Source: Geodermatophilus telluris
GTDB taxonomy: Bacteria; Actinomycetota; Actinomycetes; Mycobacteriales; Geodermatophilaceae
Length of the DNA: 64,000 nucleotides
Direction: 5' to 3'
Assembly: GCF_900102745.1 (NCBI RefSeq)
Contig: NZ_FMZF01000001.1
Coordinates: forward strand, 1 to 64,000
Part shown: piece by piece, positions 1 through 64,000 of the stretch
How the letters are laid out: every line of letters starts with the position of its first letter
Position numbering within the stretch: position 1 is the stretch's first letter
Notes under the pieces: model-generated
Told to the model about the DNA's origin: nothing
Database searches by the model: none
The model's input: the letters and a program-made list of their open reading frames with translations, nothing else
Position numbers and translations under genes: made by a program

Positions 1-60
1 GACGGGGTATTACTTGGCACTGACTTTCGGCACGCTGTTGAGTTCTCAAGGAGCGGACGC
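1..60 (-). promoter_or_regulatory. Probable rRNA-operon leader with boxA-like antitermination element
   Basis: Read on the minus strand, 35-49 gives TTGAGAACTCAACAG followed by GTGCCGAAAGTCAGTGCC. From memory this block is typical of the leader just upstream of 16S rRNA (or of the spacer) in Geodermatophilaceae and related actinobacteria, where TTGAGAACT resembles the NusB/S10 boxA antiterminator. If so, an rRNA gene transcribed leftward lies just beyond position 1. No rRNA sequence is inside the window, so this rests on recognition of the leader only. Confidence 0.5.
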
Positions 61-105
61 ACACCAACTCGACCCTCTCGGGCTCTGTCGGAGGCGGCTT
101 GTCCC

Positions 106-134
106 ACTCTACGCCGTCTCGCGGAGGTCTGCAC
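106..134 (-). promoter_or_regulatory. Candidate rrn promoter
   Basis: On the minus strand TAGAGT (106-111) fits the actinobacterial -10 pattern TAnnnT. The hexamer 17 bp upstream (129-134, GTGCAG) is a poor -35. The position, about 55 bp before the boxA-like leader, is what an rRNA promoter would need. Between this and dapB (about 135-243) I see only the dapB hairpin. Confidence 0.3.
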
Positions 135-189
135 CGCTGGGGTGCTCTCCGCGGGCCTCTCGGCCCCGTCCGGCGCGAAGAGAACAGTA

Positions 190-209
190 CACGACCTCCC
201 GGGGTCGTG
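190..209 (-). terminator. Hairpin downstream of dapB
   Basis: CACGACC (190-196) pairs perfectly with GGTCGTG (203-209) around a 6-nt loop, 35-54 bp after the dapB stop. There is no U-tract, as is common in high-GC actinobacteria. It would separate dapB from the leader to its left. Confidence 0.45.
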
Positions 210-243
210 CACGCGGGGTCCCCGTCACGCCGCGTGGGGCCGG

Positions 244-1098
<855 letters not shown>

Positions 1099-1476
1099 TC
1101 AGCGGACGGCGGCGCGTCGCTCCCCCACGGACCACGCCAGCAGGCCCAGACCGACCCCCGCGGCGTCGGCCAGCCAGTCGAGCACCGAGCCCGACCGCGC
1201 CAGGGCCGACACCGCCTGGACCACCTCGCTCACCGCGCCGTAGGCCAGCAGCAGGACGCCGAGGGGCACCGGGCGGACGCCCGACCACCGCCCCGCGACC
1301 GCCAGCGCCAGGAACAGCGCCAGGTGCACGACCTTGTCCACCCCGGGCGGCGCGGCGGGCACGTCCGAGGCCGGGGCGAACAGCACCGCCAGCGAGACGA
1401 GCACCGTCACGGCGAACGCGCCGCGGGACAGCGCACCGTGCACCCGCAGCGCGGGGTGCGGGCGCCGGGTGGCCAC
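1099..1476 (-). CDS. VanZ-like small membrane protein
   Basis: 125 residues, GTG start. Hydrophobic stretches near residues 19-35, 49-60, 68-85 and 98-115 suggest four short membrane segments. The VDKVVHL motif (about 45-51) and the DWLADAAG motif before the last helix are the hallmarks of the VanZ-like superfamily. The prototype VanZ gives low-level teicoplanin resistance, but the function of small actinobacterial members is unknown. It starts 11 bp after the stop of the M16 peptidase gene, so the two are probably cotranscribed. The family call is by motif and topology only. Confidence 0.65.
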   Translation of the reverse strand: MATRRPHPALRVHGALSRGAFAVTVLVSLAVLFAPASDVPAAPPGVDKVVHLALFLALAVAGRWSGVRPVPLGVLLLAYGAVSEVVQAVSALARSGSVLDWLADAAGVGLGLLAWSVGERRAAVR

Positions 1477-1487
1477 GGTCGCGCCGC

Positions 1488-2921
1488 TCAGAGCCGGTCG
1501 AGGTCGGCGGCGCGGTAGGGGCCGACGACCGCCAGGCAGGTCTCCCGGGTGAGCAGGTCGGCGGCGACGGCTCGCACCTGCTCCTCGTCGACGGCGGCGA
1601 TCCGCTCGAGCACCTCGCGCACCGGCACGTACTCCCCGTGCGAGAGCTCGCTCTTGCCCAGCCGGCTCATCCGCGACCCGGTGTCCTCCAGGCCCAGCAC
1701 GGTCCCGCCGCGCAGCTGCCCGCGGCCGCGGGCGACCTCCTCGGCGGTGAGCCCGTCGGCGGCCACGCGCGCCAGCTCCTCGCGGACCAGGCGCAGCACC
1801 TCGGGCACCCGCTTCTTGGAGCAGGCGGCGTAGACCGAGAAGGAGCCGGTGCCGGCGTAGGAGGTCAGCGCCGAGCCGACGCTGTAGACGAGCCCGCGCT
1901 TCTCCCGGACCTCCTGGAAGAGCCGCGAGCTCATCCCGCCGCCGACCGCGGTCTCCAGCACCGCCGCGGCGTAGCGCCGGTCGTCGAAGCGGCTCAGGCC
2001 CAGGCTGCCCACCAGCAGGTGCGTCTGCTCGGTGCGGCGCGACACCAGCCCGGTCGGCCGGGCGGGCCGCTCGAGGGCGGCGTCGTCCCCCCGGCGCAGC
2101 GGGGCGGGCACTCCGTCTCCGGCGAGCCGGCCGCCGAAGACCGCCGTCACCAGGTCGACCACCTGCTGGTGGTCCACCCGCCCGGCGGCGGTGACCACCA
2201 TCGAGGGGGCGGCGTAGCGCGAGCGGTACCAGCCGTCGACGTCGTCGCGGGTCAGGCCCTCGATCGACTCGACGCTGCCCAGCACCGAGCGGCCGAGCGG
2301 GCCGCCGCCGAAGAGCGTCTCGGCGAACAGGTCGTGCACCAGGTCGGAGGGCTCGTCGTCGCGCATGGCGATCTCCTCGAGCACCACCGTCCGCTCGGAC
2401 TCCAGGTCCTCGGCGGTGTTGAGCGCCTCGGTGACCAGGTCGCCGAGCAGCGTGACCGCCAGCGGCAGGTCGCTGGCGAGCACGTTGGCGTAGTAGCAGG
2501 TGTGCTCCTTGGCGGTGAAGGCGTTCATCTCACCGCCGACGGCGTCCATCGCCGTCGCGATCTCCAGCGCGCTGCGGCTGCGGGTGCCCTTGAACAGCAG
2601 GTGCTCGAGGAAGTGCGAGGCGCCGGCGACGCGGTCGCTCTCGTCGCGGGAGCCCACGCCGACCCAGATGCCGAGGGTCGCGGACAGGACGCCGGGCATC
2701 GTCTCGGTGAGCACCCGCAGCCCACCGGGGAGCACCGTGCGCTCCACCCGGCCGCCGTCGTCGTCGACGTCGAGGACGGAGGGCACACCGACCGGGGCCG
2801 GGACGAGCCCGAGGTCCACAGACCCCGTGCCCGTCCCGGCCCCGGTCGTCGTCGGGTCGGCGGCCGTGTCAGGCCTCCGCGGGTGCGTCGGCCGGGGCGG
2901 CCGCGTCACCGGCGGCAGCAC
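1488..2921 (-). CDS. M16 family zinc metalloprotease (pitrilysin/processing-peptidase type)
   Basis: Predicted 477-residue protease of the M16B class. The inverted zinc site HFLEH is at residues 103-107, and the downstream glutamates in VVLEEI (about 179-184) supply the third ligand; a second inactive half follows. It corresponds in position to mycobacterial PepR, next to pnp. Start choice is open: the GTG at 2921 overlaps the 3' end of pnp by 53 bp, while a GTG at 2819 (residue 35) would remove a low-complexity Pro/Thr/Gly tail; the conserved part begins near residue 58. No signal peptide is visible, so it is probably cytoplasmic. Confidence 0.9.
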
Positions 2922-5160
2922 CGTCGCCGGCGGCCTCGGCGGCCACCGGGACGAGGCTGATCTTGCCGCGGGCGTCGATGTCGGTGATCTCGACCTGCAG
3001 CTTGTCGCCGACGTTCACCACGTCCTCGACCTTGCCGATGCGCTTGCCGCCACCGAGCTTGCTGATGTGGACCAGGCCGTCCTTGCCCGGCAGCAGCGAG
3101 ACGAAGGCGCCGAACGGCGTGGTCTTGACGACGGTGCCGAGGAAGCGCTCCCCGACCTTCGGCATCTGCGGGTTGGCGATCGCGTTGATGCGGTCCACCG
3201 CGGCCTGGGCCGAGGGACCGTCGGAGGCGCCGACGTAGATCGTGCCGTCGTCCTCGATGGTGATGTCCGCGCCGGTCTCGTCCTGGATCGAGTTGATCAT
3301 CTGGCCCTTGGGGCCGATGACCGCACCGATCTTGTCGACCGGGATGCGCACCGTCGTCACGCGCGGGGCGTACGGGCTCATCTCGTCGGGGGCGTCGATG
3401 GCCTCGTTCATCACGTCGAGGATGTGCAGCCGGGCGGCGCGGGCCTGGGTCAGCGCCTGGGCGAGCACGTCGGACGGGATGCCGTCGAGCTTGGTGTCCA
3501 GCTGCAGCGCCGTGACGAAGTCCTTGGTGCCGGCGACCTTGAAGTCCATGTCACCGAAGGCGTCCTCGGCGCCGAGGATGTCGGTCAGCGCGACGTACTG
3601 CGTCTTCCCGTCGACCTCGTCGGAGACCAGGCCCATCGCGATGCCCGCGACCGGGGCGCGCAGCGGCACACCGGCGTTGAGCAGCGACAGGGTGGAGGCG
3701 CAGACCGAGCCCATCGACGTCGAGCCGTTGGAGCCCAGCGCCTCGGACACCTGCCGGATCGCGTAGGGGAACTCCTCGCGGTCGGGCAGCACCGGCAGCA
3801 GCGCCCGCTCGGCGAGCGCGCCGTGGCCGATCTCGCGCCGCTTGGGGGAGCCCACGCGGCCGGTCTCGCCGGTGGAGTACGGCGGGAAGTTGTAGTTGTG
3901 CATGTACCGCTTGCGCGTCTCGGGCGACAGCGTGTCCAGCTGCTGCTCCATCCGAAGCATGTTGAGCGTGGTGATGCCCAGGATCTGGGTCTCGCCGCGC
4001 TCGAACAGCGCCGAGCCGTGCACCCGCGGGACGACCTCGACCTCGGCCGACAGCGGCCGGATGTCGGTGACGCCGCGGCCGTCGATGCGGACCTTGTCGC
4101 GGAGGATGCGCTGGCGGACGACCTTCTTGGTGACGGCGCGGAAGGCGGCCGACACCTCCTTCTCGCGGCCGGCGAACTGCTCGGCCAGCGAGGCGGCGAC
4201 CTCGTCCTTGAGCGCGTCGGTGGCGTCGTTGCGCTCCTGCTTGGCGGCGATCGCCTGGGCCTGCGTCAGCCGCTCGAGGGCGGCGGACTCGACGGCGGCG
4301 TAGACGTCGTCCTGGTAGTCGAGGAAGCGCGGGAACTCCGCGACCGGCTTGGCGGCCTTCTCGGCCAGGGCCGACTGGGCCTCGCACAGCGCCTTGATGA
4401 AGGGCTTGGCGGCCTCGAGGCCCTGCGCGACGACCTCCTCGGTCGGGGCGGACGCGCCGCCGGCGACCAGCTGGACGGTCTTCTCGGTGGCCTCGGCCTC
4501 GACCATCATGATCGCGACGTCGCCGTCGGGCAGCAGGCGGCCGGCGACGACCATGTCGAAGACGGCGTCCTCGAGCTCGGCGTGCGTCGGGAAGCCGACC
4601 CACTGGCCGTCGATCAGCGCGACGCGGGTGCCGCCGACCGGGCCGGAGAACGGCAGGCCCGACAGCTGGGTCGAGGCCGAGGCGCCGTTGATCGCCAGCA
4701 CGTCGTAGAGGTGGTCGGGGTCGAGCGCCAGGACGGTGATGACGACCTGGACCTCGTTGCGCAGGCCCTTGGCGAAGGTGGGGCGCAGCGGGCGGTCGAT
4801 GAGCCGGCAGGTGAGGATCGCGTCCTCGCTGGGGCGGCCCTCGCGGCGGAAGAAGGAGCCGGGGATGCGCCCGGCGGCGTACATCCGCTCCTCGACGTCG
4901 ACCGTCAGCGGGAAGAAGTCGAAGTGCTCCTTGGGCTGCCGGCCGGCCGTGGTGGCCGACAGCAGCATGGTGTCGCCCGAGGTGACGACGACCGAGCCGG
5001 CGGCCTGCTTGGCCAGCCGCCCGGTCTCGAAGGTGATGCTGCGGCTGCCGCGGCTGCCGTTGTCGATGACGGCGGTGGCGGTGGTGACGCCGTCCTCGGG
5101 GTCGTACTCGGCAGCCACGCCGTTGGTGGCCTGGCTGCCCTGGGTGGTGGGTGCGGACAC
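2869..5160 (-). CDS. pnp: Polyribonucleotide nucleotidyltransferase (PNPase / GpsI)
   Basis: 763 residues from a GTG (5158-5160) preceded by an AGGAAGAGG ribosome site; longer upstream reading is unlikely to be used. Catalyses phosphorolytic 3'-5' RNA degradation and the reverse polymerisation. It shows two RNase PH-like cores, the catalytic [12 protein letters not shown] segment in the second core, a KH domain with GPKGQM, and a C-terminal S1 domain, followed by a short Ala-rich acidic tail. It lies downstream of rpsO, as in most bacteria, with a hairpin between them. Confidence 0.97.
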
Positions 5161-5237
5161 GTCGTCCTCTTCCTGCGTCGCATGCGGCGACGTCCTCTTC
5201 GTGGCGTCCTGCGCCGGACTGCTGCCGGGTGACCGGT

Positions 5238-5280
5238 CTTCGATCGAAGCCCCCGGGGTCGTTCCCTCCGTCGAGGAGGG
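5238..5280 (-). promoter_or_regulatory. Structured pnp leader
   Basis: Two inverted repeats lie between rpsO and pnp: CTTCGATCGAAG (5238-5249), a perfect 12-bp palindrome, and CCCTCC/GGAGGG (5264-5269/5275-5280) around a 5-nt loop. In other bacteria the pnp leader hairpin is the RNase III/PNPase autoregulation target. A similar role here is inference. Confidence 0.35.
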
Positions 5281-5369
5281 GCACACCCGGGGGCCACCAC
5301 CGAGGACCGATCAGCGTCGGCGCGCGCGGCGGGGCGCCGGGGCTCGCGGGGCGGGTGCCCCACGAGAGA

Positions 5370-5396
5370 GGGGACCGTCCCGGTGGGACGGCCCCC
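5370..5396 (-). terminator. Hairpin between rpsO and pnp
   Basis: GGGGACCGTCCC (5370-5381) pairs with GGGACGGCCCCC (5385-5396) with one mismatch and a GGT loop, 8 bp after the rpsO stop. It is probably an attenuating terminator that lets rpsO be expressed above pnp. Confidence 0.6.
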
Positions 5397-5403
5397 TCCG
5401 GGG

Positions 5404-5673
5404 TCAGCGGCGCAGACCGAGCCGCTCGATGAGCGACCGGTACCGGCTGATGTCGGTCTTGGCCAGGTAGTTCAGCAGCCGGCGACGACGGCCGACCAGG
5501 AGCAGCAGGCCCCGGCGGCTGTGGTGGTCGTGCTTGTGCTGCTTGAGGTGCTCGGTCAGGTCGCTGATCCGGCGGGTGAGCATCGCGACCTGGACCTCGG
5601 GCGAGCCCGTGTCCCGCTCGACCGTCGCGTAGTCGGTCATGATCTGCTGCTTCGTCGCGCTGTCGAGCGCCAT
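5404..5673 (-). CDS. rpsO: 30S ribosomal protein S15
   Basis: 89 residues, the usual bacterial length. ATG at 5671-5673 is preceded by CCAGGAGG. The C-terminal [10 protein letters not shown] segment and the internal TGSPEVQVA motif are diagnostic. S15 binds the central domain of 16S rRNA early in 30S assembly. It is the first gene of the rpsO-pnp pair. Confidence 0.98.
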
Positions 5674-5702
5674 GGACGGGCCTCCTGGCCGGTTCTCGTG
5701 TG

Positions 5703-5769
5703 GCCCCCGGTCTGACTCACGGGGGCAGGTGACACACATCGCCGTGCACACACGGCGTCTCGCAGACTA
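5703..5769 (-). promoter_or_regulatory. rpsO promoter and two-hairpin 5' leader
   Basis: The minus strand carries TAGTCT (5764-5769), a TAnnnT -10, then two perfect 7-bp hairpins: CGCCGTG/CACGGCG (5740-5746/5751-5757, 4-nt loop) and GCCCCCG/CGGGGGC (5703-5709/5720-5726). S15 represses its own mRNA through leader structures in several phyla, so this could be such a site. The -35 is poor and the role is inferred. The rest of 5674-5884 shows nothing else. Confidence 0.35.
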
Positions 5770-5884
5770 CCAGCGGGCCGGCGGGGTCCCCGTCGCGGTG
5801 CGGGCCGGCTCCCCCGAGCGCGGTCCCGGCGAGCGGGGCCCGGGGACGGCACGTGGTCGCGGTGCGGTCCGGGGGACCGCGGTG

Positions 5885-6841
5885 TCACACCCCGAGGACG
5901 GCGCGGGTGCGGGTGACGTCGTCGGCCATCGTGGCGACGAGCTCGTCGACCCCGGCGAAGGAGGTCATCGGCCGCAGCCGCTCGACGAACTCCACGCCGA
6001 CGTGCTCGCCGTAGAGGTCGCCGGAGAAGTCGAGGACGTGCGCCTCGACGGTGCGCCGCGTGCCCTGGAAGGTCGGGTTGGTGCCCACCGAGACGGCCGC
6101 GGGGCGGCTGTCGACCGTGCGCCCGGCGAGGTCGCGGGTGACCAGCGACCCGGCGTAGACGCCGTCGGCGGGGATGGCGGTGAAGGGCGGGCTCTCCACG
6201 TTCGCCGTCGGGTAGCCCAGCTCGCGGCCGCGCCGCTCCCCCCGGACGACGACGCCGTCGACCCGGTGCGGCCGGCCCAGCGCCCGGGCGGCGCTCGCCA
6301 TGTCGCCCGCGGCGACGCAGGCGCGGATGTAGGTCGAGGAGATGGTGACCTCGCCGTCGGCCGAGGAGTCGCCGGCGAGGGGTAGGCCCTCCACGGCGAA
6401 GCCGAACCGGCGGCCGTCCTGGGTGAGCGTCGCGACGCTGCCGGCCGCCTTGTGCCCGTAGGTGAAGTTCTCCCCGACGACGACGGCCGCCGCGTGCAGG
6501 TCCTCCACCAGCACCGCGTGGGTGAACTCCTCGGGCGTCCACCGGCTGAACTCCTGGGTGAACGGCAGGACGCACATCGCGTCGACGCCGAGACCGGCGA
6601 CCAGCTCGGCCTTGCGGTCGAGCGAGGTGAGGATCGCCGGGTGCGTCCCGGGGCGGACCACCTCGGTGGGGTGCGGGTCGAAGGTGACCAGCACGCAGGG
6701 CCGGCCGAGGGCGCGGGCGCGGGCCACCGCGGTGCCGATCAGCTCCTGGTGGCCGCGGTGGACGCCGTCGTACATGCCGATGGTGACCACCGTGCGGCCC
6801 AGGTCGCCGGGGGTCGCCTGCAGTCCCCGCCAGCGGCGCAC
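5885..6841 (-). CDS. ribF: Bifunctional riboflavin kinase / FAD synthetase
   Basis: 318 residues from a GTG at 6839-6841. Converts riboflavin to FMN and then FAD. The N-terminal nucleotidyltransferase domain has the YDGVHRGH motif (GxHxGH type), DPHP, and the STYIR signature. The C-terminal kinase domain has GRELGYPTANV and PADGVYAG. It follows ilvE on the same strand after about 20 bp, and would be cotranscribed with it. Confidence 0.96.
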   Translation of the reverse strand: MRRWRGLQATPGDLGRTVVTIGMYDGVHRGHQELIGTAVARARALGRPCVLVTFDPHPTEVVRPGTHPAILTSLDRKAELVAGLGVDAMCVLPFTQEFSRWTPEEFTHAVLVEDLHAAAVVVGENFTYGHKAAGSVATLTQDGRRFGFAVEGLPLAGDSSADGEVTISSTYIRACVAAGDMASAARALGRPHRVDGVVVRGERRGRELGYPTANVESPPFTAIPADGVYAGSLVTRDLAGRTVDSRPAAVSVGTNPTFQGTRRTVEAHVLDFSGDLYGEHVGVEFVERLRPMTSFAGVDELVATMADDVTRTRAVLGV

Positions 6842-6861
6842 GTCGTCAGGACCCGGGTCGC

Positions 6862-8001
6862 TCAGGCGACCCGGTGCAGCCAGCCGTGGGTGTCGGGCAC
6901 CCGGCCGTGCTGGATGTCGAGCAGGTGCTCGCGCAGGCCCGTGGTGACCGGGCCGGGCTCGCCGGTGCCGACGGTGAAGTCGCCGGTGCGGGCCCTGACC
7001 TGCCCGACCGGGGTGATGACGGCGGCGGTGCCGCAGGCGAAGGTCTCGGTGACCGTGCCGTCGGCGACGCCGGAGCGCCACTCGTCGACGCTGAACCGGC
7101 GCTCGGTGACCCGCACGCCCCGCTCGCGGGCGACGGCGATCAGCGAGTCGCGGGTGATGCCGGGCAGCAGCGTGCCGGTGAGCTCCGGCGTGACCAGCTC
7201 GGCGTCGTCGCCGGAGCCGAGGACGAAGAACAGGTTCATCCCGCCCATCTCCTCGACGTAGCGCTTCTCCACCGCGTCGAGCCACACCACCTGGTCGCAG
7301 CCGGCCTCGATGGCCTGCTCCTGCGCCAGCAGGCTGGCGGCGTAGTTGCCGGCGCACTTGACGTCGCCGGTGCCGCCGGGCGCGGCCCGGATGTAGTCCT
7401 CCGACAGGTAGACCGACACCGGGTGCACACCGCGCGGGAAGTAGGCGCCGGCGGGGCTGGCGATGACCAGGAAGAGGTACTCGTGCGCCGGCCGCACACC
7501 CAGGAAGGGCTCGCTGGCGAGCTGGTAGGGCCGGATGTAGAGCGTCTGGTCGGGGCCGGTGGGCACCCAGTCGCGGTCGGCGTCGACGAGCGCGTCGACG
7601 GCGGCGAGGAACGCCTCCTCGGGCACCGGCGGCATGGCCAGCCGGCGGGCACCGCGCGCGAAGCGGGCGGCGTTGGCCTCGGGGCGGAAGGTGGCCACGC
7701 TGCCGTCGGGCTGGGCGTAGGCCTTGAGCCCCTCGAAGATCGACTGCGCGTAGTGCAGCGCCGCGGTGGCCGGGTCGACCTGCAGCGGCGCGTACTGCGT
7801 CAGGCGGGCGTCGTGCCAGCCGCGGCCGGCGGTGTAGCGGGCCACGAACATGGAGTCGGTGAAGTGCCGGCCGAAGCCGGGGTCGGCCAGCACCGCCTCG
7901 CGCTCGGCGGCCGGGCGACGGGACACGTCCTCCACGGTCACCGGCACACCCTCGGTGAAGACCCGGGACGAGGTGCGGCTGTCGGCGAGCGTGTCGGTCA
8001 T
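6862..8001 (-). CDS. ilvE: Branched-chain-amino-acid aminotransferase
   Basis: 379 residues, ATG at 7999-8001 with GGGAGA upstream. PLP fold-type IV enzyme that makes the last transamination step to Leu, Ile and Val. The PLP lysine is K215 in DVKCAGNY; EMGGMN and the GTAAVI segment that contacts the cofactor phosphate are present. The length and N-terminal extension match actinobacterial class II IlvE proteins. Confidence 0.96.
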   Translation of the reverse strand: MTDTLADSRTSSRVFTEGVPVTVEDVSRRPAAEREAVLADPGFGRHFTDSMFVARYTAGRGWHDARLTQYAPLQVDPATAALHYAQSIFEGLKAYAQPDGSVATFRPEANAARFARGARRLAMPPVPEEAFLAAVDALVDADRDWVPTGPDQTLYIRPYQLASEPFLGVRPAHEYLFLVIASPAGAYFPRGVHPVSVYLSEDYIRAAPGGTGDVKCAGNYAASLLAQEQAIEAGCDQVVWLDAVEKRYVEEMGGMNLFFVLGSGDDAELVTPELTGTLLPGITRDSLIAVARERGVRVTERRFSVDEWRSGVADGTVTETFACGTAAVITPVGQVRARTGDFTVGTGEPGPVTTGLREHLLDIQHGRVPDTHGWLHRVA

Positions 8002-8056
8002 GTCTCCCACCTGGGCGAGCTCGGGGCAGGACCGGCGGACGACCGGCCCGCCGTTC

Positions 8057-8062
8057 ACAGTA
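8057..8062 (-). promoter_or_regulatory. Candidate -10 element of ilvE
   Basis: TACTGT on the minus strand, about 55 bp before the ilvE ATG and between the upstream gene's hairpin and ilvE. No convincing -35 can be seen, so this is weak. Confidence 0.25.
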
Positions 8063-8083
8063 GCGCCGGGCCCGGCGGCGGCC

Positions 8084-8107
8084 GGGAGCCGACCGCCGCC
8101 GGCTCCC
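8084..8107 (-). terminator. Hairpin after the mhuD-like gene
   Basis: GGGAGCCG (8084-8091) pairs with CGGCTCCC (8100-8107) across an 8-nt loop, 10 bp after the stop codon. It separates this gene from ilvE. Confidence 0.55.
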
Positions 8108-8116
8108 CCGGGCAGG

Positions 8117-8440
8117 TCAGGGCCGGTCGGGCGCGGAGCTCTCGATCACCTCGTAGGACCACAGGTGGTGCGAGTCGCTCGCCGCGGGGGCCAGCTCGTC
8201 GCCGCCGCCCTCGTGCGCCCGGGCGAAGTCCTGCCCGCCCTCCCAGGCGCGGTAGGCCTCCTCGCTCGACCACCGCGTGTAGACCAGGTACTGGTCGGTG
8301 CCCTCCAGCGGGCGCAGCAGCTCGAACCACTCGAAGCCGGGGGTCTTCTCCACGGCGCCGGCGCGGCCGCGGAAGCGCTCCTCGAAGCGCTCCTGGGCGT
8401 GGGGCGGGACGCTGATCGCGTTGATCTTGACGACGCTCAT
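8117..8440 (-). CDS. mhuD: MhuD-like heme-degrading monooxygenase
   Basis: 107 residues, ATG at 8438-8440 after GAAGGGGG. Dimeric alpha/beta-barrel (ABM) fold. The N-terminus SVVKINAI and the segment ending in FELLRPLEG closely match Mycobacterium tuberculosis MhuD (Rv3592) as I remember it. The three MhuD functional residues have counterparts: N7, W66 and a histidine at 76 (75 in MhuD). MhuD opens heme without releasing CO, freeing iron for the cell. The gene is monocistronic and divergent from a HAD phosphatase, with 85 bp between starts and no iron box that I can see. A plain antibiotic-monooxygenase-like protein is the alternative. Confidence 0.8.
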   Translation of the reverse strand: MSVVKINAISVPPHAQERFEERFRGRAGAVEKTPGFEWFELLRPLEGTDQYLVYTRWSSEEAYRAWEGGQDFARAHEGGGDELAPAASDSHHLWSYEVIESSAPDRP

Positions 8441-8525
8441 GGACGCCCCCTTCCCGGCAGCGGTGCCGGCCAACCACCGCCGGCCACCTCCTGCGGGGGT
8501 CCCCGGCCGGGGTGAGGATGGCGCG

Positions 8526-9203
8526 GTGACCCCGGAGAAGCGGCCCGGCGTGCTCCTCGACGTCGACGGCACCCTGCTCGACACCAACTACCTGCAGGTG
8601 CTGGCCTGGTGGCAGGCCTTCCGCGACACCGGGCACGACGACGTGTCCATGGCCGACTGCCACCGCGCGATCGGCATCGCCAGCGAGCAGCTGGTCACCC
8701 ACCTGCTCGGCGAGGGCGCGTCCGACGCCGAGGAGGTCTCCGAGGCCAAGACCCGCCGCTACGAGCCGCTGCGGGAGCTGGTGGCCGCCTTCCCGCGCGT
8801 GGACGAGCTGCTCGCCGCCTGCCGGGAGCGGGGCCTGGCCGTGGTGCTGGCCACCAGCGGCAAGGAGTCCGACCTCGAGTGGATGGTGCCGGCGATCGGT
8901 GGCGAGGACGTCGTCGACGGGGCGACCACCTCGGCCGACGTCGAGTCGGCCAAGCCCGCGCCGGACCTGCTGCGCACCGCCGCCGAGGCGCACGGCCTCG
9001 ACCCCGCCCGCACCGTCGCGGTCGGCGACACCGTCTGGGACGTGCGGGCGGCCCGGGACGCGGGCTTCCCCTGCATCGCGCTGACCTGCGGCGGCATCTC
9101 GCGGCAGGAGCTGCTCGAGGAGGGCGCCGACGAGGTCTACGCCACCCCGGCCGACCTGCTCGAGCACCTCGACGACTCGCTGGTCGGCAAGCTCGTCGGC
9201 TAG
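8526..9203 (+). CDS. HAD-superfamily phosphatase (phosphoglycolate-phosphatase-like)
   Basis: 225 residues from a GTG at 8526. All four HAD motifs are present: DVDGT (12-16) with the nucleophile and acid aspartates, the ATSGKE segment (motif II), K in SAKPAPD (motif III), and VGDTVWDV (motif IV). An inserted helical cap follows motif I, as in the Gph/beta-phosphoglucomutase group. The substrate cannot be read from sequence. Its stop lies in a 12-bp tandem repeat shared with the convergent truB stop. Confidence 0.85.
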   Translation: MTPEKRPGVLLDVDGTLLDTNYLQVLAWWQAFRDTGHDDVSMADCHRAIGIASEQLVTHLLGEGASDAEEVSEAKTRRYEPLRELVAAFPRVDELLAACRERGLAVVLATSGKESDLEWMVPAIGGEDVVDGATTSADVESAKPAPDLLRTAAEAHGLDPARTVAVGDTVWDVRAARDAGFPCIALTCGGISRQELLEEGADEVYATPADLLEHLDDSLVGKLVG

Positions 9204-9214
9204 CTCGTCGGCTA
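9191..9214. repeat. 12-bp tandem duplication at convergent stop codons
   Basis: GCTCGTCGGCTA occurs twice head to tail (9191-9202, 9203-9214). The HAD stop (TAG, 9201-9203) and the truB stop (CTA on plus, 9212-9214) both arise from it, leaving 8 bp between the two convergent genes. Confidence 0.9.
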
Positions 9215-10132
9215 GGCCGGCGGGAAGCCCACCGAGACCCGGGCGGTGGAACCGGCGTCCTCGACCAGGGCCACGAGCCGGCCGGCGGGGTCGATCGCGG
9301 CGGACAGCCCCGGCCGTCCGGTGGCCGCGATGCGCTGCCCGTACCCGAGGGCGCGTGCCTCGTCGTCGGTGAGCCGCCGCTCGGGGTAGACCGCCGTCGC
9401 GGCGTCGGGGAGCGAGAGGGTGCCGGGGCCGCCGCCCGCGGCCAGCGCGGCCGCGGCCTCCTCGACCGGCGCGGCCTGGGCGGTGGTGAACGGGCCGGAG
9501 GCGGTGCGGCGCAGCGCGGTGAGGTGACCGCCCACGCCGAGTGCCGCCCCGGCGTCGCGGGCGATGGCGCGCACGTAGGTGCCGGCGGTGCAGGCCACGC
9601 TGACCGCGACGTCGACCAGGTCCGGGGCCGGCCGGGTGACCGCGTGCACGTCGATGCGGTGCACGGTGACCGGGCGCGGCTCCAGCACGACCTCCTCGCC
9701 GGCGCGCACGCGGTCGTAGCTGCGGCGGCCGCCGACCTTGACCGCGCTCACCGCCGAGGGCACCTGCAGCAGCGGCCCGGTCTGGCCGGCCAGCGCCGCG
9801 CGGACGGCGGCGTCGTCGAGGTGCCCGGCCGGCGTCGTCGTCAGCACCTCGCCCTCGCGGTCGTCGGTGACCGTCGTCTGCCCGAGGCGGATCGTGGCCT
9901 CGTAGACCTTGTCCGCGCCGCCGAGGTGGCCCAGCAGGCGGGTGGCCGCGCCGACGCCGAGCACGAGCAGGCCGGTGGCCATCGGGTCGAGGGTGCCGGC
10001 GTGGCCCACCCGCCGCACCGAGAGCACGCGGCGGGCCCGGGCGACGACGTCGTGGGAGGTCATCCCGCCGGGCTTGTCGACCAGCAGGACGCCCGGGGTC
10101 ACGTCGGCGTCGGCGGCGCGGCGGCGGCTCAT
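9212..10132 (-). CDS. truB: tRNA pseudouridine-55 synthase
   Basis: 306 residues, ATG at 10130-10132. Makes pseudouridine 55 in the T-loop of tRNAs. The catalytic aspartate is D49 in AGTLDPMATG; KPGGMTS, the RRSYDR segment and the TYVRA motif are present. The C-terminus carries a PUA-like extension as in actinobacteria. The start overlaps the stop of the MATE gene (ATGA). It is the distal gene of the rimP-nusA-infB-rbfA run. Confidence 0.96.
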   Translation of the reverse strand: MSRRRAADADVTPGVLLVDKPGGMTSHDVVARARRVLSVRRVGHAGTLDPMATGLLVLGVGAATRLLGHLGGADKVYEATIRLGQTTVTDDREGEVLTTTPAGHLDDAAVRAALAGQTGPLLQVPSAVSAVKVGGRRSYDRVRAGEEVVLEPRPVTVHRIDVHAVTRPAPDLVDVAVSVACTAGTYVRAIARDAGAALGVGGHLTALRRTASGPFTTAQAAPVEEAAAALAAGGGPGTLSLPDAATAVYPERRLTDDEARALGYGQRIAATGRPGLSAAIDPAGRLVALVEDAGSTARVSVGFPPA

Positions 10133-11526
10133 GCGCCCACCGTGGCAGGCGCGGTCAGCCACCTCTCCCCCGCCACCCGGACGACGACGGCGACCAGCCG
10201 CAGCGCGATGAACAGCGTCAGGCCGGTCCACACGCCGGCCAGTCCCCACCCCAGCGGCCCGGACAGCAGGGACAGCGGCAGGAAGCCGACGAGGGCCGCG
10301 CCCACGGTGACCGTGCGCAGGTAGCCGACGTCGCCGGCGCCCATGAGCACGCCGTCCAAGGCGAACACCACCCCGGCGAGCGGCTGGAAGCCGGCGAGGA
10401 ACCACCAGACCAGCCCGGCCTGCGCGCGGACGGCGGGGTCGTCGGTGAACAGCGGGACGACGAGGTCGCGGCCGGCCAGCAGCACGGCGGCGACCAGCAC
10501 GCCGGTGCCCAGGCCCCACAGCACGACCCTGCGGGCGGTCGCGCGGGCCTCGTCCGGCCGCCCGGCGCCGAGCGCGTGGCCGACCAGGGTCTGCGCGGCG
10601 ATGGCGTAGGCGTCGAGGACCAGCGCGAGGAACAGGAACAGCTGCAGGGCGATCTGGTGCGCCCCGAGGGCCGCCTGCCCGGTGCGCGCGGCGACGCCGG
10701 CGGCCACGAGGAAGGCCAGCTGCAGCACGGTGGCGCGCAGAAGCAGGTCGCGGCCGAGGACCAGCTGCGCACGGACGGCGGCCGGGCGGAAGCGCCAGTC
10801 GGCGCCCTCGCGCAGCAGCGCCCGCACGAACAGCGCCGCCGTCAGCGACTGACCGGCGAGGTTGGCGACCGCGGAGCCGGGCAGCCCGAGGCCGGCCGGG
10901 TGCACCAGCAGCGGGCACAGCACCAGGCTGAGCAGGCTCCCGGCGAGGACGAAGCGCACCGGACGGCGCAGGTCCTGCACGCCGCGCAGCCAGCCGTTGC
11001 CGGCCAGGGACACCAGCAGCAGGGGTGCGCCGCACCCGGCGACGCGCAGCCACTGCTCGCCGGCGGCGGCGACGTCACCGGGCCCGCCGGCGAGCGCGCG
11101 GGTCAGCGGCCCGGCGAGCACCTGGAACAGCAGCACGACGGCGGCGCCGAGCAGCAGCGCCAGCCAGGTGGCCTGCACGCCCTCGGCGACGGCACCCGCG
11201 TGGTCACCGGCCCCGGCCCGGCGGGCCGCGCGGGCGGTGGTGCCGTAGGCGAGGAAGTTGAGCAGGGCCGCCGCCCAGGCCAGCAGGCCGCCCCCGACGG
11301 CCAGCCCGCCGAGCGGGACGGTGCCGAGGTTGCCCACCACGGCGGTGTCGACGAGCAGGTAGAGCGGCTCCGCGGCCAGCACCACCAGCGCCGGGACGGC
11401 CAGCGCGAGCACGCCCGGACCGCGCGGCGGAGGAGCCGCCGCGGGAGCGCGGGTGCCGCGGCGCGGGGGCCGGAGGCTCCCCGACGCGGTACCCGGGGTG
11501 GGCTCAGCGCCGGTCGGGGACGGCAC
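10129..11526 (-). CDS. MATE family efflux transporter (DinF-like)
   Basis: 465 residues from GTG 11524-11526, about twelve hydrophobic segments in two similar halves, with the MATE-typical first helix containing AAEPLYLLVDTAVVG. MATE proteins export cationic compounds by sodium or proton antiport at the membrane. Its position between nrnA (23-bp overlap) and truB (4-bp overlap) matches mycobacterial dinF as I recall, so it is translated as part of the operon. Substrate unknown. The first 35 residues are Pro/Arg-rich and probably cytosolic. Confidence 0.88.
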   Translation of the reverse strand: MPSPTGAEPTPGTASGSLRPPRRGTRAPAAAPPPRGPGVLALAVPALVVLAAEPLYLLVDTAVVGNLGTVPLGGLAVGGGLLAWAAALLNFLAYGTTARAARRAGAGDHAGAVAEGVQATWLALLLGAAVVLLFQVLAGPLTRALAGGPGDVAAAGEQWLRVAGCGAPLLLVSLAGNGWLRGVQDLRRPVRFVLAGSLLSLVLCPLLVHPAGLGLPGSAVANLAGQSLTAALFVRALLREGADWRFRPAAVRAQLVLGRDLLLRATVLQLAFLVAAGVAARTGQAALGAHQIALQLFLFLALVLDAYAIAAQTLVGHALGAGRPDEARATARRVVLWGLGTGVLVAAVLLAGRDLVVPLFTDDPAVRAQAGLVWWFLAGFQPLAGVVFALDGVLMGAGDVGYLRTVTVGAALVGFLPLSLLSGPLGWGLAGVWTGLTLFIALRLVAVVVRVAGERWLTAPATVGA

Positions 11527-12544
11527 GTGGACGCGGTCGGGGACCGGAGGCCGACGGTGCGCGGAGCTGCCGGCGGACCAGCTCGACGGTGCCCTCGCGG
11601 TCGAGGTGGGAGGTGAAGCCGGCCGCGGCGCGGTGTCCCCCGCCGCCGAGGGCCATCGCCACCCGGGCGACGTCGGTGGCCCCGCGGGAGCGCAGCGACA
11701 CCGACCACGTGCCGTCGTCCTGGCCCTTGAGGACGCAGGCGACGTCGGCCTCGGCGGTGCTGCGGACGACGTCGACGAGCGCCTCGAGCTGCTCGCCGGG
11801 CAGCCCGTGCTCGGCGGCCTCGGCGGTGCTCGACCAGGTCCACACCAGCCCGTCGCCGACCTCGGGCTCGAGCGCCGCGCGGCCGGTCACCGCCGAGAGC
11901 AGGCGCAGCCAGCCGAAGGGGGCGGTGTCGAACAGCCGCCGGCTGATCGCGGCGTGGTCGATGCCGGTGCCGAGCAGCCGGGCGGCGAGGTGGTGGGTGT
12001 CGGGGCGGGTGCTGCCGAACCGGAAGGACCCGGTGTCGGCGGCCAGCCCGGCGTAGAGCAGCGTGGCCAGCTGCGCGTCGAGGTCGACGCCGAGCTCGTC
12101 GAGCAGCGCGGCGACCAGGACCACGGTGGCCGGCGCGGCGGGGTCGACGAGGCGGACGTCGCCGAAGCCGGGGTTGCTGGCGTGGTGGTCGAGCACCACC
12201 GAGGTGCCGGCGCGGTCGAGCACCGCGGCGAGCTCCCCGAGCCGGCCCGGGGAGGCGGCGTCGAGGCCGACGAAGACGTCGGGCGCCGCCGGCACCGCGG
12301 TCGAGGGCACCAGCCCCTCGGCGCCGGGCAGCCAGCCGAGGGAGGCCGGCAGCGTGGGCGGGCCGGGGAAGGTGGCCAGCACGCGGGCGCCGCGGCGGCG
12401 CAGGCCCTCGGCGAGGGCGAGCGTGCTGCCCAGGGCGTCGGCGTCGGGCTGCACGTGCCCGGAGAGGACGACGGTGGCCCGGGCGTCGGCCGCCGCGGCC
12501 AGCACGGCGGCGGGGGTGCGCCCGGTGGGGGACGGGAGCGGCAC
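11504..12544 (-). CDS. nrnA: Bifunctional oligoribonuclease / pAp phosphatase (DHH-DHHA1)
   Basis: 346 residues. Degrades 2-5-nt RNA fragments and dephosphorylates pAp. The DHH domain has H30-x3-D34-x-D36, D94 and D118-H119-H120, and the DHHA1 domain has the substrate-binding GGGGHRAAAG near 299-308. The GTG at 12542-12544 follows the upstream small gene's stop by 5 bp. This location beside rbfA is standard in actinobacteria and Firmicutes. Confidence 0.92.
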   Translation of the reverse strand: MPLPSPTGRTPAAVLAAAADARATVVLSGHVQPDADALGSTLALAEGLRRRGARVLATFPGPPTLPASLGWLPGAEGLVPSTAVPAAPDVFVGLDAASPGRLGELAAVLDRAGTSVVLDHHASNPGFGDVRLVDPAAPATVVLVAALLDELGVDLDAQLATLLYAGLAADTGSFRFGSTRPDTHHLAARLLGTGIDHAAISRRLFDTAPFGWLRLLSAVTGRAALEPEVGDGLVWTWSSTAEAAEHGLPGEQLEALVDVVRSTAEADVACVLKGQDDGTWSVSLRSRGATDVARVAMALGGGGHRAAAGFTSHLDREGTVELVRRQLRAPSASGPRPRPRAVPDRR

Positions 12545-12549
12545 CGGGG

Positions 12550-12795
12550 TCAGGCGTCCGGGCCGGGGTCGGCGACCGGCGCGGCGTCGGTGTCCTCCGC
12601 GACCCGGCCGCCGCCGGGCGGCAGCGCGGGACCGCCGTCGCCCGGCTCGTCCGCGGCGATGCTGGGCGCCTCGCCGATCCGGCCCTCGCGGCCGCCGTCG
12701 GTCGGGTCGCCGGCGTTGGGCTCGACGCGGCCGCCGAGCTCGGAGCGGCCCTGTCCCTCGGCGGGCAGGTACGGGTCGGGGTCGTTCTCGCTCAC
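12550..12795 (-). CDS. Small acidic hypothetical protein
   Basis: 81 residues, GTG at 12793-12795 with a strong AGGAGG seven bases upstream. Rich in Gly, Pro, Asp and Glu with no hydrophobic segment and no domain that I recognise; likely disordered. It sits in the operon between rbfA and nrnA and abuts nrnA. The good ribosome site and operon position support translation; amino-acid composition alone would not. Function unknown. Confidence 0.5.
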   Translation of the reverse strand: MSENDPDPYLPAEGQGRSELGGRVEPNAGDPTDGGREGRIGEAPSIAADEPGDGGPALPPGGGRVAEDTDAAPVADPGPDA

Positions 12796-12877
12796 GAGGC
12801 CTCCTCGCTGGCGCTCGTCGGCCGCGTTCGCGGCGCTGCTGTGTCATCGCGTGAGCTCGCGAGCTCGCTCACGAGGC
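12787..12877. repeat. 14-bp direct repeat plus 14-bp palindrome in rbfA 3' region
   Basis: CTCGCTCACGAGGC occurs at 12787-12800, over the small gene's start, and at 12864-12877, over the rbfA stop. The perfect palindrome GAGCTCGCGAGCTC lies at 12853-12866. Possibly the remains of a short intergenic palindromic element; only this pair is visible in the window. Confidence 0.6.
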
Positions 12878-13342
12878 GCTCCTCTGCTCGGAGGAGGACT
12901 CGACGTCCTCGGGGTCGTCGTCGTCCTCGGGGTGCCGGTAGGGGTCGGCGTCGCCGGCGTAGGTGGCGTGCTCGCGCAGCCGGGCGAGCTCGGCGTCGGC
13001 GTGCCGGACCCGCTCGAGCGCCTCGTCGAGCTCCCGGGCGGTGTCGGGGACGTGGTCGGCCACGAACGCCAGCGTCGGCACGAACTTGATGCCGGTCTGC
13101 CGGCCCACGGTCGAGCGCAGCACCCCGGTGGCCGAGGCCAGCGCCTTGGCGGAGTCGGCGACCGCGGTGTCGTCGCCGTAGACGGTGTAGAAGACCGTGG
13201 CCTCGCGCAGGTCGCTGGTGACGCGCGCGTCGGTCACGGTGACCATGCCCAGCCGGGGGTCCTTGATCTGCGACTCGATCGCGGCGGAGACGATCTGTCG
13301 GATGCGCACGGCGAGCTTGCGGGCGCGGGCGGGGTCGGCCAC
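12869..13342 (-). CDS. rbfA: Ribosome-binding factor A
   Basis: 157 residues, GTG at 13340-13342 with GGAGG upstream. Binds free 30S subunits and assists late 16S maturation. The N-terminal segment ending in IKDPRLGMVTVTDARV is diagnostic, followed by the KH-like fold. The tail after about 125 is acidic (HPEDDDDPEDVESS) and probably disordered. Confidence 0.95.
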   Translation of the reverse strand: MADPARARKLAVRIRQIVSAAIESQIKDPRLGMVTVTDARVTSDLREATVFYTVYGDDTAVADSAKALASATGVLRSTVGRQTGIKFVPTLAFVADHVPDTARELDEALERVRHADAELARLREHATYAGDADPYRHPEDDDDPEDVESSSEQRSAS

Positions 13343-13414
13343 GGCGGACCTCCGGGGATCGGGGGCACGCCACGAGGCGCGCCCGGGTCGGGCAGGGAGC
13401 GGGGGGTCCTTCGT

Positions 13415-13708
13415 CTAGTCGGAGTCGGAGAACAACTGCCGGTGCGTCGACAGCAGGGTCACCTCCGGCCGCTCGGCCAGCAACCGCTCGCAGGCGTCGA
13501 GGACGTCGGTCACCTGGCCGGCGTCCCCCGCGACCGTGGCGACCCCTACCTGCACGCGCCGGTGCAGGTCGAGGTCGCCCACCTCGGCCGCCGCGACGGC
13601 GAAGCGGCGCCGCAGCTCGGCCACGATGGGCCGGACGACGGCGCGCTTGCCCTTGAGCGAGTGGACGTCGCCGAGCAGCAGGTCGGCGGTCAGCGCCCCC
13701 GTGAACAC
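13415..13708 (-). CDS. ylxP: DUF503 family protein (YlxP)
   Basis: 97 residues, GTG at 13706-13708. LKGKRAVVRPIV and the beta-alpha-beta pattern fit DUF503, commonly found between infB and rbfA and proposed to act in ribosome assembly, although the biochemical role is unproven. Its likely ribosome site (AGGAGGG in minus orientation, about 10 bases upstream) lies inside the dispersed repeat at 13712-13771. Confidence 0.88.
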   Translation of the reverse strand: MFTGALTADLLLGDVHSLKGKRAVVRPIVAELRRRFAVAAAEVGDLDLHRRVQVGVATVAGDAGQVTDVLDACERLLAERPEVTLLSTHRQLFSDSD

Positions 13709-13711
13709 GGT

Positions 13712-13771
13712 GGAAGGACCCTCCTGCCCCTCAGCGCTCGCACGCCCGCACCGGGTCCCTGCAGGAGGGCC
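13712..13771 (-). repeat. 60-bp palindromic dispersed repeat, copy A
   Basis: 54 of 60 positions match 54901-54960 without gaps. The ends form an inverted repeat (ACCCTCCTGC near the left end, GCAGGAGGGCC at the right). It lies in the infB-ylxP gap. Structure resembles REP-type or miniature intergenic elements. Confidence 0.8.
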
Positions 13772-13792
13772 GAAACCCTCCTGCAGGGACCC
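13753..13792 (-). terminator. Strong hairpin between infB and ylxP
   Basis: A perfect 17-bp stem: GGGTCCCTGCAGGAGGG (13753-13769) with its complement at 13776-13792 and a 6-nt loop, 16-55 bp after the infB stop. It uses the right arm of the dispersed repeat plus an extra adjacent arm. It may attenuate or process the transcript between infB and the distal genes. Confidence 0.75.
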
Positions 13793-13807
13793 TGACGTCG
13801 CTGTGTG

Positions 13808-16825
<3,018 letters not shown>

Positions 16826-16894
16826 GGATCTCCTCTGGTGAGGCCGGCGGCTCGCCCGCGCGACCTCGTCGTCAGTGGTGCATGGTCTGGCTTG

Positions 16895-17308
16895 TCATCG
16901 TGGGGACTTCACGGCTGGCTCATCCGACGACGTCCTGCTCTCGACGTGCGGACCGGCTGGGAGCCGGTCCGCCGGTGGGACTGCGGTCTGTCGTTCGTGG
17001 CGGTGCGCCCGCCCGGGCCGCCCGTCCGCGGGTGCTGGTGCACCGAGGACGTGGGCCCGGAGCGGACCGGCCTCCACCGCGGCGCCGCCTCCACCGGGGA
17101 GACGCAGCGCCCGGGGGAAGGCCCGGCGTCGCTCCGCTGCGCGCAGGCACTCCGGGGTGGGGTGCAGCGAGGCACCCCGGCCGGGGAGCCGGCGTCGCGG
17201 GTCGGGCACGAGGGCCCCGTCCCGGACGACGACGCGCAGCAGGTCGGTGACCGGAGCGCGCTCCCGGCAGCCCACACACGTGCGCACCGGGATCGACGTT
17301 TCGGCCAC
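16895..17308 (-). CDS. ylxR: YlxR family RNA-binding protein (DUF448)
   Basis: 137 residues, GTG at 17306-17308, 8 bp after the nusA stop. The signature RTCVGCR is at residues 9-15, followed by LLRVVVRDG and the [13 protein letters not shown] segment that defines the fold. Members lie between nusA and infB and bind RNA; roles in rnpB expression and translation have been proposed. The last 50 residues are Arg/Pro-rich and not part of the family. Confidence 0.9.
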
Positions 17309-17316
17309 CCGTCATC

Positions 17317-18444
17317 CTAGCGCGCGGCGGGGCCCCGTTGTTCCGGGCGCCTGGGACCGGACCGGACACCGCCCGGTGCGGGGCGCCCACCGGGGGCGCC
17401 GGCCCGCACCGGCGGCGGGCCGGAGCGCAGCGGCGGGCGGCCCACCCCGGGCGAGGGCGCGGCGTCGTCGGGGGCGGCGTCGCTGCGGATGTCGATGCGG
17501 CAGCCGGTGAGCCGGGCGGCCAGCCGGGCGTTCTGCCCCTCCTTGCCGATGGCCAGCGACAGCTGGTAGTCGGGCACCACGACCCGCACCGCCTTGGCCT
17601 TCGGGTCGACGAGGGTGGCGGCGCTCACCCGGGCGGGGCTCAGGGCCGAGGCGACGAAGGTGGCGGGGTCGTCGGACCAGTCGACGATGTCGATCTTCTC
17701 GCCGTGCAGCTCGCTCATCACGTTGCGCACCCGCTGCCCCATCGGGCCGATGCAGGCACCCTTGGCGTTGAGCCCGGGCACCGCGGTGCGGACGGCGATC
17801 TTCGAGCGGTGCCCGGCCTCGCGGGCGACCGCGACGATCTCCACGCTGCCGTCGGCGATCTCGGGGACCTCGAGGGCGAACAGCTTGCGCACCAGGTTCG
17901 GGTGGGTGCGCGAGACGGTCACCTGCGGCCCGCGGTAGGTGCGGGCGACCGACACGACGTAGGCGCGCAGCCGGCTGCCGTGCGGGTACTTCTCCCCCGG
18001 CACCTGCTCGGCGGCCGGGAGCACCGCCTCGACCTTGCCGATGTCGACCAGGACCGAGCCCTGGGCGTTGCGGCGCGCGTCGGCCTGGACGACGCCGCTG
18101 ACGATGTCGCCCTCCTTGCCGGCGTACTCGCCGAAGGTCTGCTCGTGCTCGGCGTCGCGCAGCCGCTGGACGATGACCTGCTTGGCGGTGCTGGCCGCGA
18201 TCCGGCCGAAGTCGGAGGGGGTGTCGTCCCACTCGCGCACGACCTCGCCGTCGGTGCCCAGCTCCTGGGCGAGCACGGCGACCTCACCGGACTTGCGGTC
18301 GACGTGCACCCGCACGTGCTTGGCGGCGCCGTCGGCGTGCCGGTAGGCGGTCACCAGCGCCGTCTCGATCGCCTCGATGACCGTGTCGGCGGGGATGCCC
18401 TTCTCCCGCTCGACCGCCTTGAGGGCGGTCACGTCGATGTTCAC
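17317..18444 (-). CDS. nusA: Transcription termination/antitermination factor NusA
   Basis: 375 residues, GTG at 18442-18444 overlapping the rimP stop (GTGA). N-terminal RNA polymerase-binding domain, S1 domain, then two KH domains ([10 protein letters not shown] and [13 protein letters not shown]). The short form without acidic AR repeats is normal for actinobacteria. The last 45 residues are Pro/Gly/Arg-rich. Modulates pausing and rRNA antitermination, which connects it to the boxA-like leader at the window's left edge. Confidence 0.96.
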
Positions 18445-19118
18445 TGTCCTCCTCCGTCGTCGCCCTCGTCGTCCAGCTGCTCGTCGTCCAGGTGCTCGTC
18501 GTCCAGCGGTTCGTCGTCGAGCCCGTGTCCCGTGTCGTCGGGGTCGTCGTCCCTGCCGGGGCGGGCGAACTCGACCTGCACCCGCCCGGCACCCAGTTCG
18601 GCCCACGGGACCTGCCGCGGGGTGGGCGGCTTGCGGCGCGCGCCGGGCTTGCCCGGCTTCTCCACCGCGAGCGTCACCCCGTCCTCGTCGACGGCCGTGA
18701 CCCGGCCGGTCACCTGCTCGGTCGCGCCGGCCGGGCCGACGGCGACGCCGACCAGGCGGCCGGTGTTGCGCCGCCAGTGCCGCGGCTCGGTGAGCGGCCG
18801 GTCGACGCCGGGGCTGGTCACCTCGAGCACGTAGGGAGCGGCACCGAAGTCGCCGTCGTCCTGGTCGAGCTCCGCCGACACCGCCCGGCTGACCTCCGCG
18901 ACGTCGTCGAGGGTGACGCCCTCGTCGCGGTCGACCACCACGCGGACGACGCTGCGCCGGCCCGCCGGGGTCACCACCAGCTCCTCGAGGTCGTAGCCGG
19001 CGGCGGCGACCACGGGCTCGATCCGGCCGGCGAGACGGGTGGCGGCCGGGTCCTGCCCACGGCCCGCGGCCGGGTCCTGCCGTCGGCCCGCGGCCGGGTC
19101 CTGCCGTCGCGTGGACAC
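18441..19118 (-). CDS. rimP: Ribosome maturation factor RimP
   Basis: 225 residues from GTG 19116-19118 with GGAGGGAGGGAG upstream. Needed for early 30S assembly. Core motif [10 protein letters not shown] and the conserved dimer-like fold are present. Both ends are unusual: an N-terminal run of three RRQDPAAG-like units encoded by a 24-bp tandem repeat, and an acidic tail of LDDE repeats. First gene of the nusA-infB operon. Confidence 0.94.
19042..19110. repeat. 24-bp tandem repeat in rimP 5' coding region
   Basis: Three copies starting at 19042, 19066 and 19090 share GCGGCCGGGTCCTGCC. They encode the 8-residue RRQDPAAG-type unit just after the rimP start. Confidence 0.85.
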
Positions 19119-19337
19119 GGGCTCCCTCCCTCCTGGACCGGTCGGAGCTCGTGCTCGGCGGACCGCACCGCCCGGGGCCCGCGTCCGGCGGCGCGCGTCG
19201 CGCCGCACCGGCCGTGCGTACCCGGGGGAGCAGTCAGGCTACCGCTCCCCCGCCGGCCGCTCGCCCGTCGGCCCGGCCGGGCAGGACCCGCCCGTCGCTG
19301 CCCGGCGGGCGGCGGCGGGCCTGGGAGGATGGCGGCG

Positions 19338-19847
19338 ATGTCCGCACCGCCCGCTCCCCTGTCCCCGGCCGGCTTCTCCCGGCGCGGCCTGCTCGCCGGC
19401 GCGGCCGGGCTGGCCCTGCTCGCCGCCGCCGGGTGCACCCCCGGCGGCTCCGGGGAGGCGGCCCGGGAGACCGCCGCGCAGGTCGACCGGCTGGCCGCGC
19501 AGGTCGCCGTCCAGGAGGCCGTGGTGGCCGCCTACGCCGCGGCCGGCGACGCCGACCCGGCGCTGCGCAGCGAGCTCGCGGTGCCCGCCGACCAGGCGCG
19601 CGACCAGCTCGACCGGCTGCGCGCGGCGGCACCCTCGGCGACGACCTCGGCCCCGCCCTCGGCCCCGGACGCGGTCCCGGCGGTCGCGCCGCCGGCCGGC
19701 GCCGACGTGCGGGGGTGGCTCCGGGAGCAGGTGGGCACCGCGGCGACGAGCCACGCGACGGCCTGCGTCGAGGCGGCCGGCGCGCGGGCGGCGCTGCTGG
19801 GGTCGGTGGCGGCCGGGCTGCGCGGCCACGAGGCCGCGCTGGCGTGA
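19338..19847 (+). CDS. Tat-exported lipoprotein, hypothetical
   Basis: 169 residues; ATG at 19338 is preferred over 19329 because GGGAGGA then has proper spacing. The signal [16 protein letters not shown] ends in the lipobox AAAGC, so it carries a twin-arginine motif and a lipidation cysteine. The mature part is Ala-rich and helical with an Ala/Pro/Ser linker near residue 110. It precedes a DUF4439 gene and corresponds in place to mycobacterial Rv2843 as I recall. Function unknown. It diverges from rimP with 219 bp between starts, in which I recognise no further element. Confidence 0.75.
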   Translation: MSAPPAPLSPAGFSRRGLLAGAAGLALLAAAGCTPGGSGEAARETAAQVDRLAAQVAVQEAVVAAYAAAGDADPALRSELAVPADQARDQLDRLRAAAPSATTSAPPSAPDAVPAVAPPAGADVRGWLREQVGTAATSHATACVEAAGARAALLGSVAAGLRGHEAALA

Positions 19848-19849
19848 GG

Positions 19850-19910
19850 GGGACGGCGATGGCTGGGACGGCGGTGGCTGGGGACCGTGATGGCTGAGGA
19901 CGGCGACGGC
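19850..19910. repeat. Degenerate 15-16-bp tandem repeat over the DUF4439 start
   Basis: Four units of the form GGGACGGCGATGGCT begin at 19850, 19865, 19880 and 19896, bridging the intergenic gap and the start codon of the next gene. The ATG at 19890 lies inside the third unit. Confidence 0.7.
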
Positions 19911-20345
19911 GCGGCGGGTGCCGAGGACACCGCGCTGCAGGACGCGCTCGCCGCCGAGCACGCCGCGGTGTGGGGCTACGGCGTCGTGGGCGCGGCGCTC
20001 CCGCCCGACGGGCGGGCGCCGGCGGTCGACGCCGAGCAGGCCCACCGCGACGCCCGGGACCGGCTGGCGGCGCTGCTCGACCAGCGCGGCGCCGACCCGA
20101 CCCCGGCCGAGGCCGGCTACGAGCTGCCGTTCCCGGTGCTGTCGCCGGTGGACGCCGCGGCGCTCGGCGTCGTCCTCGAGGAGGGCGTCAGCGGCTCGTG
20201 GGTGTCGCTGCTCGACGCCGCCGCGGAGGTCGAGGTGCGGCAGCTGGCCGTGGACGGCCTGCAGGCCGCCGAGGCCCGCGCCGTCGGCTGGCGGGTCGCG
20301 GCCGGGCGGACGCCGGTCACCACGTCGCTGCCCGGCCTGTCCTGA
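19890..20345 (+). CDS. Ferritin-like DUF4439 protein
   Basis: 151 residues; starts at ATG 19890 or the GTG just before it. Mostly helical, with ALQDALAAEHAAVWGYGVVG at the front and an RDRLAALL helix, matching the ferritin-like DUF4439 domain, although only some metal-ligand positions (E and H in AAEHA) are evident. Equivalent in position to mycobacterial Rv2844. No signal peptide. It probably works with the preceding lipoprotein; role unknown. Confidence 0.75.
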   Translation: MAEDGDGAAGAEDTALQDALAAEHAAVWGYGVVGAALPPDGRAPAVDAEQAHRDARDRLAALLDQRGADPTPAEAGYELPFPVLSPVDAAALGVVLEEGVSGSWVSLLDAAAEVEVRQLAVDGLQAAEARAVGWRVAAGRTPVTTSLPGLS

Positions 20346-20363
20346 CCCCCCGGCCGGCGGTCC

Positions 20364-22259
20364 TCAGCCGAGGGCGCCGAGGAACGCGTCGGTGACGCCG
20401 ACGGCGGCGCGGCTGGACTGGCCGGCCTCCACCAGGACGGCGAAGGCGACGTCGCCCTGGGGGCCGCCGAGCTGGTAGCCCACGAACCAGCCGTGGGAGT
20501 CCGGCGGGGTGTTGCCGCCGAACTCGGCGGTGCCGGTCTTGCCGTACACCTCGCCGCGGGCGGCCAGCGCGGTCGCCGTCCCCGAGAGCACGACCTGCCG
20601 CATCATCGGCCGCAGCTGGTCGAGGACCGCCTGGCCCGGACCCGCCGGCGCCGGCCCGGCCGGGTCGGCGCCGACGACCTCCACCGGGACGGCGGGGGTG
20701 CCGCCGGCGATGCCGGCGGCGACCAGCGCCATCTGCGCCGGGCTCACCAGCACCTCGCCCTGGCCGATGGCGTTCGCCGCCTTGGTGGTGCCGGTGGAGT
20801 CCGCGGGCACGCTCCCGGAGAAGACCTCGACCGGCAGCTCCCAGTCGGCGCCGATGCCGTAGGAGGCGGCCGCGGAGGCCAGCGCGTCGTCGGGCAGCTG
20901 CAGGCCGGTCTGGATGAACGTCGTGTTGCACGACTGGGCGAAGGCCTCGGTGAAGGGCACCGTGCCCAGGTCGAACTGGTCCTGGTTCTCGAACTCGCGC
21001 CCCTCCACGACCGTCGTCCCCGGACAGGCCACCGGGGTGTCCGGGGTGAGCGCGCCGGCGGACAGCAGGGCGGTGGCCGTCACCGTCTTCATGCTCGAGC
21101 CGGGCGGGTACTGCCCGCTCAGCGCGTTGCCGGCGGCGGCCGCCTCGTTCGAGGACACGGCCAGGAGCTCACCGGTCCCGGGCCGCACGACGACCAGGTG
21201 GGTGGCCAGCGGCTGGGTGGCGACGGCGGCGTCGGCGGCGTCCTGCAGCGGGCGGACCAGCGGCGTCTGCACCGGCTCGCCGGGCACCGGCTCGACGGCG
21301 CCGACCTCGCGGCCGGTGTCGCCGGTGGACGCGTCGGCGCTCACCACCGACACGGTGAACCCCGGGGTGCCGGTGAGCTGCTCCTGCAAGGCGCGCTGCA
21401 GGCCCGACAGGCCCAGCTGGTCGCCCGCGGCGTAGGCGGCCCCGTCGTCGCCGGTGGTCTCCTCGATCACCTCGGCGGTGGCCGCGCCGACGCGGCCGAG
21501 CAGCGCCGAGGCGAACCGCGCCGAGGGGGCCAGCAGCCGCGTGCTGGTGGGGAACACCGCGCCGGGCAGGTCGAACACCTGGGCGCGGATGGCCTCGAAG
21601 TCGGGCCGGCGCAGGGTGATCACCGGCACGAACTGGCCCGCCGGGGCGGCCTCGACGTCGGCGGTGATCTGCTCGGCCGGGATGCCGGTGGCCGCCGAGA
21701 GCGCCGCGGCGAGCGCCGGCAGGTCGGTGACCTCGTCCTTGGAGACGCCGACGTCGACCACCTCGGTGGGGGTGAACAGCGGCTGGCCCGCGGCGTCGGT
21801 GAGCGCGGCGCGGTCGGGCAGCGTCCGGGTCAGCTGCAGGCGCTGGCCGTCGGCCAGCTCGGGGTGGACGACGGTGGGCGCGGCCACGACCGCCCAGCCC
21901 TCGTCGCCCTCCCGGAGCTCCAGGGTGGCCTCGTAGGTCCAGTCGGGGGCGGCGGCGAGGTCCCAGGTGGCGGTCCAGCCGGCGGTGGCGGTGCCGTCGT
22001 CGACGCTGACCTCGCCGAGCTCGGCGGCGAGCGTGGCGTCGGGGAGGTCGGTCGCGGTCTGCTCGAGCAGGGCACCGGCCGCACCGGGGTCGGTGGTGGC
22101 CGCGGCGGCGGCGTCGGCGTCGCCGGCCGACCAGTCGTCGAGGAAGGCCTGCGCGGCCGCCCGGACGTCGTCCTCGGAGCTGCCGGAGCAGGCCGCCAGC
22201 GCCGGCGCGGCGAGGAGGGTCAGGACCGAACCGAGGACCGCCGTGCGTCGTGCTGCCAC
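20364..22259 (-). CDS. Class B penicillin-binding lipoprotein
   Basis: 631 residues, GTG start at 22257-22259. Signal peptide with lipobox LAAC, then an NTF2/MecA-N-like domain, a PBP dimerisation region and a transpeptidase domain. Active-site motifs: S388-S-M-K391 (SxxK), SCN (SxN) and KTGT. It forms D,D cross-links in peptidoglycan outside the membrane. Matches mycobacterial Rv2864c in architecture and neighbourhood (next to GNAT, ispG, rip1, dxr). The MecA-N-like domain is reminiscent of low-affinity beta-lactam PBPs, but resistance cannot be inferred. Confidence 0.93.
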   Translation of the reverse strand: MAARRTAVLGSVLTLLAAPALAACSGSSEDDVRAAAQAFLDDWSAGDADAAAAATTDPGAAGALLEQTATDLPDATLAAELGEVSVDDGTATAGWTATWDLAAAPDWTYEATLELREGDEGWAVVAAPTVVHPELADGQRLQLTRTLPDRAALTDAAGQPLFTPTEVVDVGVSKDEVTDLPALAAALSAATGIPAEQITADVEAAPAGQFVPVITLRRPDFEAIRAQVFDLPGAVFPTSTRLLAPSARFASALLGRVGAATAEVIEETTGDDGAAYAAGDQLGLSGLQRALQEQLTGTPGFTVSVVSADASTGDTGREVGAVEPVPGEPVQTPLVRPLQDAADAAVATQPLATHLVVVRPGTGELLAVSSNEAAAAGNALSGQYPPGSSMKTVTATALLSAGALTPDTPVACPGTTVVEGREFENQDQFDLGTVPFTEAFAQSCNTTFIQTGLQLPDDALASAAASYGIGADWELPVEVFSGSVPADSTGTTKAANAIGQGEVLVSPAQMALVAAGIAGGTPAVPVEVVGADPAGPAPAGPGQAVLDQLRPMMRQVVLSGTATALAARGEVYGKTGTAEFGGNTPPDSHGWFVGYQLGGPQGDVAFAVLVEAGQSSRAAVGVTDAFLGALG

Positions 22260-22305
22260 GGCCCCCCACCCTGTCAGACGCTGCTGCCGGTTCCCGGGAG
22301 GCGCT

Positions 22306-23157
22306 TCAGAACAGGACGCTGGCGTAGCAGCCGACCTCGCTGAAGCCGACCCGGCGGTACACCGCCCGGGCCGGGGCGTTGTAGTCGTTGACGTAGAGGC
22401 TGACCAGCGGCGCGATCGCCGTCCGGGCGTACTCGACGACGGCGGCCATGCCGGCGGCGCCGATGCCGCGGCCGCGCAGCGCCGGGGCGACCCACACGCC
22501 CTGCACCTGGCAGGCCGCGCGGGACACCGCGCCGATCTCGGCCTTGAACAGCACCTCGCCGTCCTCGATCCAGGCCAGCGACTGCCCGGCCCGCACGAGG
22601 TCCTCGACGCGGGCCCGGTAGCCGGCGCCCCCGTCGATGCGCAGCGGGCTGACGCCGACCTCCTCGGTGAACATCGCGACGGCGGCCGGCAGCAGGACGT
22701 CGACCTCGGCGGGCCGCACCGGGCGCACCCGCGGCTCGGGCGCCACCGCCGGGGGACCCTCGACGGCCAGGAGCGGCTGCCGGGGCCGGTGGTCGCGGGC
22801 CGGTCCCCAGGAGGGCTCGAGCAGCTCCCACAGCGGGTCGACGGCGGCCGCGGGCCCCACGATGGTCGAGCAGCGCCGCCCGGACCGGCGGGCGCGCTCG
22901 GCGAAGGCGGTGGCCGCGGCCCGCTCGGCGCCGGGGACGGCGAACGGGATGAGGTTCGCGCCGGCCAGGCAGACCGCGTCGAGGGTGCGGCCGCCCCCGA
23001 TGCCCCACAGCGGGGCGCCGAGCGCCGCCGGCGCCGTCCCCGCGACCTCCACCCGCCCGGCGATCACGCAGGCCCCGACCGGGTCGAGCGCGAGGAGCCG
23101 GCGGACGGCCGGCTCGTCGGTCTCGTCGAGGACGCGGGCGGTCGGCGAGCGGAGCAC
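22306..23157 (-). CDS. DUF4081 / GNAT family N-acetyltransferase
   Basis: 283 residues, GTG at 23155-23157. N-terminal half fits DUF4081; C-terminal half is a GNAT fold with the acetyl-CoA-binding segment VWVAPALRGRGIGAAG and the final YNAPARAVYRRVGF motif. Orthologue by position of Rv2867c. It starts 13 bp after the ispG stop, so the two are probably cotranscribed. Substrate unknown. Confidence 0.88.
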   Translation of the reverse strand: MLRSPTARVLDETDEPAVRRLLALDPVGACVIAGRVEVAGTAPAALGAPLWGIGGGRTLDAVCLAGANLIPFAVPGAERAAATAFAERARRSGRRCSTIVGPAAAVDPLWELLEPSWGPARDHRPRQPLLAVEGPPAVAPEPRVRPVRPAEVDVLLPAAVAMFTEEVGVSPLRIDGGAGYRARVEDLVRAGQSLAWIEDGEVLFKAEIGAVSRAACQVQGVWVAPALRGRGIGAAGMAAVVEYARTAIAPLVSLYVNDYNAPARAVYRRVGFSEVGCYASVLF

Positions 23158-23170
23158 GGGGGCGGGCGGG

Positions 23171-24331
23171 TCAGCTGACGGTGACGACGGGCGGGCCGGA
23201 GGCGACGCCGTCGTCGACCTGCTCGCCGGCGATCCGCATGGCCTCCTCGATGAGCGTCTCGACGATCTGCGACTCCGGCACGGTCTTGACGACCTCGCCC
23301 TTGACGAAGATCTGGCCCTTGCCGTTGCCGGACGCGACGCCGAGGTCGGCCTCGCGCGCCTCGCCGGGGCCGTTGACGACGCAACCCATGACCGCGACCC
23401 GCAGCGGCACCTCCATGCCCTCGAGCCCGGCGGTCACCTCGTCGGCCAGCTTGTAGACGTCGACCTGGGCGCGCCCGCACGACGGGCAGCTGACGATCTC
23501 CAGGCCGCGCTGGCGCAGGTTGAGGGACTCGAGGATCTGGTTGCCGACCTTGACCTCCTCGGCGGGAGGCGCGGACAGCGAGACGCGGATCGTGTCGCCG
23601 ATGCCCTGGCTGAGGAGGGCACCGAAGGCGACGGCCGACTTGATGGTCCCCTGGAAGGCGGGGCCGGCCTCGGTGACCCCGAGGTGCAGCGGGTACTCGC
23701 ACTGCGCGGCGAGCAGTTCGTAGGCGCGAACCATGACCACCGGGTCGTTGTGCTTCACCGAGATCTTGATGTCGCGGAAGTCGTGCTCCTCGAACAGCGA
23801 GCACTCCCACAGCGCCGACTCCACCAGCGCCTCCGGCGTCGCCTTGCCGTACTTGGCCAGCAGCCGCTTGTCCAGCGACCCGGCGTTCACGCCGATGCGG
23901 ATCGGGATGCCGGCGCCCTTGGCTGCGCGGGCGATCTCGCCGACCTTGTCGTCGAACTTCTTGATGTTGCCCGGGTTCACGCGCACCGCGGCGCAGCCGG
24001 CGTCGATCGCGGCGAAGACGTAGCGCGGCTGGAAGTGGATGTCGGCGATGACCGGGATCTGCGACTTCCTCGCGATGACCGGCAGCGCCTCGGCGTCGTC
24101 GGTGTCGGGGACGGCGACCCGCACGATCTGGCACCCGGATGCGGTCAGCTCGGCGATCTGCTGCAGCGTCGCGTTGACGTCGGCGGTCTTGGTCGTGGTC
24201 ATCGACTGGACGCTGACCGGGTGGTCGCTGCCGACCCCCACGTCGCCCACCATGAGCTGGCGGGTCCTGCGCCGGGGTGCGAGGACGGGCGGGGGTGCAG
24301 CGGGCATGCCGAGACCGACGACGGTGGACAT
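23171..24331 (-). CDS. ispG: Flavodoxin-dependent 4-hydroxy-3-methylbut-2-enyl-diphosphate synthase
   Basis: 386 residues, ATG at 24329-24331. Penultimate step of the MEP isoprenoid pathway; a [4Fe-4S] enzyme. Cluster cysteines are in CPSCGR and [10 protein letters not shown]; the N-terminal barrel has [13 protein letters not shown]. It lies with dxr, the second committed MEP gene, separated from it only by rip1. Confidence 0.97.
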
Positions 24332-24372
24332 GGCCCCGAGTATCCCCGCTCCGCGCAGGTCGGCGCCGCGAC

Positions 24373-25761
24373 CTACTGGAGTGTGATCGGGTTGACCACG
24401 TCGGCGACGAGCAGCAGCCCCGACAGCGCGACGAACAGCCCGGCGACGACGTAGGCGACCGGCATCAGCCGGGCGATGTCGAAGGGCCCGGGGTCGGGGC
24501 GGCCGCGCCACCGGGCGACGACCGAGCGGGCCTTCTCGTACAGCGCCCCGGCCACGTGGCCGCCGTCGAGCGGGTAGATCGGCAGCAGGTTGAACAGGAA
24601 CAGCACCAGGTTGACGCTGGCCAGCAGGCTGAGGAAGAACGACAGCTTCTCCAGGCCGCTGATCCGGTCGATCGCGAACACCTCGCCGGAGATGCGCCCG
24701 ACGCCGACGACGCCGATCGGGCCGTTGGCGTCGCGCTCCTCGCCGAGGAAGGCGGCCCGGAACAGCTGCGGCACGCGCTCGGGGATCTCGACCAGCCGCT
24801 GCACCGACTGGGTGACGACCATCCCGAAGTACCCGGGCAGGGCGGACGGCGACTGGCGGGCGAAGCCGAACACCGGGCCGACGCCGAGGTAGCCGGCGGT
24901 CGTGGTGCCCTCGCCGTCCGCGGTGGCCACCACGTTCTCGATCGGGGTGACGGTGAGCTCCCGGCGCTGCCCGTCACGCTCGACGGTGAGGTCGAGGGGC
25001 TGGTCCGCCGAGCTGCGGATGGCCTGCTGGACCGTCGTCCAGCTGTCGTAGGCCGTGGGATCGACCTGCTGCCCGCCGATGGCCACGATCGTGTCACCCG
25101 GGCGGAGCCCCGCCTCGGCGGCGGGGCTGGCCACCGGGAGCGAGCAGCCCGGCGTGCCCTCCTCGCAGACCTGGCCCGCGTCGGCGCCGCTGGTGACGAT
25201 CGGGATGTCGCAGACGTCGCGGCCCTGGTCCTCGGCGAGCCGGATGCTCTCCGCGCCGGCCGGCACCACGCAGGCGGGCACGGTCTCGACCTGGGTGGTG
25301 ATGACGTTCGTGCCGATGGCGGTGAGCGTGACGGCGAAGAAGACGAGCGCCAGCACCAGGTTGTGGAACGGGCCGGCGAACATGACGACCACGCGCTGCC
25401 ACCAGGGCTTCTTGTAGAAGACCCGGTCGCCGTCGCTGGGCAGCACGTCGTCGAGGGCCTGGCCGCGCACCTCGGCGATGAACGTGCGCATGCGGGTGGC
25501 CCGCTTGCTCTCGTGCTCCTCGGCCGGCGGGATCATGCCGACGATGCGGATGTAGCCACCCAGCGGGACGGCCTTGACGCCGTACTCGGTCTCGCCCCTG
25601 GTCCGGGAGAACAGCGTGGGACCGAAGCCGACCATGAACTGCGGCACCCGCATGCCGAACTTCCGGGCCCAGAAGAAGTGACCGAACTCGTGGAAGCCGA
25701 TCGAGAACAGCAGCCCGACGAAGAAGGCGGCGATCCCGAGGACGGTCAGGAGCGTGCTCAG
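24373..25761 (-). CDS. rip1: Site-2 intramembrane metalloprotease (Rip1/RseP family)
   Basis: About 462 residues. The first helix carries H24-E25-F-G-H28, the zinc site; a PDZ domain with [14 protein letters not shown] is in the middle; [12 protein letters not shown] supplies the third ligand near the C-terminus; then a final helix. Cuts anti-sigma factors within the membrane in actinobacteria. Start is uncertain: a CTG at 25759-25761 overlaps the dxr stop and has GGAGG six bases upstream, while a GTG 15 codons further up (25806) is the nearest conventional start. I favour the CTG. The chain between HEFGH and PDZ contains extra cysteines. Confidence 0.9.
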
Positions 25762-26960
25762 CTCGGTCCTCCGGCCAGGGCGGCGCGGGCGTGCTGCCGG
25801 GCCCACCGCTCGGCGGCCAGCACGTCGTCCACGCAGGTGGGTGCGCCGAGGTCCGGCGCGTCGTCGAGGGTACGCGCGACGAGGCCGACGACGTCCGGGA
25901 AACGCAGCCGTCCGGCGAGGAAGGCGGCGACCGCCTCCTCGTTGGCCGCGTTGTACAGCGCCGGGACGACGCCGCCGGCCTCCCCCGCCGCGCGGGCCAG
26001 CCGGACGGCGGGGAACGCGTCGGCGTCGAGCGGCGCGAACTCCCACGTGCTCGCCGTCGACCAGTCCAGGGCCGGCTGCACGTGCGGTAGCCGGTCGGGC
26101 CAGGCCAGCGCGAGCGCGATCGGCAGCCGCATGTCCGGCGGGCTGGCCTGGGCGATGGTGGCGCCGTCGGTGAAGGTGACCATCGAGTGCACGATCGACT
26201 GCGGGTGCACGACGACGTCGATGTCGGCGTAGGGGACGCCGAAGAGCAGGTGCGCCTCGATGAGCTCCAGGCCCTTGTTGACCAGGGTCGCGGAGTTGAC
26301 GGTCACGACCGGCCCCATGTCCCAGGTGGGGTGGGCCAGCGCCTGCTCGGGGGTGACGTCGGCGAGCTCGGCGGCGCGGCGCCCGCGGAAGGGCCCGCCG
26401 CTCGCGGTGAGCACCAGCCGGGCGACCTCTCCCCTGTCCCCGCCGCGCAGGCACTGCGCCAGGGCGGAGTGCTCGGAGTCCACCGGCACCAGCTGGCCGG
26501 GCGCGGTGGCGGCGAGGACGAGGTCGCCGCCGGCGACGAGGGACTCCTTGTTGGCCAGGGCCACGGTGGTGCCCGCCCGCAGCGCCGACAGCGTGGGCCC
26601 CAGCCCGATGGAGCCGGTGATGCCGTTGAGGACGACGTCGGTGCGCCGCGCCGCCAGCTCCTCGGCGGCGCGCGGCCCGGCGAGGATCTCCGGCAGCGCG
26701 TACTCGCCCCGGGCCCAGCCGCGCTGCGAGGCCGCCGCGTAGAACGCCAGCTGCAGGTCCTGCGCCGCCGTCGCCCGGGCCACCGCGACGGTGCGCACCC
26801 CGAGGGTCAGCGCCTGCTCGGCCAGGCGGGCGACGTCGCCCCCGCCGGCGGCCAGCGCGGTGATCCGCAGCCGGTCGGGGTTCTGCGCGGCGACCGCGAT
26901 CGCCTGCCGGCCGATCGAGCCGGTGGAGCCCAGCAGGGTCACCTCGCGCGGCTCGCTCAT
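25758..26960 (-). CDS. dxr: 1-deoxy-D-xylulose-5-phosphate reductoisomerase
   Basis: 400 residues, ATG at 26958-26960. First committed step of the MEP pathway, NADPH-dependent; target of fosmidomycin. [10 protein letters not shown] (NADPH binding), the metal-binding VDSEHSA and the SASGGPFRG substrate loop are intact. Its stop overlaps the rip1 start. Confidence 0.97.
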
Positions 26961-27043
26961 GCCGCGATCCTCCCCGACGCGCGGGGCGGCCCGCCCCCCA
27001 CCTCGTCCGGTGCGCGGCGGCCGCGGCTGGCAGGATGGGGCCC

Positions 27044-27364
27044 GTGAGCGAGCAGCACGGCCCCGGGGTCCGCCAGCACGACCCGGCGACGACGCGCGTC
27101 AACCAGCCCAACCGCGAGGAGGGCGTGGTCCGCGCGGGCGAGCACCCCGTGGAGCACGAGCGCCCCGAGGACTGGGGGTGGCACGGCCGCGCCGGCAAGT
27201 GGGGACAGGTCGCCGGCTGGCTCGGCGTGCTGTCGATGCTGGCCTACCTGTGGGGCAACCACGAGGGCCGGATGGAGGACCTCTGGCTGATCGGCATCGC
27301 CGCCCTGCTGGTCGTCGTGCTGCTGTGGGACCTGCGCCGCAAGCGGACCGCCTGGCGCCCGTAG
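27044..27364 (+). CDS. DUF2631 small membrane protein
   Basis: 106 residues from GTG 27044 (AGGA eight bases upstream); an ATG at 27035 is in frame but lacks spacing. A polar N-terminal half with EDWGWHG, then two hydrophobic segments (about 53-67 and 81-95) and a basic end. This layout fits DUF2631, found near dxr in mycobacteria. Function unknown. Confidence 0.75.
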
Positions 27365-27379
27365 CCCCTGCACCCGACA

Positions 27380-27419
27380 CGACGACCCGGTCCCGCCACC
27401 GCGCGGGGCCGGGTCGTCG
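27380..27419. terminator. Bidirectional terminator hairpin
   Basis: CGACGACCCGG (27380-27390) pairs with CCGGGTCGTCG (27409-27419) between convergent genes; part of the 18-nt interior can also pair. Confidence 0.7.
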
Positions 27420-27433
27420 CGCGTGGCGGGCCC

Positions 27434-28150
27434 TCAGGTCGCGGTGACGCCGATCGCCGTGCCGATGGCGTAGGTGACCCCCGCGGCCAGCGCACCGAAC
27501 AGCAGCTGGCGCAGCCCCGCGAACCACCAGCTCCGGGGGGTGAAGCGCGAGGACAGCGCCCCCGCGGCCAGCAGGCCGGCCCCGCCGCACAGCAGCGCCA
27601 CCCACAGCACCGACCAGCCCAGCAGGTAGGGCAGCAGCGGGACCACCGCCCCGGTGGCGAAGGTGAGGAACGACGAGACCGCCGCGACCCGCGGCGAGGG
27701 TTTGTCGTTCGGGTTGAGGCCCAGCTCGGCGACCACGTGCAGGCGGAGCGCGACGTCGGGGTCGCGGTGCAGCTGGACGGCCACCTGCCGGGCGAGGTCG
27801 GCGTCCACCCCGCGCACCTGCATCATCTGCACGAGCTCGGCGAGCTCACCGCCGGGGTTGCGCTCGAGCTCGCGGCGCTCCTTCTCCACCTCGAGGTCGA
27901 GCTGCTCGTTCTGCGTCCGCACCGAGGTGTACTCGCCCAGCGCCATGGAGATGGCGCCGGCGACCAGGCTCGCCACCCCGGAGAGCACGATCGTGCGTGC
28001 CGGGGCGCCCCCGCCGCCGACCCCGGCGACCAGCGCGGTGTTGGTGACCAGCCCGTCCATCGCGCCGAAGACGGCGGCCCGCAGCCACCCGCCCGAGACG
28101 TCGGCGTGGCTGTGCTCGTGGGCCTCGGCGGCCGGCGCCTCCGAGCTCAC
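27434..28150 (-). CDS. VIT1/CCC1 family iron/manganese transporter
   Basis: 238 residues, GTG at 28148-28150 overlapping the rlmN stop (GTGA). His-rich N-terminus (HEHSHADV), then [16 protein letters not shown], the VIT signature, [13 protein letters not shown] and three C-terminal helices. The polar middle region with E, H and M fits the cytosolic metal-binding domain. Probably moves Fe2+ or Mn2+ out of the cytosol; ion not determined by sequence. Confidence 0.9.
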
Positions 28151-29322
28151 CCGTCGGCCTCGGCGCCCAGTTCCACCGGCGGCTCCACCGACGGCGCCGG
28201 CACCGCCACGGTCGGGACGCCGTCCACGCGGTCGGCCGCCGCCAGCTGCCCGCAGGCGCCGTCGATGTCCTGGCCGCGGGTGTCGCGGACCGTCGTCGGC
28301 ACGCCGGCGGCCCGCAGCCGCGCGACGAACTCCCGCTGCGCCGGCAGCGGGCTGGCGTCCCACGGGCTGCCCGGGGTCGGGTTGAGCGGGATGAGGTTCA
28401 CGTGGGCCAGCTTCCCGGCCAGCAGCCGGCCCAGGAGGTCGGCCCGCTCGGGCTGGTCGTTGACGTCGCGGATGAGCGCGTACTCGACCGAGTAGCGGCG
28501 GCCGGTGCGGGCGGCGTAGGCGTCGGCGGCGTCGACGACCTCCCGGACGCCGTACCGGGTGTTGATCGGCACCAGGGTGTCGCGGAGCTCGTCGTCGGGA
28601 GCGTGCAGGCTCACCGCGAGGGTGACCGCCACGCCCTCCTCGGTGAGCTTCCGGATGCCGGGCACCAGGCCGACGGTGGAGACGGTGACCGAGCGCTGGG
28701 ACAGCCCGAGGCCCCAGGGCGCCGGGGCGAGCAGCGCCCGCAGCGTCTGGCGCACCCGCGGGTAGTTGGCCAGCGGCTCGCCCATGCCCATGAAGACCAC
28801 GTTGGACAGCCGGCCGGGACCACCCGGCACCTCACCGCCGGCCATGGCCGCGGCCGCCGCGACCGCCTGGCCGACGATCTCGGCCGTCGACAGGTTGCGG
28901 GTCAGCCCGTTCTGGCCGGTGGCGCAGAAGGGGCAGGCCATGCCGCAGCCGGCCTGGCTGGAGATGCACACCGTGGCGCGGTCGGGGTAGCGCATGAGCA
29001 CGCTCTCGACCAGCGCGCCGTCGTGCAGGCGCCACAGCGTCTTGCGGGTGCGGCCGCCGTCGGCGCTGAGCGTGCGCACCGGCGTGAGCAGCCCGGGCAG
29101 CAGCGCGCCGGTGAGCGCCTCGCGGGCGGCGGCCGGCAGGTCGGTCATCTGCGCCGGGTCGGTGACCCCGCGGAAGTAGTGCCGCGCCAGCTGGTCGGCA
29201 CGGAAGGCCGGCTGCCCCAGCTCGGCCACGGCGGCGCGCGCCTCCTCGCGGGTCAGGTCGGCGAGGTGGCGGGGCGGCTTGCCCCGGCGCGGGGCGTCGA
29301 GGACGAGGGGCAGGGCAGTCAT
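28147..29322 (-). CDS. rlmN: Dual-specificity 23S rRNA/tRNA adenine-C2 methyltransferase
   Basis: 391 residues, ATG at 29320-29322 after GGGAGG. Radical SAM enzyme that methylates A2503 of 23S rRNA and A37 of some tRNAs. The cluster motif C126-x3-C130-x2-C133 (CGMACPFC), MGMGEPLAN and the C-terminal catalytic cysteine in DGACGQL are present. Followed by and translationally coupled to the VIT transporter. Confidence 0.96.
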
Positions 29323-29384
29323 GGCCTCCCCATCGTCCCATCCCCCGGCGCGTCCCGGGTCCCGCTGCGGGTGAGCTGGCTCGC

Positions 29385-30611
29385 TCAGGGCAGCGGCGAC
29401 GGGGACGGCGACGGCGACGGCGACGGCGGGTCGGTGCTCCCCGGCGTCTGCGTCCCGGTCGGGTCCGTCTCGGACGGAGGGGTCCCGGTCGGGTCCGTCG
29501 AGTCCTCGTCCGGCACCTCGACGGGCGGGACGGGGGTCCCGTCGCCGGGGACCTCGACCGGCGGGACGACCGGGCCCGGCCCGGGCGCGTCCTCCGGCGA
29601 CTCCGGCACCGGCACCTCCGCCGGCGGGGCCGGGTCGGCCGGTCCCCCGGCCGGTGGCGCGCCGCCCCCGGGTGCCGGCGCGGGGGGCACGACGACGGGG
29701 ACGGCGTCCGGCGGCGCGGCCGGCACCGGGGCGGCGGCCACGGGCGGAGCCGCCACGGGGGCCGGCGCGCTCGCCGGTGCGGTGGCCGGTGCCGCGCTCC
29801 GGAGCCGGGGGCTGCGGACGGGCGGCGGTGCCGTCGCGGTGCCGGCGGTCTCCGCCGCGACGGACGGCACCGGGACGCTCGTGGTCGGCGCGGCCGGGAC
29901 GGCGCCGGCCGCGGCGGAGGGCACGGCCGGAGGCGCGACCCGCACCGGGGCGCGGGTGGTCTCCGGGGACGCCTGGACGGCCGCGGTCGGCACCGGTCCG
30001 GACCCCGAGGAGACCAGGGCCGCCGCGCCCGCGACGCCGCCCGCGACGAGCAGCGCCAGCGCCCCGGCGATCCCCACCCGGCGCCGCGGACGGCGTCGCG
30101 GGCCGACGACGACCGGCAGGTCCCGGGCCACGACGGCACCCAGCGGCTCGGGCTCTCCGGCAGGCTCCTCCGCCTCGTGAGCGGCGGGCTCGGGGGCGAC
30201 GGGCTCGGGGACGTCCGCGACCGCGGCCGGCTCGGGGACGTCCTCGACCGCGGGCTCCTCGACCGCGGGCTCCTCGACCGGGGAGTCCTCGACCGCTGGG
30301 GCCTCGACCGCGACCGGGTCGGCGACGGCAGGTGCCACTGGCGCCGGTCCCGCGGCGACGCGCTCGGCGAGGGGCTGGGCGACGGGCTCGGCGACGGGCT
30401 CGGCGACCGCGTCCGCGGGCTCGTCCGCGCTGGTGTCGTCCGCGGGCGTGTCGTCCGCGGAGATCCCGCCGTCCGACTGCTCCTCGGCGGCGCCCGCGGG
30501 CGGGGCCAGCCAGTCGGGCAGCCAGTCCGCCCACTCCTCGGCAGGCGGCACGGGTCCCTCCGCGCCGGGCGCCCGCCCGTCCGTCGTCCCGTCGTCCGGC
30601 TGCGCCGCCAT
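29385..30611 (-). CDS. Proline-rich single-pass membrane protein, hypothetical
   Basis: 408 residues, ATG at 30609-30611. Acidic cytosolic region (1-160) with repeated VEEPAVE and AEPVAEP units, a basic patch PRRRPRRR (171-178), one transmembrane helix (about 179-200), and an extracellular Pro/Ala/Val-rich part ending in [10 protein letters not shown]. The basic patch before the helix gives an N-in orientation. No enzymatic domain. Such proteins often span the cell wall; no specific function can be proposed. Codon usage matches the neighbours. Confidence 0.7.
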
Positions 30612-30724
30612 CCCACCTCACAGTCACCCGTTGTCGTCAATCCGTCACTCGCGGTCGGGACATGGTGCCGGACGGTCCCGTCATCCCCCCGGAGGCGCGA
30701 CGGGAGGCCGCTAGCGTCGGCCGG

Positions 30725-31360
30725 GTGACCGAGGCGGAGACCGGCCGCACCCCGCTGGACACCGTGGGCGTGGGCCCCTGGGAGGGGCCGTGGCCGGACG
30801 ACCCGCGCTACGACCCGGACCTGCTCGCGCACGGCGACCGGCGCAACGTCGTCGACCGGTACCGCTACTGGACCGTCGAGGCGATCGTGGCCGACCTCGA
30901 CCCGCGCCGGCACGCCTTCCACGTCGCCATCGAGAACTGGCGGCACGACCTCAACATCGGCACGGTCGTGCGCACCGCCAACGCCTTCCTCGCCGCGGAG
31001 GTGCACGTCGTCGGGCGGAAGCGCTGGAACCGCAGGGGCGCGATGGTCACCGACCGGTACCTGCACGTGCGCCACCACCCCGACGCCGCGGCGCTGGGCA
31101 CCTGGGCGCGCGGTGCGGAGCTGCCGGTGCTCGCCGTCGACAACCTCCCCGGTGCCCGCCCCATCGAGACCGCGCCGCTGCCACGGGCGTGCGTGCTGCT
31201 CTTCGGCCAGGAGGGCACCGGCCTGTCGGCGGAGGCGCGGGCGGTCGCCGACGACGTGCTGTCCATCGCCCAGTTCGGCTCCACCCGCTCGATCAACGCC
31301 GGCGTCGCCGCGGGCATCGCCATGCACGCATGGATCCGCCGGCACGCGGAGGTGCGGTGA
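30725..31360 (+). CDS. TrmH/SpoU-family RNA 2'-O-methyltransferase
   Basis: 211 residues from GTG 30725; an ATG at 30662 would add 21 residues. Knot-fold motifs in order: NIGTVVRTANAF, LLFGQEGTGLS and STRSINAGVAAGIAMH. These are the three SpoU motifs, so methylation of a ribose in tRNA or rRNA is likely; target unknown. Divergent from the proline-rich protein gene; the 113-bp gap is less GC-rich than its surroundings. Overlaps the next gene (GTGA). Confidence 0.85.
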   Translation: MTEAETGRTPLDTVGVGPWEGPWPDDPRYDPDLLAHGDRRNVVDRYRYWTVEAIVADLDPRRHAFHVAIENWRHDLNIGTVVRTANAFLAAEVHVVGRKRWNRRGAMVTDRYLHVRHHPDAAALGTWARGAELPVLAVDNLPGARPIETAPLPRACVLLFGQEGTGLSAEARAVADDVLSIAQFGSTRSINAGVAAGIAMHAWIRRHAEVR

Positions 31361-32364
31361 CCCCGGACGACGACGACGTCGACGCCGCCCGCGCCGGCGA
31401 CGAGGCCGCGTTCGCCCGCCTCGCGCAGCGGCACCGCCGGGAGCTCGCGGCGCACTGCTACCGCGTGCTCGGCTCGCCCCACGACGCCGAGGACGCGCTC
31501 CAGGAGACGCTGCTGGCCGCCTGGCGCGGCCTGCCGGGCTTCGAGGGGCGCAGCTCGCTGCGCACCTGGCTGTACCGGGTGGCGACGTCGGTCTGCCTGC
31601 GGCAGGCCCGGCGCCGGCCGCGGCTGCTGTCGCCGGACGCGGGCCCGCCGCGCTCGGACGTCGACGACCTCGGGGAGCCGGTCCCGGGGCCGGTGTGGCT
31701 CGAGCCGCTGCCCGAGGACCTCGTCGACGACCGCGCCGACGCCCTCGACCCGGCCGCCGCCTACCTGCGCCGGGAGAGCGTCGAGCTCGCCTACGTCGCC
31801 GCACTGCAGCACCTGCCGGCCACCCAGCGCGCCGTCCTGCTGCTGCGGGAGGTCCTCGGCTACAGCGCCGCGGAGACGGCGGCCCTGCTCGACACCAGTC
31901 CCGCCTCGGTCAACAGCGCGCTGCAGCGCGCCCGCGGCGGCCTCGCCCAGCGGCTGCCCGCCCGCAGCCAGCAGGCGGAGCTCGCCCGGCTCGGCGAGGC
32001 CGGCCGGACCGCGCTGGTCGAGCGGTTCGTGGCCGCCTGGGAGCGCGCCGACGTCGACGCGCTGCTGCAGCTGCTGACCGAGGACGTCCGGTTCACCATG
32101 CCGCCGCTGCCGGCCTGGTTCACCGGGCGCGCCGACGTCGGCCGCTTCCTCGCCCGGCGGGTGTTCGCCACCCCCTGGCGGCTGCGGCCGGCCGCGGTGA
32201 ACGCCTCGCTCGGCCTGCTCGGCGAGCAGCGCGCCGAGGGCGCCTGGCCCCCCGGGGCGGTGGTCGTGCTCGGGCTGCGCGACGGCCGGGTCGACCGGAT
32301 CGCCGGCTTCGTCGACCCGGCCCTGCACGCGGTGTTCGGCACCGGGTCCACCGCCGACCGATGA
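31357..32364 (+). CDS. ECF sigma factor with SnoaL-like C-terminal domain (SigX5/TIGR02960 type)
   Basis: 335 residues, GTG at 31357. Region 2 (CYRVLGSPHDAEDALQETLL) and region 4 (LPATQRAVLLLREVLGYSA) are clear, followed by an NTF2/SnoaL-like domain (about 210-330). No anti-sigma gene is adjacent; in such sigma factors the C-terminal domain is thought to replace it in regulation. Coupled to the methyltransferase gene and followed by a DHFR-like gene after 61 bp, which may be part of its regulon. Confidence 0.88.
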   Translation: MTPDDDDVDAARAGDEAAFARLAQRHRRELAAHCYRVLGSPHDAEDALQETLLAAWRGLPGFEGRSSLRTWLYRVATSVCLRQARRRPRLLSPDAGPPRSDVDDLGEPVPGPVWLEPLPEDLVDDRADALDPAAAYLRRESVELAYVAALQHLPATQRAVLLLREVLGYSAAETAALLDTSPASVNSALQRARGGLAQRLPARSQQAELARLGEAGRTALVERFVAAWERADVDALLQLLTEDVRFTMPPLPAWFTGRADVGRFLARRVFATPWRLRPAAVNASLGLLGEQRAEGAWPPGAVVVLGLRDGRVDRIAGFVDPALHAVFGTGSTADR

Positions 32365-32425
32365 GTCGGCGCGTCCCGGTGTCTCCGTACGGGGTGAGGA
32401 CCCCACCCGACCCGAGGGGAGCACC

Positions 32426-33043
32426 GTGAGCACCGTCGTCGTGAGCAACATCGTGTCCGTGGACGGCTACGTCGCCGGCCCCGGCGGGGACATCAGCGGC
32501 CTGACCATGGACGCGTCCTTCGACGCCCACAACCTCGAGCGGCTGCGCGCCGCCGGCACCCTGCTCATGGGCGCCACCACCTACCGCGGCATGTCGGCGT
32601 ACTGGCCCGCCGTCGCCGCCGACCCGTCGGTGTCCCCCGCGGTGGCCCAGGACCCCTCGGTGGCCCCGGTGCACCGCGAGACCGCCGAGCGCAACGGCCG
32701 CCTGCCCGAGGTGGTCGTGTCCGACACCCTCACGCCCGCCGACGGCGGCCCGTGGGCGGACACCACCACGGTCGTGCCGCGCGCCGAGGGCCGACGCGCG
32801 GTGGCCGCGCTGCGCGAGGGGGACGGCGGGGAGGTGCTCGTCTTCGGCAGCCGGACGCTGTGGGGCGACCTGCTCGCCGCCGGCCTGGTCGACGAGCTGT
32901 ACCTGCTGGTCTCCCCCGTCGTGCTGGGCGCCGGCCTGGCCGCCTTCCCGCCCGGGACCGCGGCCCGACTGGCGCTGCGCGAGGCGCGCCCGCTGCCGGG
33001 CTCGGGCAACGTGCTGCTGCACCACACCGTCGAGCACGGGTGA
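32426..33043 (+). CDS. Dihydrofolate-reductase-like (RibD C-terminal) protein
   Basis: 205 residues, GTG at 32426 with GAGGGGA upstream. Fold markers: SVDGYVAGPGG near the N-terminus, MGATTYRGM, and VFGSRTLWGDLL with DELYLLVSPVVLG. Belongs to the bacterial YwjB/YyaP-like group related to RibD and DHFR; the true substrate is unknown. The three-residue gap pattern differs from folate DHFR, so folA activity is unlikely. Confidence 0.85.
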   Translation: MSTVVVSNIVSVDGYVAGPGGDISGLTMDASFDAHNLERLRAAGTLLMGATTYRGMSAYWPAVAADPSVSPAVAQDPSVAPVHRETAERNGRLPEVVVSDTLTPADGGPWADTTTVVPRAEGRRAVAALREGDGGEVLVFGSRTLWGDLLAAGLVDELYLLVSPVVLGAGLAAFPPGTAARLALREARPLPGSGNVLLHHTVEHG

Positions 33044-33081
33044 GGGTGCCGAGCGCCCGCCGGTGCGCCAGGCTCGGCGGG

Positions 33082-33846
33082 GTGAGCCGACTCGACGACG
33101 TCGACCTGTCCGCCCGGCTGTCGAAGAAGGAGGGCAAGGAGCAGCTGGCCACCGCGCAGCAGCGGCTGGTGCACCTGCGGCTGCTCCTCGGCGGGCAGAT
33201 CGGGTCCGGGGAGCTCGGTCCGCCGCTGTGCGTGCTGTTCGAGGGCTGGGACGCCTCGGGCAAGGGCGGGGCGATCAAGCGGCTGGTCGACGAGCTCGAT
33301 CCGCGGCACGTGCGGGTCGCCCAGTTCGCCGCCCCCTCCTACGACGAGAAGCGGCACCACTTCCTGTGGCGGTTCTGGCCGGTGCTGCCCGGCTGGGGCG
33401 GCATGGCCGTGCTCGACCGCACCTGGTACGGCCGGGTGCTGGTCGAGCGGGTGGAGGGCTTCGCCACCGAGGAGGCCTGGCAGCGGGCCTACGGGGAGAT
33501 CGTCGACCTGGAGACCACGCTGGCCGCCGAGGGCACCGTGCTGGTCAAGTTCTGGATGCACGTCTCGCCCGAGGAGCAGCTGCGCCGCTTCGAGTCCCGC
33601 CGCGACGACCCCTACCGCGCGTGGAAGCTCACCGACGAGGACTGGCGCAACCGGGACAAGCGGGCGGCCTACGAGGACGCCGTCGAGGACATGCTGGCGC
33701 GCACCGACCACGCGGGCGGGCGCTGGACCGTCGTCCCCGGCGACGACAAGCGGTACGCGCGGGTGGCCGTCGTCCGCACGGTGTGCGAGGCGATCGAGTC
33801 GGCGCTGACCGCCCGCGGGATCGACCCCGACTCGCCGCCCGCGTGA
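33082..33846 (+). CDS. Polyphosphate kinase 2 family protein
   Basis: 254 residues, GTG at 33082. Walker A GWDASGKGG (55-63), Walker B region with LDRTWYGRVLVERVEGF and the lid FESRRDDPYRAWKL place it in PPK2. These enzymes transfer phosphate between polyphosphate and (d)NDP or NMP; class cannot be assigned by eye. Coupled to the following DUF952-GNAT gene (GTGA). Confidence 0.92.
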   Translation: MSRLDDVDLSARLSKKEGKEQLATAQQRLVHLRLLLGGQIGSGELGPPLCVLFEGWDASGKGGAIKRLVDELDPRHVRVAQFAAPSYDEKRHHFLWRFWPVLPGWGGMAVLDRTWYGRVLVERVEGFATEEAWQRAYGEIVDLETTLAAEGTVLVKFWMHVSPEEQLRRFESRRDDPYRAWKLTDEDWRNRDKRAAYEDAVEDMLARTDHAGGRWTVVPGDDKRYARVAVVRTVCEAIESALTARGIDPDSPPA

Positions 33847-34946
33847 GCGTCCTGGTCCACCTCTGCGAGCCGGCCACCTGGCGGGCGGCGCTGGCCGTCG
33901 GTGCGCTGCTCCCCGACGGGCCGTTCGTCCACCTCTCCCGGCCCGAGCAGGTGCACCTGCCCGCCGAGCGGCTCTTCCCCGCCCGGCGCGACCTGGTGCT
34001 GCTCGTCGTCGACCCGGCCCGCCTCGCCGACCCGGTGGTGGAGGAGCCCGGCGTGCACGGCGACCCCGCCGGCACGCGCTTCCCGCACCTGTACGGGCCA
34101 CTGCCGGCGGCCGCGGTGGTCGCCGTCGTCCCGTACCGGCCGCCCGTGCCACCGGTGCTGCCCGCGCCGGACGACGCCCTCGGCCGGGCGCACGCGCTCG
34201 CGCTGTCGGTGCGCACCCGCCGTGCCGCCGAGGTGCGCGACGTGCCCGGCGGCGTCGCGGTGCTCGACCCGCGCTTCCCGCACTCCCACGACGACAACCG
34301 GCTGGTGCTCGGCGCGCCGGTCGACGCCGACACCCTCGAGCGGGCCGCCACCGCCACCGGCCTGCCGCACCCCGCGGCCACTCTCACCTGGCCCGGCGCG
34401 GACGCCGTCGCCGGGGAGCTGGCCCGGCGCGGGTGGCAGGTCGAGGAGCTGCTGGTCATGGCCCGCCCACCCGTGCCGGCGCTGCCCGGGGCCGGGCCCG
34501 CCGAGGTGGTCGACCAGCGCGACGTGCACCCGCTGTGGGAGGCCGGGTGGCGCCGCGGCCTGGCCGGCGTGCCCGACCTCGACGAGGTGGTGGCGCAGCT
34601 CGTCGGCCGGGAGCACCGCACCGACCGGGTCGTCGCCGTCACCGACGTGGCGGTGCGGGAGTCCGGCCGGGTGGTGGCCTCCGGGCAGCTGCGGGTGGAC
34701 GGCGCCACCGCGGCGGTGGAGACGGTGGTGACCGATCCGGCGGCGCGGGGCCGCGGGCACGCCGACGCCGTGCTCGCCCGGCTGCTGGAGCGGGCCGCCG
34801 GCGCCGGCTGCGACCTGGTGGTGCTGGAGGCCGACGCCGCCGACTGGCCGCGGCACTGGTACGCCCGGCGCGGCTTCGCCGTCGTCGGCTCGACCTGGGA
34901 GGTGACCGCCGCTCAGGCGGGGGCGACCCAGGACAGCAGCAGGTAG
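33843..34946 (+). CDS. DUF952-GNAT fusion protein
   Basis: 367 residues, GTG at 33843. Residues 1-105 match DUF952 (HLCEPATW, GPFVHLSRPEQV, FPHLYGPL). After a linker (about 105-200), the C-terminal 150 residues form a GNAT fold with TVVTDPAARGRGHADAVLARLL and a WYARRGFAVV end. The fusion is unusual to me. DUF952 proteins are small and of unknown function. The 3' end overlaps the convergent cdsA by 34 bp. Confidence 0.8.
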   Translation: MSVLVHLCEPATWRAALAVGALLPDGPFVHLSRPEQVHLPAERLFPARRDLVLLVVDPARLADPVVEEPGVHGDPAGTRFPHLYGPLPAAAVVAVVPYRPPVPPVLPAPDDALGRAHALALSVRTRRAAEVRDVPGGVAVLDPRFPHSHDDNRLVLGAPVDADTLERAATATGLPHPAATLTWPGADAVAGELARRGWQVEELLVMARPPVPALPGAGPAEVVDQRDVHPLWEAGWRRGLAGVPDLDEVVAQLVGREHRTDRVVAVTDVAVRESGRVVASGQLRVDGATAAVETVVTDPAARGRGHADAVLARLLERAAGAGCDLVVLEADAADWPRHWYARRGFAVVGSTWEVTAAQAGATQDSSR

Positions 34947-36019
34947 GCGACCGCGGCGGAGGGCAGCAGGCTGTCGAGGCGGTCCATGATCCCGCCGTGG
35001 CCCGGCAGCAGGGTGCCCATGTCCTTGATGCCGAGGTCCCGCTTGACCAGCGACTCCCCCAGGTCCCCCGCGGTGGCGCTGACCGCGAGCGCCGCGCCGA
35101 GGAGCACCCCGCCCCACCAGGGCCCGTCCAGGGCCAGGGTGACGATCGGGGTGGCGACCGCGATGCAGGCCACCAGCGACCCGGCCATGCCCTCCCACGA
35201 CTTCTTGGGGCTCACCGTGGGCGCCATCGGGTGCCGCCCCCACAGCACCCCGGCCGTGTAGCCGCCGACGTCGTTGCCGACCACCGTCGCGATGAACAGC
35301 AGCACCCGGGTCGCCCCGTCGTCGGGGACGAGCAGCAGCACCGCGAAGCCGGCCAGCAGCGGCACGTAGAGCGCGACGAACACACCGGCCGAGGCGTCGC
35401 GCAGGTAGCCCTCCGGGCCGTCGCCGAGGCGCCACAGCAGGACGGCGACCGCGGTGCACAGGAAGGCGACCACCAGCCCGTCGGGACCCCGCGTCCAGGC
35501 GAGCGCCAGCATCGCCACGGTGCCGACGACGAGCGGGACGAGCGGCGCCCGGGCACCCCCGGCCTCCAGCGCCCGCACCAGCTCGACGACGCCGACCAGG
35601 ATCGCCGCGCCCACCACCAGCAGGAACGCCGGGCGGTAGACGAGCAGCGAGGCGATGATGACCGCGCCGAGCCCGAGGCCGACACCGATGGCGGCGACCA
35701 GGTTCCGCCCGGCCCGGCTGCTGCTGGGCGGGACCAGGTCGGGCTCGGGGTCGGGCTCGGCGGCCAGGCTCGACCCGGCCGGGACCGGCCCGCCGGCCGG
35801 GACGACCAGCTCCTGGGTGTCCGGTGCCGGCGTGCCGGTCGCGGGCGGCGGCCGGTGTGCGGCCCCGGGCGGGGCCGTGGACGGGCTGGTCGGCGGGGAC
35901 GCCGGCCGGACCGGAGCGGGCGGCGGGGGCGGCGGCACGGCACGCCGGACGACCGGGATCGGCCCGGTGTCGGCGTCCCGGGACGGGCCGGTCCCGGCGG
36001 CGTCGGGACGGGAGGTCAT
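34913..36019 (-). CDS. cdsA: Phosphatidate cytidylyltransferase
   Basis: 368 residues, ATG at 36017-36019. Makes CDP-diacylglycerol for phospholipid synthesis in the membrane. The signature S-x8-KR-x4-KD ... LPGHGGIMDRLDS is at the C-terminal end, with about eight membrane segments after residue 110. The N-terminal 105 residues are a Pro/Ala-rich cytosolic tail not found in enterobacterial CdsA. It follows frr after 21 bp. Confidence 0.95.
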   Translation of the reverse strand: MTSRPDAAGTGPSRDADTGPIPVVRRAVPPPPPPAPVRPASPPTSPSTAPPGAAHRPPPATGTPAPDTQELVVPAGGPVPAGSSLAAEPDPEPDLVPPSSSRAGRNLVAAIGVGLGLGAVIIASLLVYRPAFLLVVGAAILVGVVELVRALEAGGARAPLVPLVVGTVAMLALAWTRGPDGLVVAFLCTAVAVLLWRLGDGPEGYLRDASAGVFVALYVPLLAGFAVLLLVPDDGATRVLLFIATVVGNDVGGYTAGVLWGRHPMAPTVSPKKSWEGMAGSLVACIAVATPIVTLALDGPWWGGVLLGAALAVSATAGDLGESLVKRDLGIKDMGTLLPGHGGIMDRLDSLLPSAAVAYLLLSWVAPA

Positions 36020-36040
36020 GGGGAGGACCGGGGAGAGCGC

Positions 36041-36598
36041 TCAGACCTCGAGCAGCTCGCCCTCCTTGTTCTTGACCGCGTCGTCGATCGCCGAGACGTG
36101 CTGGGCGGTGAGGTCGTCGAGCTCTTTCTCCGCGCGGCGCACGTCGTCCTCCCCCGCCTCGCCGTCCTTGGCGATGCGGTCGAGCTCCTCCTTGGCCCGG
36201 CGGCGCACGTTGCGGATGGCGACCTTGGCGTCCTCGCCCTTGCCGCGCGCCATCTTCACCAGGTCCCGGCGGCGCTCCTCGGTCAGCTGCGGGAAGACCA
36301 CCCGAATGATCTGGCCGTCGTTGGTCGGGTTGACGCCCAGATCGCTGTCGCGGATGGCCCGCTCGATGGCCGGGAGCTGGCTGTTGTCGTAGGGCTTGAT
36401 GACCGCCATCCGCGCCTCGGGCACGGTGATCGACGACATCTGCGGCACCGGGGTGGGGGCGCCGTAGTAGTCGACCAGGATCTTGTTGAACATCGAGGGG
36501 GCCGCGCGGCCGGTGCGCACCGAGCCGAGGTCCTCCCGAGCGACCGACAGGGCCTTGTCCATCCGCTCCTCGGCGTCGAGCAGGGTGTCGTCGATCAC
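36041..36598 (-). CDS. frr: Ribosome recycling factor
   Basis: 185 residues, GTG at 36596-36598. Splits post-termination ribosomes with [26 protein letters not shown] and [17 protein letters not shown] are diagnostic; tRNA-like three-helix body plus domain II. Part of the rpsB-tsf-pyrH-frr-cdsA order. Confidence 0.97.
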
Positions 36599-36666
36599 GG
36601 GTCTCTCCTCCTGCGGCGGGGTCTCCCCGCCCGTCTGTGCGGTGCGGCGTGCTCGCGCGGGCGCGC

Positions 36667-37449
36667 TCAGCTGATCAGCGTCCCGATCCTCTCACCCGCC
36701 GCGGCGCGGGCGATGTTGCCGTCACGCAGCAGGTTGAAGACCACGATCGGCATGCGGTTGTCCATGCACAGGCTGATGGCGGTGGCGTCGGCGACCTTGA
36801 GCTGGTCGGCGAGCACCGTGGCGTACTCGAGGTCGTCGTACATGGTGGCGGCCGGGTTGGTGCGCGGGTCGTCGTCGTAGACGCCGTCGACGCCGTTCTT
36901 GGCCATGAGCAGCACCTGGCAGCCGATCTCCAGCGCGCGCTGGGCGGCGACGGTGTCGGTGGAGAAGTACGGCATGCCCGCGCCGGCGCCGAAGATGACC
37001 AGCCGGCCCTTCTCCATGTGCCGCACGGCCTTGCGCGGGATGTAGGGCTCGGCGACCTGGCCCATCGTGATCGCCGTCTGCACGCGGGTCTCCAGACCCA
37101 CCTGCTCGCAGAACGCCTGCAGGGCCAGGGCGTTCATGACCGTGCCGAGCATGCCCATGTAGTCGGCGTGCCGGCGGTCCATGCCGGCCTCGGCCAGCTC
37201 GGCGCCGCGGAAGAAGTTGCCCCCGCCGACGACGACGGCGACCTGGGTGCCGCCGTGCACGACCGCGGCGAGCTGCTCGGCGATGCTGTGCACGATGCCG
37301 CCGTCGACGCCGACGCTGCCGCCGCCGAAGGCCTCGCCGGAGAGCTTGAGCAGCACCCGCTGGTAGCCGTCGCCGTCGGCGGGCTGGAAGGCGCTGGGCG
37401 CGGAGAGCGGCGGGTGGGAGGTCGTCTGCGGCGCGGCGGTGTCGGTCAA
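36667..37449 (-). CDS. pyrH: Uridylate kinase
   Basis: 260 residues from a TTG start (37447-37449) with AGGGATGA upstream; no ATG or GTG fits. Phosphorylates UMP. Amino-acid kinase fold: [33 protein letters not shown] and the C-terminal [11 protein letters not shown]. The first 30 residues (Thr/Ala/Pro) are not conserved. Confidence 0.95.
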
Positions 37450-37529
37450 CTGCTCATCCCTCGCTCGACGTCGGTCGTGGTGATCCTGCCAGGAGGCGTG
37501 CCGGGCGCCAGCCGGGCCCGGAGACGGCA

Positions 37530-37559
37530 CCGGCCCCGTCCCGGGTGGGACGGGGCCGG
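37530..37559 (-). terminator. Hairpin between tsf and pyrH
   Basis: CCGGCCCCGTCCC (37530-37542) pairs perfectly with GGGACGGGGCCGG (37547-37559), loop GGGT, 31-60 bp after the tsf stop. Confidence 0.75.
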
Positions 37560-37589
37560 CACCGTGGTGTCTCGGTGGCCTGCGGCTCG

Positions 37590-38405
37590 TTACGCCTGGC
37601 CGACCTCGAAGCGGGCGAACCGCTGCACGGTCAGGCCGGCGTCGTCGAGGATCTGCTTCACCGTGCGCTTGGGCTCGGTGATCGACGGCTGCTCGAGCAG
37701 GACGAAGTCCTTGAAGTAGGCGTTGACCCGACCCTCGACGATCTTGGTGATCGCCTGCTCGGGCTTGCCCTCCTCCTTGGCGGTCTGCTCGGCCACGCGG
37801 CGCTCGGTCTCGACGGCCTCGGCCGGGACCTCCTCGCGGGAGAGGAAGCGCGGGCGGGCGGCGGCGATGTGCATCGCCAGCGACCGCGCGGCCTCCTCGT
37901 CGCCGCCCTGGTACTGCACGGCGACGCCGATGGCCGGGGGCAGGTCGGTGGCGCGCTTGTGCAGGTACACCGCGGTCGGGCCCTCGAAGGTGGCGAACCG
38001 CGAGAGGACCAGCTTCTCGCCGATGCGAGCGGACTCCGCCTCGATCAGCTTGGCGACGGTCTGCCCGTCGACCTCGACGGCCATGAGGTCCTCGAGGGTC
38101 GCCGGCGACTGCTCGAGGACGACCTCGATGAGCCGCTCGGCGAGCGCGACGAAGTCGGCGTTCTTGGCGACGAAGTCGGTCTCGCAGTCGAGCTCGAGCA
38201 GCGCGCCGTGCTTGCTGACGACGACGCCGTTGGTCGTGGAGCGCTCGAGGCGCTTGCCGACGTCCTTGGCGCCCTTGATGCGCAGCAGCTCGATGGCCTT
38301 GTCGTACTCGCCGTCGGCCTCGGTCAGGGCCTTCTTGGCGTCCATCATGCCGGCGCCGGTTGCGTCGCGGAGGCGCTTGACGTCGGCAGCGGTGAAGGCG
38401 GGCAT
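37590..38405 (-). CDS. tsf: Elongation factor Ts
   Basis: 271 residues, ATG at 38403-38405. Nucleotide exchange factor for EF-Tu. [17 protein letters not shown] (N domain) and the core TDFVAKN are exact family signatures. It follows rpsB. Confidence 0.97.
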
Positions 38406-38449
38406 GTCACTTCCTCACGGGTCTGGAGTGGGTGGTGCGGACGTGCCGC

Positions 38450-38490
38450 GGCGCCGCCGCCCGCGCCCGGGAGGGCGGGGCGGCGGCGCC
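38450..38490 (-). terminator. Hairpin between rpsB and tsf
   Basis: GGCGCCGCCGCC (38450-38461) pairs with GGCGGCGGCGCC (38479-38490), loop 17 nt, just after the rpsB stop. Probably attenuating, giving more S2 than EF-Ts. Confidence 0.6.
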
Positions 38491-38496
38491 GGCGGC

Positions 38497-39429
<933 letters not shown>

Positions 39430-39633
39430 GGCCGCAGCCTTCCTGTCTGCGCGCGGCCGCCCGGGCGGCCACGCTCCTCGGTTGACGCGGGCACCGGGTG
39501 GTGTCCCGCCCTGGCGTCCCGCGGCGCCACCGACCCGGGTGGGACCGGGACCGAGGTGGGGCTGCCCCGCCGGAGCGGCGGGAGGAGGACGCGCGGAGTC
39601 GACCCGCCGTGACGGGTCGCACCGGACAGCATA
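39430..39633 (-). promoter_or_regulatory. rpsB promoter candidate and structured leader
   Basis: Minus-strand TATGCT (39628-39633) is a good TAnnnT -10 but has no clear -35. The long leader holds GACCCG/CGGGTC (39601-39606/39613-39618) and the perfect 16-bp palindrome GGCCGCCCGGGCGGCC (39455-39470). S2 autoregulates its mRNA in other bacteria; the same here is inference. Nothing else was seen up to the M23 gene at 39729. Confidence 0.35.
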
Positions 39634-39728
39634 CGCCGCGCGCCGGGCGGCCCTCCCCCGCCGTCGGTGCCGTCCACAGGTGGGGCGTCACGGCCCCGGC
39701 GGGCCGGGTCCGCGGCGAGGCTCGCCAG

Positions 39729-40274
39729 GTGCCCGCCCGCGCCCTGCCCGCCGTCCTGCTCGTGCTCGCCGCGCTGCTGCTCCCGGCTCCCGCGGTCGCC
39801 CGGCCGGCCGCCGCCGTCGGTCCGCTCTGGACCTCGCCGCTGGGCGACCCGCCGGAGGTCACCCGGCCGTTCGCGCCACCGCCCTCGCCGTACGGCCCGG
39901 GACACCGGGGCGCCGACCTGGCCGGGGCACCCGGGGCGGTGGTGGGCGCGGCCGGCGACGGCGTGGTGGTCTTCGCCGGGATGGTGGCCGGCCGGCCGGT
40001 GGTGAGCGTCGACCACGCGGAGGGCCTGCGCACGACCTACGAGCCGGTCGCGCCGGTCGTCGCCGCGGGCCAGGCGGTGGCCCGCGGGGCGCCGCTCGGG
40101 ACGCTGGTCGGCGGCCACGACGGCTGCCCGGTCGCGGCCTGCCTGCACTGGGGCCTGCGCCGCGGGGGGGTCTACCTCGACCCGCTGTCGCTGCTGCGCC
40201 CGCCGGAGGTGCGGCTGCTGCCGGCCGGGTCCGGGGCCGCGCGGGGATCGTCCCGGGCCGACGGCGGGCCCTAG
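39729..40274 (+). CDS. M23 family metallopeptidase
   Basis: 181 residues from GTG 39729. N-terminal signal peptide (LPAVLLVLAALLLPAPAVA). The zinc-site motifs are GHRGADL (HxxxD) and LHWG; the LysM domain of larger relatives is absent. Cleaves peptidoglycan peptides or binds them, outside the membrane. Divergent from rpsB, the same placement as mycobacterial Rv2891 and Streptomyces neighbours of rpsB. Confidence 0.88.
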   Translation: MPARALPAVLLVLAALLLPAPAVARPAAAVGPLWTSPLGDPPEVTRPFAPPPSPYGPGHRGADLAGAPGAVVGAAGDGVVVFAGMVAGRPVVSVDHAEGLRTTYEPVAPVVAAGQAVARGAPLGTLVGGHDGCPVAACLHWGLRRGGVYLDPLSLLRPPEVRLLPAGSGAARGSSRADGGP

Positions 40275-40284
40275 CCTGCGCGGC

Positions 40285-40887
40285 GTGCAGACCGAACGGG
40301 GCCTCGACCGCTTCGTCACGTTCCTCGACGCGGTCGTCGCCATCGCGATCACTCTGCTGGTGCTCCCGCTGGCCGAGCTGCTCGACGGCGCCGGGGAGGA
40401 CGCCGGCCTCGGCACCCTGCTCGCCGACGAGGCACCCCAGTTCGGCGCCTTCCTCCTCAGCTTCGCCGTCATCGCCCGGCTGTGGCTGATCCACCACCGG
40501 CTGGTCGAGACCGTGGGGGCCTACGACCGGGCGTTCCTCCACACGAACCTGCTGTGGATCCTCACCATCGTCGTGCTGCCCTTCGCGACCCAGGTGGTGG
40601 CCGCGTACGGCACCGACCGGCTGGCGGTGGCGCTCTACCTGGGCACCGTCGCGGCGAGCTCGTGCTGCCTGACCGTCCTGGGCCTGCTGCTGTGGCGGCG
40701 GCCGCGGCTGCGTCGCGGTGCCGACCGGCCGGCCGCGCCGCCGTGGCCGTCGCTGGTGGCCAGCGCGCTGCTCGTGGTCGCCTGGCTGGTCGGCACGCTG
40801 GTAGCGGCCGTGCACTACTGGGGGCTGCTGCTGTTCCTGTCCGGGCCGGTGGAGGCTGCGGTGCGGCGCCGCACCGCGGCCGCCTGA
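40285..40887 (+). CDS. TMEM175-like (DUF1211) membrane protein
   Basis: 200 residues, GTG at 40285, 10 bp after the M23 stop. The opening RFVTFLDAVVAIAITLLVLPL is the TMEM175 signature, and five or six membrane helices follow. Bacterial members are potassium channels formed as tetramers. One copy of the six-helix repeat is present, as in bacteria. The coding end runs into tandem repeats. Confidence 0.88.
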   Translation: MQTERGLDRFVTFLDAVVAIAITLLVLPLAELLDGAGEDAGLGTLLADEAPQFGAFLLSFAVIARLWLIHHRLVETVGAYDRAFLHTNLLWILTIVVLPFATQVVAAYGTDRLAVALYLGTVAASSCCLTVLGLLLWRRPRLRRGADRPAAPPWPSLVASALLVVAWLVGTLVAAVHYWGLLLFLSGPVEAAVRRRTAAA

Positions 40888-40957
40888 CCGGCTCTGTGCC
40901 GCCGGCCGCCTGACCGACTCTGGTGACGCCGGCGGCCTGACCGGCTCCGGTGCCGCC
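40878..40957. repeat. Three 26-27-bp tandem repeats between convergent genes
   Basis: Units begin at 40878, 40904 and 40931, each with the form GGCCGCCTGACCGGCTC plus GTGCCGCC. The first overlaps the TMEM175 stop; the third leads into a GACCGG/CCGGTC hairpin (40962-40967/40971-40976) touching the whiG stop. Confidence 0.85.
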
Positions 40958-40974
40958 GGCCGACCGGCCGCCGG

Positions 40975-41868
40975 TCAGGCGATGTCGGCGAGCTTGGTGC
41001 GCAGGTGCAGGACCGCCTTGGTGTGCAGCTGGCAGATCCGGCTCTCGGTGACCCCGAGGACGCGGCCGATGTCGGCCAGCGTCAGGCCCTCGAAGTAGTA
41101 GAGGCTGACGACGACCTTCTCCCGCTCGGGCAGCTGCTCCACGGCGCGGGCGAGCAGCTGGCGGGCCTCCCCGTGCTCGGCCACCGCCTGCGGGTCGGCG
41201 GCGTTGACGTCCTGCAGGGTGTCGACCAGGCGGGGGGCGCCGCCGTCGTCGTCGGTGAGCAGCTCGTCGAGGGCGACCACGTTGACCAGCGAGAGCTGGC
41301 CGAGGAACTTGCGGACCTCCTCGACGTCCATGTCCATCTCCGCGGCCACCTCCTCCTCGGTGGGGCTGCGCCGCAGCCGGCTCTCGAGGGCGGCGACGGT
41401 GCGCTCGAACTGGCGGGCCTTCATCCGCACCGACCGCGGGATCCAGTCGGTGCTGCGGAGCTCGTCGATGATCGCGCCGCGGATGCGGGCCATCGCGTAG
41501 CTCTCGAACTTGACCTCGCGCGAGGGCTGGTAGCGGGTGATCGCGTCGATGAGCCCGAACGTGCCGTAGGAGACGAGGTCGGCCTGCTCGACGTGCGCCG
41601 GCAGCCCGCTGCCGACCCGGCCGGCGACGTACTTCACCAGCGGCGCGTAGTGCAGGATCAACCGGTCGCGCAGGGTCGGTGCCCGCTCGGTGACGTACTG
41701 CGCCCAGAGCTCGGCGATCGCTGCGTCGGCGTCCTCCTCGGACTCGCCGCCGATCCGGTGGATGGTCGCCTCGGGCACGGTGTGCACTCCCGCTCTCTGG
41801 TGGGCTCTGGGCCTCGCGGTGAACGCCGGCTCGGCGGCCGGCAGGGTCGGTGTGGGCGGCGTGGTCAT
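40975..41868 (-). CDS. whiG: WhiG/FliA-family RNA polymerase sigma factor
   Basis: 297 residues, ATG at 41866-41868 overlapping the xerC stop. Region 2 ([18 protein letters not shown] and [28 protein letters not shown] in two pieces), region 3, and region 4 ([37 protein letters not shown]) match Streptomyces WhiG closely from memory. WhiG directs aerial-hypha-to-spore genes in Streptomyces; its relatives (FliA) run flagellar genes. Recognition of TAAA-N15-GCCGATAA-type promoters is expected. A matching promoter lies at 48207-48234. The first 40 residues are variable. Confidence 0.9.
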
Positions 41869-42800
41869 GCGCGTGGGTGCGCCTGCGCGTGGACCGCCCG
41901 GAGCCGCTCGACCGTCACGTGCGTGTAGATCTGCGTCGTCGCGAGGCTAGCGTGGCCGAGCAGCTCCTGGACCGAGCGCAGGTCGGCGCCGCCCTCGAGC
42001 ACGTGGGTGGCCGCGGAGTGGCGCAGCCCGTGGGGTCCGACGTCCGGGGCGCCCGGGGTGGCCGCCACGGCGGTGTGCACCGTGCGGCGGGCCTCGCGCG
42101 CGTCGAGCCGGCGGCCGCGCCGGCCCAGCAGCAGCGCCGGGCCGGACTCCGCGGTGGCCAGCGCGGGGCGGCCGCGCACCAGCCAGGCGTCGAGGGCCCG
42201 CTCGGCCGGCGCGCCGTAGGGGACGCTGCGCTCCTTGCGCCCCTTGCCGAGGACCCGCAGCAGCCGCCGGCCGCGGTCGACGTCGTCGACGTCGAGGCCG
42301 ACGAGCTCGCTGACCCGGATGCCGCTGGCGTAGAGCAGCTCGAGGACGAGGGCGTCGCGCAGCCCGACCGGCTCGTCGGCCCCGGCGGCCGACTCGAGGA
42401 CCGCGCGGGCCTGGTCGGGGGCGAGCACGTCGGGCAGCGTGCGGTGTGCCTTGGGGCTGACCAGCCGCAGGCCGACGTCCTCCGCCGTGGCACCCGAGCG
42501 ACGCAGCCAGGCGGTGAACGACCGTGCCGCGGCGGCCCGGCGGGCGGTGGTCGCCCGGCTGGCACCCCGGGCGCGCCCCTGGGCCAGCCAGCTGCGCAGG
42601 GCGGCGAGGTCGAGGTCGCCGACACCGCTGCCGCCGCGGCGGGCGAGGTGGTCGAGCAGCCAGACGGCGTCGGTGACGTACCCGCGGACGGTGTGCGCCG
42701 ACAGGTCGCGCTCCTCGCGCAGCGCCTGCTCGTAGCCCGCCAGCGCCGCGGCGAGCGCCGGCGGCAGCGCGGCGCGGGCGTCGGCGGTGCGGGCGGTCAC
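41865..42800 (-). CDS. xerC: Tyrosine recombinase XerC
   Basis: 311 residues, GTG at 42798-42800. All catalytic residues are seen: R162, K186, H257, R260, H283 and nucleophile Y292, with [18 protein letters not shown]-like N-terminal domain from about 15 to 105. Resolves chromosome dimers at dif with XerD. Located between dprA and whiG. Confidence 0.93.
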
Positions 42801-42886
42801 CGTCCGACCGTCCGACGGAGTCCTCCACCGGTCAAGCCGCCGCGCCGTCCCGCCACCCACGGCAGGCGACCCCCGCCACCACCGCC

Positions 42887-44143
42887 TCAGCCGTCGCGCG
42901 CCCGCTCCGGCGGCGGGGCCAGCCGCCAGCCGGTGCCGGTCCACTGCACCAGCCCACCGACCTCCAGCCCGGGCAGCACCCGCATCGCCTCCAGCGGGTC
43001 GCAGCCGGCGACGGCGGCCAGCCGCTCGGCACTCACGCCGAGCCGGACGGGGCAGGCGTCGAGCACCCGGCGAGCGAGGTCGGTCAGGCCGTCGCGGGCC
43101 TGACCGGGCCGCGGCGGCGGGTCGGCGAGGTCGACGCCCAGGCCACCCACCGCCTCGACCACCTGGGCGGCGTTGCTCACCAGCCGGGCGCCCACGTCCT
43201 CGTCGCGCAACAGGTCGTGGCAGCCCACCGACATCGCACTCGTCACCGGCCCGGGCACGACCAGCACCGCCTTGCCCAGCCGCTGCGCCCGCCTGGCGGT
43301 GGCCTGCGCGCCCGAGCGGGCGGCGGCCTCGACCACCACCGTGCCGCGCGTGAGCCCGGCGATGAGGCGGTTGCGCACGAGGAACCGGTGCCAGTGCGGA
43401 GCCGCGCCCGGCGGCCACTCGCTGACCAGCAGGCCGCCGGAGTCGACGATCCGGCTGAACACCGTCGAGTGCGCGGCCGGGTAGGCGCGGTCGACCCCGC
43501 AGGCGAGCACCGCCACGGTCGGCGCGCCGGCGGCCAGGGCGCCGCGGTGCGCCGCGACGTCGACGCCGTAGGCACCCCCGGACACCACGGTCCACCCCCG
43601 CTCCCCCAGCTCGTGGCCCAACTCGCCGGCCACGTGCTCGCCGTACGCGGTGGAGGCCCGGGAGCCGACCACGGCCACCGAGCGGTCGACCACCTCGTCG
43701 AGGCGGCCGGTCCCGCGCACCCACAGCGCCACGGGCGGCACCAGCGCCGTGGTGCGGTCGGCCTGCTCGGCCTCGCCGTCGCGGCCGGCGACCGCCAGCG
43801 CCAGGGCGTGCAGCGGCAGCGCGGGCCACTCGTCGTCCTCGGGCAGCACGAGGCGGGCCCCGCAGCGCTCGGCGCGGCGCAGGTCGGCCAGGCTGGTGTC
43901 CTCGGCGGCGCGGGCACCGACGAGGGCCCGGGCGCCGTCCGGCGCCGTCCCGGCCCGCAGGGCGCGCACGGCGGCCACCGGGCCCACCGCGTCGACCCAG
44001 CGCCAGAGGCCGACCGACCCCGGTTCGGCGGCGCGCGTCAGCCACGCCCGCGCGCGCCGGATGCCGGGGACGCCCACCCCGTCGACCGCCGCCGGGCCGT
44101 CGAGCGCGTCCTCGAGGTCCTCCTCGAGCGTCGGCGCGGTCAC
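42887..44143 (-). CDS. dprA: DNA-processing protein DprA
   Basis: 418 residues, GTG at 44141-44143 overlapping the comM stop. Rossmann core with [32 protein letters not shown] and NRLIAGLT, followed by a winged-helix domain (about 345-405). Loads RecA on incoming single-stranded DNA in competent bacteria; role in actinobacteria is unclear. Confidence 0.94.
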
Positions 44144-45660
44144 GCCGCCACCCGCTGCAGCCGCATGCCCAGCGCCTCGGCCACGTCCTCGCCGTCGGGG
44201 ACCGCGCGCCCTCCGAGGTCGGCCAGCGTCCAGGCCACCCGCTGCACCCGGTCGAGGCCGCGGACCGACAGCAGCCCGCGCTCCAGCGCCCGCTCGGCCA
44301 GGGCGAGGGCGGGGCGCGGCACGGGCCAGCGCTCCCGCAGCAGCCGACCGGGCACCTGGCTGTTGAGCGCCAGGCCCGCTCCGCCCAGCCGCGCCGCGGC
44401 GGCCTGCCGGGCGTCGGCCACCCGGGCGGCGACCACCGCGCTCGCCTCGGGCGGGTCCTGACCGGCCAGCCACGCCGCGCGGGTCACCGCCGGCAGGTCG
44501 ACCCGCAGGTCGATGCGGTCGAGCAGCGGACCGGACAGCCGGGCCTGGTAGCGGCGCCGCTCCAGGGGGCTGCAGGTGCAGGCCGCGTCGCCGGCCGCGC
44601 TGGCGCACGGGCAGGGGTTGGCGGCGAGCACCAGCTGCGCGCGGCACGGGAACGTCGCCGCCCCCGAGGCTCGGGCGATGGTCACCTCGCCACGCTCCAG
44701 CGGCTGGCGCAGCGTGTCGAGCGTCGCCCGCGGGAACTCGGGCGCCTCGTCGAGGAAGAGCACACCGTGGTGCGCACGGCACAGCGCCCCGGGCCGGATG
44801 ACCCCCGACCCGCCGCCCACGAGCGCGGCCATCGTCGCGGAGTGGTGCGGCGACTCGAACGGCGGCCGGCTCAGCAGCGGCGCGCCCGGCGGCAGCGTGC
44901 CGGCGACCGAGTGGATGGCGGTCACCTCCAGGGCGGCGTGCTCGTCGAGGACCGGCAGCAGCCCCGGCAGCCGCTCGGCGAGCATCGTCTTGCCGGCTCC
45001 CGGAGGGCCGGTGAGGAAGAGGTGGTGCCCTCCGGCCGCGGCCACCTCGACCGCCCGCCGGCCCGCGGCCTGACCGACCACGTCCCCGAGGTCGGGCACC
45101 GGCGCCGGGCTGGGGAGCGGCCCGCGGACGTACGGGGCCAGCCGCGCCCGCCCCGACAGGTGGTCGACCAGGTCACCGAGCGTGGCCGCGGGCAGGACGG
45201 CGACCCCGGCGACCAGCGCCGCCTCCTCCGCGTTGCCGGCCGGGACGACGACGGTGTCGTGCCCCGCCTGCGCGGCCGCCAGCACCGCCGGCAGCACGCC
45301 GCGCACGGCCCGCACGGAGCCGTCGAGGCCGAGCTCGCCGAGCAGGACCAGGCCGTCGGCGGCGTCGGCCGGCACGGTCCCGGCGGCGGCGAGCACGGCG
45401 GCGGCCAGCGCCAGGTCGAACCCGCTCCCCTGCTTGGGCATCGACGCGGGCGACAGGCCGATGGTGATCCGCCGCATCGGCCAGGAGGCACCGGTGTTCA
45501 CCACCGCCGCGCGCACCCGGTCGACCGACTGGCGGACCACCGCGTCGGGCAGGCCGACCAGCACCACGCCGGGGACGCCGGCGGACATGTCGACCTCGAC
45601 CTCCACCACCGCGCCGGCCACCCCGGCCAGGCCGACCGACCAGGTGCGGGCCAGCGTCAC
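44140..45660 (-). CDS. comM: YifB/ComM family AAA+ ATPase
   Basis: 506 residues, GTG at 45658-45660 overlapping yraN. N-terminal Lon-protease-like fold domain (ChlI), Walker A GPPGAGKT (218-225), Walker [12 protein letters not shown], and the C-terminal Mg-chelatase-like domain. A cysteine-rich loop ([15 protein letters not shown]) is near 350. ComM is a hexameric branch-migration helicase in natural transformation; its conservation with DprA here suggests a shared DNA-handling role. Confidence 0.94.
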
Positions 45661-46016
45661 GAGAAGGCCCCCGCCAGGTGGGTGACCTGCGGCAGGCCCG
45701 CGGGTGGCACGAGCACCCCGACGACGTCGAAGCGGAGGTCGGGGGCGTGCTGGTCGTGGGCGGCCAGCCAGCGCTGCGCCAGCAGCCGCAGCCGCCGCTG
45801 CTTGGTGGGGGTCACCGCCTCGACGGGGTGGCCGAAGCCGGTGCCGCGCCGGGTCTTGACCTCGCAGAAGACGATCGCCGACCCGTCGCGGGCGACGATG
45901 TCGAGCTCACCGTCGCGGCAGCGCCAGTTGCGGTCGAGCACGAGCAGCCCGGCGTCGGTGAGGTGGGCCGCGGCGATCGCCTCGCCGCGGCTGCCGAGTG
46001 AGGTGGTGGTGGACAC
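45657..46016 (-). CDS. yraN: YraN family endonuclease-like protein (UPF0102)
   Basis: 119 residues, GTG at 46014-46016. Restriction-endonuclease-like fold: GELDIVARDG and FCEVKTRR (D...ExK). Function not established. First of the yraN-comM-dprA block, all with 4-bp overlaps. Confidence 0.9.
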   Translation of the reverse strand: MSTTTSLGSRGEAIAAAHLTDAGLLVLDRNWRCRDGELDIVARDGSAIVFCEVKTRRGTGFGHPVEAVTPTKQRRLRLLAQRWLAAHDQHAPDLRFDVVGVLVPPAGLPQVTHLAGAFS

Positions 46017-46144
46017 CCGCCGACCGTCGCCCGCCGCGCCGTGCGGGGCGGGCCGGGAGGCCGGTCTGTGGACGGCGCACCGGGCTGTGGACGACCGGTC
46101 CGGCGCCGTCCGCCCGGCAGGTCAGGCTCCCGGGCGTGCAGCGA

Positions 46145-46465
46145 TCAGGTGATGCGGGGGCCGTCGGGCAGCTCGAGGTCGGGCTTGTCCAGCTCCTCGA
46201 CGTTGACGTCCTTGAACGTCAGGACGCGGACGTTGCGGACGAAGCGGGCCGGCCGGTACATGTCCCAGACCCAGGCGTCGGACAGCTTGAGCTCGAAGAA
46301 CACCTCGCCACCCGCCTCGCGCACCTGCAGGTCGACGGAGTTGGCCAGGTAGAAGCGCCGCTCGGTCTCCACCACGTAGGTGAACTGGCGGACGATGTCC
46401 CGGTACTCGCGATAGAGCTGCAGCTCCATCTCGGTCTCGTACTTCTCCAGGTCCTCGGTGCTCAT
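46145..46465 (-). CDS. DUF2469 protein
   Basis: 106 residues, ATG at 46463-46465 overlapping the rnhB stop. Opens MSTEDLEKYETEMELQLYRE, with VRQFTYVVETERRFYLAN and VWDMYRP; a highly conserved actinobacterial family (mycobacterial Rv2901c). Function unknown; always next to rnhB. Confidence 0.92.
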   Translation of the reverse strand: MSTEDLEKYETEMELQLYREYRDIVRQFTYVVETERRFYLANSVDLQVREAGGEVFFELKLSDAWVWDMYRPARFVRNVRVLTFKDVNVEELDKPDLELPDGPRIT

Positions 46466-47256
46466 CGCGGTTCTCCGGAGACAGTGGGCATGCCCCCATC
46501 ATCGACCATGCCGCCGGGACCGGTCAGCTGGAGCTCCCGACCGGCGTGTGCGTGCCGCGCGCGGACGACGTTGACGAAGCGCGACCGGTGCTCGGGGCAG
46601 GGGCCGTGACGCTCCAGGGCGGCGGTGTGCGCCTCGGTCGTGTAGCCCTTGTGCACCGCGAAGTCGTACTGCGGCCAGCGCTCGTGCAGGTCGAGCATGA
46701 TGCGGTCCCGGGTGACCTTGGCCAGCACCGACGCCGCGGCGACGCAGGCGGCCACCCGGTCGCCCTTCCACACGGCGAGGGTGGGTACGCCCAGGCCGGG
46801 GACGGCGAAGCCGTCGGTGAGCACGTAGTCGGCGGCGGGGTCGAGGGTGCTCACCGCGCGGCGCAGCGCCTCGAGGTTGGTCACGTGCATGCCGCGCGCG
46901 TCGAGCTCGGCGACCGGGATGGCCACCACGGACCACGACACCGCCCGCTCGACGACCTCGTCGTAGACCCGGTCGCGGGCGGCGGCGGTGAGCAGCTTGG
47001 AGTCGGCCAGCCCGGGGACGCGCCCGCGGCGCCCGGCGGGCAGCACGCAGGCGGCGGCCACCAGCGGTCCGGCGCAGGCGCCCCGGCCGGCCTCGTCGGC
47101 ACCGGCCACGGCGAGGAAGCCGCGCCGGCGCAGCGAGCGCTCCATGTCCCACAGCGCGTCGTCGGGGCGGTCCCCGGCGGTCGGCGGGGCGGGGCGGGGG
47201 GTGCGGGCGGTCGGGACCGCGGCCACCCGGTGCGGGGAGGGAAGAGGGCCGGCCAT
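46462..47256 (-). CDS. rnhB: Ribonuclease HII
   Basis: 264 residues, ATG at 47254-47256; an internal ATG at residue 38 would remove a nonconserved Pro-rich start. Cleaves RNA in RNA-DNA hybrids and single ribonucleotides. Catalytic D54-E55 in GADEAGRG, a third Asp in YVLTDGF and a fourth in RDRIM. Confidence 0.95.
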   Translation of the reverse strand: MAGPLPSPHRVAAVPTARTPRPAPPTAGDRPDDALWDMERSLRRRGFLAVAGADEAGRGACAGPLVAAACVLPAGRRGRVPGLADSKLLTAAARDRVYDEVVERAVSWSVVAIPVAELDARGMHVTNLEALRRAVSTLDPAADYVLTDGFAVPGLGVPTLAVWKGDRVAACVAAASVLAKVTRDRIMLDLHERWPQYDFAVHKGYTTEAHTAALERHGPCPEHRSRFVNVVRARHAHAGRELQLTGPGGMVDDGGMPTVSGEPR

Positions 47257-47313
47257 CGCCGTCCGACAGTACGTCGGGGCCCGGACGGTCCGGGCGCCCG
47301 GAGGCGGGGACGA

Positions 47314-47354
47314 CCGCGGGCCGGTCCCCGGGGACAGAGGGGACCGGCCCGCGG
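47314..47354. terminator. 16-bp hairpin between the LuxR-type gene and rnhB
   Basis: CCGCGGGCCGGTCCCC (47314-47329) and its exact complement (47339-47354) surround a 9-nt loop. Strong enough to end transcripts from the regulator gene. Confidence 0.75.
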
Positions 47355-47384
47355 ACCGGTGCCGGGCCGGTCGGGCTCGGCAGT

Positions 47385-47427
47385 GCCCCGGCCGGACCGC
47401 CGAGGAGGCGGACGGTCCGGCCGGGGC
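47385..47427 (-). terminator. 15-bp hairpin after the LuxR-type gene
   Basis: GCCCCGGCCGGACCG (47385-47399) pairs with CGGTCCGGCCGGGGC (47413-47427), 16 bp after the regulator's stop. With the next hairpin it isolates the regulator as its own transcript. Confidence 0.75.
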
Positions 47428-47442
47428 CAGGAGGTGTGCGGC

Positions 47443-48165
47443 TCAGACCTCCGCGGAGGCCGGGGCCGGGGTGGCCAGGCCGTGGGACCCGCAGGTGCAG
47501 GCGCCGCCGCCCCGGGCGGAGAGGACCAGGGAGACCGCGTGCGCGCGGTCGCGGGCACCGAGCTTGCGCAGGATGGCCTTCACGTGCGACTTGACGGTGT
47601 CCTCGCTGATGAACAGGTTGCGGCCGATCTGCCGGTTCGACTGGCCCTGGATGAGCTCGTCGAGCACGTCGGACTCACGGCGGGTCAGCGGGACCTCGGG
47701 GGTGAGCGGCTTGCTCACCGGGACGGCGCTGGGCTCGACGCGGCGGATCTGCGGGTCGACGACGGTGCGGCCGGCGCGGGCGGCCAGGATGGCCCAGCCC
47801 AGCAGGGTGGGCGAGGTGTTGAGCAGCAGGTAGCCGCGGACGCCGGCGGCGACGGCCTCGTTGACCACGGCCGGGTCCTCGGAGGTGGCCAGGGCCACGA
47901 CCGCCACCCGAGGGAAGCGGCGGCGCAGGTCGCGGACGACGTTGAGCGTGGTGGCCCGGCCAGCACCCATCTCGACGACGACGGCGTCGGGGCGGGCGGT
48001 CTCCACCAGGGTCAGCGCCCGGCGCAGCTCGCCCGGGGTGCCCACCGACTGCATGCCGGCGGTCTCGTTGATCATGCTGACCAGACCGCGGCGCAGGACG
48101 GGGGCGTCGGCGAGGAGGAGGACGCGGGTGACGCCTCGGGCGGCGCTCGCCATGGGTGCGGACAC
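47443..48165 (-). CDS. Orphan atypical response regulator, BldM/WhiI-like (LuxR-type HTH)
   Basis: 240 residues, GTG at 48163-48165 with GGAG nine bases upstream. Receiver-like domain (about 12-125) has one of the acidic-pocket residues (D20), but the phospho-acceptor Asp is E65 (VVVEMG) and the conserved Lys is N116 (YLLLNTS), so phosphorylation is unlikely. The HTH (about 158-217) with SNRQIGRNLFISEDTVKSH and KLGARDRAHAV closely resembles BldM and WhiI of Streptomyces from memory. WhiI is also a receiver lacking these residues and is a WhiG target. Unusual C-terminal CTCGSH (CxCxxH) motif. No kinase gene nearby. Gene bounded by hairpins and preceded by a WhiG-type promoter. Confidence 0.85.
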   Translation of the reverse strand: MSAPMASAARGVTRVLLLADAPVLRRGLVSMINETAGMQSVGTPGELRRALTLVETARPDAVVVEMGAGRATTLNVVRDLRRRFPRVAVVALATSEDPAVVNEAVAAGVRGYLLLNTSPTLLGWAILAARAGRTVVDPQIRRVEPSAVPVSKPLTPEVPLTRRESDVLDELIQGQSNRQIGRNLFISEDTVKSHVKAILRKLGARDRAHAVSLVLSARGGGACTCGSHGLATPAPASAEV

Positions 48166-48206
48166 GACTTACTCCATTTCGGTGGACCGAGTTGCTCTCG
48201 AACACC

Positions 48207-48234
48207 TCATCGGAGTGGATTGGCACGGTCTTTA
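48207..48234 (-). promoter_or_regulatory. WhiG/FliA-type promoter of the orphan regulator
   Basis: Minus strand: TAAA (48231-48234), 16-bp spacer, TCCGATGA (48207-48214). The known consensus is TAAA-N15-GCCGATAA, matched at 4/4 and 6/8. The predicted start site (about 48200) gives a 35-nt leader containing the GGAG ribosome site. Confidence 0.6.
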
Positions 48235-48267
48235 ACCCTTTTCCGGGGTTTTCTCCGATCACCCGAA

Positions 48268-48363
48268 AATGGCGTTGCACCGAGTCGCCGGTCACGGGAG
48301 TCCCACGGAACGGTCACCCGTCGCCGATTGTCGACAAACAGACGCCATTTCCGTGGAATGGCG
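48268..48363. promoter_or_regulatory. AATGGCG/CGCCATT repeats upstream of the regulator (possible operator)
   Basis: AATGGCG at 48268-48274 and 48357-48363 and its complement CGCCATT at 48343-48349; the latter two form an imperfect 21-bp palindrome. The whole 48166-48380 gap has visibly lower GC than surrounding DNA, as in many regulatory regions. Who binds is unknown; autoregulation is possible. Confidence 0.4.
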
Positions 48364-48389
48364 TCCGGCGGTGATCGTCCCCGCGGACG

Positions 48390-48429
48390 CGACGACGGCG
48401 CCGTCCCGGAGGACACGGCGCCGTCGTCG
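48390..48429 (-). terminator. Terminator hairpin after lepB
   Basis: CGACGACGGCGCCGT (48390-48404) pairs perfectly with ACGGCGCCGTCGTCG (48415-48429), 10-nt loop, beginning 13 bp after the lepB stop. Confidence 0.8.
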
Positions 48430-48441
48430 GCGGGTGGGGCG

Positions 48442-49368
48442 TCAGCGGCCGCCGCGACGGCGGGACCGACGCCGGCGCAGCCAGGCCGTCACGGGCAGCG
48501 CACCGACCACCCCGGCGGCCAGGGGCAGCGCCGAGGCCACCGGCGTCGCGGCGCCCGCCGTGCCCGTCCCGGGGAGCGCAGCGGCCTCGGTGCCCTGGAT
48601 GTCCGGGTCGTCGAGGGGGCCGAAACGGTCGATCGGCCAGACGATGAGCGCCGCCTTGCCGATGACGTCGTCGACGGCGATGGTGCCGCTGTAGCGGTCG
48701 GTGACGTGCGACCGCGAGTCGGCCGAGGCCGACCGGTGGTCACCCATCACCCACAGTCGCCCCTCGGGGACGGTCACCGCGTCGAACTCGCGGCTCTCCT
48801 GCGGGGTGTTCTCGAAGATGTAGGGCTCGTCCAGCGGCTGCCCGTCGACGGTCACCCGCCCCTCGGCGTCGCAGCACTCGACGGTCTGCCCGCCGGTCGC
48901 GATGACCCGCTTGACGTAGTCGTCCTCGCTCGGCGGCGCGACGCCCACCGTCCGGCCCAGCCACAGCAGCGCGCCGGTGAACCAGTTGGAGGGGTCCTGG
49001 ACCTCGACCTCGGGCACCCAGGTGTCCGGCCCCTGGAACACCACGATGTCACCGGGCTCGGGCTCGCCGAACCAGTACGGGATCTTGTTGACCAGCACGC
49101 GGTCGCCGGTGCACCCGGGACACCCGTGCAGCGTCTGCTCCATCGACCCCGACGGGATGAAGAAGGCCTGCGCGAAGAAGGTCTTGACGACCAGGGCGAG
49201 CACGAAGGCCACCAGCAGCAGCACGGGCAGTTCCCGCAGCAGCGAGGTCTTGTGCTCGGGCCGCTCACGGCGCCGGCGGCCCGGGCGGCGGCCGGCCTCG
49301 GCGGCTCCGGGCTGGGGCTCGTCCCCCGGGACGACGTCGGCGGGCCCCCCGGACCGGTCGCTGCTCAT
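48442..49368 (-). CDS. lepB: Signal peptidase I
   Basis: 308 residues, ATG at 49366-49368. Catalytic S75 in SGSMEQTL and K153 in YVKRVIATGG; box E is GDHRSASADSR. One N-terminal transmembrane helix after a basic cytosolic tail. A CxxC (83, 86) follows the active serine. The C-terminus has a second hydrophobic segment (about 270-295) and an Arg-rich end, unusual for plain SPase I but seen in some actinobacteria. Confidence 0.96.
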   Translation of the reverse strand: MSSDRSGGPADVVPGDEPQPGAAEAGRRPGRRRRERPEHKTSLLRELPVLLLVAFVLALVVKTFFAQAFFIPSGSMEQTLHGCPGCTGDRVLVNKIPYWFGEPEPGDIVVFQGPDTWVPEVEVQDPSNWFTGALLWLGRTVGVAPPSEDDYVKRVIATGGQTVECCDAEGRVTVDGQPLDEPYIFENTPQESREFDAVTVPEGRLWVMGDHRSASADSRSHVTDRYSGTIAVDDVIGKAALIVWPIDRFGPLDDPDIQGTEAAALPGTGTAGAATPVASALPLAAGVVGALPVTAWLRRRRSRRRGGR

Positions 49369-49455
49369 CGGGAGCCAGCGTACGGCTGCGGGGAGCCCGC
49401 CGTGGTCGGGCCGGGTCGGGACCGGCCGCGCGTCGAGTGGAGCGTCGGGCGCAGG

Positions 49456-49812
49456 TCAGCGCGCGACGGTCTCGCGGCGCTCCTTGATCTTGGCGGCCTT
49501 GCCGCGCAGCTCGCGCAGGTAGTAGAGCTTGGCGCGGCGCACGTCACCGCGGGTCACGACCTCGATCTTCTCGACGACCGGGGTGTGCACCGGGAAGGTC
49601 CGCTCCACGCCCACGCCGAAGCTGACCTTGCGGACGGTGAAGGTCTCGCGGATGCCGCCGCCCTGGCGGCGGATGACCGCGCCCTGGAAGACCTGGATGC
49701 GCGAGCGGTTGCCCTCGACGACGCGGACGTGCACCTTGACGGTGTCCCCGGGGCGGAACTCGGGGATGTCGTCGCGCAGCGAGTCGGCGTCGAGTACGTC
49801 CAGGGTGTTCAT
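49456..49812 (-). CDS. rplS: 50S ribosomal protein L19
   Basis: 118 residues, ATG at 49810-49812 after [23 protein letters not shown] and RVQVFQG-type motif ([11 protein letters not shown]) are diagnostic. Located with trmD/rimM/rpsP but separated by a Nudix gene and its own leader. Confidence 0.97.
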
Positions 49813-49906
49813 CGCAGCATTCCTCGGTCTCAGCAGTGGCTCGTCGACGGCCCGGGCAGCGGGGTGCCCCACGCGCCGGACCAGGTGGCTGCGACTCCGG
49901 GAGGGA

Positions 49907-49947
49907 GCGCCCGTCGGCGGGCGCCTCCGGTCTGCAGCAGCTCTCTA
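49907..49947 (-). promoter_or_regulatory. rplS leader hairpin and possible -10
   Basis: Minus-strand TAGAGA (49942-49947) as a weak -10, followed by GCGCCCG/CGGGCGC (49907-49913/49918-49924) with a 4-nt loop. An L19 leader has been described in other phyla; here only suggestive. Confidence 0.25.
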
Positions 49948-49997
49948 CTGTGCCACATCCGCGGCGGCCTGCCGAGCGCGGGCCGGGGCGGGAGCGC

Positions 49998-50522
49998 TCA
50001 GTCGACCACGCGGGGTGGCCGGCGCCACGGTCCGGCGACCAGCTCGGGCAGCACGGCGGCCAGCTGGCGCGGGGCGAAGTGCTCCGCGGAGGCGGCCACC
50101 TCGGCGGCCGACCACCAGCGGTGCGGCTCGGCGCCGAGCAGCTCCAGCTCGGTGCGCCCGGTGGCGTCGACCTCGTGGACGACGTCGCGCAGGACGAAGA
50201 AGGTCTCCCGGGAGTCCACCTGCACGCCGGCGAAGGGGCCCACGTGCCGCCGGAACCACACCGGGCCCTCCAGCGCGGCGGGCTCGACCACCAGCCCGAT
50301 CTCCTCGGCGAGCTCGCGGGCGGCGGCCTCGCGCACGCTCTCGCCGTCCTCCACTCCCCCGCCGGGCGTGTACCAGAACAGCACCTCGCCGGGCGGGACC
50401 GCGGGGTCGGTCAGCCGGGCCCCGAGCAGCAGCACCCGCCCGTCGGGGTCGAGGACGACGACCCGCGCCGTCGGCCGGACCCAGGGCCGCTCAGGCACCG
50501 TCGGGGCCGCCGGCGAGCTCAC
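49998..50522 (-). CDS. Nudix hydrolase
   Basis: 174 residues; GTG at 50520-50522 overlaps the trmD 3' end by 32 bp, so the first residues are uncertain. Nudix box beginning [18 protein letters not shown] then AEEIGL fits G-x5-E-x7-REUxEE-x-G-U. Hydrolyses a nucleoside diphosphate linked to X; substrate unknown. Downstream of trmD and probably coupled. Confidence 0.9.
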
Positions 50523-51255
50523 CGTCGAGGACCGCCCGGTCGGCCGGGCCGAGGGCGTCCCCGGGCAGCGCGGCGAGCAGGTCCGGGCGCCGCGCGGCCG
50601 TCCGCCGCAGCGACTGCGCGCGCCGCCAGCGGGCGATGGCGGCGTGGTCGCCGGAGAGCAGCACCGGCGGCACGTCGAGGCCGCGCCAGGACGCCGGGCG
50701 GGTGTAGGAGGGGCCCTCGAGCAGCCCGTCGGCGTGCGAGTCGAACTCGACGGACTCGCGGTTGCCGACGACGCCGGGGAGCAGCCGGGTGACCGCCTCG
50801 ACCATGACCAGCACCGCGGACTCCCCGCCGGCGAGCACGTAGTCGCCGATGGAGAGCTCCGACACCGGGCCTGACGCGGCGGCCCACTCGGCCACGCGCT
50901 GGTCGATGCCCTCGTAGCGGCCGCAGGCGAAGACCAGCCCGGGCTCGGTGGCCCACTCCGCGGCGACGGCCTGGGTGAACGGCCGCCCGGCGGGGGTGGG
51001 CACGACCAGGCGGGTGCCGGGCGGGCGGACCGCCTCCAGGGCGCGCGCCCACGGCTCGGGTCGCATGACCATGCCGGGCCCGCCGCCGTAGGGGGCGTCG
51101 TCGACGGTGCGGTGCACGTCGTCGGTCCACTGCCGCAGGTCGTGCACCCCGATGGCGACCAGGCCGCGCTCGGCGGCCTTGCCCAGCAGCGACTGGCGCA
51201 GCGGAGCCAGGTACTCGGGGAAGATCGTGACGACGTCGACGCGGTAGGGGGTCAC
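50491..51255 (-). CDS. trmD: tRNA (guanine-N1)-methyltransferase
   Basis: 254 residues, GTG at 51253-51255 overlapping the rimM stop. Makes m1G37, preventing frameshifts. Knot motifs: [19 protein letters not shown] and [13 protein letters not shown]-terminal helical domain present. Confidence 0.97.
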
Positions 51256-51782
51256 AGGTCGAGCAGGCCCTCGGGCGGGTCGACGACGACGACGCCGCCG
51301 GCCAGGTCGACCGTCGGGACGATGGCGGCGACGAAGGGCACCAGCAGCTCGCGGCCGCCCTCCCGGGACACCACGAGCAGGTCGGAGCCCTCGTGGCGGA
51401 CGGCGGTGACGGTGCCCAGCGGCGAGCCGTCGGCCAGCCGGGCGGCCAGACCCACCAGCTGGTGGTCGTAGTAGGCCTCGGGGTCCTCGAGCTCGGGCAG
51501 GTCGGCGACCGGGACCTCGAGCAGGGTGTCGCGCAGGGTCTCGACGTCCTCGCGGCTGTCGTAGCCCTCGAACGCGAGCAGCAGCACCTCGCGGTGCCAG
51601 CGGGCGCCGGCCACGGTCAGCGGACCGCGGGCGGCGGGGTCGGTCAGCAGCACGGCGCCGGGGACGAAGCGGTCGTCCGGGTCGTCGGTGCGGACCTCGA
51701 CGGTGGCCTCACCACGGACACCGTGGGGCCGGCCGATGCGGCCGACCACCACGGTGTCCGGTGGGGTGTGCGCTGCGTCCAA
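51252..51782 (-). CDS. rimM: 16S rRNA processing factor RimM
   Basis: 176 residues from a TTG at 51780-51782 without a clear ribosome site; an in-frame GTG about ten codons later (in the TVVVG segment) is the alternative, and the conserved domain begins there ([13 protein letters not shown]). PRC-barrel C-terminal half with YYDHQLVGL. Binds S19 in 30S assembly. Confidence 0.94.
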
Positions 51783-51797
51783 GGAACGGGGAGGCGC

Positions 51798-52034
51798 TCA
51801 GCGCCCGTCGGTGTCGACGACGTCGACCCGCACGCCGCGGCCGCCCACGCCGGTCATCACCGTGCGCAGCGCCTTGGCGGTGCGACCGCCGCGGCCGATC
51901 ACCTTGCCGAGGTCGTCGGGGTGCACCCGGACCTCGAGGGTCTTGCCGCGACGACCGCCCACCATGTCGACGGTGACGTCGCGCGGGTGGTCGACGATGC
52001 CCTTGACCAGGTGCTCGAGCGCCTCTTCGAGCAC
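51798..52034 (-). CDS. khpA: KH-domain RNA-binding protein KhpA
   Basis: 78 residues, GTG at 52032-52034, three bases after the rpsP stop. A single KH domain with the GxxG loop GRGG in GKVIGRGGRTAKALR. KhpA acts with KhpB in RNA binding and cell elongation control in Gram-positives. Standard position between rpsP and rimM. Confidence 0.95.
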   Translation of the reverse strand: MLEEALEHLVKGIVDHPRDVTVDMVGGRRGKTLEVRVHPDDLGKVIGRGGRTAKALRTVMTGVGGRGVRVDVVDTDGR

Positions 52035-52037
52035 GTC

Positions 52038-52520
52038 TTACTCGGCCGACGTCGTCGGGGCGCCGCCGGAGGCCGGGCCCTCGCCGCCGGCCGCGGCGGC
52101 CTCGGCCACCGTGTCGGCGGGCGCGTCGGCCTTGGGGGCGGCCTTCTTCTTCGGGGTGGTGGCGCCGGCGGCCGGCTCGTCACCGCTGCTGCGCACGGCC
52201 TCCTCGTAGAGGGCCTTGCGGTCGGGCTTGGGGGCGGCGACCTTCATGGGCGGCGGGGCCGGCTCGCCCTTGAACTTCTGCCAGTCGCCGGTGACCCGGA
52301 GGATGGCGGCGACCGCCTCGGTCGGCTGCGCGCCGACACCCAGCCAGTACTGGGCGCGCTCGCTGTTCACCTCGATGAAGGAGGGGTCCTCCTTCGGGTG
52401 GTACTTCCCGATCGTCTCGATCGAGCGGCCATCGCGCTTGGTGCGCGCGTCGGCGACGACGATGCGGTAGTACGGGGCACGCATCTTGCCCAGTCGCATG
52501 AGCTTGATCTTGGTGGCCAC
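52038..52520 (-). CDS. rpsP: 30S ribosomal protein S16
   Basis: 160 residues, GTG at 52518-52520. Core (1-85) with [19 protein letters not shown] and DPSFIEVN. A tail of about 75 residues, Lys/Ala/Pro then acidic, extends beyond the usual S16, as in other actinobacteria. Confidence 0.97.
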
Positions 52521-52678
52521 GGTGGCTCGTGTTCTCCTCGAACGCTGTCTGTCGGTGCTCGCCGGACGGACGCGTGGGGTTACGCCGGGGCGGAGCCAGG
52601 GACACGGCCGGCAGCGGTGAGAGGGCCGCGGACCGCCGTGTTCGACCGACCATGATGCCAGACGACGGGAGGGGCGCG

Positions 52679-53080
52679 GTGACCAGCCGGGGACTGCTGC
52701 ACCACGTGGAGCTGTGGGTGCCCGACCTCGGCCGGGCGGTGCGGTCCTGGGGCTGGCTGCTCCCGGCGCTGGGCGCGGCGCCGTACCAGTCGTGGGAGCG
52801 CGGCCGGTCCTGGCGGCTCGGCGGCGTCTACGTCGTCGTCGAGCAGTCGCCGGCGCTCACCGCCGGCACCCACGAGCGGCTGCGCCCGGGCCTCAACCAC
52901 CTGGCGTTCTGGGCCGGCACGCCCGAGGAGCTCGACGCGCTGGTGGCCGCGGCCCCGGCGCACGGGTGGCGGCTGCTGTTCGCCGACCGCCACCCGTTCG
53001 CCGGGGGGCCCGACCACCGGGCGGCCTACCTCGAGGACGCCGACGGCTACGAGGTCGAGCTGGTCGCCGACCGCACCTGA
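52679..53080 (+). CDS. VOC (glyoxalase/bleomycin-resistance-fold) family protein
   Basis: 133 residues from GTG 52679 (GGGAGGGG upstream); ATG 52652 would add nine residues. [22 protein letters not shown] and [14 protein letters not shown] give the paired beta-alpha-beta modules and metal-ligand H/E positions. Substrate unknown. Divergent from rpsP across 158 bp, in which I see no further element. The 3' end overlaps proS by 34 bp. Confidence 0.85.
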
Positions 53081-54813
53081 GTGAGGACGGCGGCCGCGGC
53101 GTCGGCCACCGGCACCTCCGACCGCTCCCCCGTCGCCCGGTCGCGCAGCTCGACGACACCCTGGGCCAGCCCGCGCCCGACGGTGACGATCGTCGGCATG
53201 CCGAGCAGCTCGGCGTCCTTGAACTTCACGCCGGGGCTCACCTTGGGCCGGTCGTCGTAGAGCACGGTCAGGCCGGCGCCGACCAGTTCCTGGGCGAGCG
53301 CCTCGGCGGCGGTGAACACGGCGGCGTCCTTGCCCGTGGCCACGACGTGCACGTCGGCCGGCGCGACCTCGCGCGGCCAGCGCAGCCCCAGCTCGTCGTG
53401 CGTGGACTCGGCGATCGCGGCCACGGCCCGGGACACCCCGATGCCGTAGGAGCCCATGGTCACCGTGACGAGCTTGCCGTTCTCGTCGAGCACCTGCAGG
53501 CCCAGCGCCTCGGCGTACTTGCGGCCGAGCTGGAAGATGTGGCCGAGCTCCACGCCGCGGGCGAGCTCGAGCGGGCCGGAGCCGTCGGGCGCGGGGTCAC
53601 CGGGCAGCACCTCGGCGGCCTCGATGACGCCGTCCCAGGTGAAGTCGCGGCCGGCGACCAGGTCGAACACGTGCCGGCCGGGCTCGTTCGCGCCGGTGAT
53701 CCAGCGGGTGCCGGGGACCACCCGCGGGTCGACGACGAAGCGGATGCCCGAGGCGCTGTCGGCGCCGAGCACCTGCGGGCCGATGTAGCCCTTGACCAGC
53801 GCGGGGTGCTGGTCGAACTCGGCGAACGGCTCCACCTCGGCCGGCGCGACCTGCGCCTCGAGGCGCTTGGCGTCGACCTCGCGGTCGCCGGGCACGCCCA
53901 CGACCAGCGGCTCGCGGCTGCCGTCGGGGTGCACCAGCGTGACGACGACGTTCTTCAGCGTGTGCGCCGCGGTGTAGCCGGCGTCGGGGAACATCTGCCG
54001 CGCGACGGCGACCAGCGTCTCGATGGTCGGGGTGTCGGGGGTGTCCTCGACGTGCGCGGCGGGCAGCCCGTCGAACGGCACCGGCTCGGGGACGACGGTG
54101 CTGACCGCCTCCACGTTGGCCGCGTAGCCGCCGGGCGAGCGGACGAAGGTGTCCTCGCCGATGTCCGTCGGGTGCAGGAACTCCTCGCTCCGGGACCCGC
54201 CCATGGCGCCCGACATGGCCGAGACGATCACGTAGTCCAGGCCGAGGCGGTCGAAGACGCGGACGTAGGCGTCGCGGTGGGCGGCGTAGCTCTTGTCCAG
54301 GCCGGCGTCGTCGACGTCGAAGGAGTAGCTGTCCTTCATGGTGAACTCGCGGCCGCGGAACAGCCCGGCCCGCGGCCGCGCCTCGTCCCGGTACTTCGTC
54401 TGGATCTGGTACAGCGACAGCGGCAGGTCCTTGTACGACGAGTACAGGTCCTTCACCAGGAGGGTGAACATCTCCTCGTGGGTGGGGCCGAGCAGGTAGT
54501 CGGCGCCCCGGCGGTCCTGGAGCCGGAAGAGGTTGGGGCCGTACTCGGTCCAGCGGTTGGTCGCCTCGTAGGGCTCGCGCGGCAGCAGCGCGGGGAAGTG
54601 CACCTCCTGCGCGCCCATCGCGTCCATCTCCTCGCGGATGACGCGCTCGACGTTGCGGAAGACGCGGTAGCCCAGCGGCAGCCAGGTGAAGCCACCGGGG
54701 GCGGCCCGCCGGATGTAGCCGGCCCGCACCAGCAGGCGGTGGCTGGGGACCTCGGCGTCGGCCGGGTCGTCGCGCAGGGTGCGCAGGAACAGCGTCGACA
54801 TGCGAAGGAGCAC
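53047..54813 (-). CDS. proS: Prolyl-tRNA synthetase
   Basis: 588 residues from a GTG at 54811-54813 with GGGAG upstream; the ATG at 54801 is four codons in. The start [17 protein letters not shown] parallels the mycobacterial [17 protein letters not shown]. Class II motifs [22 protein letters not shown] and [16 protein letters not shown]; a bacterial editing (INS) domain lies between motifs 2 and 3; C-terminal anticodon-binding domain. Confidence 0.96.
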
Positions 54814-54858
54814 GGGGCGAGTCTCCCAGGCGGAGGCGAGCCGGTTCCGCGAGGCCGC

Positions 54859-54898
54859 CGTCCTCCCGCACCGCAGCACGTCCTCCCGCACCGCAGCG
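54859..54898. repeat. 20-bp tandem duplication upstream of proS
   Basis: CGTCCTCCCGCACCGCAGCA followed by the same with one change (54859-54878, 54879-54898), 46 bp before the proS start and adjacent to the dispersed repeat copy B. Confidence 0.9.
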
Positions 54899-54900
54899 CC

Positions 54901-54960
54901 GGAAGGACCCTCCTGCCCCCCACCGCTCGCACGCTCGCGGCGGGCCCCTGCAGGAGGGCC
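54901..54960 (-). repeat. 60-bp palindromic dispersed repeat, copy B
   Basis: 54/60 identical to 13712-13771, same orientation relative to flanking minus-strand genes, in the gap between the amidohydrolase and proS. The inverted arms (GACCCTCCTGC / GCAGGAGGGCC) are conserved; the changes lie mostly in the loop. Confidence 0.8.
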
Positions 54961-55017
54961 ACCGCCCACGGTCGGGTGGGACACTCGATGATCAGGTCAC
55001 CTGATCACCGCGCGGCG

Positions 55018-56096
55018 TCAGACGACGCGGCCGCGGAGCACGGTTAGCACGGGGCGGGTCAGGGTGTCGAGGTCGGTGCGCGGGTCGGCGTCGTAGACGA
55101 CCACGTCGGCCGGCGCGCCCTCCTCGATGACGGGCAGGCCCAGCCAGGCCCGCGCGGACCACGACGCCGCCGCCACCGCCGCCTCGGCCGGCAGCCCGGC
55201 CTCGCACAGCGCGCGCACCTCGTCGGCGATCCGGCCGTGCGCGATGCCGCCGCCGGCGTCGGTGCCGGCGAACACCGGCACCCCGGCCTCGTAGGCGGCG
55301 CGGACGACGGCGCCCGACTGCGCGTACAGCCGCCGCATGGTGCTCGCGTAGTTGGGGAACCTGGCCTCGCCGGACGCGGCGAAGCCGGGGAAGTTCTCCA
55401 CGTTGACCAGCGTCGGGACGACGGCGGTGCCCCGCGCGGCCATCTCGCCGATCAGCTCCTCGGTGAGCCCGGTGCCGTGCTCGACGCAGTCGATCCCCGC
55501 GCGGACCAGCCCGGGCAGCGCGTCGGTGCCGAAGGTGTGCGCGGTGACCCGGGCACCCTCCTCGTGGGCGGCCGCGATCGCGGCGTCCAGGACGTCGTCG
55601 GGGAACTCCGGCGCCAGGTCGCCCACGGAGCGGTCGATCCAGTCGCCGACCAGCTTCACCCAGCCGTCGCCGCGGCGGGCCTGCGCGCGGACGGCCTCGA
55701 CCAGCCCGTCGGGCTCGACCTCGACGGCCAGGCCCGGGAGGTAGCGGCGGGTGCGGGCGACGTGCCGGCCGGCCCGCACGATCGTGGGCAGGTCGGGCTC
55801 GCCGTCCAGGGCGCGGGTGTCCACCGGCGAGCCGCAGTCGCGCAGCGCCAGCACCCCGGCGGCGCGCTCGGTCAGCGCCTGATCCCGCAGGGCCTCCAGG
55901 CCCTCGACGGGCACCCCGCCGGGGCCGATGCCGACGTGGCAGTGCGCGTCGACCAGCCCGGGCAGCAGCCAGCCGCCGCGGGCGACGGTCTCCGCGCCCG
56001 GCACCGGCTCGGCGGTGAACCGCCCGTCGCGCACCCACAGGTCGCGGTGCTCGCCCTCGGGCAGGACGACGCCGCTGAGGTGCAGCGCGGGGGCGC

Positions 56097-56100
<4 letters not shown>
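55018..56100 (-). CDS. Metal-dependent amidohydrolase
   Basis: 360 residues, GTG at 56098-56100 overlapping the ffh stop. HxH at 53-55 (DAHCH), Lys in GWVKLVGDW, later His in TAHTFG and CVEHGTG and Asp in AGTDAGGG complete the binuclear site. Similar to the imidazolonepropionase/prolidase-like subgroup; substrate unknown. Same neighbour of ffh as in mycobacteria. Confidence 0.88.
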
Positions 56101-57668
<1,568 letters not shown>

Positions 57669-57771
57669 GAGCAGTCCTCAGCAGTCACGGGCGCTGTCCT
57701 GGGCCCGACGGGCCGCGCCACCTGACCCCAGGGTATCGACAGGGGCGCACCCACCCGGTCGTGCGCGCCGC

Positions 57772-57987
57772 TCAGGCGGCGCGGCGCCCCCGCGCCCCGG
57801 CCACCGCAGCGACCACACCCTCGAGACCGGCCTGCAGACCGCCGAGGGAGAACGCGGTGCCGCAGTCGGTGCACACCCACTCCGGGCACTCCGCGCCGTC
57901 GGCGGTGTGCCCGTCGACGCACGGGGGCTGCTCGAAGACCCGCTCCTCGCCGCAGGTCGGGCAGGGCCAGTGCTGCTGGGCGTCCAC
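57772..57987 (-). CDS. Small zinc-ribbon hypothetical protein
   Basis: 71 residues, GTG at 57985-57987 with AGGAGGGG upstream. CPTCGEE (CxxC) and ECPEWVCTDCGTAF (CxxC) with another Cys between form a probable zinc ribbon; the C-terminal third is a hydrophobic/Ala helix ending in RGRRAA. Located between ffh and glnD; no known family recognised. Likely a real gene by start signal and Cys pattern. Confidence 0.65.
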   Translation of the reverse strand: MDAQQHWPCPTCGEERVFEQPPCVDGHTADGAECPEWVCTDCGTAFSLGGLQAGLEGVVAAVAGARGRRAA

Positions 57988-58086
57988 GCGGACCCCTCCT
58001 CGCGATCGTGTGCCGTCCGGTACCGGGACCGTCCGGTCCCGATCGGCTGCGACGGTCGCACGCCCCACCGACAGTCCCGGGCCGGC

Positions 58087-60453
58087 TCAACCCGGCGTGT
58101 CCCCCGCCCCGCTGTGCGCGGCGGCGGGCACGGCGCCCCGCGTGGCCGCGACCAGCGCCGCCTCCACGCGGGCCCGCTGGCCGGCGTCGATCCGCTCGCC
58201 GGTGGGGCTGACCACGTAGAAGTAGTCGGCGGCGTCGGCGCCGAGGGTCTCGATCCGCGCGGAGGTGACGTCGAGCCCCTCGGCGGCCAGCGCGGCGGTC
58301 AGCCGGTAGAGCAGGCCCGCCCGGTCGGCCGCGCGCACCTCCACGATGCTGGTCGCCTCCCCGCTGACCTCCGCGTCGTGCCAGGAGACCCGCGGCGCGG
58401 TGACCCGCCCGGTGCCCTGCCGGTAGTCGGCCTCGCGCTGCCGCAGCCGGTCGCCCAACGGCAGCGTCCCCTCCAGCGCGGCGCGGACGGCGTCGGCCAG
58501 GATCGCCGGCTGCGGCGCCCGGCCGAAGCGCGGGCGGACGGCGAACACCGCCGTCGCCCGCCCGTCGACGACGTTGACCTTGGCCGCCCGGACGTCGAGC
58601 TGGTTGAGCGCGAGCACCCCGGCCAGCCGGCTGAACAGCCCCGGCCGGTCGGGCGCGCCGATGGTGACCTGCTGGCCGTCGGCGAGGTCGTCCACCCCGA
58701 CGGTCACCGCACCGTCGGCGCGCACGCTCGGCTCGGTGGGGTGCAGCACCGGGCCGGGGTCGGCACCGGCGGCCGGCCCGCCACCGATCCGGGCCTGCAC
58801 GCGGGCCACGAGGTGGGCGACCAGGTGCGCCTTCCACGGCGACCAGGCCGAGCTGCTGGTCGCGGCCCCGTCGGCCTGCGCCAGCGCGTGCAGCAGCTGC
58901 AGCACCTGCGCGTCCCCGCCGATGGTCGCCGCGACCCGGTCGACGGTGGCCGGGTCGTCGATGTCGCGGCGGACGGCGGTGTCGGGCAGCAGCAGGTGGT
59001 GGCGCACCAGCGTGCCGACCGTGGCGACGTCGGCGTCGGCGAAGCCCATCCGCGCGGCGATCCCGGCGGCCACCGGCTCCCCCACGACGCTGTGGTCGCC
59101 GGGCCAGCCCTTGCCGACGTCGTGCAGCAGGGCGGCCACCAGCAGCAGGTCGGGCCGGTCGACGTCGTGGGTGAGCTCCGCGGCCGCCGCGGCCGCCTCG
59201 ACCAGGTGCCGGTCGACGGTGAACCGGTGCCACGGGTGGCGCTGCGGCAGCGAGCGGACGCGGTCCCACTCCGGCAGCAGCCGGCCCAGCAGCCCCTCCT
59301 GGTCCAGCTGCTCGATCACCGGCACCGCCGGGCGGCCGCTGGCCAGCAGCCGCAGGAACGACCAGCGGACCTCCGCGGGCCACGGCTCGGGCACCGGCGG
59401 GGCGTGCGCGGCCAGCACCCGGAGCGTGTAGGGCGAGAGCAGCAGGTCCTCGCGGGCGGCGGCCGCGGCGCCGCGCAGCAGCAGCCCGGGATCGGCGGCA
59501 GGGCGGGCGTCGCGGGCCAGGACCACCTCGTCGCCCTGGCGGACCACCCCCTCGGCCAGCGGCTCGCGGTGGACCCGCCGGTGGCGCGCGCGGGGCCGGC
59601 GGACGAGCGCCGCCTCGACCCGCCGCCAGGTGTCGTCGGCGACGAAGGCCAGCCGGCGCCCGGCCAGGCTCACCTCGCGCAGCAGCTGGTCCTCGTCGGC
59701 CAGGCCGAGCGCCACCGCCACCGGGCGCTGCTCCTGCCGGACGAGCACGTCGGAGGCCCGGCCGGAGCGGCGGCGCAGCTCGTCGCGCGCGTCGAGCAGG
59801 AACCCGTAGGCGGCCCCCAGCTCGGCGGAGGGCTCGTCGACCAGCTGCGCGGCGGCGACCGCGCGCAGCACCTGGCCCTCGCGCAGGCCGCCGTAGGCCT
59901 CCTTGAGGTCGGGCTCGAGGAGGAAGGCCAGCTCGCCGACCTGCCGGGCCCGCGCCCGCCGCAGGTCGCGCAGCGCCGGCAGCAGCCGGCCCGCCGACTG
60001 CCGCCAGCTGGCCAGCGTGGCGGTGCGCAGCGCGGCGGCCAGGCCCGCGTCGCCGGCGACGAGCCGGGCGTCGAGCAGCCCGAGGCCGGCCTTGACGTCG
60101 GTGGAGGCCACCGCGACCGCCTCGGCCACCGACCGCACCGAGTGGTCCAGCCGCACCCCGGCGTCCCAGATCGGGTACCAGACGGCGTCGGCCAGGGCGG
60201 CGACCTCGGGGCGGCCGTCGTGCACCAGCACCAGGTCGAGGTCGCCGTGCGGCGGGGGCTCGCGGCGGCCGAGGCTGCCGACGGCCACCAGCGCGACCCC
60301 GTCGGTGCCGGTGCGCGGGGCCGGTGCGCCCCGGCGCGGGCGGGCCGGCGGCGTCCCCGCGACGGCGCCGGCCAGCAGCCCGCCGAGCCACTCGTCGAGC
60401 ACCCGCACCCGCTCGGCGCGGGACAGGTCGGGCAGCGACCCCAGGTCCGGCAC
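58087..60453 (-). CDS. glnD: PII nucleotidyltransferase / uridylyl-removing enzyme GlnD
   Basis: 788 residues from GTG 60451-60453 with GAGGGGGG upstream. NTase site G59-S60 ... D71-L-D73; HD domain with LLHDVGKG; two C-terminal ACT domains (GAPDRPGLFSRLAG and ADRAGLLYRLTAAL). Modifies PII at Tyr51 according to glutamine; in actinobacteria this is usually adenylylation. Last gene of the amt-glnB-glnD operon. Confidence 0.95.
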   Translation of the reverse strand: MPDLGSLPDLSRAERVRVLDEWLGGLLAGAVAGTPPARPRRGAPAPRTGTDGVALVAVGSLGRREPPPHGDLDLVLVHDGRPEVAALADAVWYPIWDAGVRLDHSVRSVAEAVAVASTDVKAGLGLLDARLVAGDAGLAAALRTATLASWRQSAGRLLPALRDLRRARARQVGELAFLLEPDLKEAYGGLREGQVLRAVAAAQLVDEPSAELGAAYGFLLDARDELRRRSGRASDVLVRQEQRPVAVALGLADEDQLLREVSLAGRRLAFVADDTWRRVEAALVRRPRARHRRVHREPLAEGVVRQGDEVVLARDARPAADPGLLLRGAAAAAREDLLLSPYTLRVLAAHAPPVPEPWPAEVRWSFLRLLASGRPAVPVIEQLDQEGLLGRLLPEWDRVRSLPQRHPWHRFTVDRHLVEAAAAAAELTHDVDRPDLLLVAALLHDVGKGWPGDHSVVGEPVAAGIAARMGFADADVATVGTLVRHHLLLPDTAVRRDIDDPATVDRVAATIGGDAQVLQLLHALAQADGAATSSSAWSPWKAHLVAHLVARVQARIGGGPAAGADPGPVLHPTEPSVRADGAVTVGVDDLADGQQVTIGAPDRPGLFSRLAGVLALNQLDVRAAKVNVVDGRATAVFAVRPRFGRAPQPAILADAVRAALEGTLPLGDRLRQREADYRQGTGRVTAPRVSWHDAEVSGEATSIVEVRAADRAGLLYRLTAALAAEGLDVTSARIETLGADAADYFYVVSPTGERIDAGQRARVEAALVAATRGAVPAAAHSGAGDTPG

Positions 60454-60544
60454 GGTCCCCCCTCGGTGGTGCCTGTGGACGGCGTCGGCCGGGGCGGTGG
60501 CGTCTCCCACCACCCCGGCCGTCGTGCGCGGGTCGGCGACCCGC

Positions 60545-62247
<1,703 letters not shown>

Positions 62248-62391
62248 GGCAACCTCCTGACGGTGTGGTGTGGCGGGGCCACAGGACGGACCCGGGACGC
62301 GGGGAGGACCCGGGGTGGGTCGGCTGCGCCCGCCCCTGGCCACCGGTGGCCGGCGGGGTGGGCGACGCGGCGTTCACCGTGCCGGGGCGGT

Positions 62392-62430
62392 GTTTCCGGT
62401 GACGTCGTCCGCCCGTTTCCGGTCGGTGAA
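62392..62430 (-). promoter_or_regulatory. GlnR-like site upstream of amt
   Basis: On the minus strand TTCAC-N6-GAAAC (62426-62430, 62415-62419) and a second GAAAC 23 bp along (62392-62396), about 145-185 bp before the amt start. The GlnR consensus is GTnAC-N6-GAAAC repeated at 22-bp period. The first half fits; the second half lacks its GTnAC at the right distance. Confidence 0.4.
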
Positions 62431-62521
62431 CTCCGCGCCGCGTGTCCGCGCGGCGTGTGTCGGCCGTGTTGCGCCCCGCCCTCCGGCCAGGGTCCCCCTG
62501 CCCGATGCGACAGCTGTGCAG

Positions 62522-62538
62522 TTGCAACTCGTGTGCAA
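62522..62538 (+). promoter_or_regulatory. Nur-box-like operator of the NiCoT gene
   Basis: TTGCAA-N5-GTGCAA. The nickel regulator Nur of Streptomyces binds TTGCAA-N5-TTGCAA; one change only. It lies 41 bp before the NiCoT start and next to TAAGGT, a possible -10 (62539-62544). The remaining part of the 332-bp gap 62248-62579 shows nothing beyond this and the GlnR-like site. Confidence 0.65.
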
Positions 62539-62579
62539 TAAGGTCGCCGCGTCCCTCTCCCGACGTCCCTGGAGGCAGC

Positions 62580-63701
62580 GTGAGCGTCCCCGCCGTGTCC
62601 GCCCGGCTCGGTCTCCCGGCGCGCCGGGCCCGTGCGGGCGGCTCGTTCAGCCCCCGGGAGTGGCGCTCGATCGCCGGCATGGCCGCGTTCGTGCTGCTGC
62701 TGCACGTCGTCGGGTGGGGCGTGCTGGTGTTCGCCGTCGCGCCGGCGGAGTACCAGCTCGGCAGCACCGGGGTGCTCGGGGTCGGCGTCGGGCTGACCGC
62801 CTACATGCTCGGCGTCCGGCACGCCTTCGACGCCGACCACATCGCCTCGATCGACAACACCACCCGCAAGCTGGTCGACGAGGGCACGCCGTCGGTGAGC
62901 ACCGGCTTCTGGTTCTCCCTCGGCCACTCGTCGGTCGTGTTCGCCGCCAGCCTGCTGCTGGTGGCCGGGGTGCGGTCGGTCGCCGGCGTCGTGCAGTCCG
63001 ACGACAACTCCGTCGGCCAGGCCCTGGGCCTCGTCGGCACCCTGGTGGCGGGCACCTTCCTGCTGCTCATCGGGCTGATGAACCTCGGCTCGGCGGTGGG
63101 CATCGCCCGCGTCTTCCGGCGGATGCGCTCGGGTGAGTACGACGAGGCCGAGCTCGAGCACCACCTGCACAACCGCGGGTTCCTGGCCCGGCTGCTCGGC
63201 CGGGTGACCCGCCGGGTGAGCCGGCCCTGGCACCTCTACCCGGTCGGCCTGCTCATGGGCCTGGGCTTCGACACCGCCACCCAGGTGGCGCTGCTCGTGC
63301 TCGCGGCCGGATCCGCGGCGTTCGTGCTGCCCTGGTACGCGATCCTCGTGCTGCCGGTGCTCTTCGCCGCCGGGATGAGCCTGTTCGACGCCGCCGACGG
63401 CGTGCTCATGACCCGTGCCTACGGCTGGGCGTTCCTCAAGCCGGTGCGCAAGGTCTTCTACAACCTGACGATCACCGTGCTGTCGGTGACCGTCGCGCTG
63501 GTCATCGGCACGCTGGTGCTCGTCGGGCTGCTCGTCGAGCGGCTGCAGCTGGAGGCCGCGCCGCTGGTGTGGCTGGCCTCGCTGGACCTCGAGTACGTCG
63601 GCTTCGCGATCGTCGGGCTGTTCGTGGTCACGTGGGCGGTGGCCGTCGCGGTGTGGCGGTTCGGCCGCATCGAGCAGCGCTGGGCGGCCGACGTCTCCTG
63701 A
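62580..63701 (+). CDS. NiCoT-family nickel/cobalt transporter
   Basis: 373 residues, GTG at 62580 with GGAGG upstream. Signature HX4DH is H81-AFDA-D86-H87, followed by GFWFSLGHSSVV and LGFDTATQ; eight membrane segments. Imports Ni2+ and/or Co2+ for urease, hydrogenase or B12; the specific ion cannot be read, but the Nur-like box favours nickel. Confidence 0.92.
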   Translation: MSVPAVSARLGLPARRARAGGSFSPREWRSIAGMAAFVLLLHVVGWGVLVFAVAPAEYQLGSTGVLGVGVGLTAYMLGVRHAFDADHIASIDNTTRKLVDEGTPSVSTGFWFSLGHSSVVFAASLLLVAGVRSVAGVVQSDDNSVGQALGLVGTLVAGTFLLLIGLMNLGSAVGIARVFRRMRSGEYDEAELEHHLHNRGFLARLLGRVTRRVSRPWHLYPVGLLMGLGFDTATQVALLVLAAGSAAFVLPWYAILVLPVLFAAGMSLFDAADGVLMTRAYGWAFLKPVRKVFYNLTITVLSVTVALVIGTLVLVGLLVERLQLEAAPLVWLASLDLEYVGFAIVGLFVVTWAVAVAVWRFGRIEQRWAADVS

Positions 63702-63712
63702 CGCGCGGTGCA

Positions 63713-63745
63713 GGGGACCCGCGGGCACGGCGCCCGCGGGTCCCC
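63713..63745. terminator. Bidirectional terminator
   Basis: GGGGACCCGCGGGC (63713-63726) pairs perfectly with GCCCGCGGGTCCCC (63732-63745), loop ACGGC, between convergent genes. Confidence 0.85.
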
Positions 63746-63749
63746 GCCG

Positions 63750-64000
63750 TCAGTCCGCGGCGAGCGGGTCGGCCGGCAGCAGCGCGGCACCCGCTGCGTG
63801 ACCGGCCAGCAGCTTGGCGAAGAAGACCGGCGCGAACCACGGCGCGGCGGCCGACGGGGTCAGCGCCCGGTCGAGCAGGACCCCGCCAGCCGTGGTGGCC
63901 AGCCCCAGCACCCGGCGGGTGCGGCGGGCCCGGGTGGCGGTGAGCAGCGCGGTGGCCGCGAGCAGGTAGGCGTACAGAGCCGCGGCCCACCGCAGCCGCG
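63750..64000 (-). CDS. Membrane protein, partial (start beyond window)
   Basis: The last 83 codons of a minus-strand gene run into the right edge. The visible part has LYAYLLAATALLTAT and APVFFAKLLAGHAAGAALL as hydrophobic segments with an RARRTRR turn between; it ends in PADPLAAD. No family recognised; the upstream part would be needed. Convergent with the NiCoT gene. Confidence 0.55.
   Translation of the reverse strand, partial: RLRWAAALYAYLLAATALLTATRARRTRRVLGLATTAGGVLLDRALTPSAAAPWFAPVFFAKLLAGHAAGAALLPADPLAAD

Follow-up and report, generated by a model that had tools for sequence, protein, structure and literature searches.

WhiG governs sporulation in Streptomyces, which are non-motile, and in Rubrobacter it governs pili. 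In Streptomyces, WhiG drives whiI, the product of which has a degenerate receiver and forms a heterodimer with BldM (PMC4125116). FliA/SigD/WhiG flagellar promoters are characterised by a TAAA -35 and a GCCGATAA -10 element, as quoted in PMC8325347, in which RsiG, the c-di-GMP-dependent anti-sigma factor, is reported in 16/16 Geodermatophilaceae species. No paper on WhiG targets in Geodermatophilaceae was found in the open-licence literature. The locus described here, from a member of this family, resembles the Streptomyces WhiG-whiI pair in that a predicted WhiG-class promoter lies directly ahead of an orphan regulator whose phosphorylation pocket is degenerate and in that BldM-like proteins also occur in Geodermatophilaceae, the gene being seen in relatives. 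It differs in that the helix-turn-helix (HTH) of the regulator is BldM-like, lepB and rnhB flank the gene, Geodermatophilaceae carry flagellin genes and the promoter takes the form TCAAG-N15-NCCGATGG. With FliA/SigD/WhiG promoters it has in common the AA core of the -35, CCGAT in the -10 and a fixed spacing, a build found also at flagellar operons; as in the RsiG-WhiG system described in PMC8325347, WhiG is present.

The promoter motif and its conservation

The window, the whole 64-kb stretch of DNA analysed (75.9% GC), contains the following features.

48230 to 48234, minus strand: -35 element TAAAG; among named orthologue loci (best 80 of 166), 77 have TCAAG
48215 to 48229, minus strand: spacer of 15 nt, lacking TCACCC in the window; the BldM-type half-site TCACCC is present in most orthologues
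48207 to 48214, minus strand: -10 element TCCGATGA; among the named loci (best 80 of 166), 56 have TCCGATGG
48197 to 48203, minus strand: predicted transcription start region, placed from the -10 position only
48172 to 48175, minus strand: ribosome-binding site GGAG, 6 nt 5' of the GTG
47443 to 48165, minus strand: orphan response regulator (Pfam Response_reg and GerE) with a degenerate receiver and a LuxR-type HTH nearest that of BldM
48442 to 49368, minus strand: lepB, signal peptidase I (Pfam PF10502), upstream neighbour
46462 to 47256, minus strand: rnhB, RNase HII (Pfam PF01351), downstream neighbour
40975 to 41868, minus strand: whiG, WhiG/FliA-class sigma factor (NCBIfam NF004935)

An earlier note on this DNA had proposed a WhiG/FliA-type promoter ahead of the regulator, and both reading frames on which it relied, 47443-48165 and 40975-41868, are as it described them. 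The motif is likewise in the place and orientation claimed, TAAAG, 15 nt and TCCGATGA being read on the minus strand from 48234 to 48207 with a 5' edge 69 bp ahead of the regulator GTG. The distance from the end of the -10 element to the GTG (48165) is 41 nt rather than the 35-40 bp given previously, and the ribosome-binding site for which room had been noted is present as GGAG. TAAA is as rare as had been supposed, since the promoter -35 is its single occurrence in the window with both strands counted, and TAAA-N13-17-NCCGATNA matches only this promoter in the 4.8 Mb genome, with 0 matches for the reversed-pattern control. Dinucleotide shuffles, generated by a shuffler accepting walks that cover >99.9%, contained the motif in 0/200 cases for the window and 1/5000 for the 300 bp upstream. 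The canonical form, TAAA-N14-17-GCCGATAA, has no match in the 64-kb window, the promoter differing from it by two -10 bases and by one additional spacer base. Within the window the site ranks third by a core matrix of flagellar promoters and fifth by an extended matrix, described below; thus, the motif alone would not single out the site, which is instead distinguished by its conservation.

Matches to the regulator at E<=1e-40 were obtained in 101 of 112 Geodermatophilaceae genomes. T(C/A)AAG-N15-N(C/T)CG(A/T)T is retained in 80/80 named loci (the best 80 of 166 relatives, all Geodermatophilaceae), in every case 38-44 bp ahead of the coding start. Only 3 of these best 80 of 166 carry TAAAG, the remainder having TCAAG, the TAAA by which the earlier note defined the -35 being a local variant. 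In a second set, composed of the 30 best matches and 40 loci hand-picked to span genera and second copies, and overlapping the named set in genomes, T(C/A)AAG-N15-N(C/T)CG occupies the same place in 69/70 loci, the window's own copy included; in the single miss, L057, the region ends at a contig end. The 100% conservation of TNAAG and CG in this set arises partly by construction, these letters being fixed by the search pattern, while the free letters A24 and T25 are conserved at 97% and 100%, respectively. Conservation upstream of orthologues, on which the earlier note had staked its proposal, is thus observed in both sets, and it makes the window motif a strong promoter prediction.

The closest named relatives listed are Geodermatophilus dictyosporus and G. 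tzadiensis, at 96% and 95% identity, respectively, a listing that may omit records very near the window's genome. Across the class, only 2 of 393 genomes match at E<=1e-40, a threshold which weaker orthologues may escape, and both are Geodermatophilaceae. The regulator is flanked by lepB and rnhB in 57/69 loci, the window's included. An additional regulator gene, located elsewhere than beside lepB/rnhB, occurs in many Modestobacter and some Blastococcus genomes (L043, L045-L049, L052-L056, L058-L066), and these copies are also preceded by TCAAG-N15-NYCGAT, with the -10 often reading GTCGAT.

The sigma factor reading frame scores 394.5 bits against the WhiG equivalog model NF004935, above the cut-off of 343, in agreement with its previous description as a WhiG homologue. 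The gap between whiG and the regulator is 5.6 kb, close to the 6 kb given earlier; however, this proximity, which had been offered as a sign of a circuit, is not evidence of a link because both are embedded in a housekeeping-gene block (reading frames assessed by eye).

A build in common with flagellar promoters

Flagellar genes were examined in 21 regions, the window's own genome and 20 chosen others. Gene names flbD, fliS, flgB, csrA, fliW and whiB-like are assigned here on the basis of sequence signatures. TCAA(G/C)-N15-(G/T)CCGT is found upstream of fliC in 21/21 regions, TCAAG-N15-(G/A)CCGA upstream of flbD in 16 of the 19 regions holding this gene, the three misses being Klenkia without a site of the exact form, and TCAA(G/C)-N15-GCCGATGA upstream of a flgB-like gene in 7/21 regions. 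Alignment of flagellin upstream DNA from 30 loci gives CTCAAG-N15-GCCGTAA. The regulator promoter has the -35, the exact spacing and the CCG core in common with the flagellin and flbD promoters and, as expected of the WhiG/FliA class, a FliA-type -35 and -10 precede the gene at fixed spacing. It does not carry the canonical TAAA-N15-GCCGATAA of the earlier note, from which the flagellar promoters of Geodermatophilaceae also depart; compared with that form, the spacer here is one base longer, the -35 is usually TCAAG and the -10 reads GCCGTAA or NCCGATGR.

The core matrix, of 12 columns, was trained only on 37 flagellar promoters (21 fliC, 16 flbD) and places the regulator site first of about 7,300 positions in 69/69 loci. 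With the extended matrix, whose 36 columns include a TTCG(C/G)C extension 5' of the flagellar -35s, the site is first in 42/69 loci and among the top three in 62/69, the window site scoring 7.5 against 18 to 40 for the training promoters. The extended flagellar context is therefore absent from the regulator promoter, which lacks both TTCG(C/G)C and the G ahead of CCG; in place of GCCG, its -10 has T or C as the first base or is GTCGAT.

Also observed in the flagellin mRNA leader, near the ribosome-binding site, was an inverted repeat of strong conservation, CCGCAGCACGGATGCAGCGG, whose loop contains GGA; it is seen at L095 and 29 other flagellin loci (L094-L123), the copy in the window's own genome lying at about 688930-688985 of G000:C3. 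This repeat looks like a CsrA site, and csrA- and fliW-like genes are seen nearby by eye.

In the 96 genomes with completeness of >=90% and contamination of <=5%, the regulator, WhiG and flagellin are each present in 92, with the same four (G070, G072, G073, G074) lacking all three. Flagellin (PF00669) occurs in 100/112 Geodermatophilaceae genomes. WhiG at E<=1e-40, a threshold that would miss diverged copies, gives a single match in 100 of the 101 genomes with one; in the remaining genome it is split into two fragments lying on separate contigs. For the 9 genomes of genera g5-g7, most of which are incomplete, neither the regulator nor flagellin is found and one genome contains a diverged WhiG (52% identity). 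The regulator thus co-occurs with flagellin and WhiG, as expected of a member of a flagellar regulon, through few independent events, and as few as one or two gains or losses may account for the pattern. Together with the promoter build, this co-occurrence supports the link to motility suggested in the earlier note.

Genome-wide, TCAAG-N15-NCCGATGR is found 369 times in 103 genomes of flagellated genera (reversed control, 13) and 10 times in 9 genomes of three non-flagellated genera (reversed control, 4). The reversed control underestimates the background because TCAAG and CCGAT arise frequently as in-frame pairs of codons, and the 10 matches in the 9 genomes of non-flagellated genera provide a better yardstick. 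In the window's own genome, TCAAG-N15/16-CCGAT has 22 matches compared with 6 in the reversed control, most within reading frames, so that a list of motif matches alone is a poor regulon list; TMAAG-N15-GCCGNAN has 2 matches, one of which is the flagellin promoter, compared with 3 in the control. The canonical TAAA-N15/16-GCCGATAA matches in 43 of the 393 class genomes, and in 0 of the two Geodermatophilaceae drawn; G453 is the only g36 (Streptomyces-like) genome listed with a canonical match, and this route to whiI gave nothing. Other occurrences in the window's genome include two adjacent, similar secreted-protein genes (L130; G000:C3:574374 and 575538), the first of which was tested and has no Pfam match, each with TCAAG-N15-(G)CCGATG shortly before its start, and a small GAF-domain protein (PF01590; L131; G000:C3:753131, minus strand) with TCAAG-N15-GCCGATCC 67 bp before its start. 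These are possible further WhiG targets.

The regulator protein and the half-site in its promoter

In 16/16 aligned orthologues, with the register set against BldM, A19 occupies the place of the acidic-pocket Asp, E65 that of the phospho-Asp and L, M or I115 that of the Lys. The regulator therefore has the WhiI trait of an orphan with a degenerate phosphorylation pocket, its neighbours being lepB and rnhB with no kinase. The labels Streptomyces, for genus g36, and BldM are assigned from sequence signatures, the latter backed by 100% identity among three g36 genomes. Such invariance of BldM is remarked upon in PMC4125116, in agreement with the label. In a comparison of 20 loci from four other-family genomes, the regulator HTH is closest to that of Streptomyces BldM (32/54 identical; score of 166 versus 138 for the next), and an HTH-only search returned BldM as best in both genomes searched; the receiver, in the same other-family comparison, is not nearest that of BldM. 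None of 30 further loci read by eye, from 74 matches listed, contained a receiver-degenerate relative, and WhiI was not located there. As a statement of homology, the term 'WhiI-like' in the earlier note is consequently not upheld, the HTH being nearest BldM in the Streptomyces-like genomes searched, among which WhiI itself was not located.

The regulator was also considered as the BldM orthologue and this assignment was rejected: it sits by lepB/rnhB with no divergent whiB-like gene, and another gene fits BldM. That gene, which is BldM-like, was seen in five relatives, where it diverges from a whiB-like gene just as its counterpart does in the Streptomyces-like genomes. Its product (L313, L314, L315, L286, L287) itself has a degenerate receiver without a phospho-Asp by alignment; in contrast, Streptomyces-like BldM does not show that degeneracy. 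The tail of the regulator C-terminal to the HTH (47443-47500 and orthologues) contains a conserved CxCGxH-like motif, with C223 and C225 invariant in 16/16 and with a possible role in metal binding or redox sensing.

In 57/80 named loci TCACCC falls within the spacer or the three leading -10 bases, and in 6/80 GGGTGA does (best 80 of 166); the half-site is found in 0/37 flagellar spacers. In three Klenkia loci the sequence GCACCCGCTCGGGTGA is one mismatch from the BldM box, TCACcCgnncGgGTGA as published (PMC4125116), and in a fourth Klenkia locus the box is changed symmetrically in both arms. The half-site has been lost from the window's clade, the window promoter included, with T(C/A)AAG and CCGAT retained. 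Its presence at the regulator promoter of most relatives, a likeness to the BldM system described in PMC4125116, suggests control by the regulator itself or by BldM. TCACCC...GGGTGA upstream of flbD/fliC was considered as a regulator target and rejected: by eye it belongs to terminator-like hairpins in several rows, and complete BldM boxes, allowing 2 or fewer mismatches, show no enrichment (0 in the window and 1 in the flagellar cluster, compared with 0-2 in shuffles).

Alternative readings and a possible WhiG circuit

We consider it likely that 48234-48207 serves the orphan regulator downstream as its promoter and is read by RNA polymerase with the WhiG encoded in the same window. The conserved block could instead be the promoter of another sigma factor, of housekeeping or ECF type, which only partly resembles WhiG promoters, as the missing extended flagellar -35 and the different first -10 base would allow; a GGAA...GTT arrangement can even be drawn by eye in some orthologues. 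However, rows from Klenkia and Modestobacter lose GGAA and GTT yet keep TCAAG and CGAT, and the spacing is exactly that of fliC and flbD, making this reading unlikely. A match by chance is hardly credible: the site departs from the canonical form in two -10 bases and in spacing, and the core matrix ranks it no higher than third in the window, but same-place conservation in 80/80 named loci (best 80 of 166) and the shuffles contradict such an origin.

Two further alternatives concern the role of the block. Vertical inheritance of a WhiG-to-WhiI circuit, with the regulator as the WhiI orthologue, would explain the like logic, in which an orphan regulator of degenerate receiver follows a WhiG-class promoter (PMC4125116), but is quite improbable given an HTH nearest BldM and the lack of receiver-degenerate proteins in the loci read, among which WhiI was not located. 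The half-sites in 57 of the best 80 of 166, their absence from the 37 flagellar spacers and the Klenkia boxes would also be expected if the block acted chiefly as an operator, bound by BldM or by the regulator itself, with the promoter elsewhere; we give this little credence, as the window's clade lacks the half-site yet keeps T(C/A)AAG and CCGAT.

Returning to transcription by WhiG, the best reading is that the regulator belongs to the WhiG/flagellar regulon, suggesting that WhiG switches on flagella and the regulator together in motile Geodermatophilaceae. WhiG would most likely be the flagellar sigma factor of the family because the flagellin, flbD and, where found, flgB promoters are of like build, TCAA(G/C)-N15-GCCG(AT/TA). 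The regulator would be made when flagella are made, via its WhiG-class promoter, and since the residues normally used for phosphorylation are missing from it, its activity is probably determined by how much of it is made under WhiG. The BldM-like HTH of the regulator probably recognises TCACCC-type half-sites and, as TCACCC lies within its own promoter in most relatives, feedback by the regulator itself or by BldM is suggested. The sequence itself shows the motif and its conservation, the common build, the co-occurrence, the degenerate receiver and the BldM-like HTH; dependence on WhiG, the feedback and its direction, and the downstream targets are inferred. The occurrence of RsiG throughout the Geodermatophilaceae species covered in PMC8325347 suggests that c-di-GMP may gate the circuit through RsiG; a motif scan for RsiG in the retrieved stretches gave one single-motif match in a window frame, judged spurious.

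More tentatively, and with considerable doubt, Geodermatophilaceae may possess a relay gated by c-di-GMP that parallels the one for sporulation in Streptomyces, and in which RsiG-restrained WhiG turns on flagella and, from promoters of one class, a phosphorylation-independent BldM-like regulator, the latter pairing or competing with BldM at TCACCC half-sites. A WhiG-class promoter common to flagellar genes and one atypical regulator would give a defined regulon open to test and add a second example in which WhiG feeds a response regulator that cannot be phosphorylated, and would bear on the conversion of a flagellar sigma factor into a developmental one. If the relay were true, the switch of cells between motile and developmental states would be made by a single sigma factor together with two atypical regulators.
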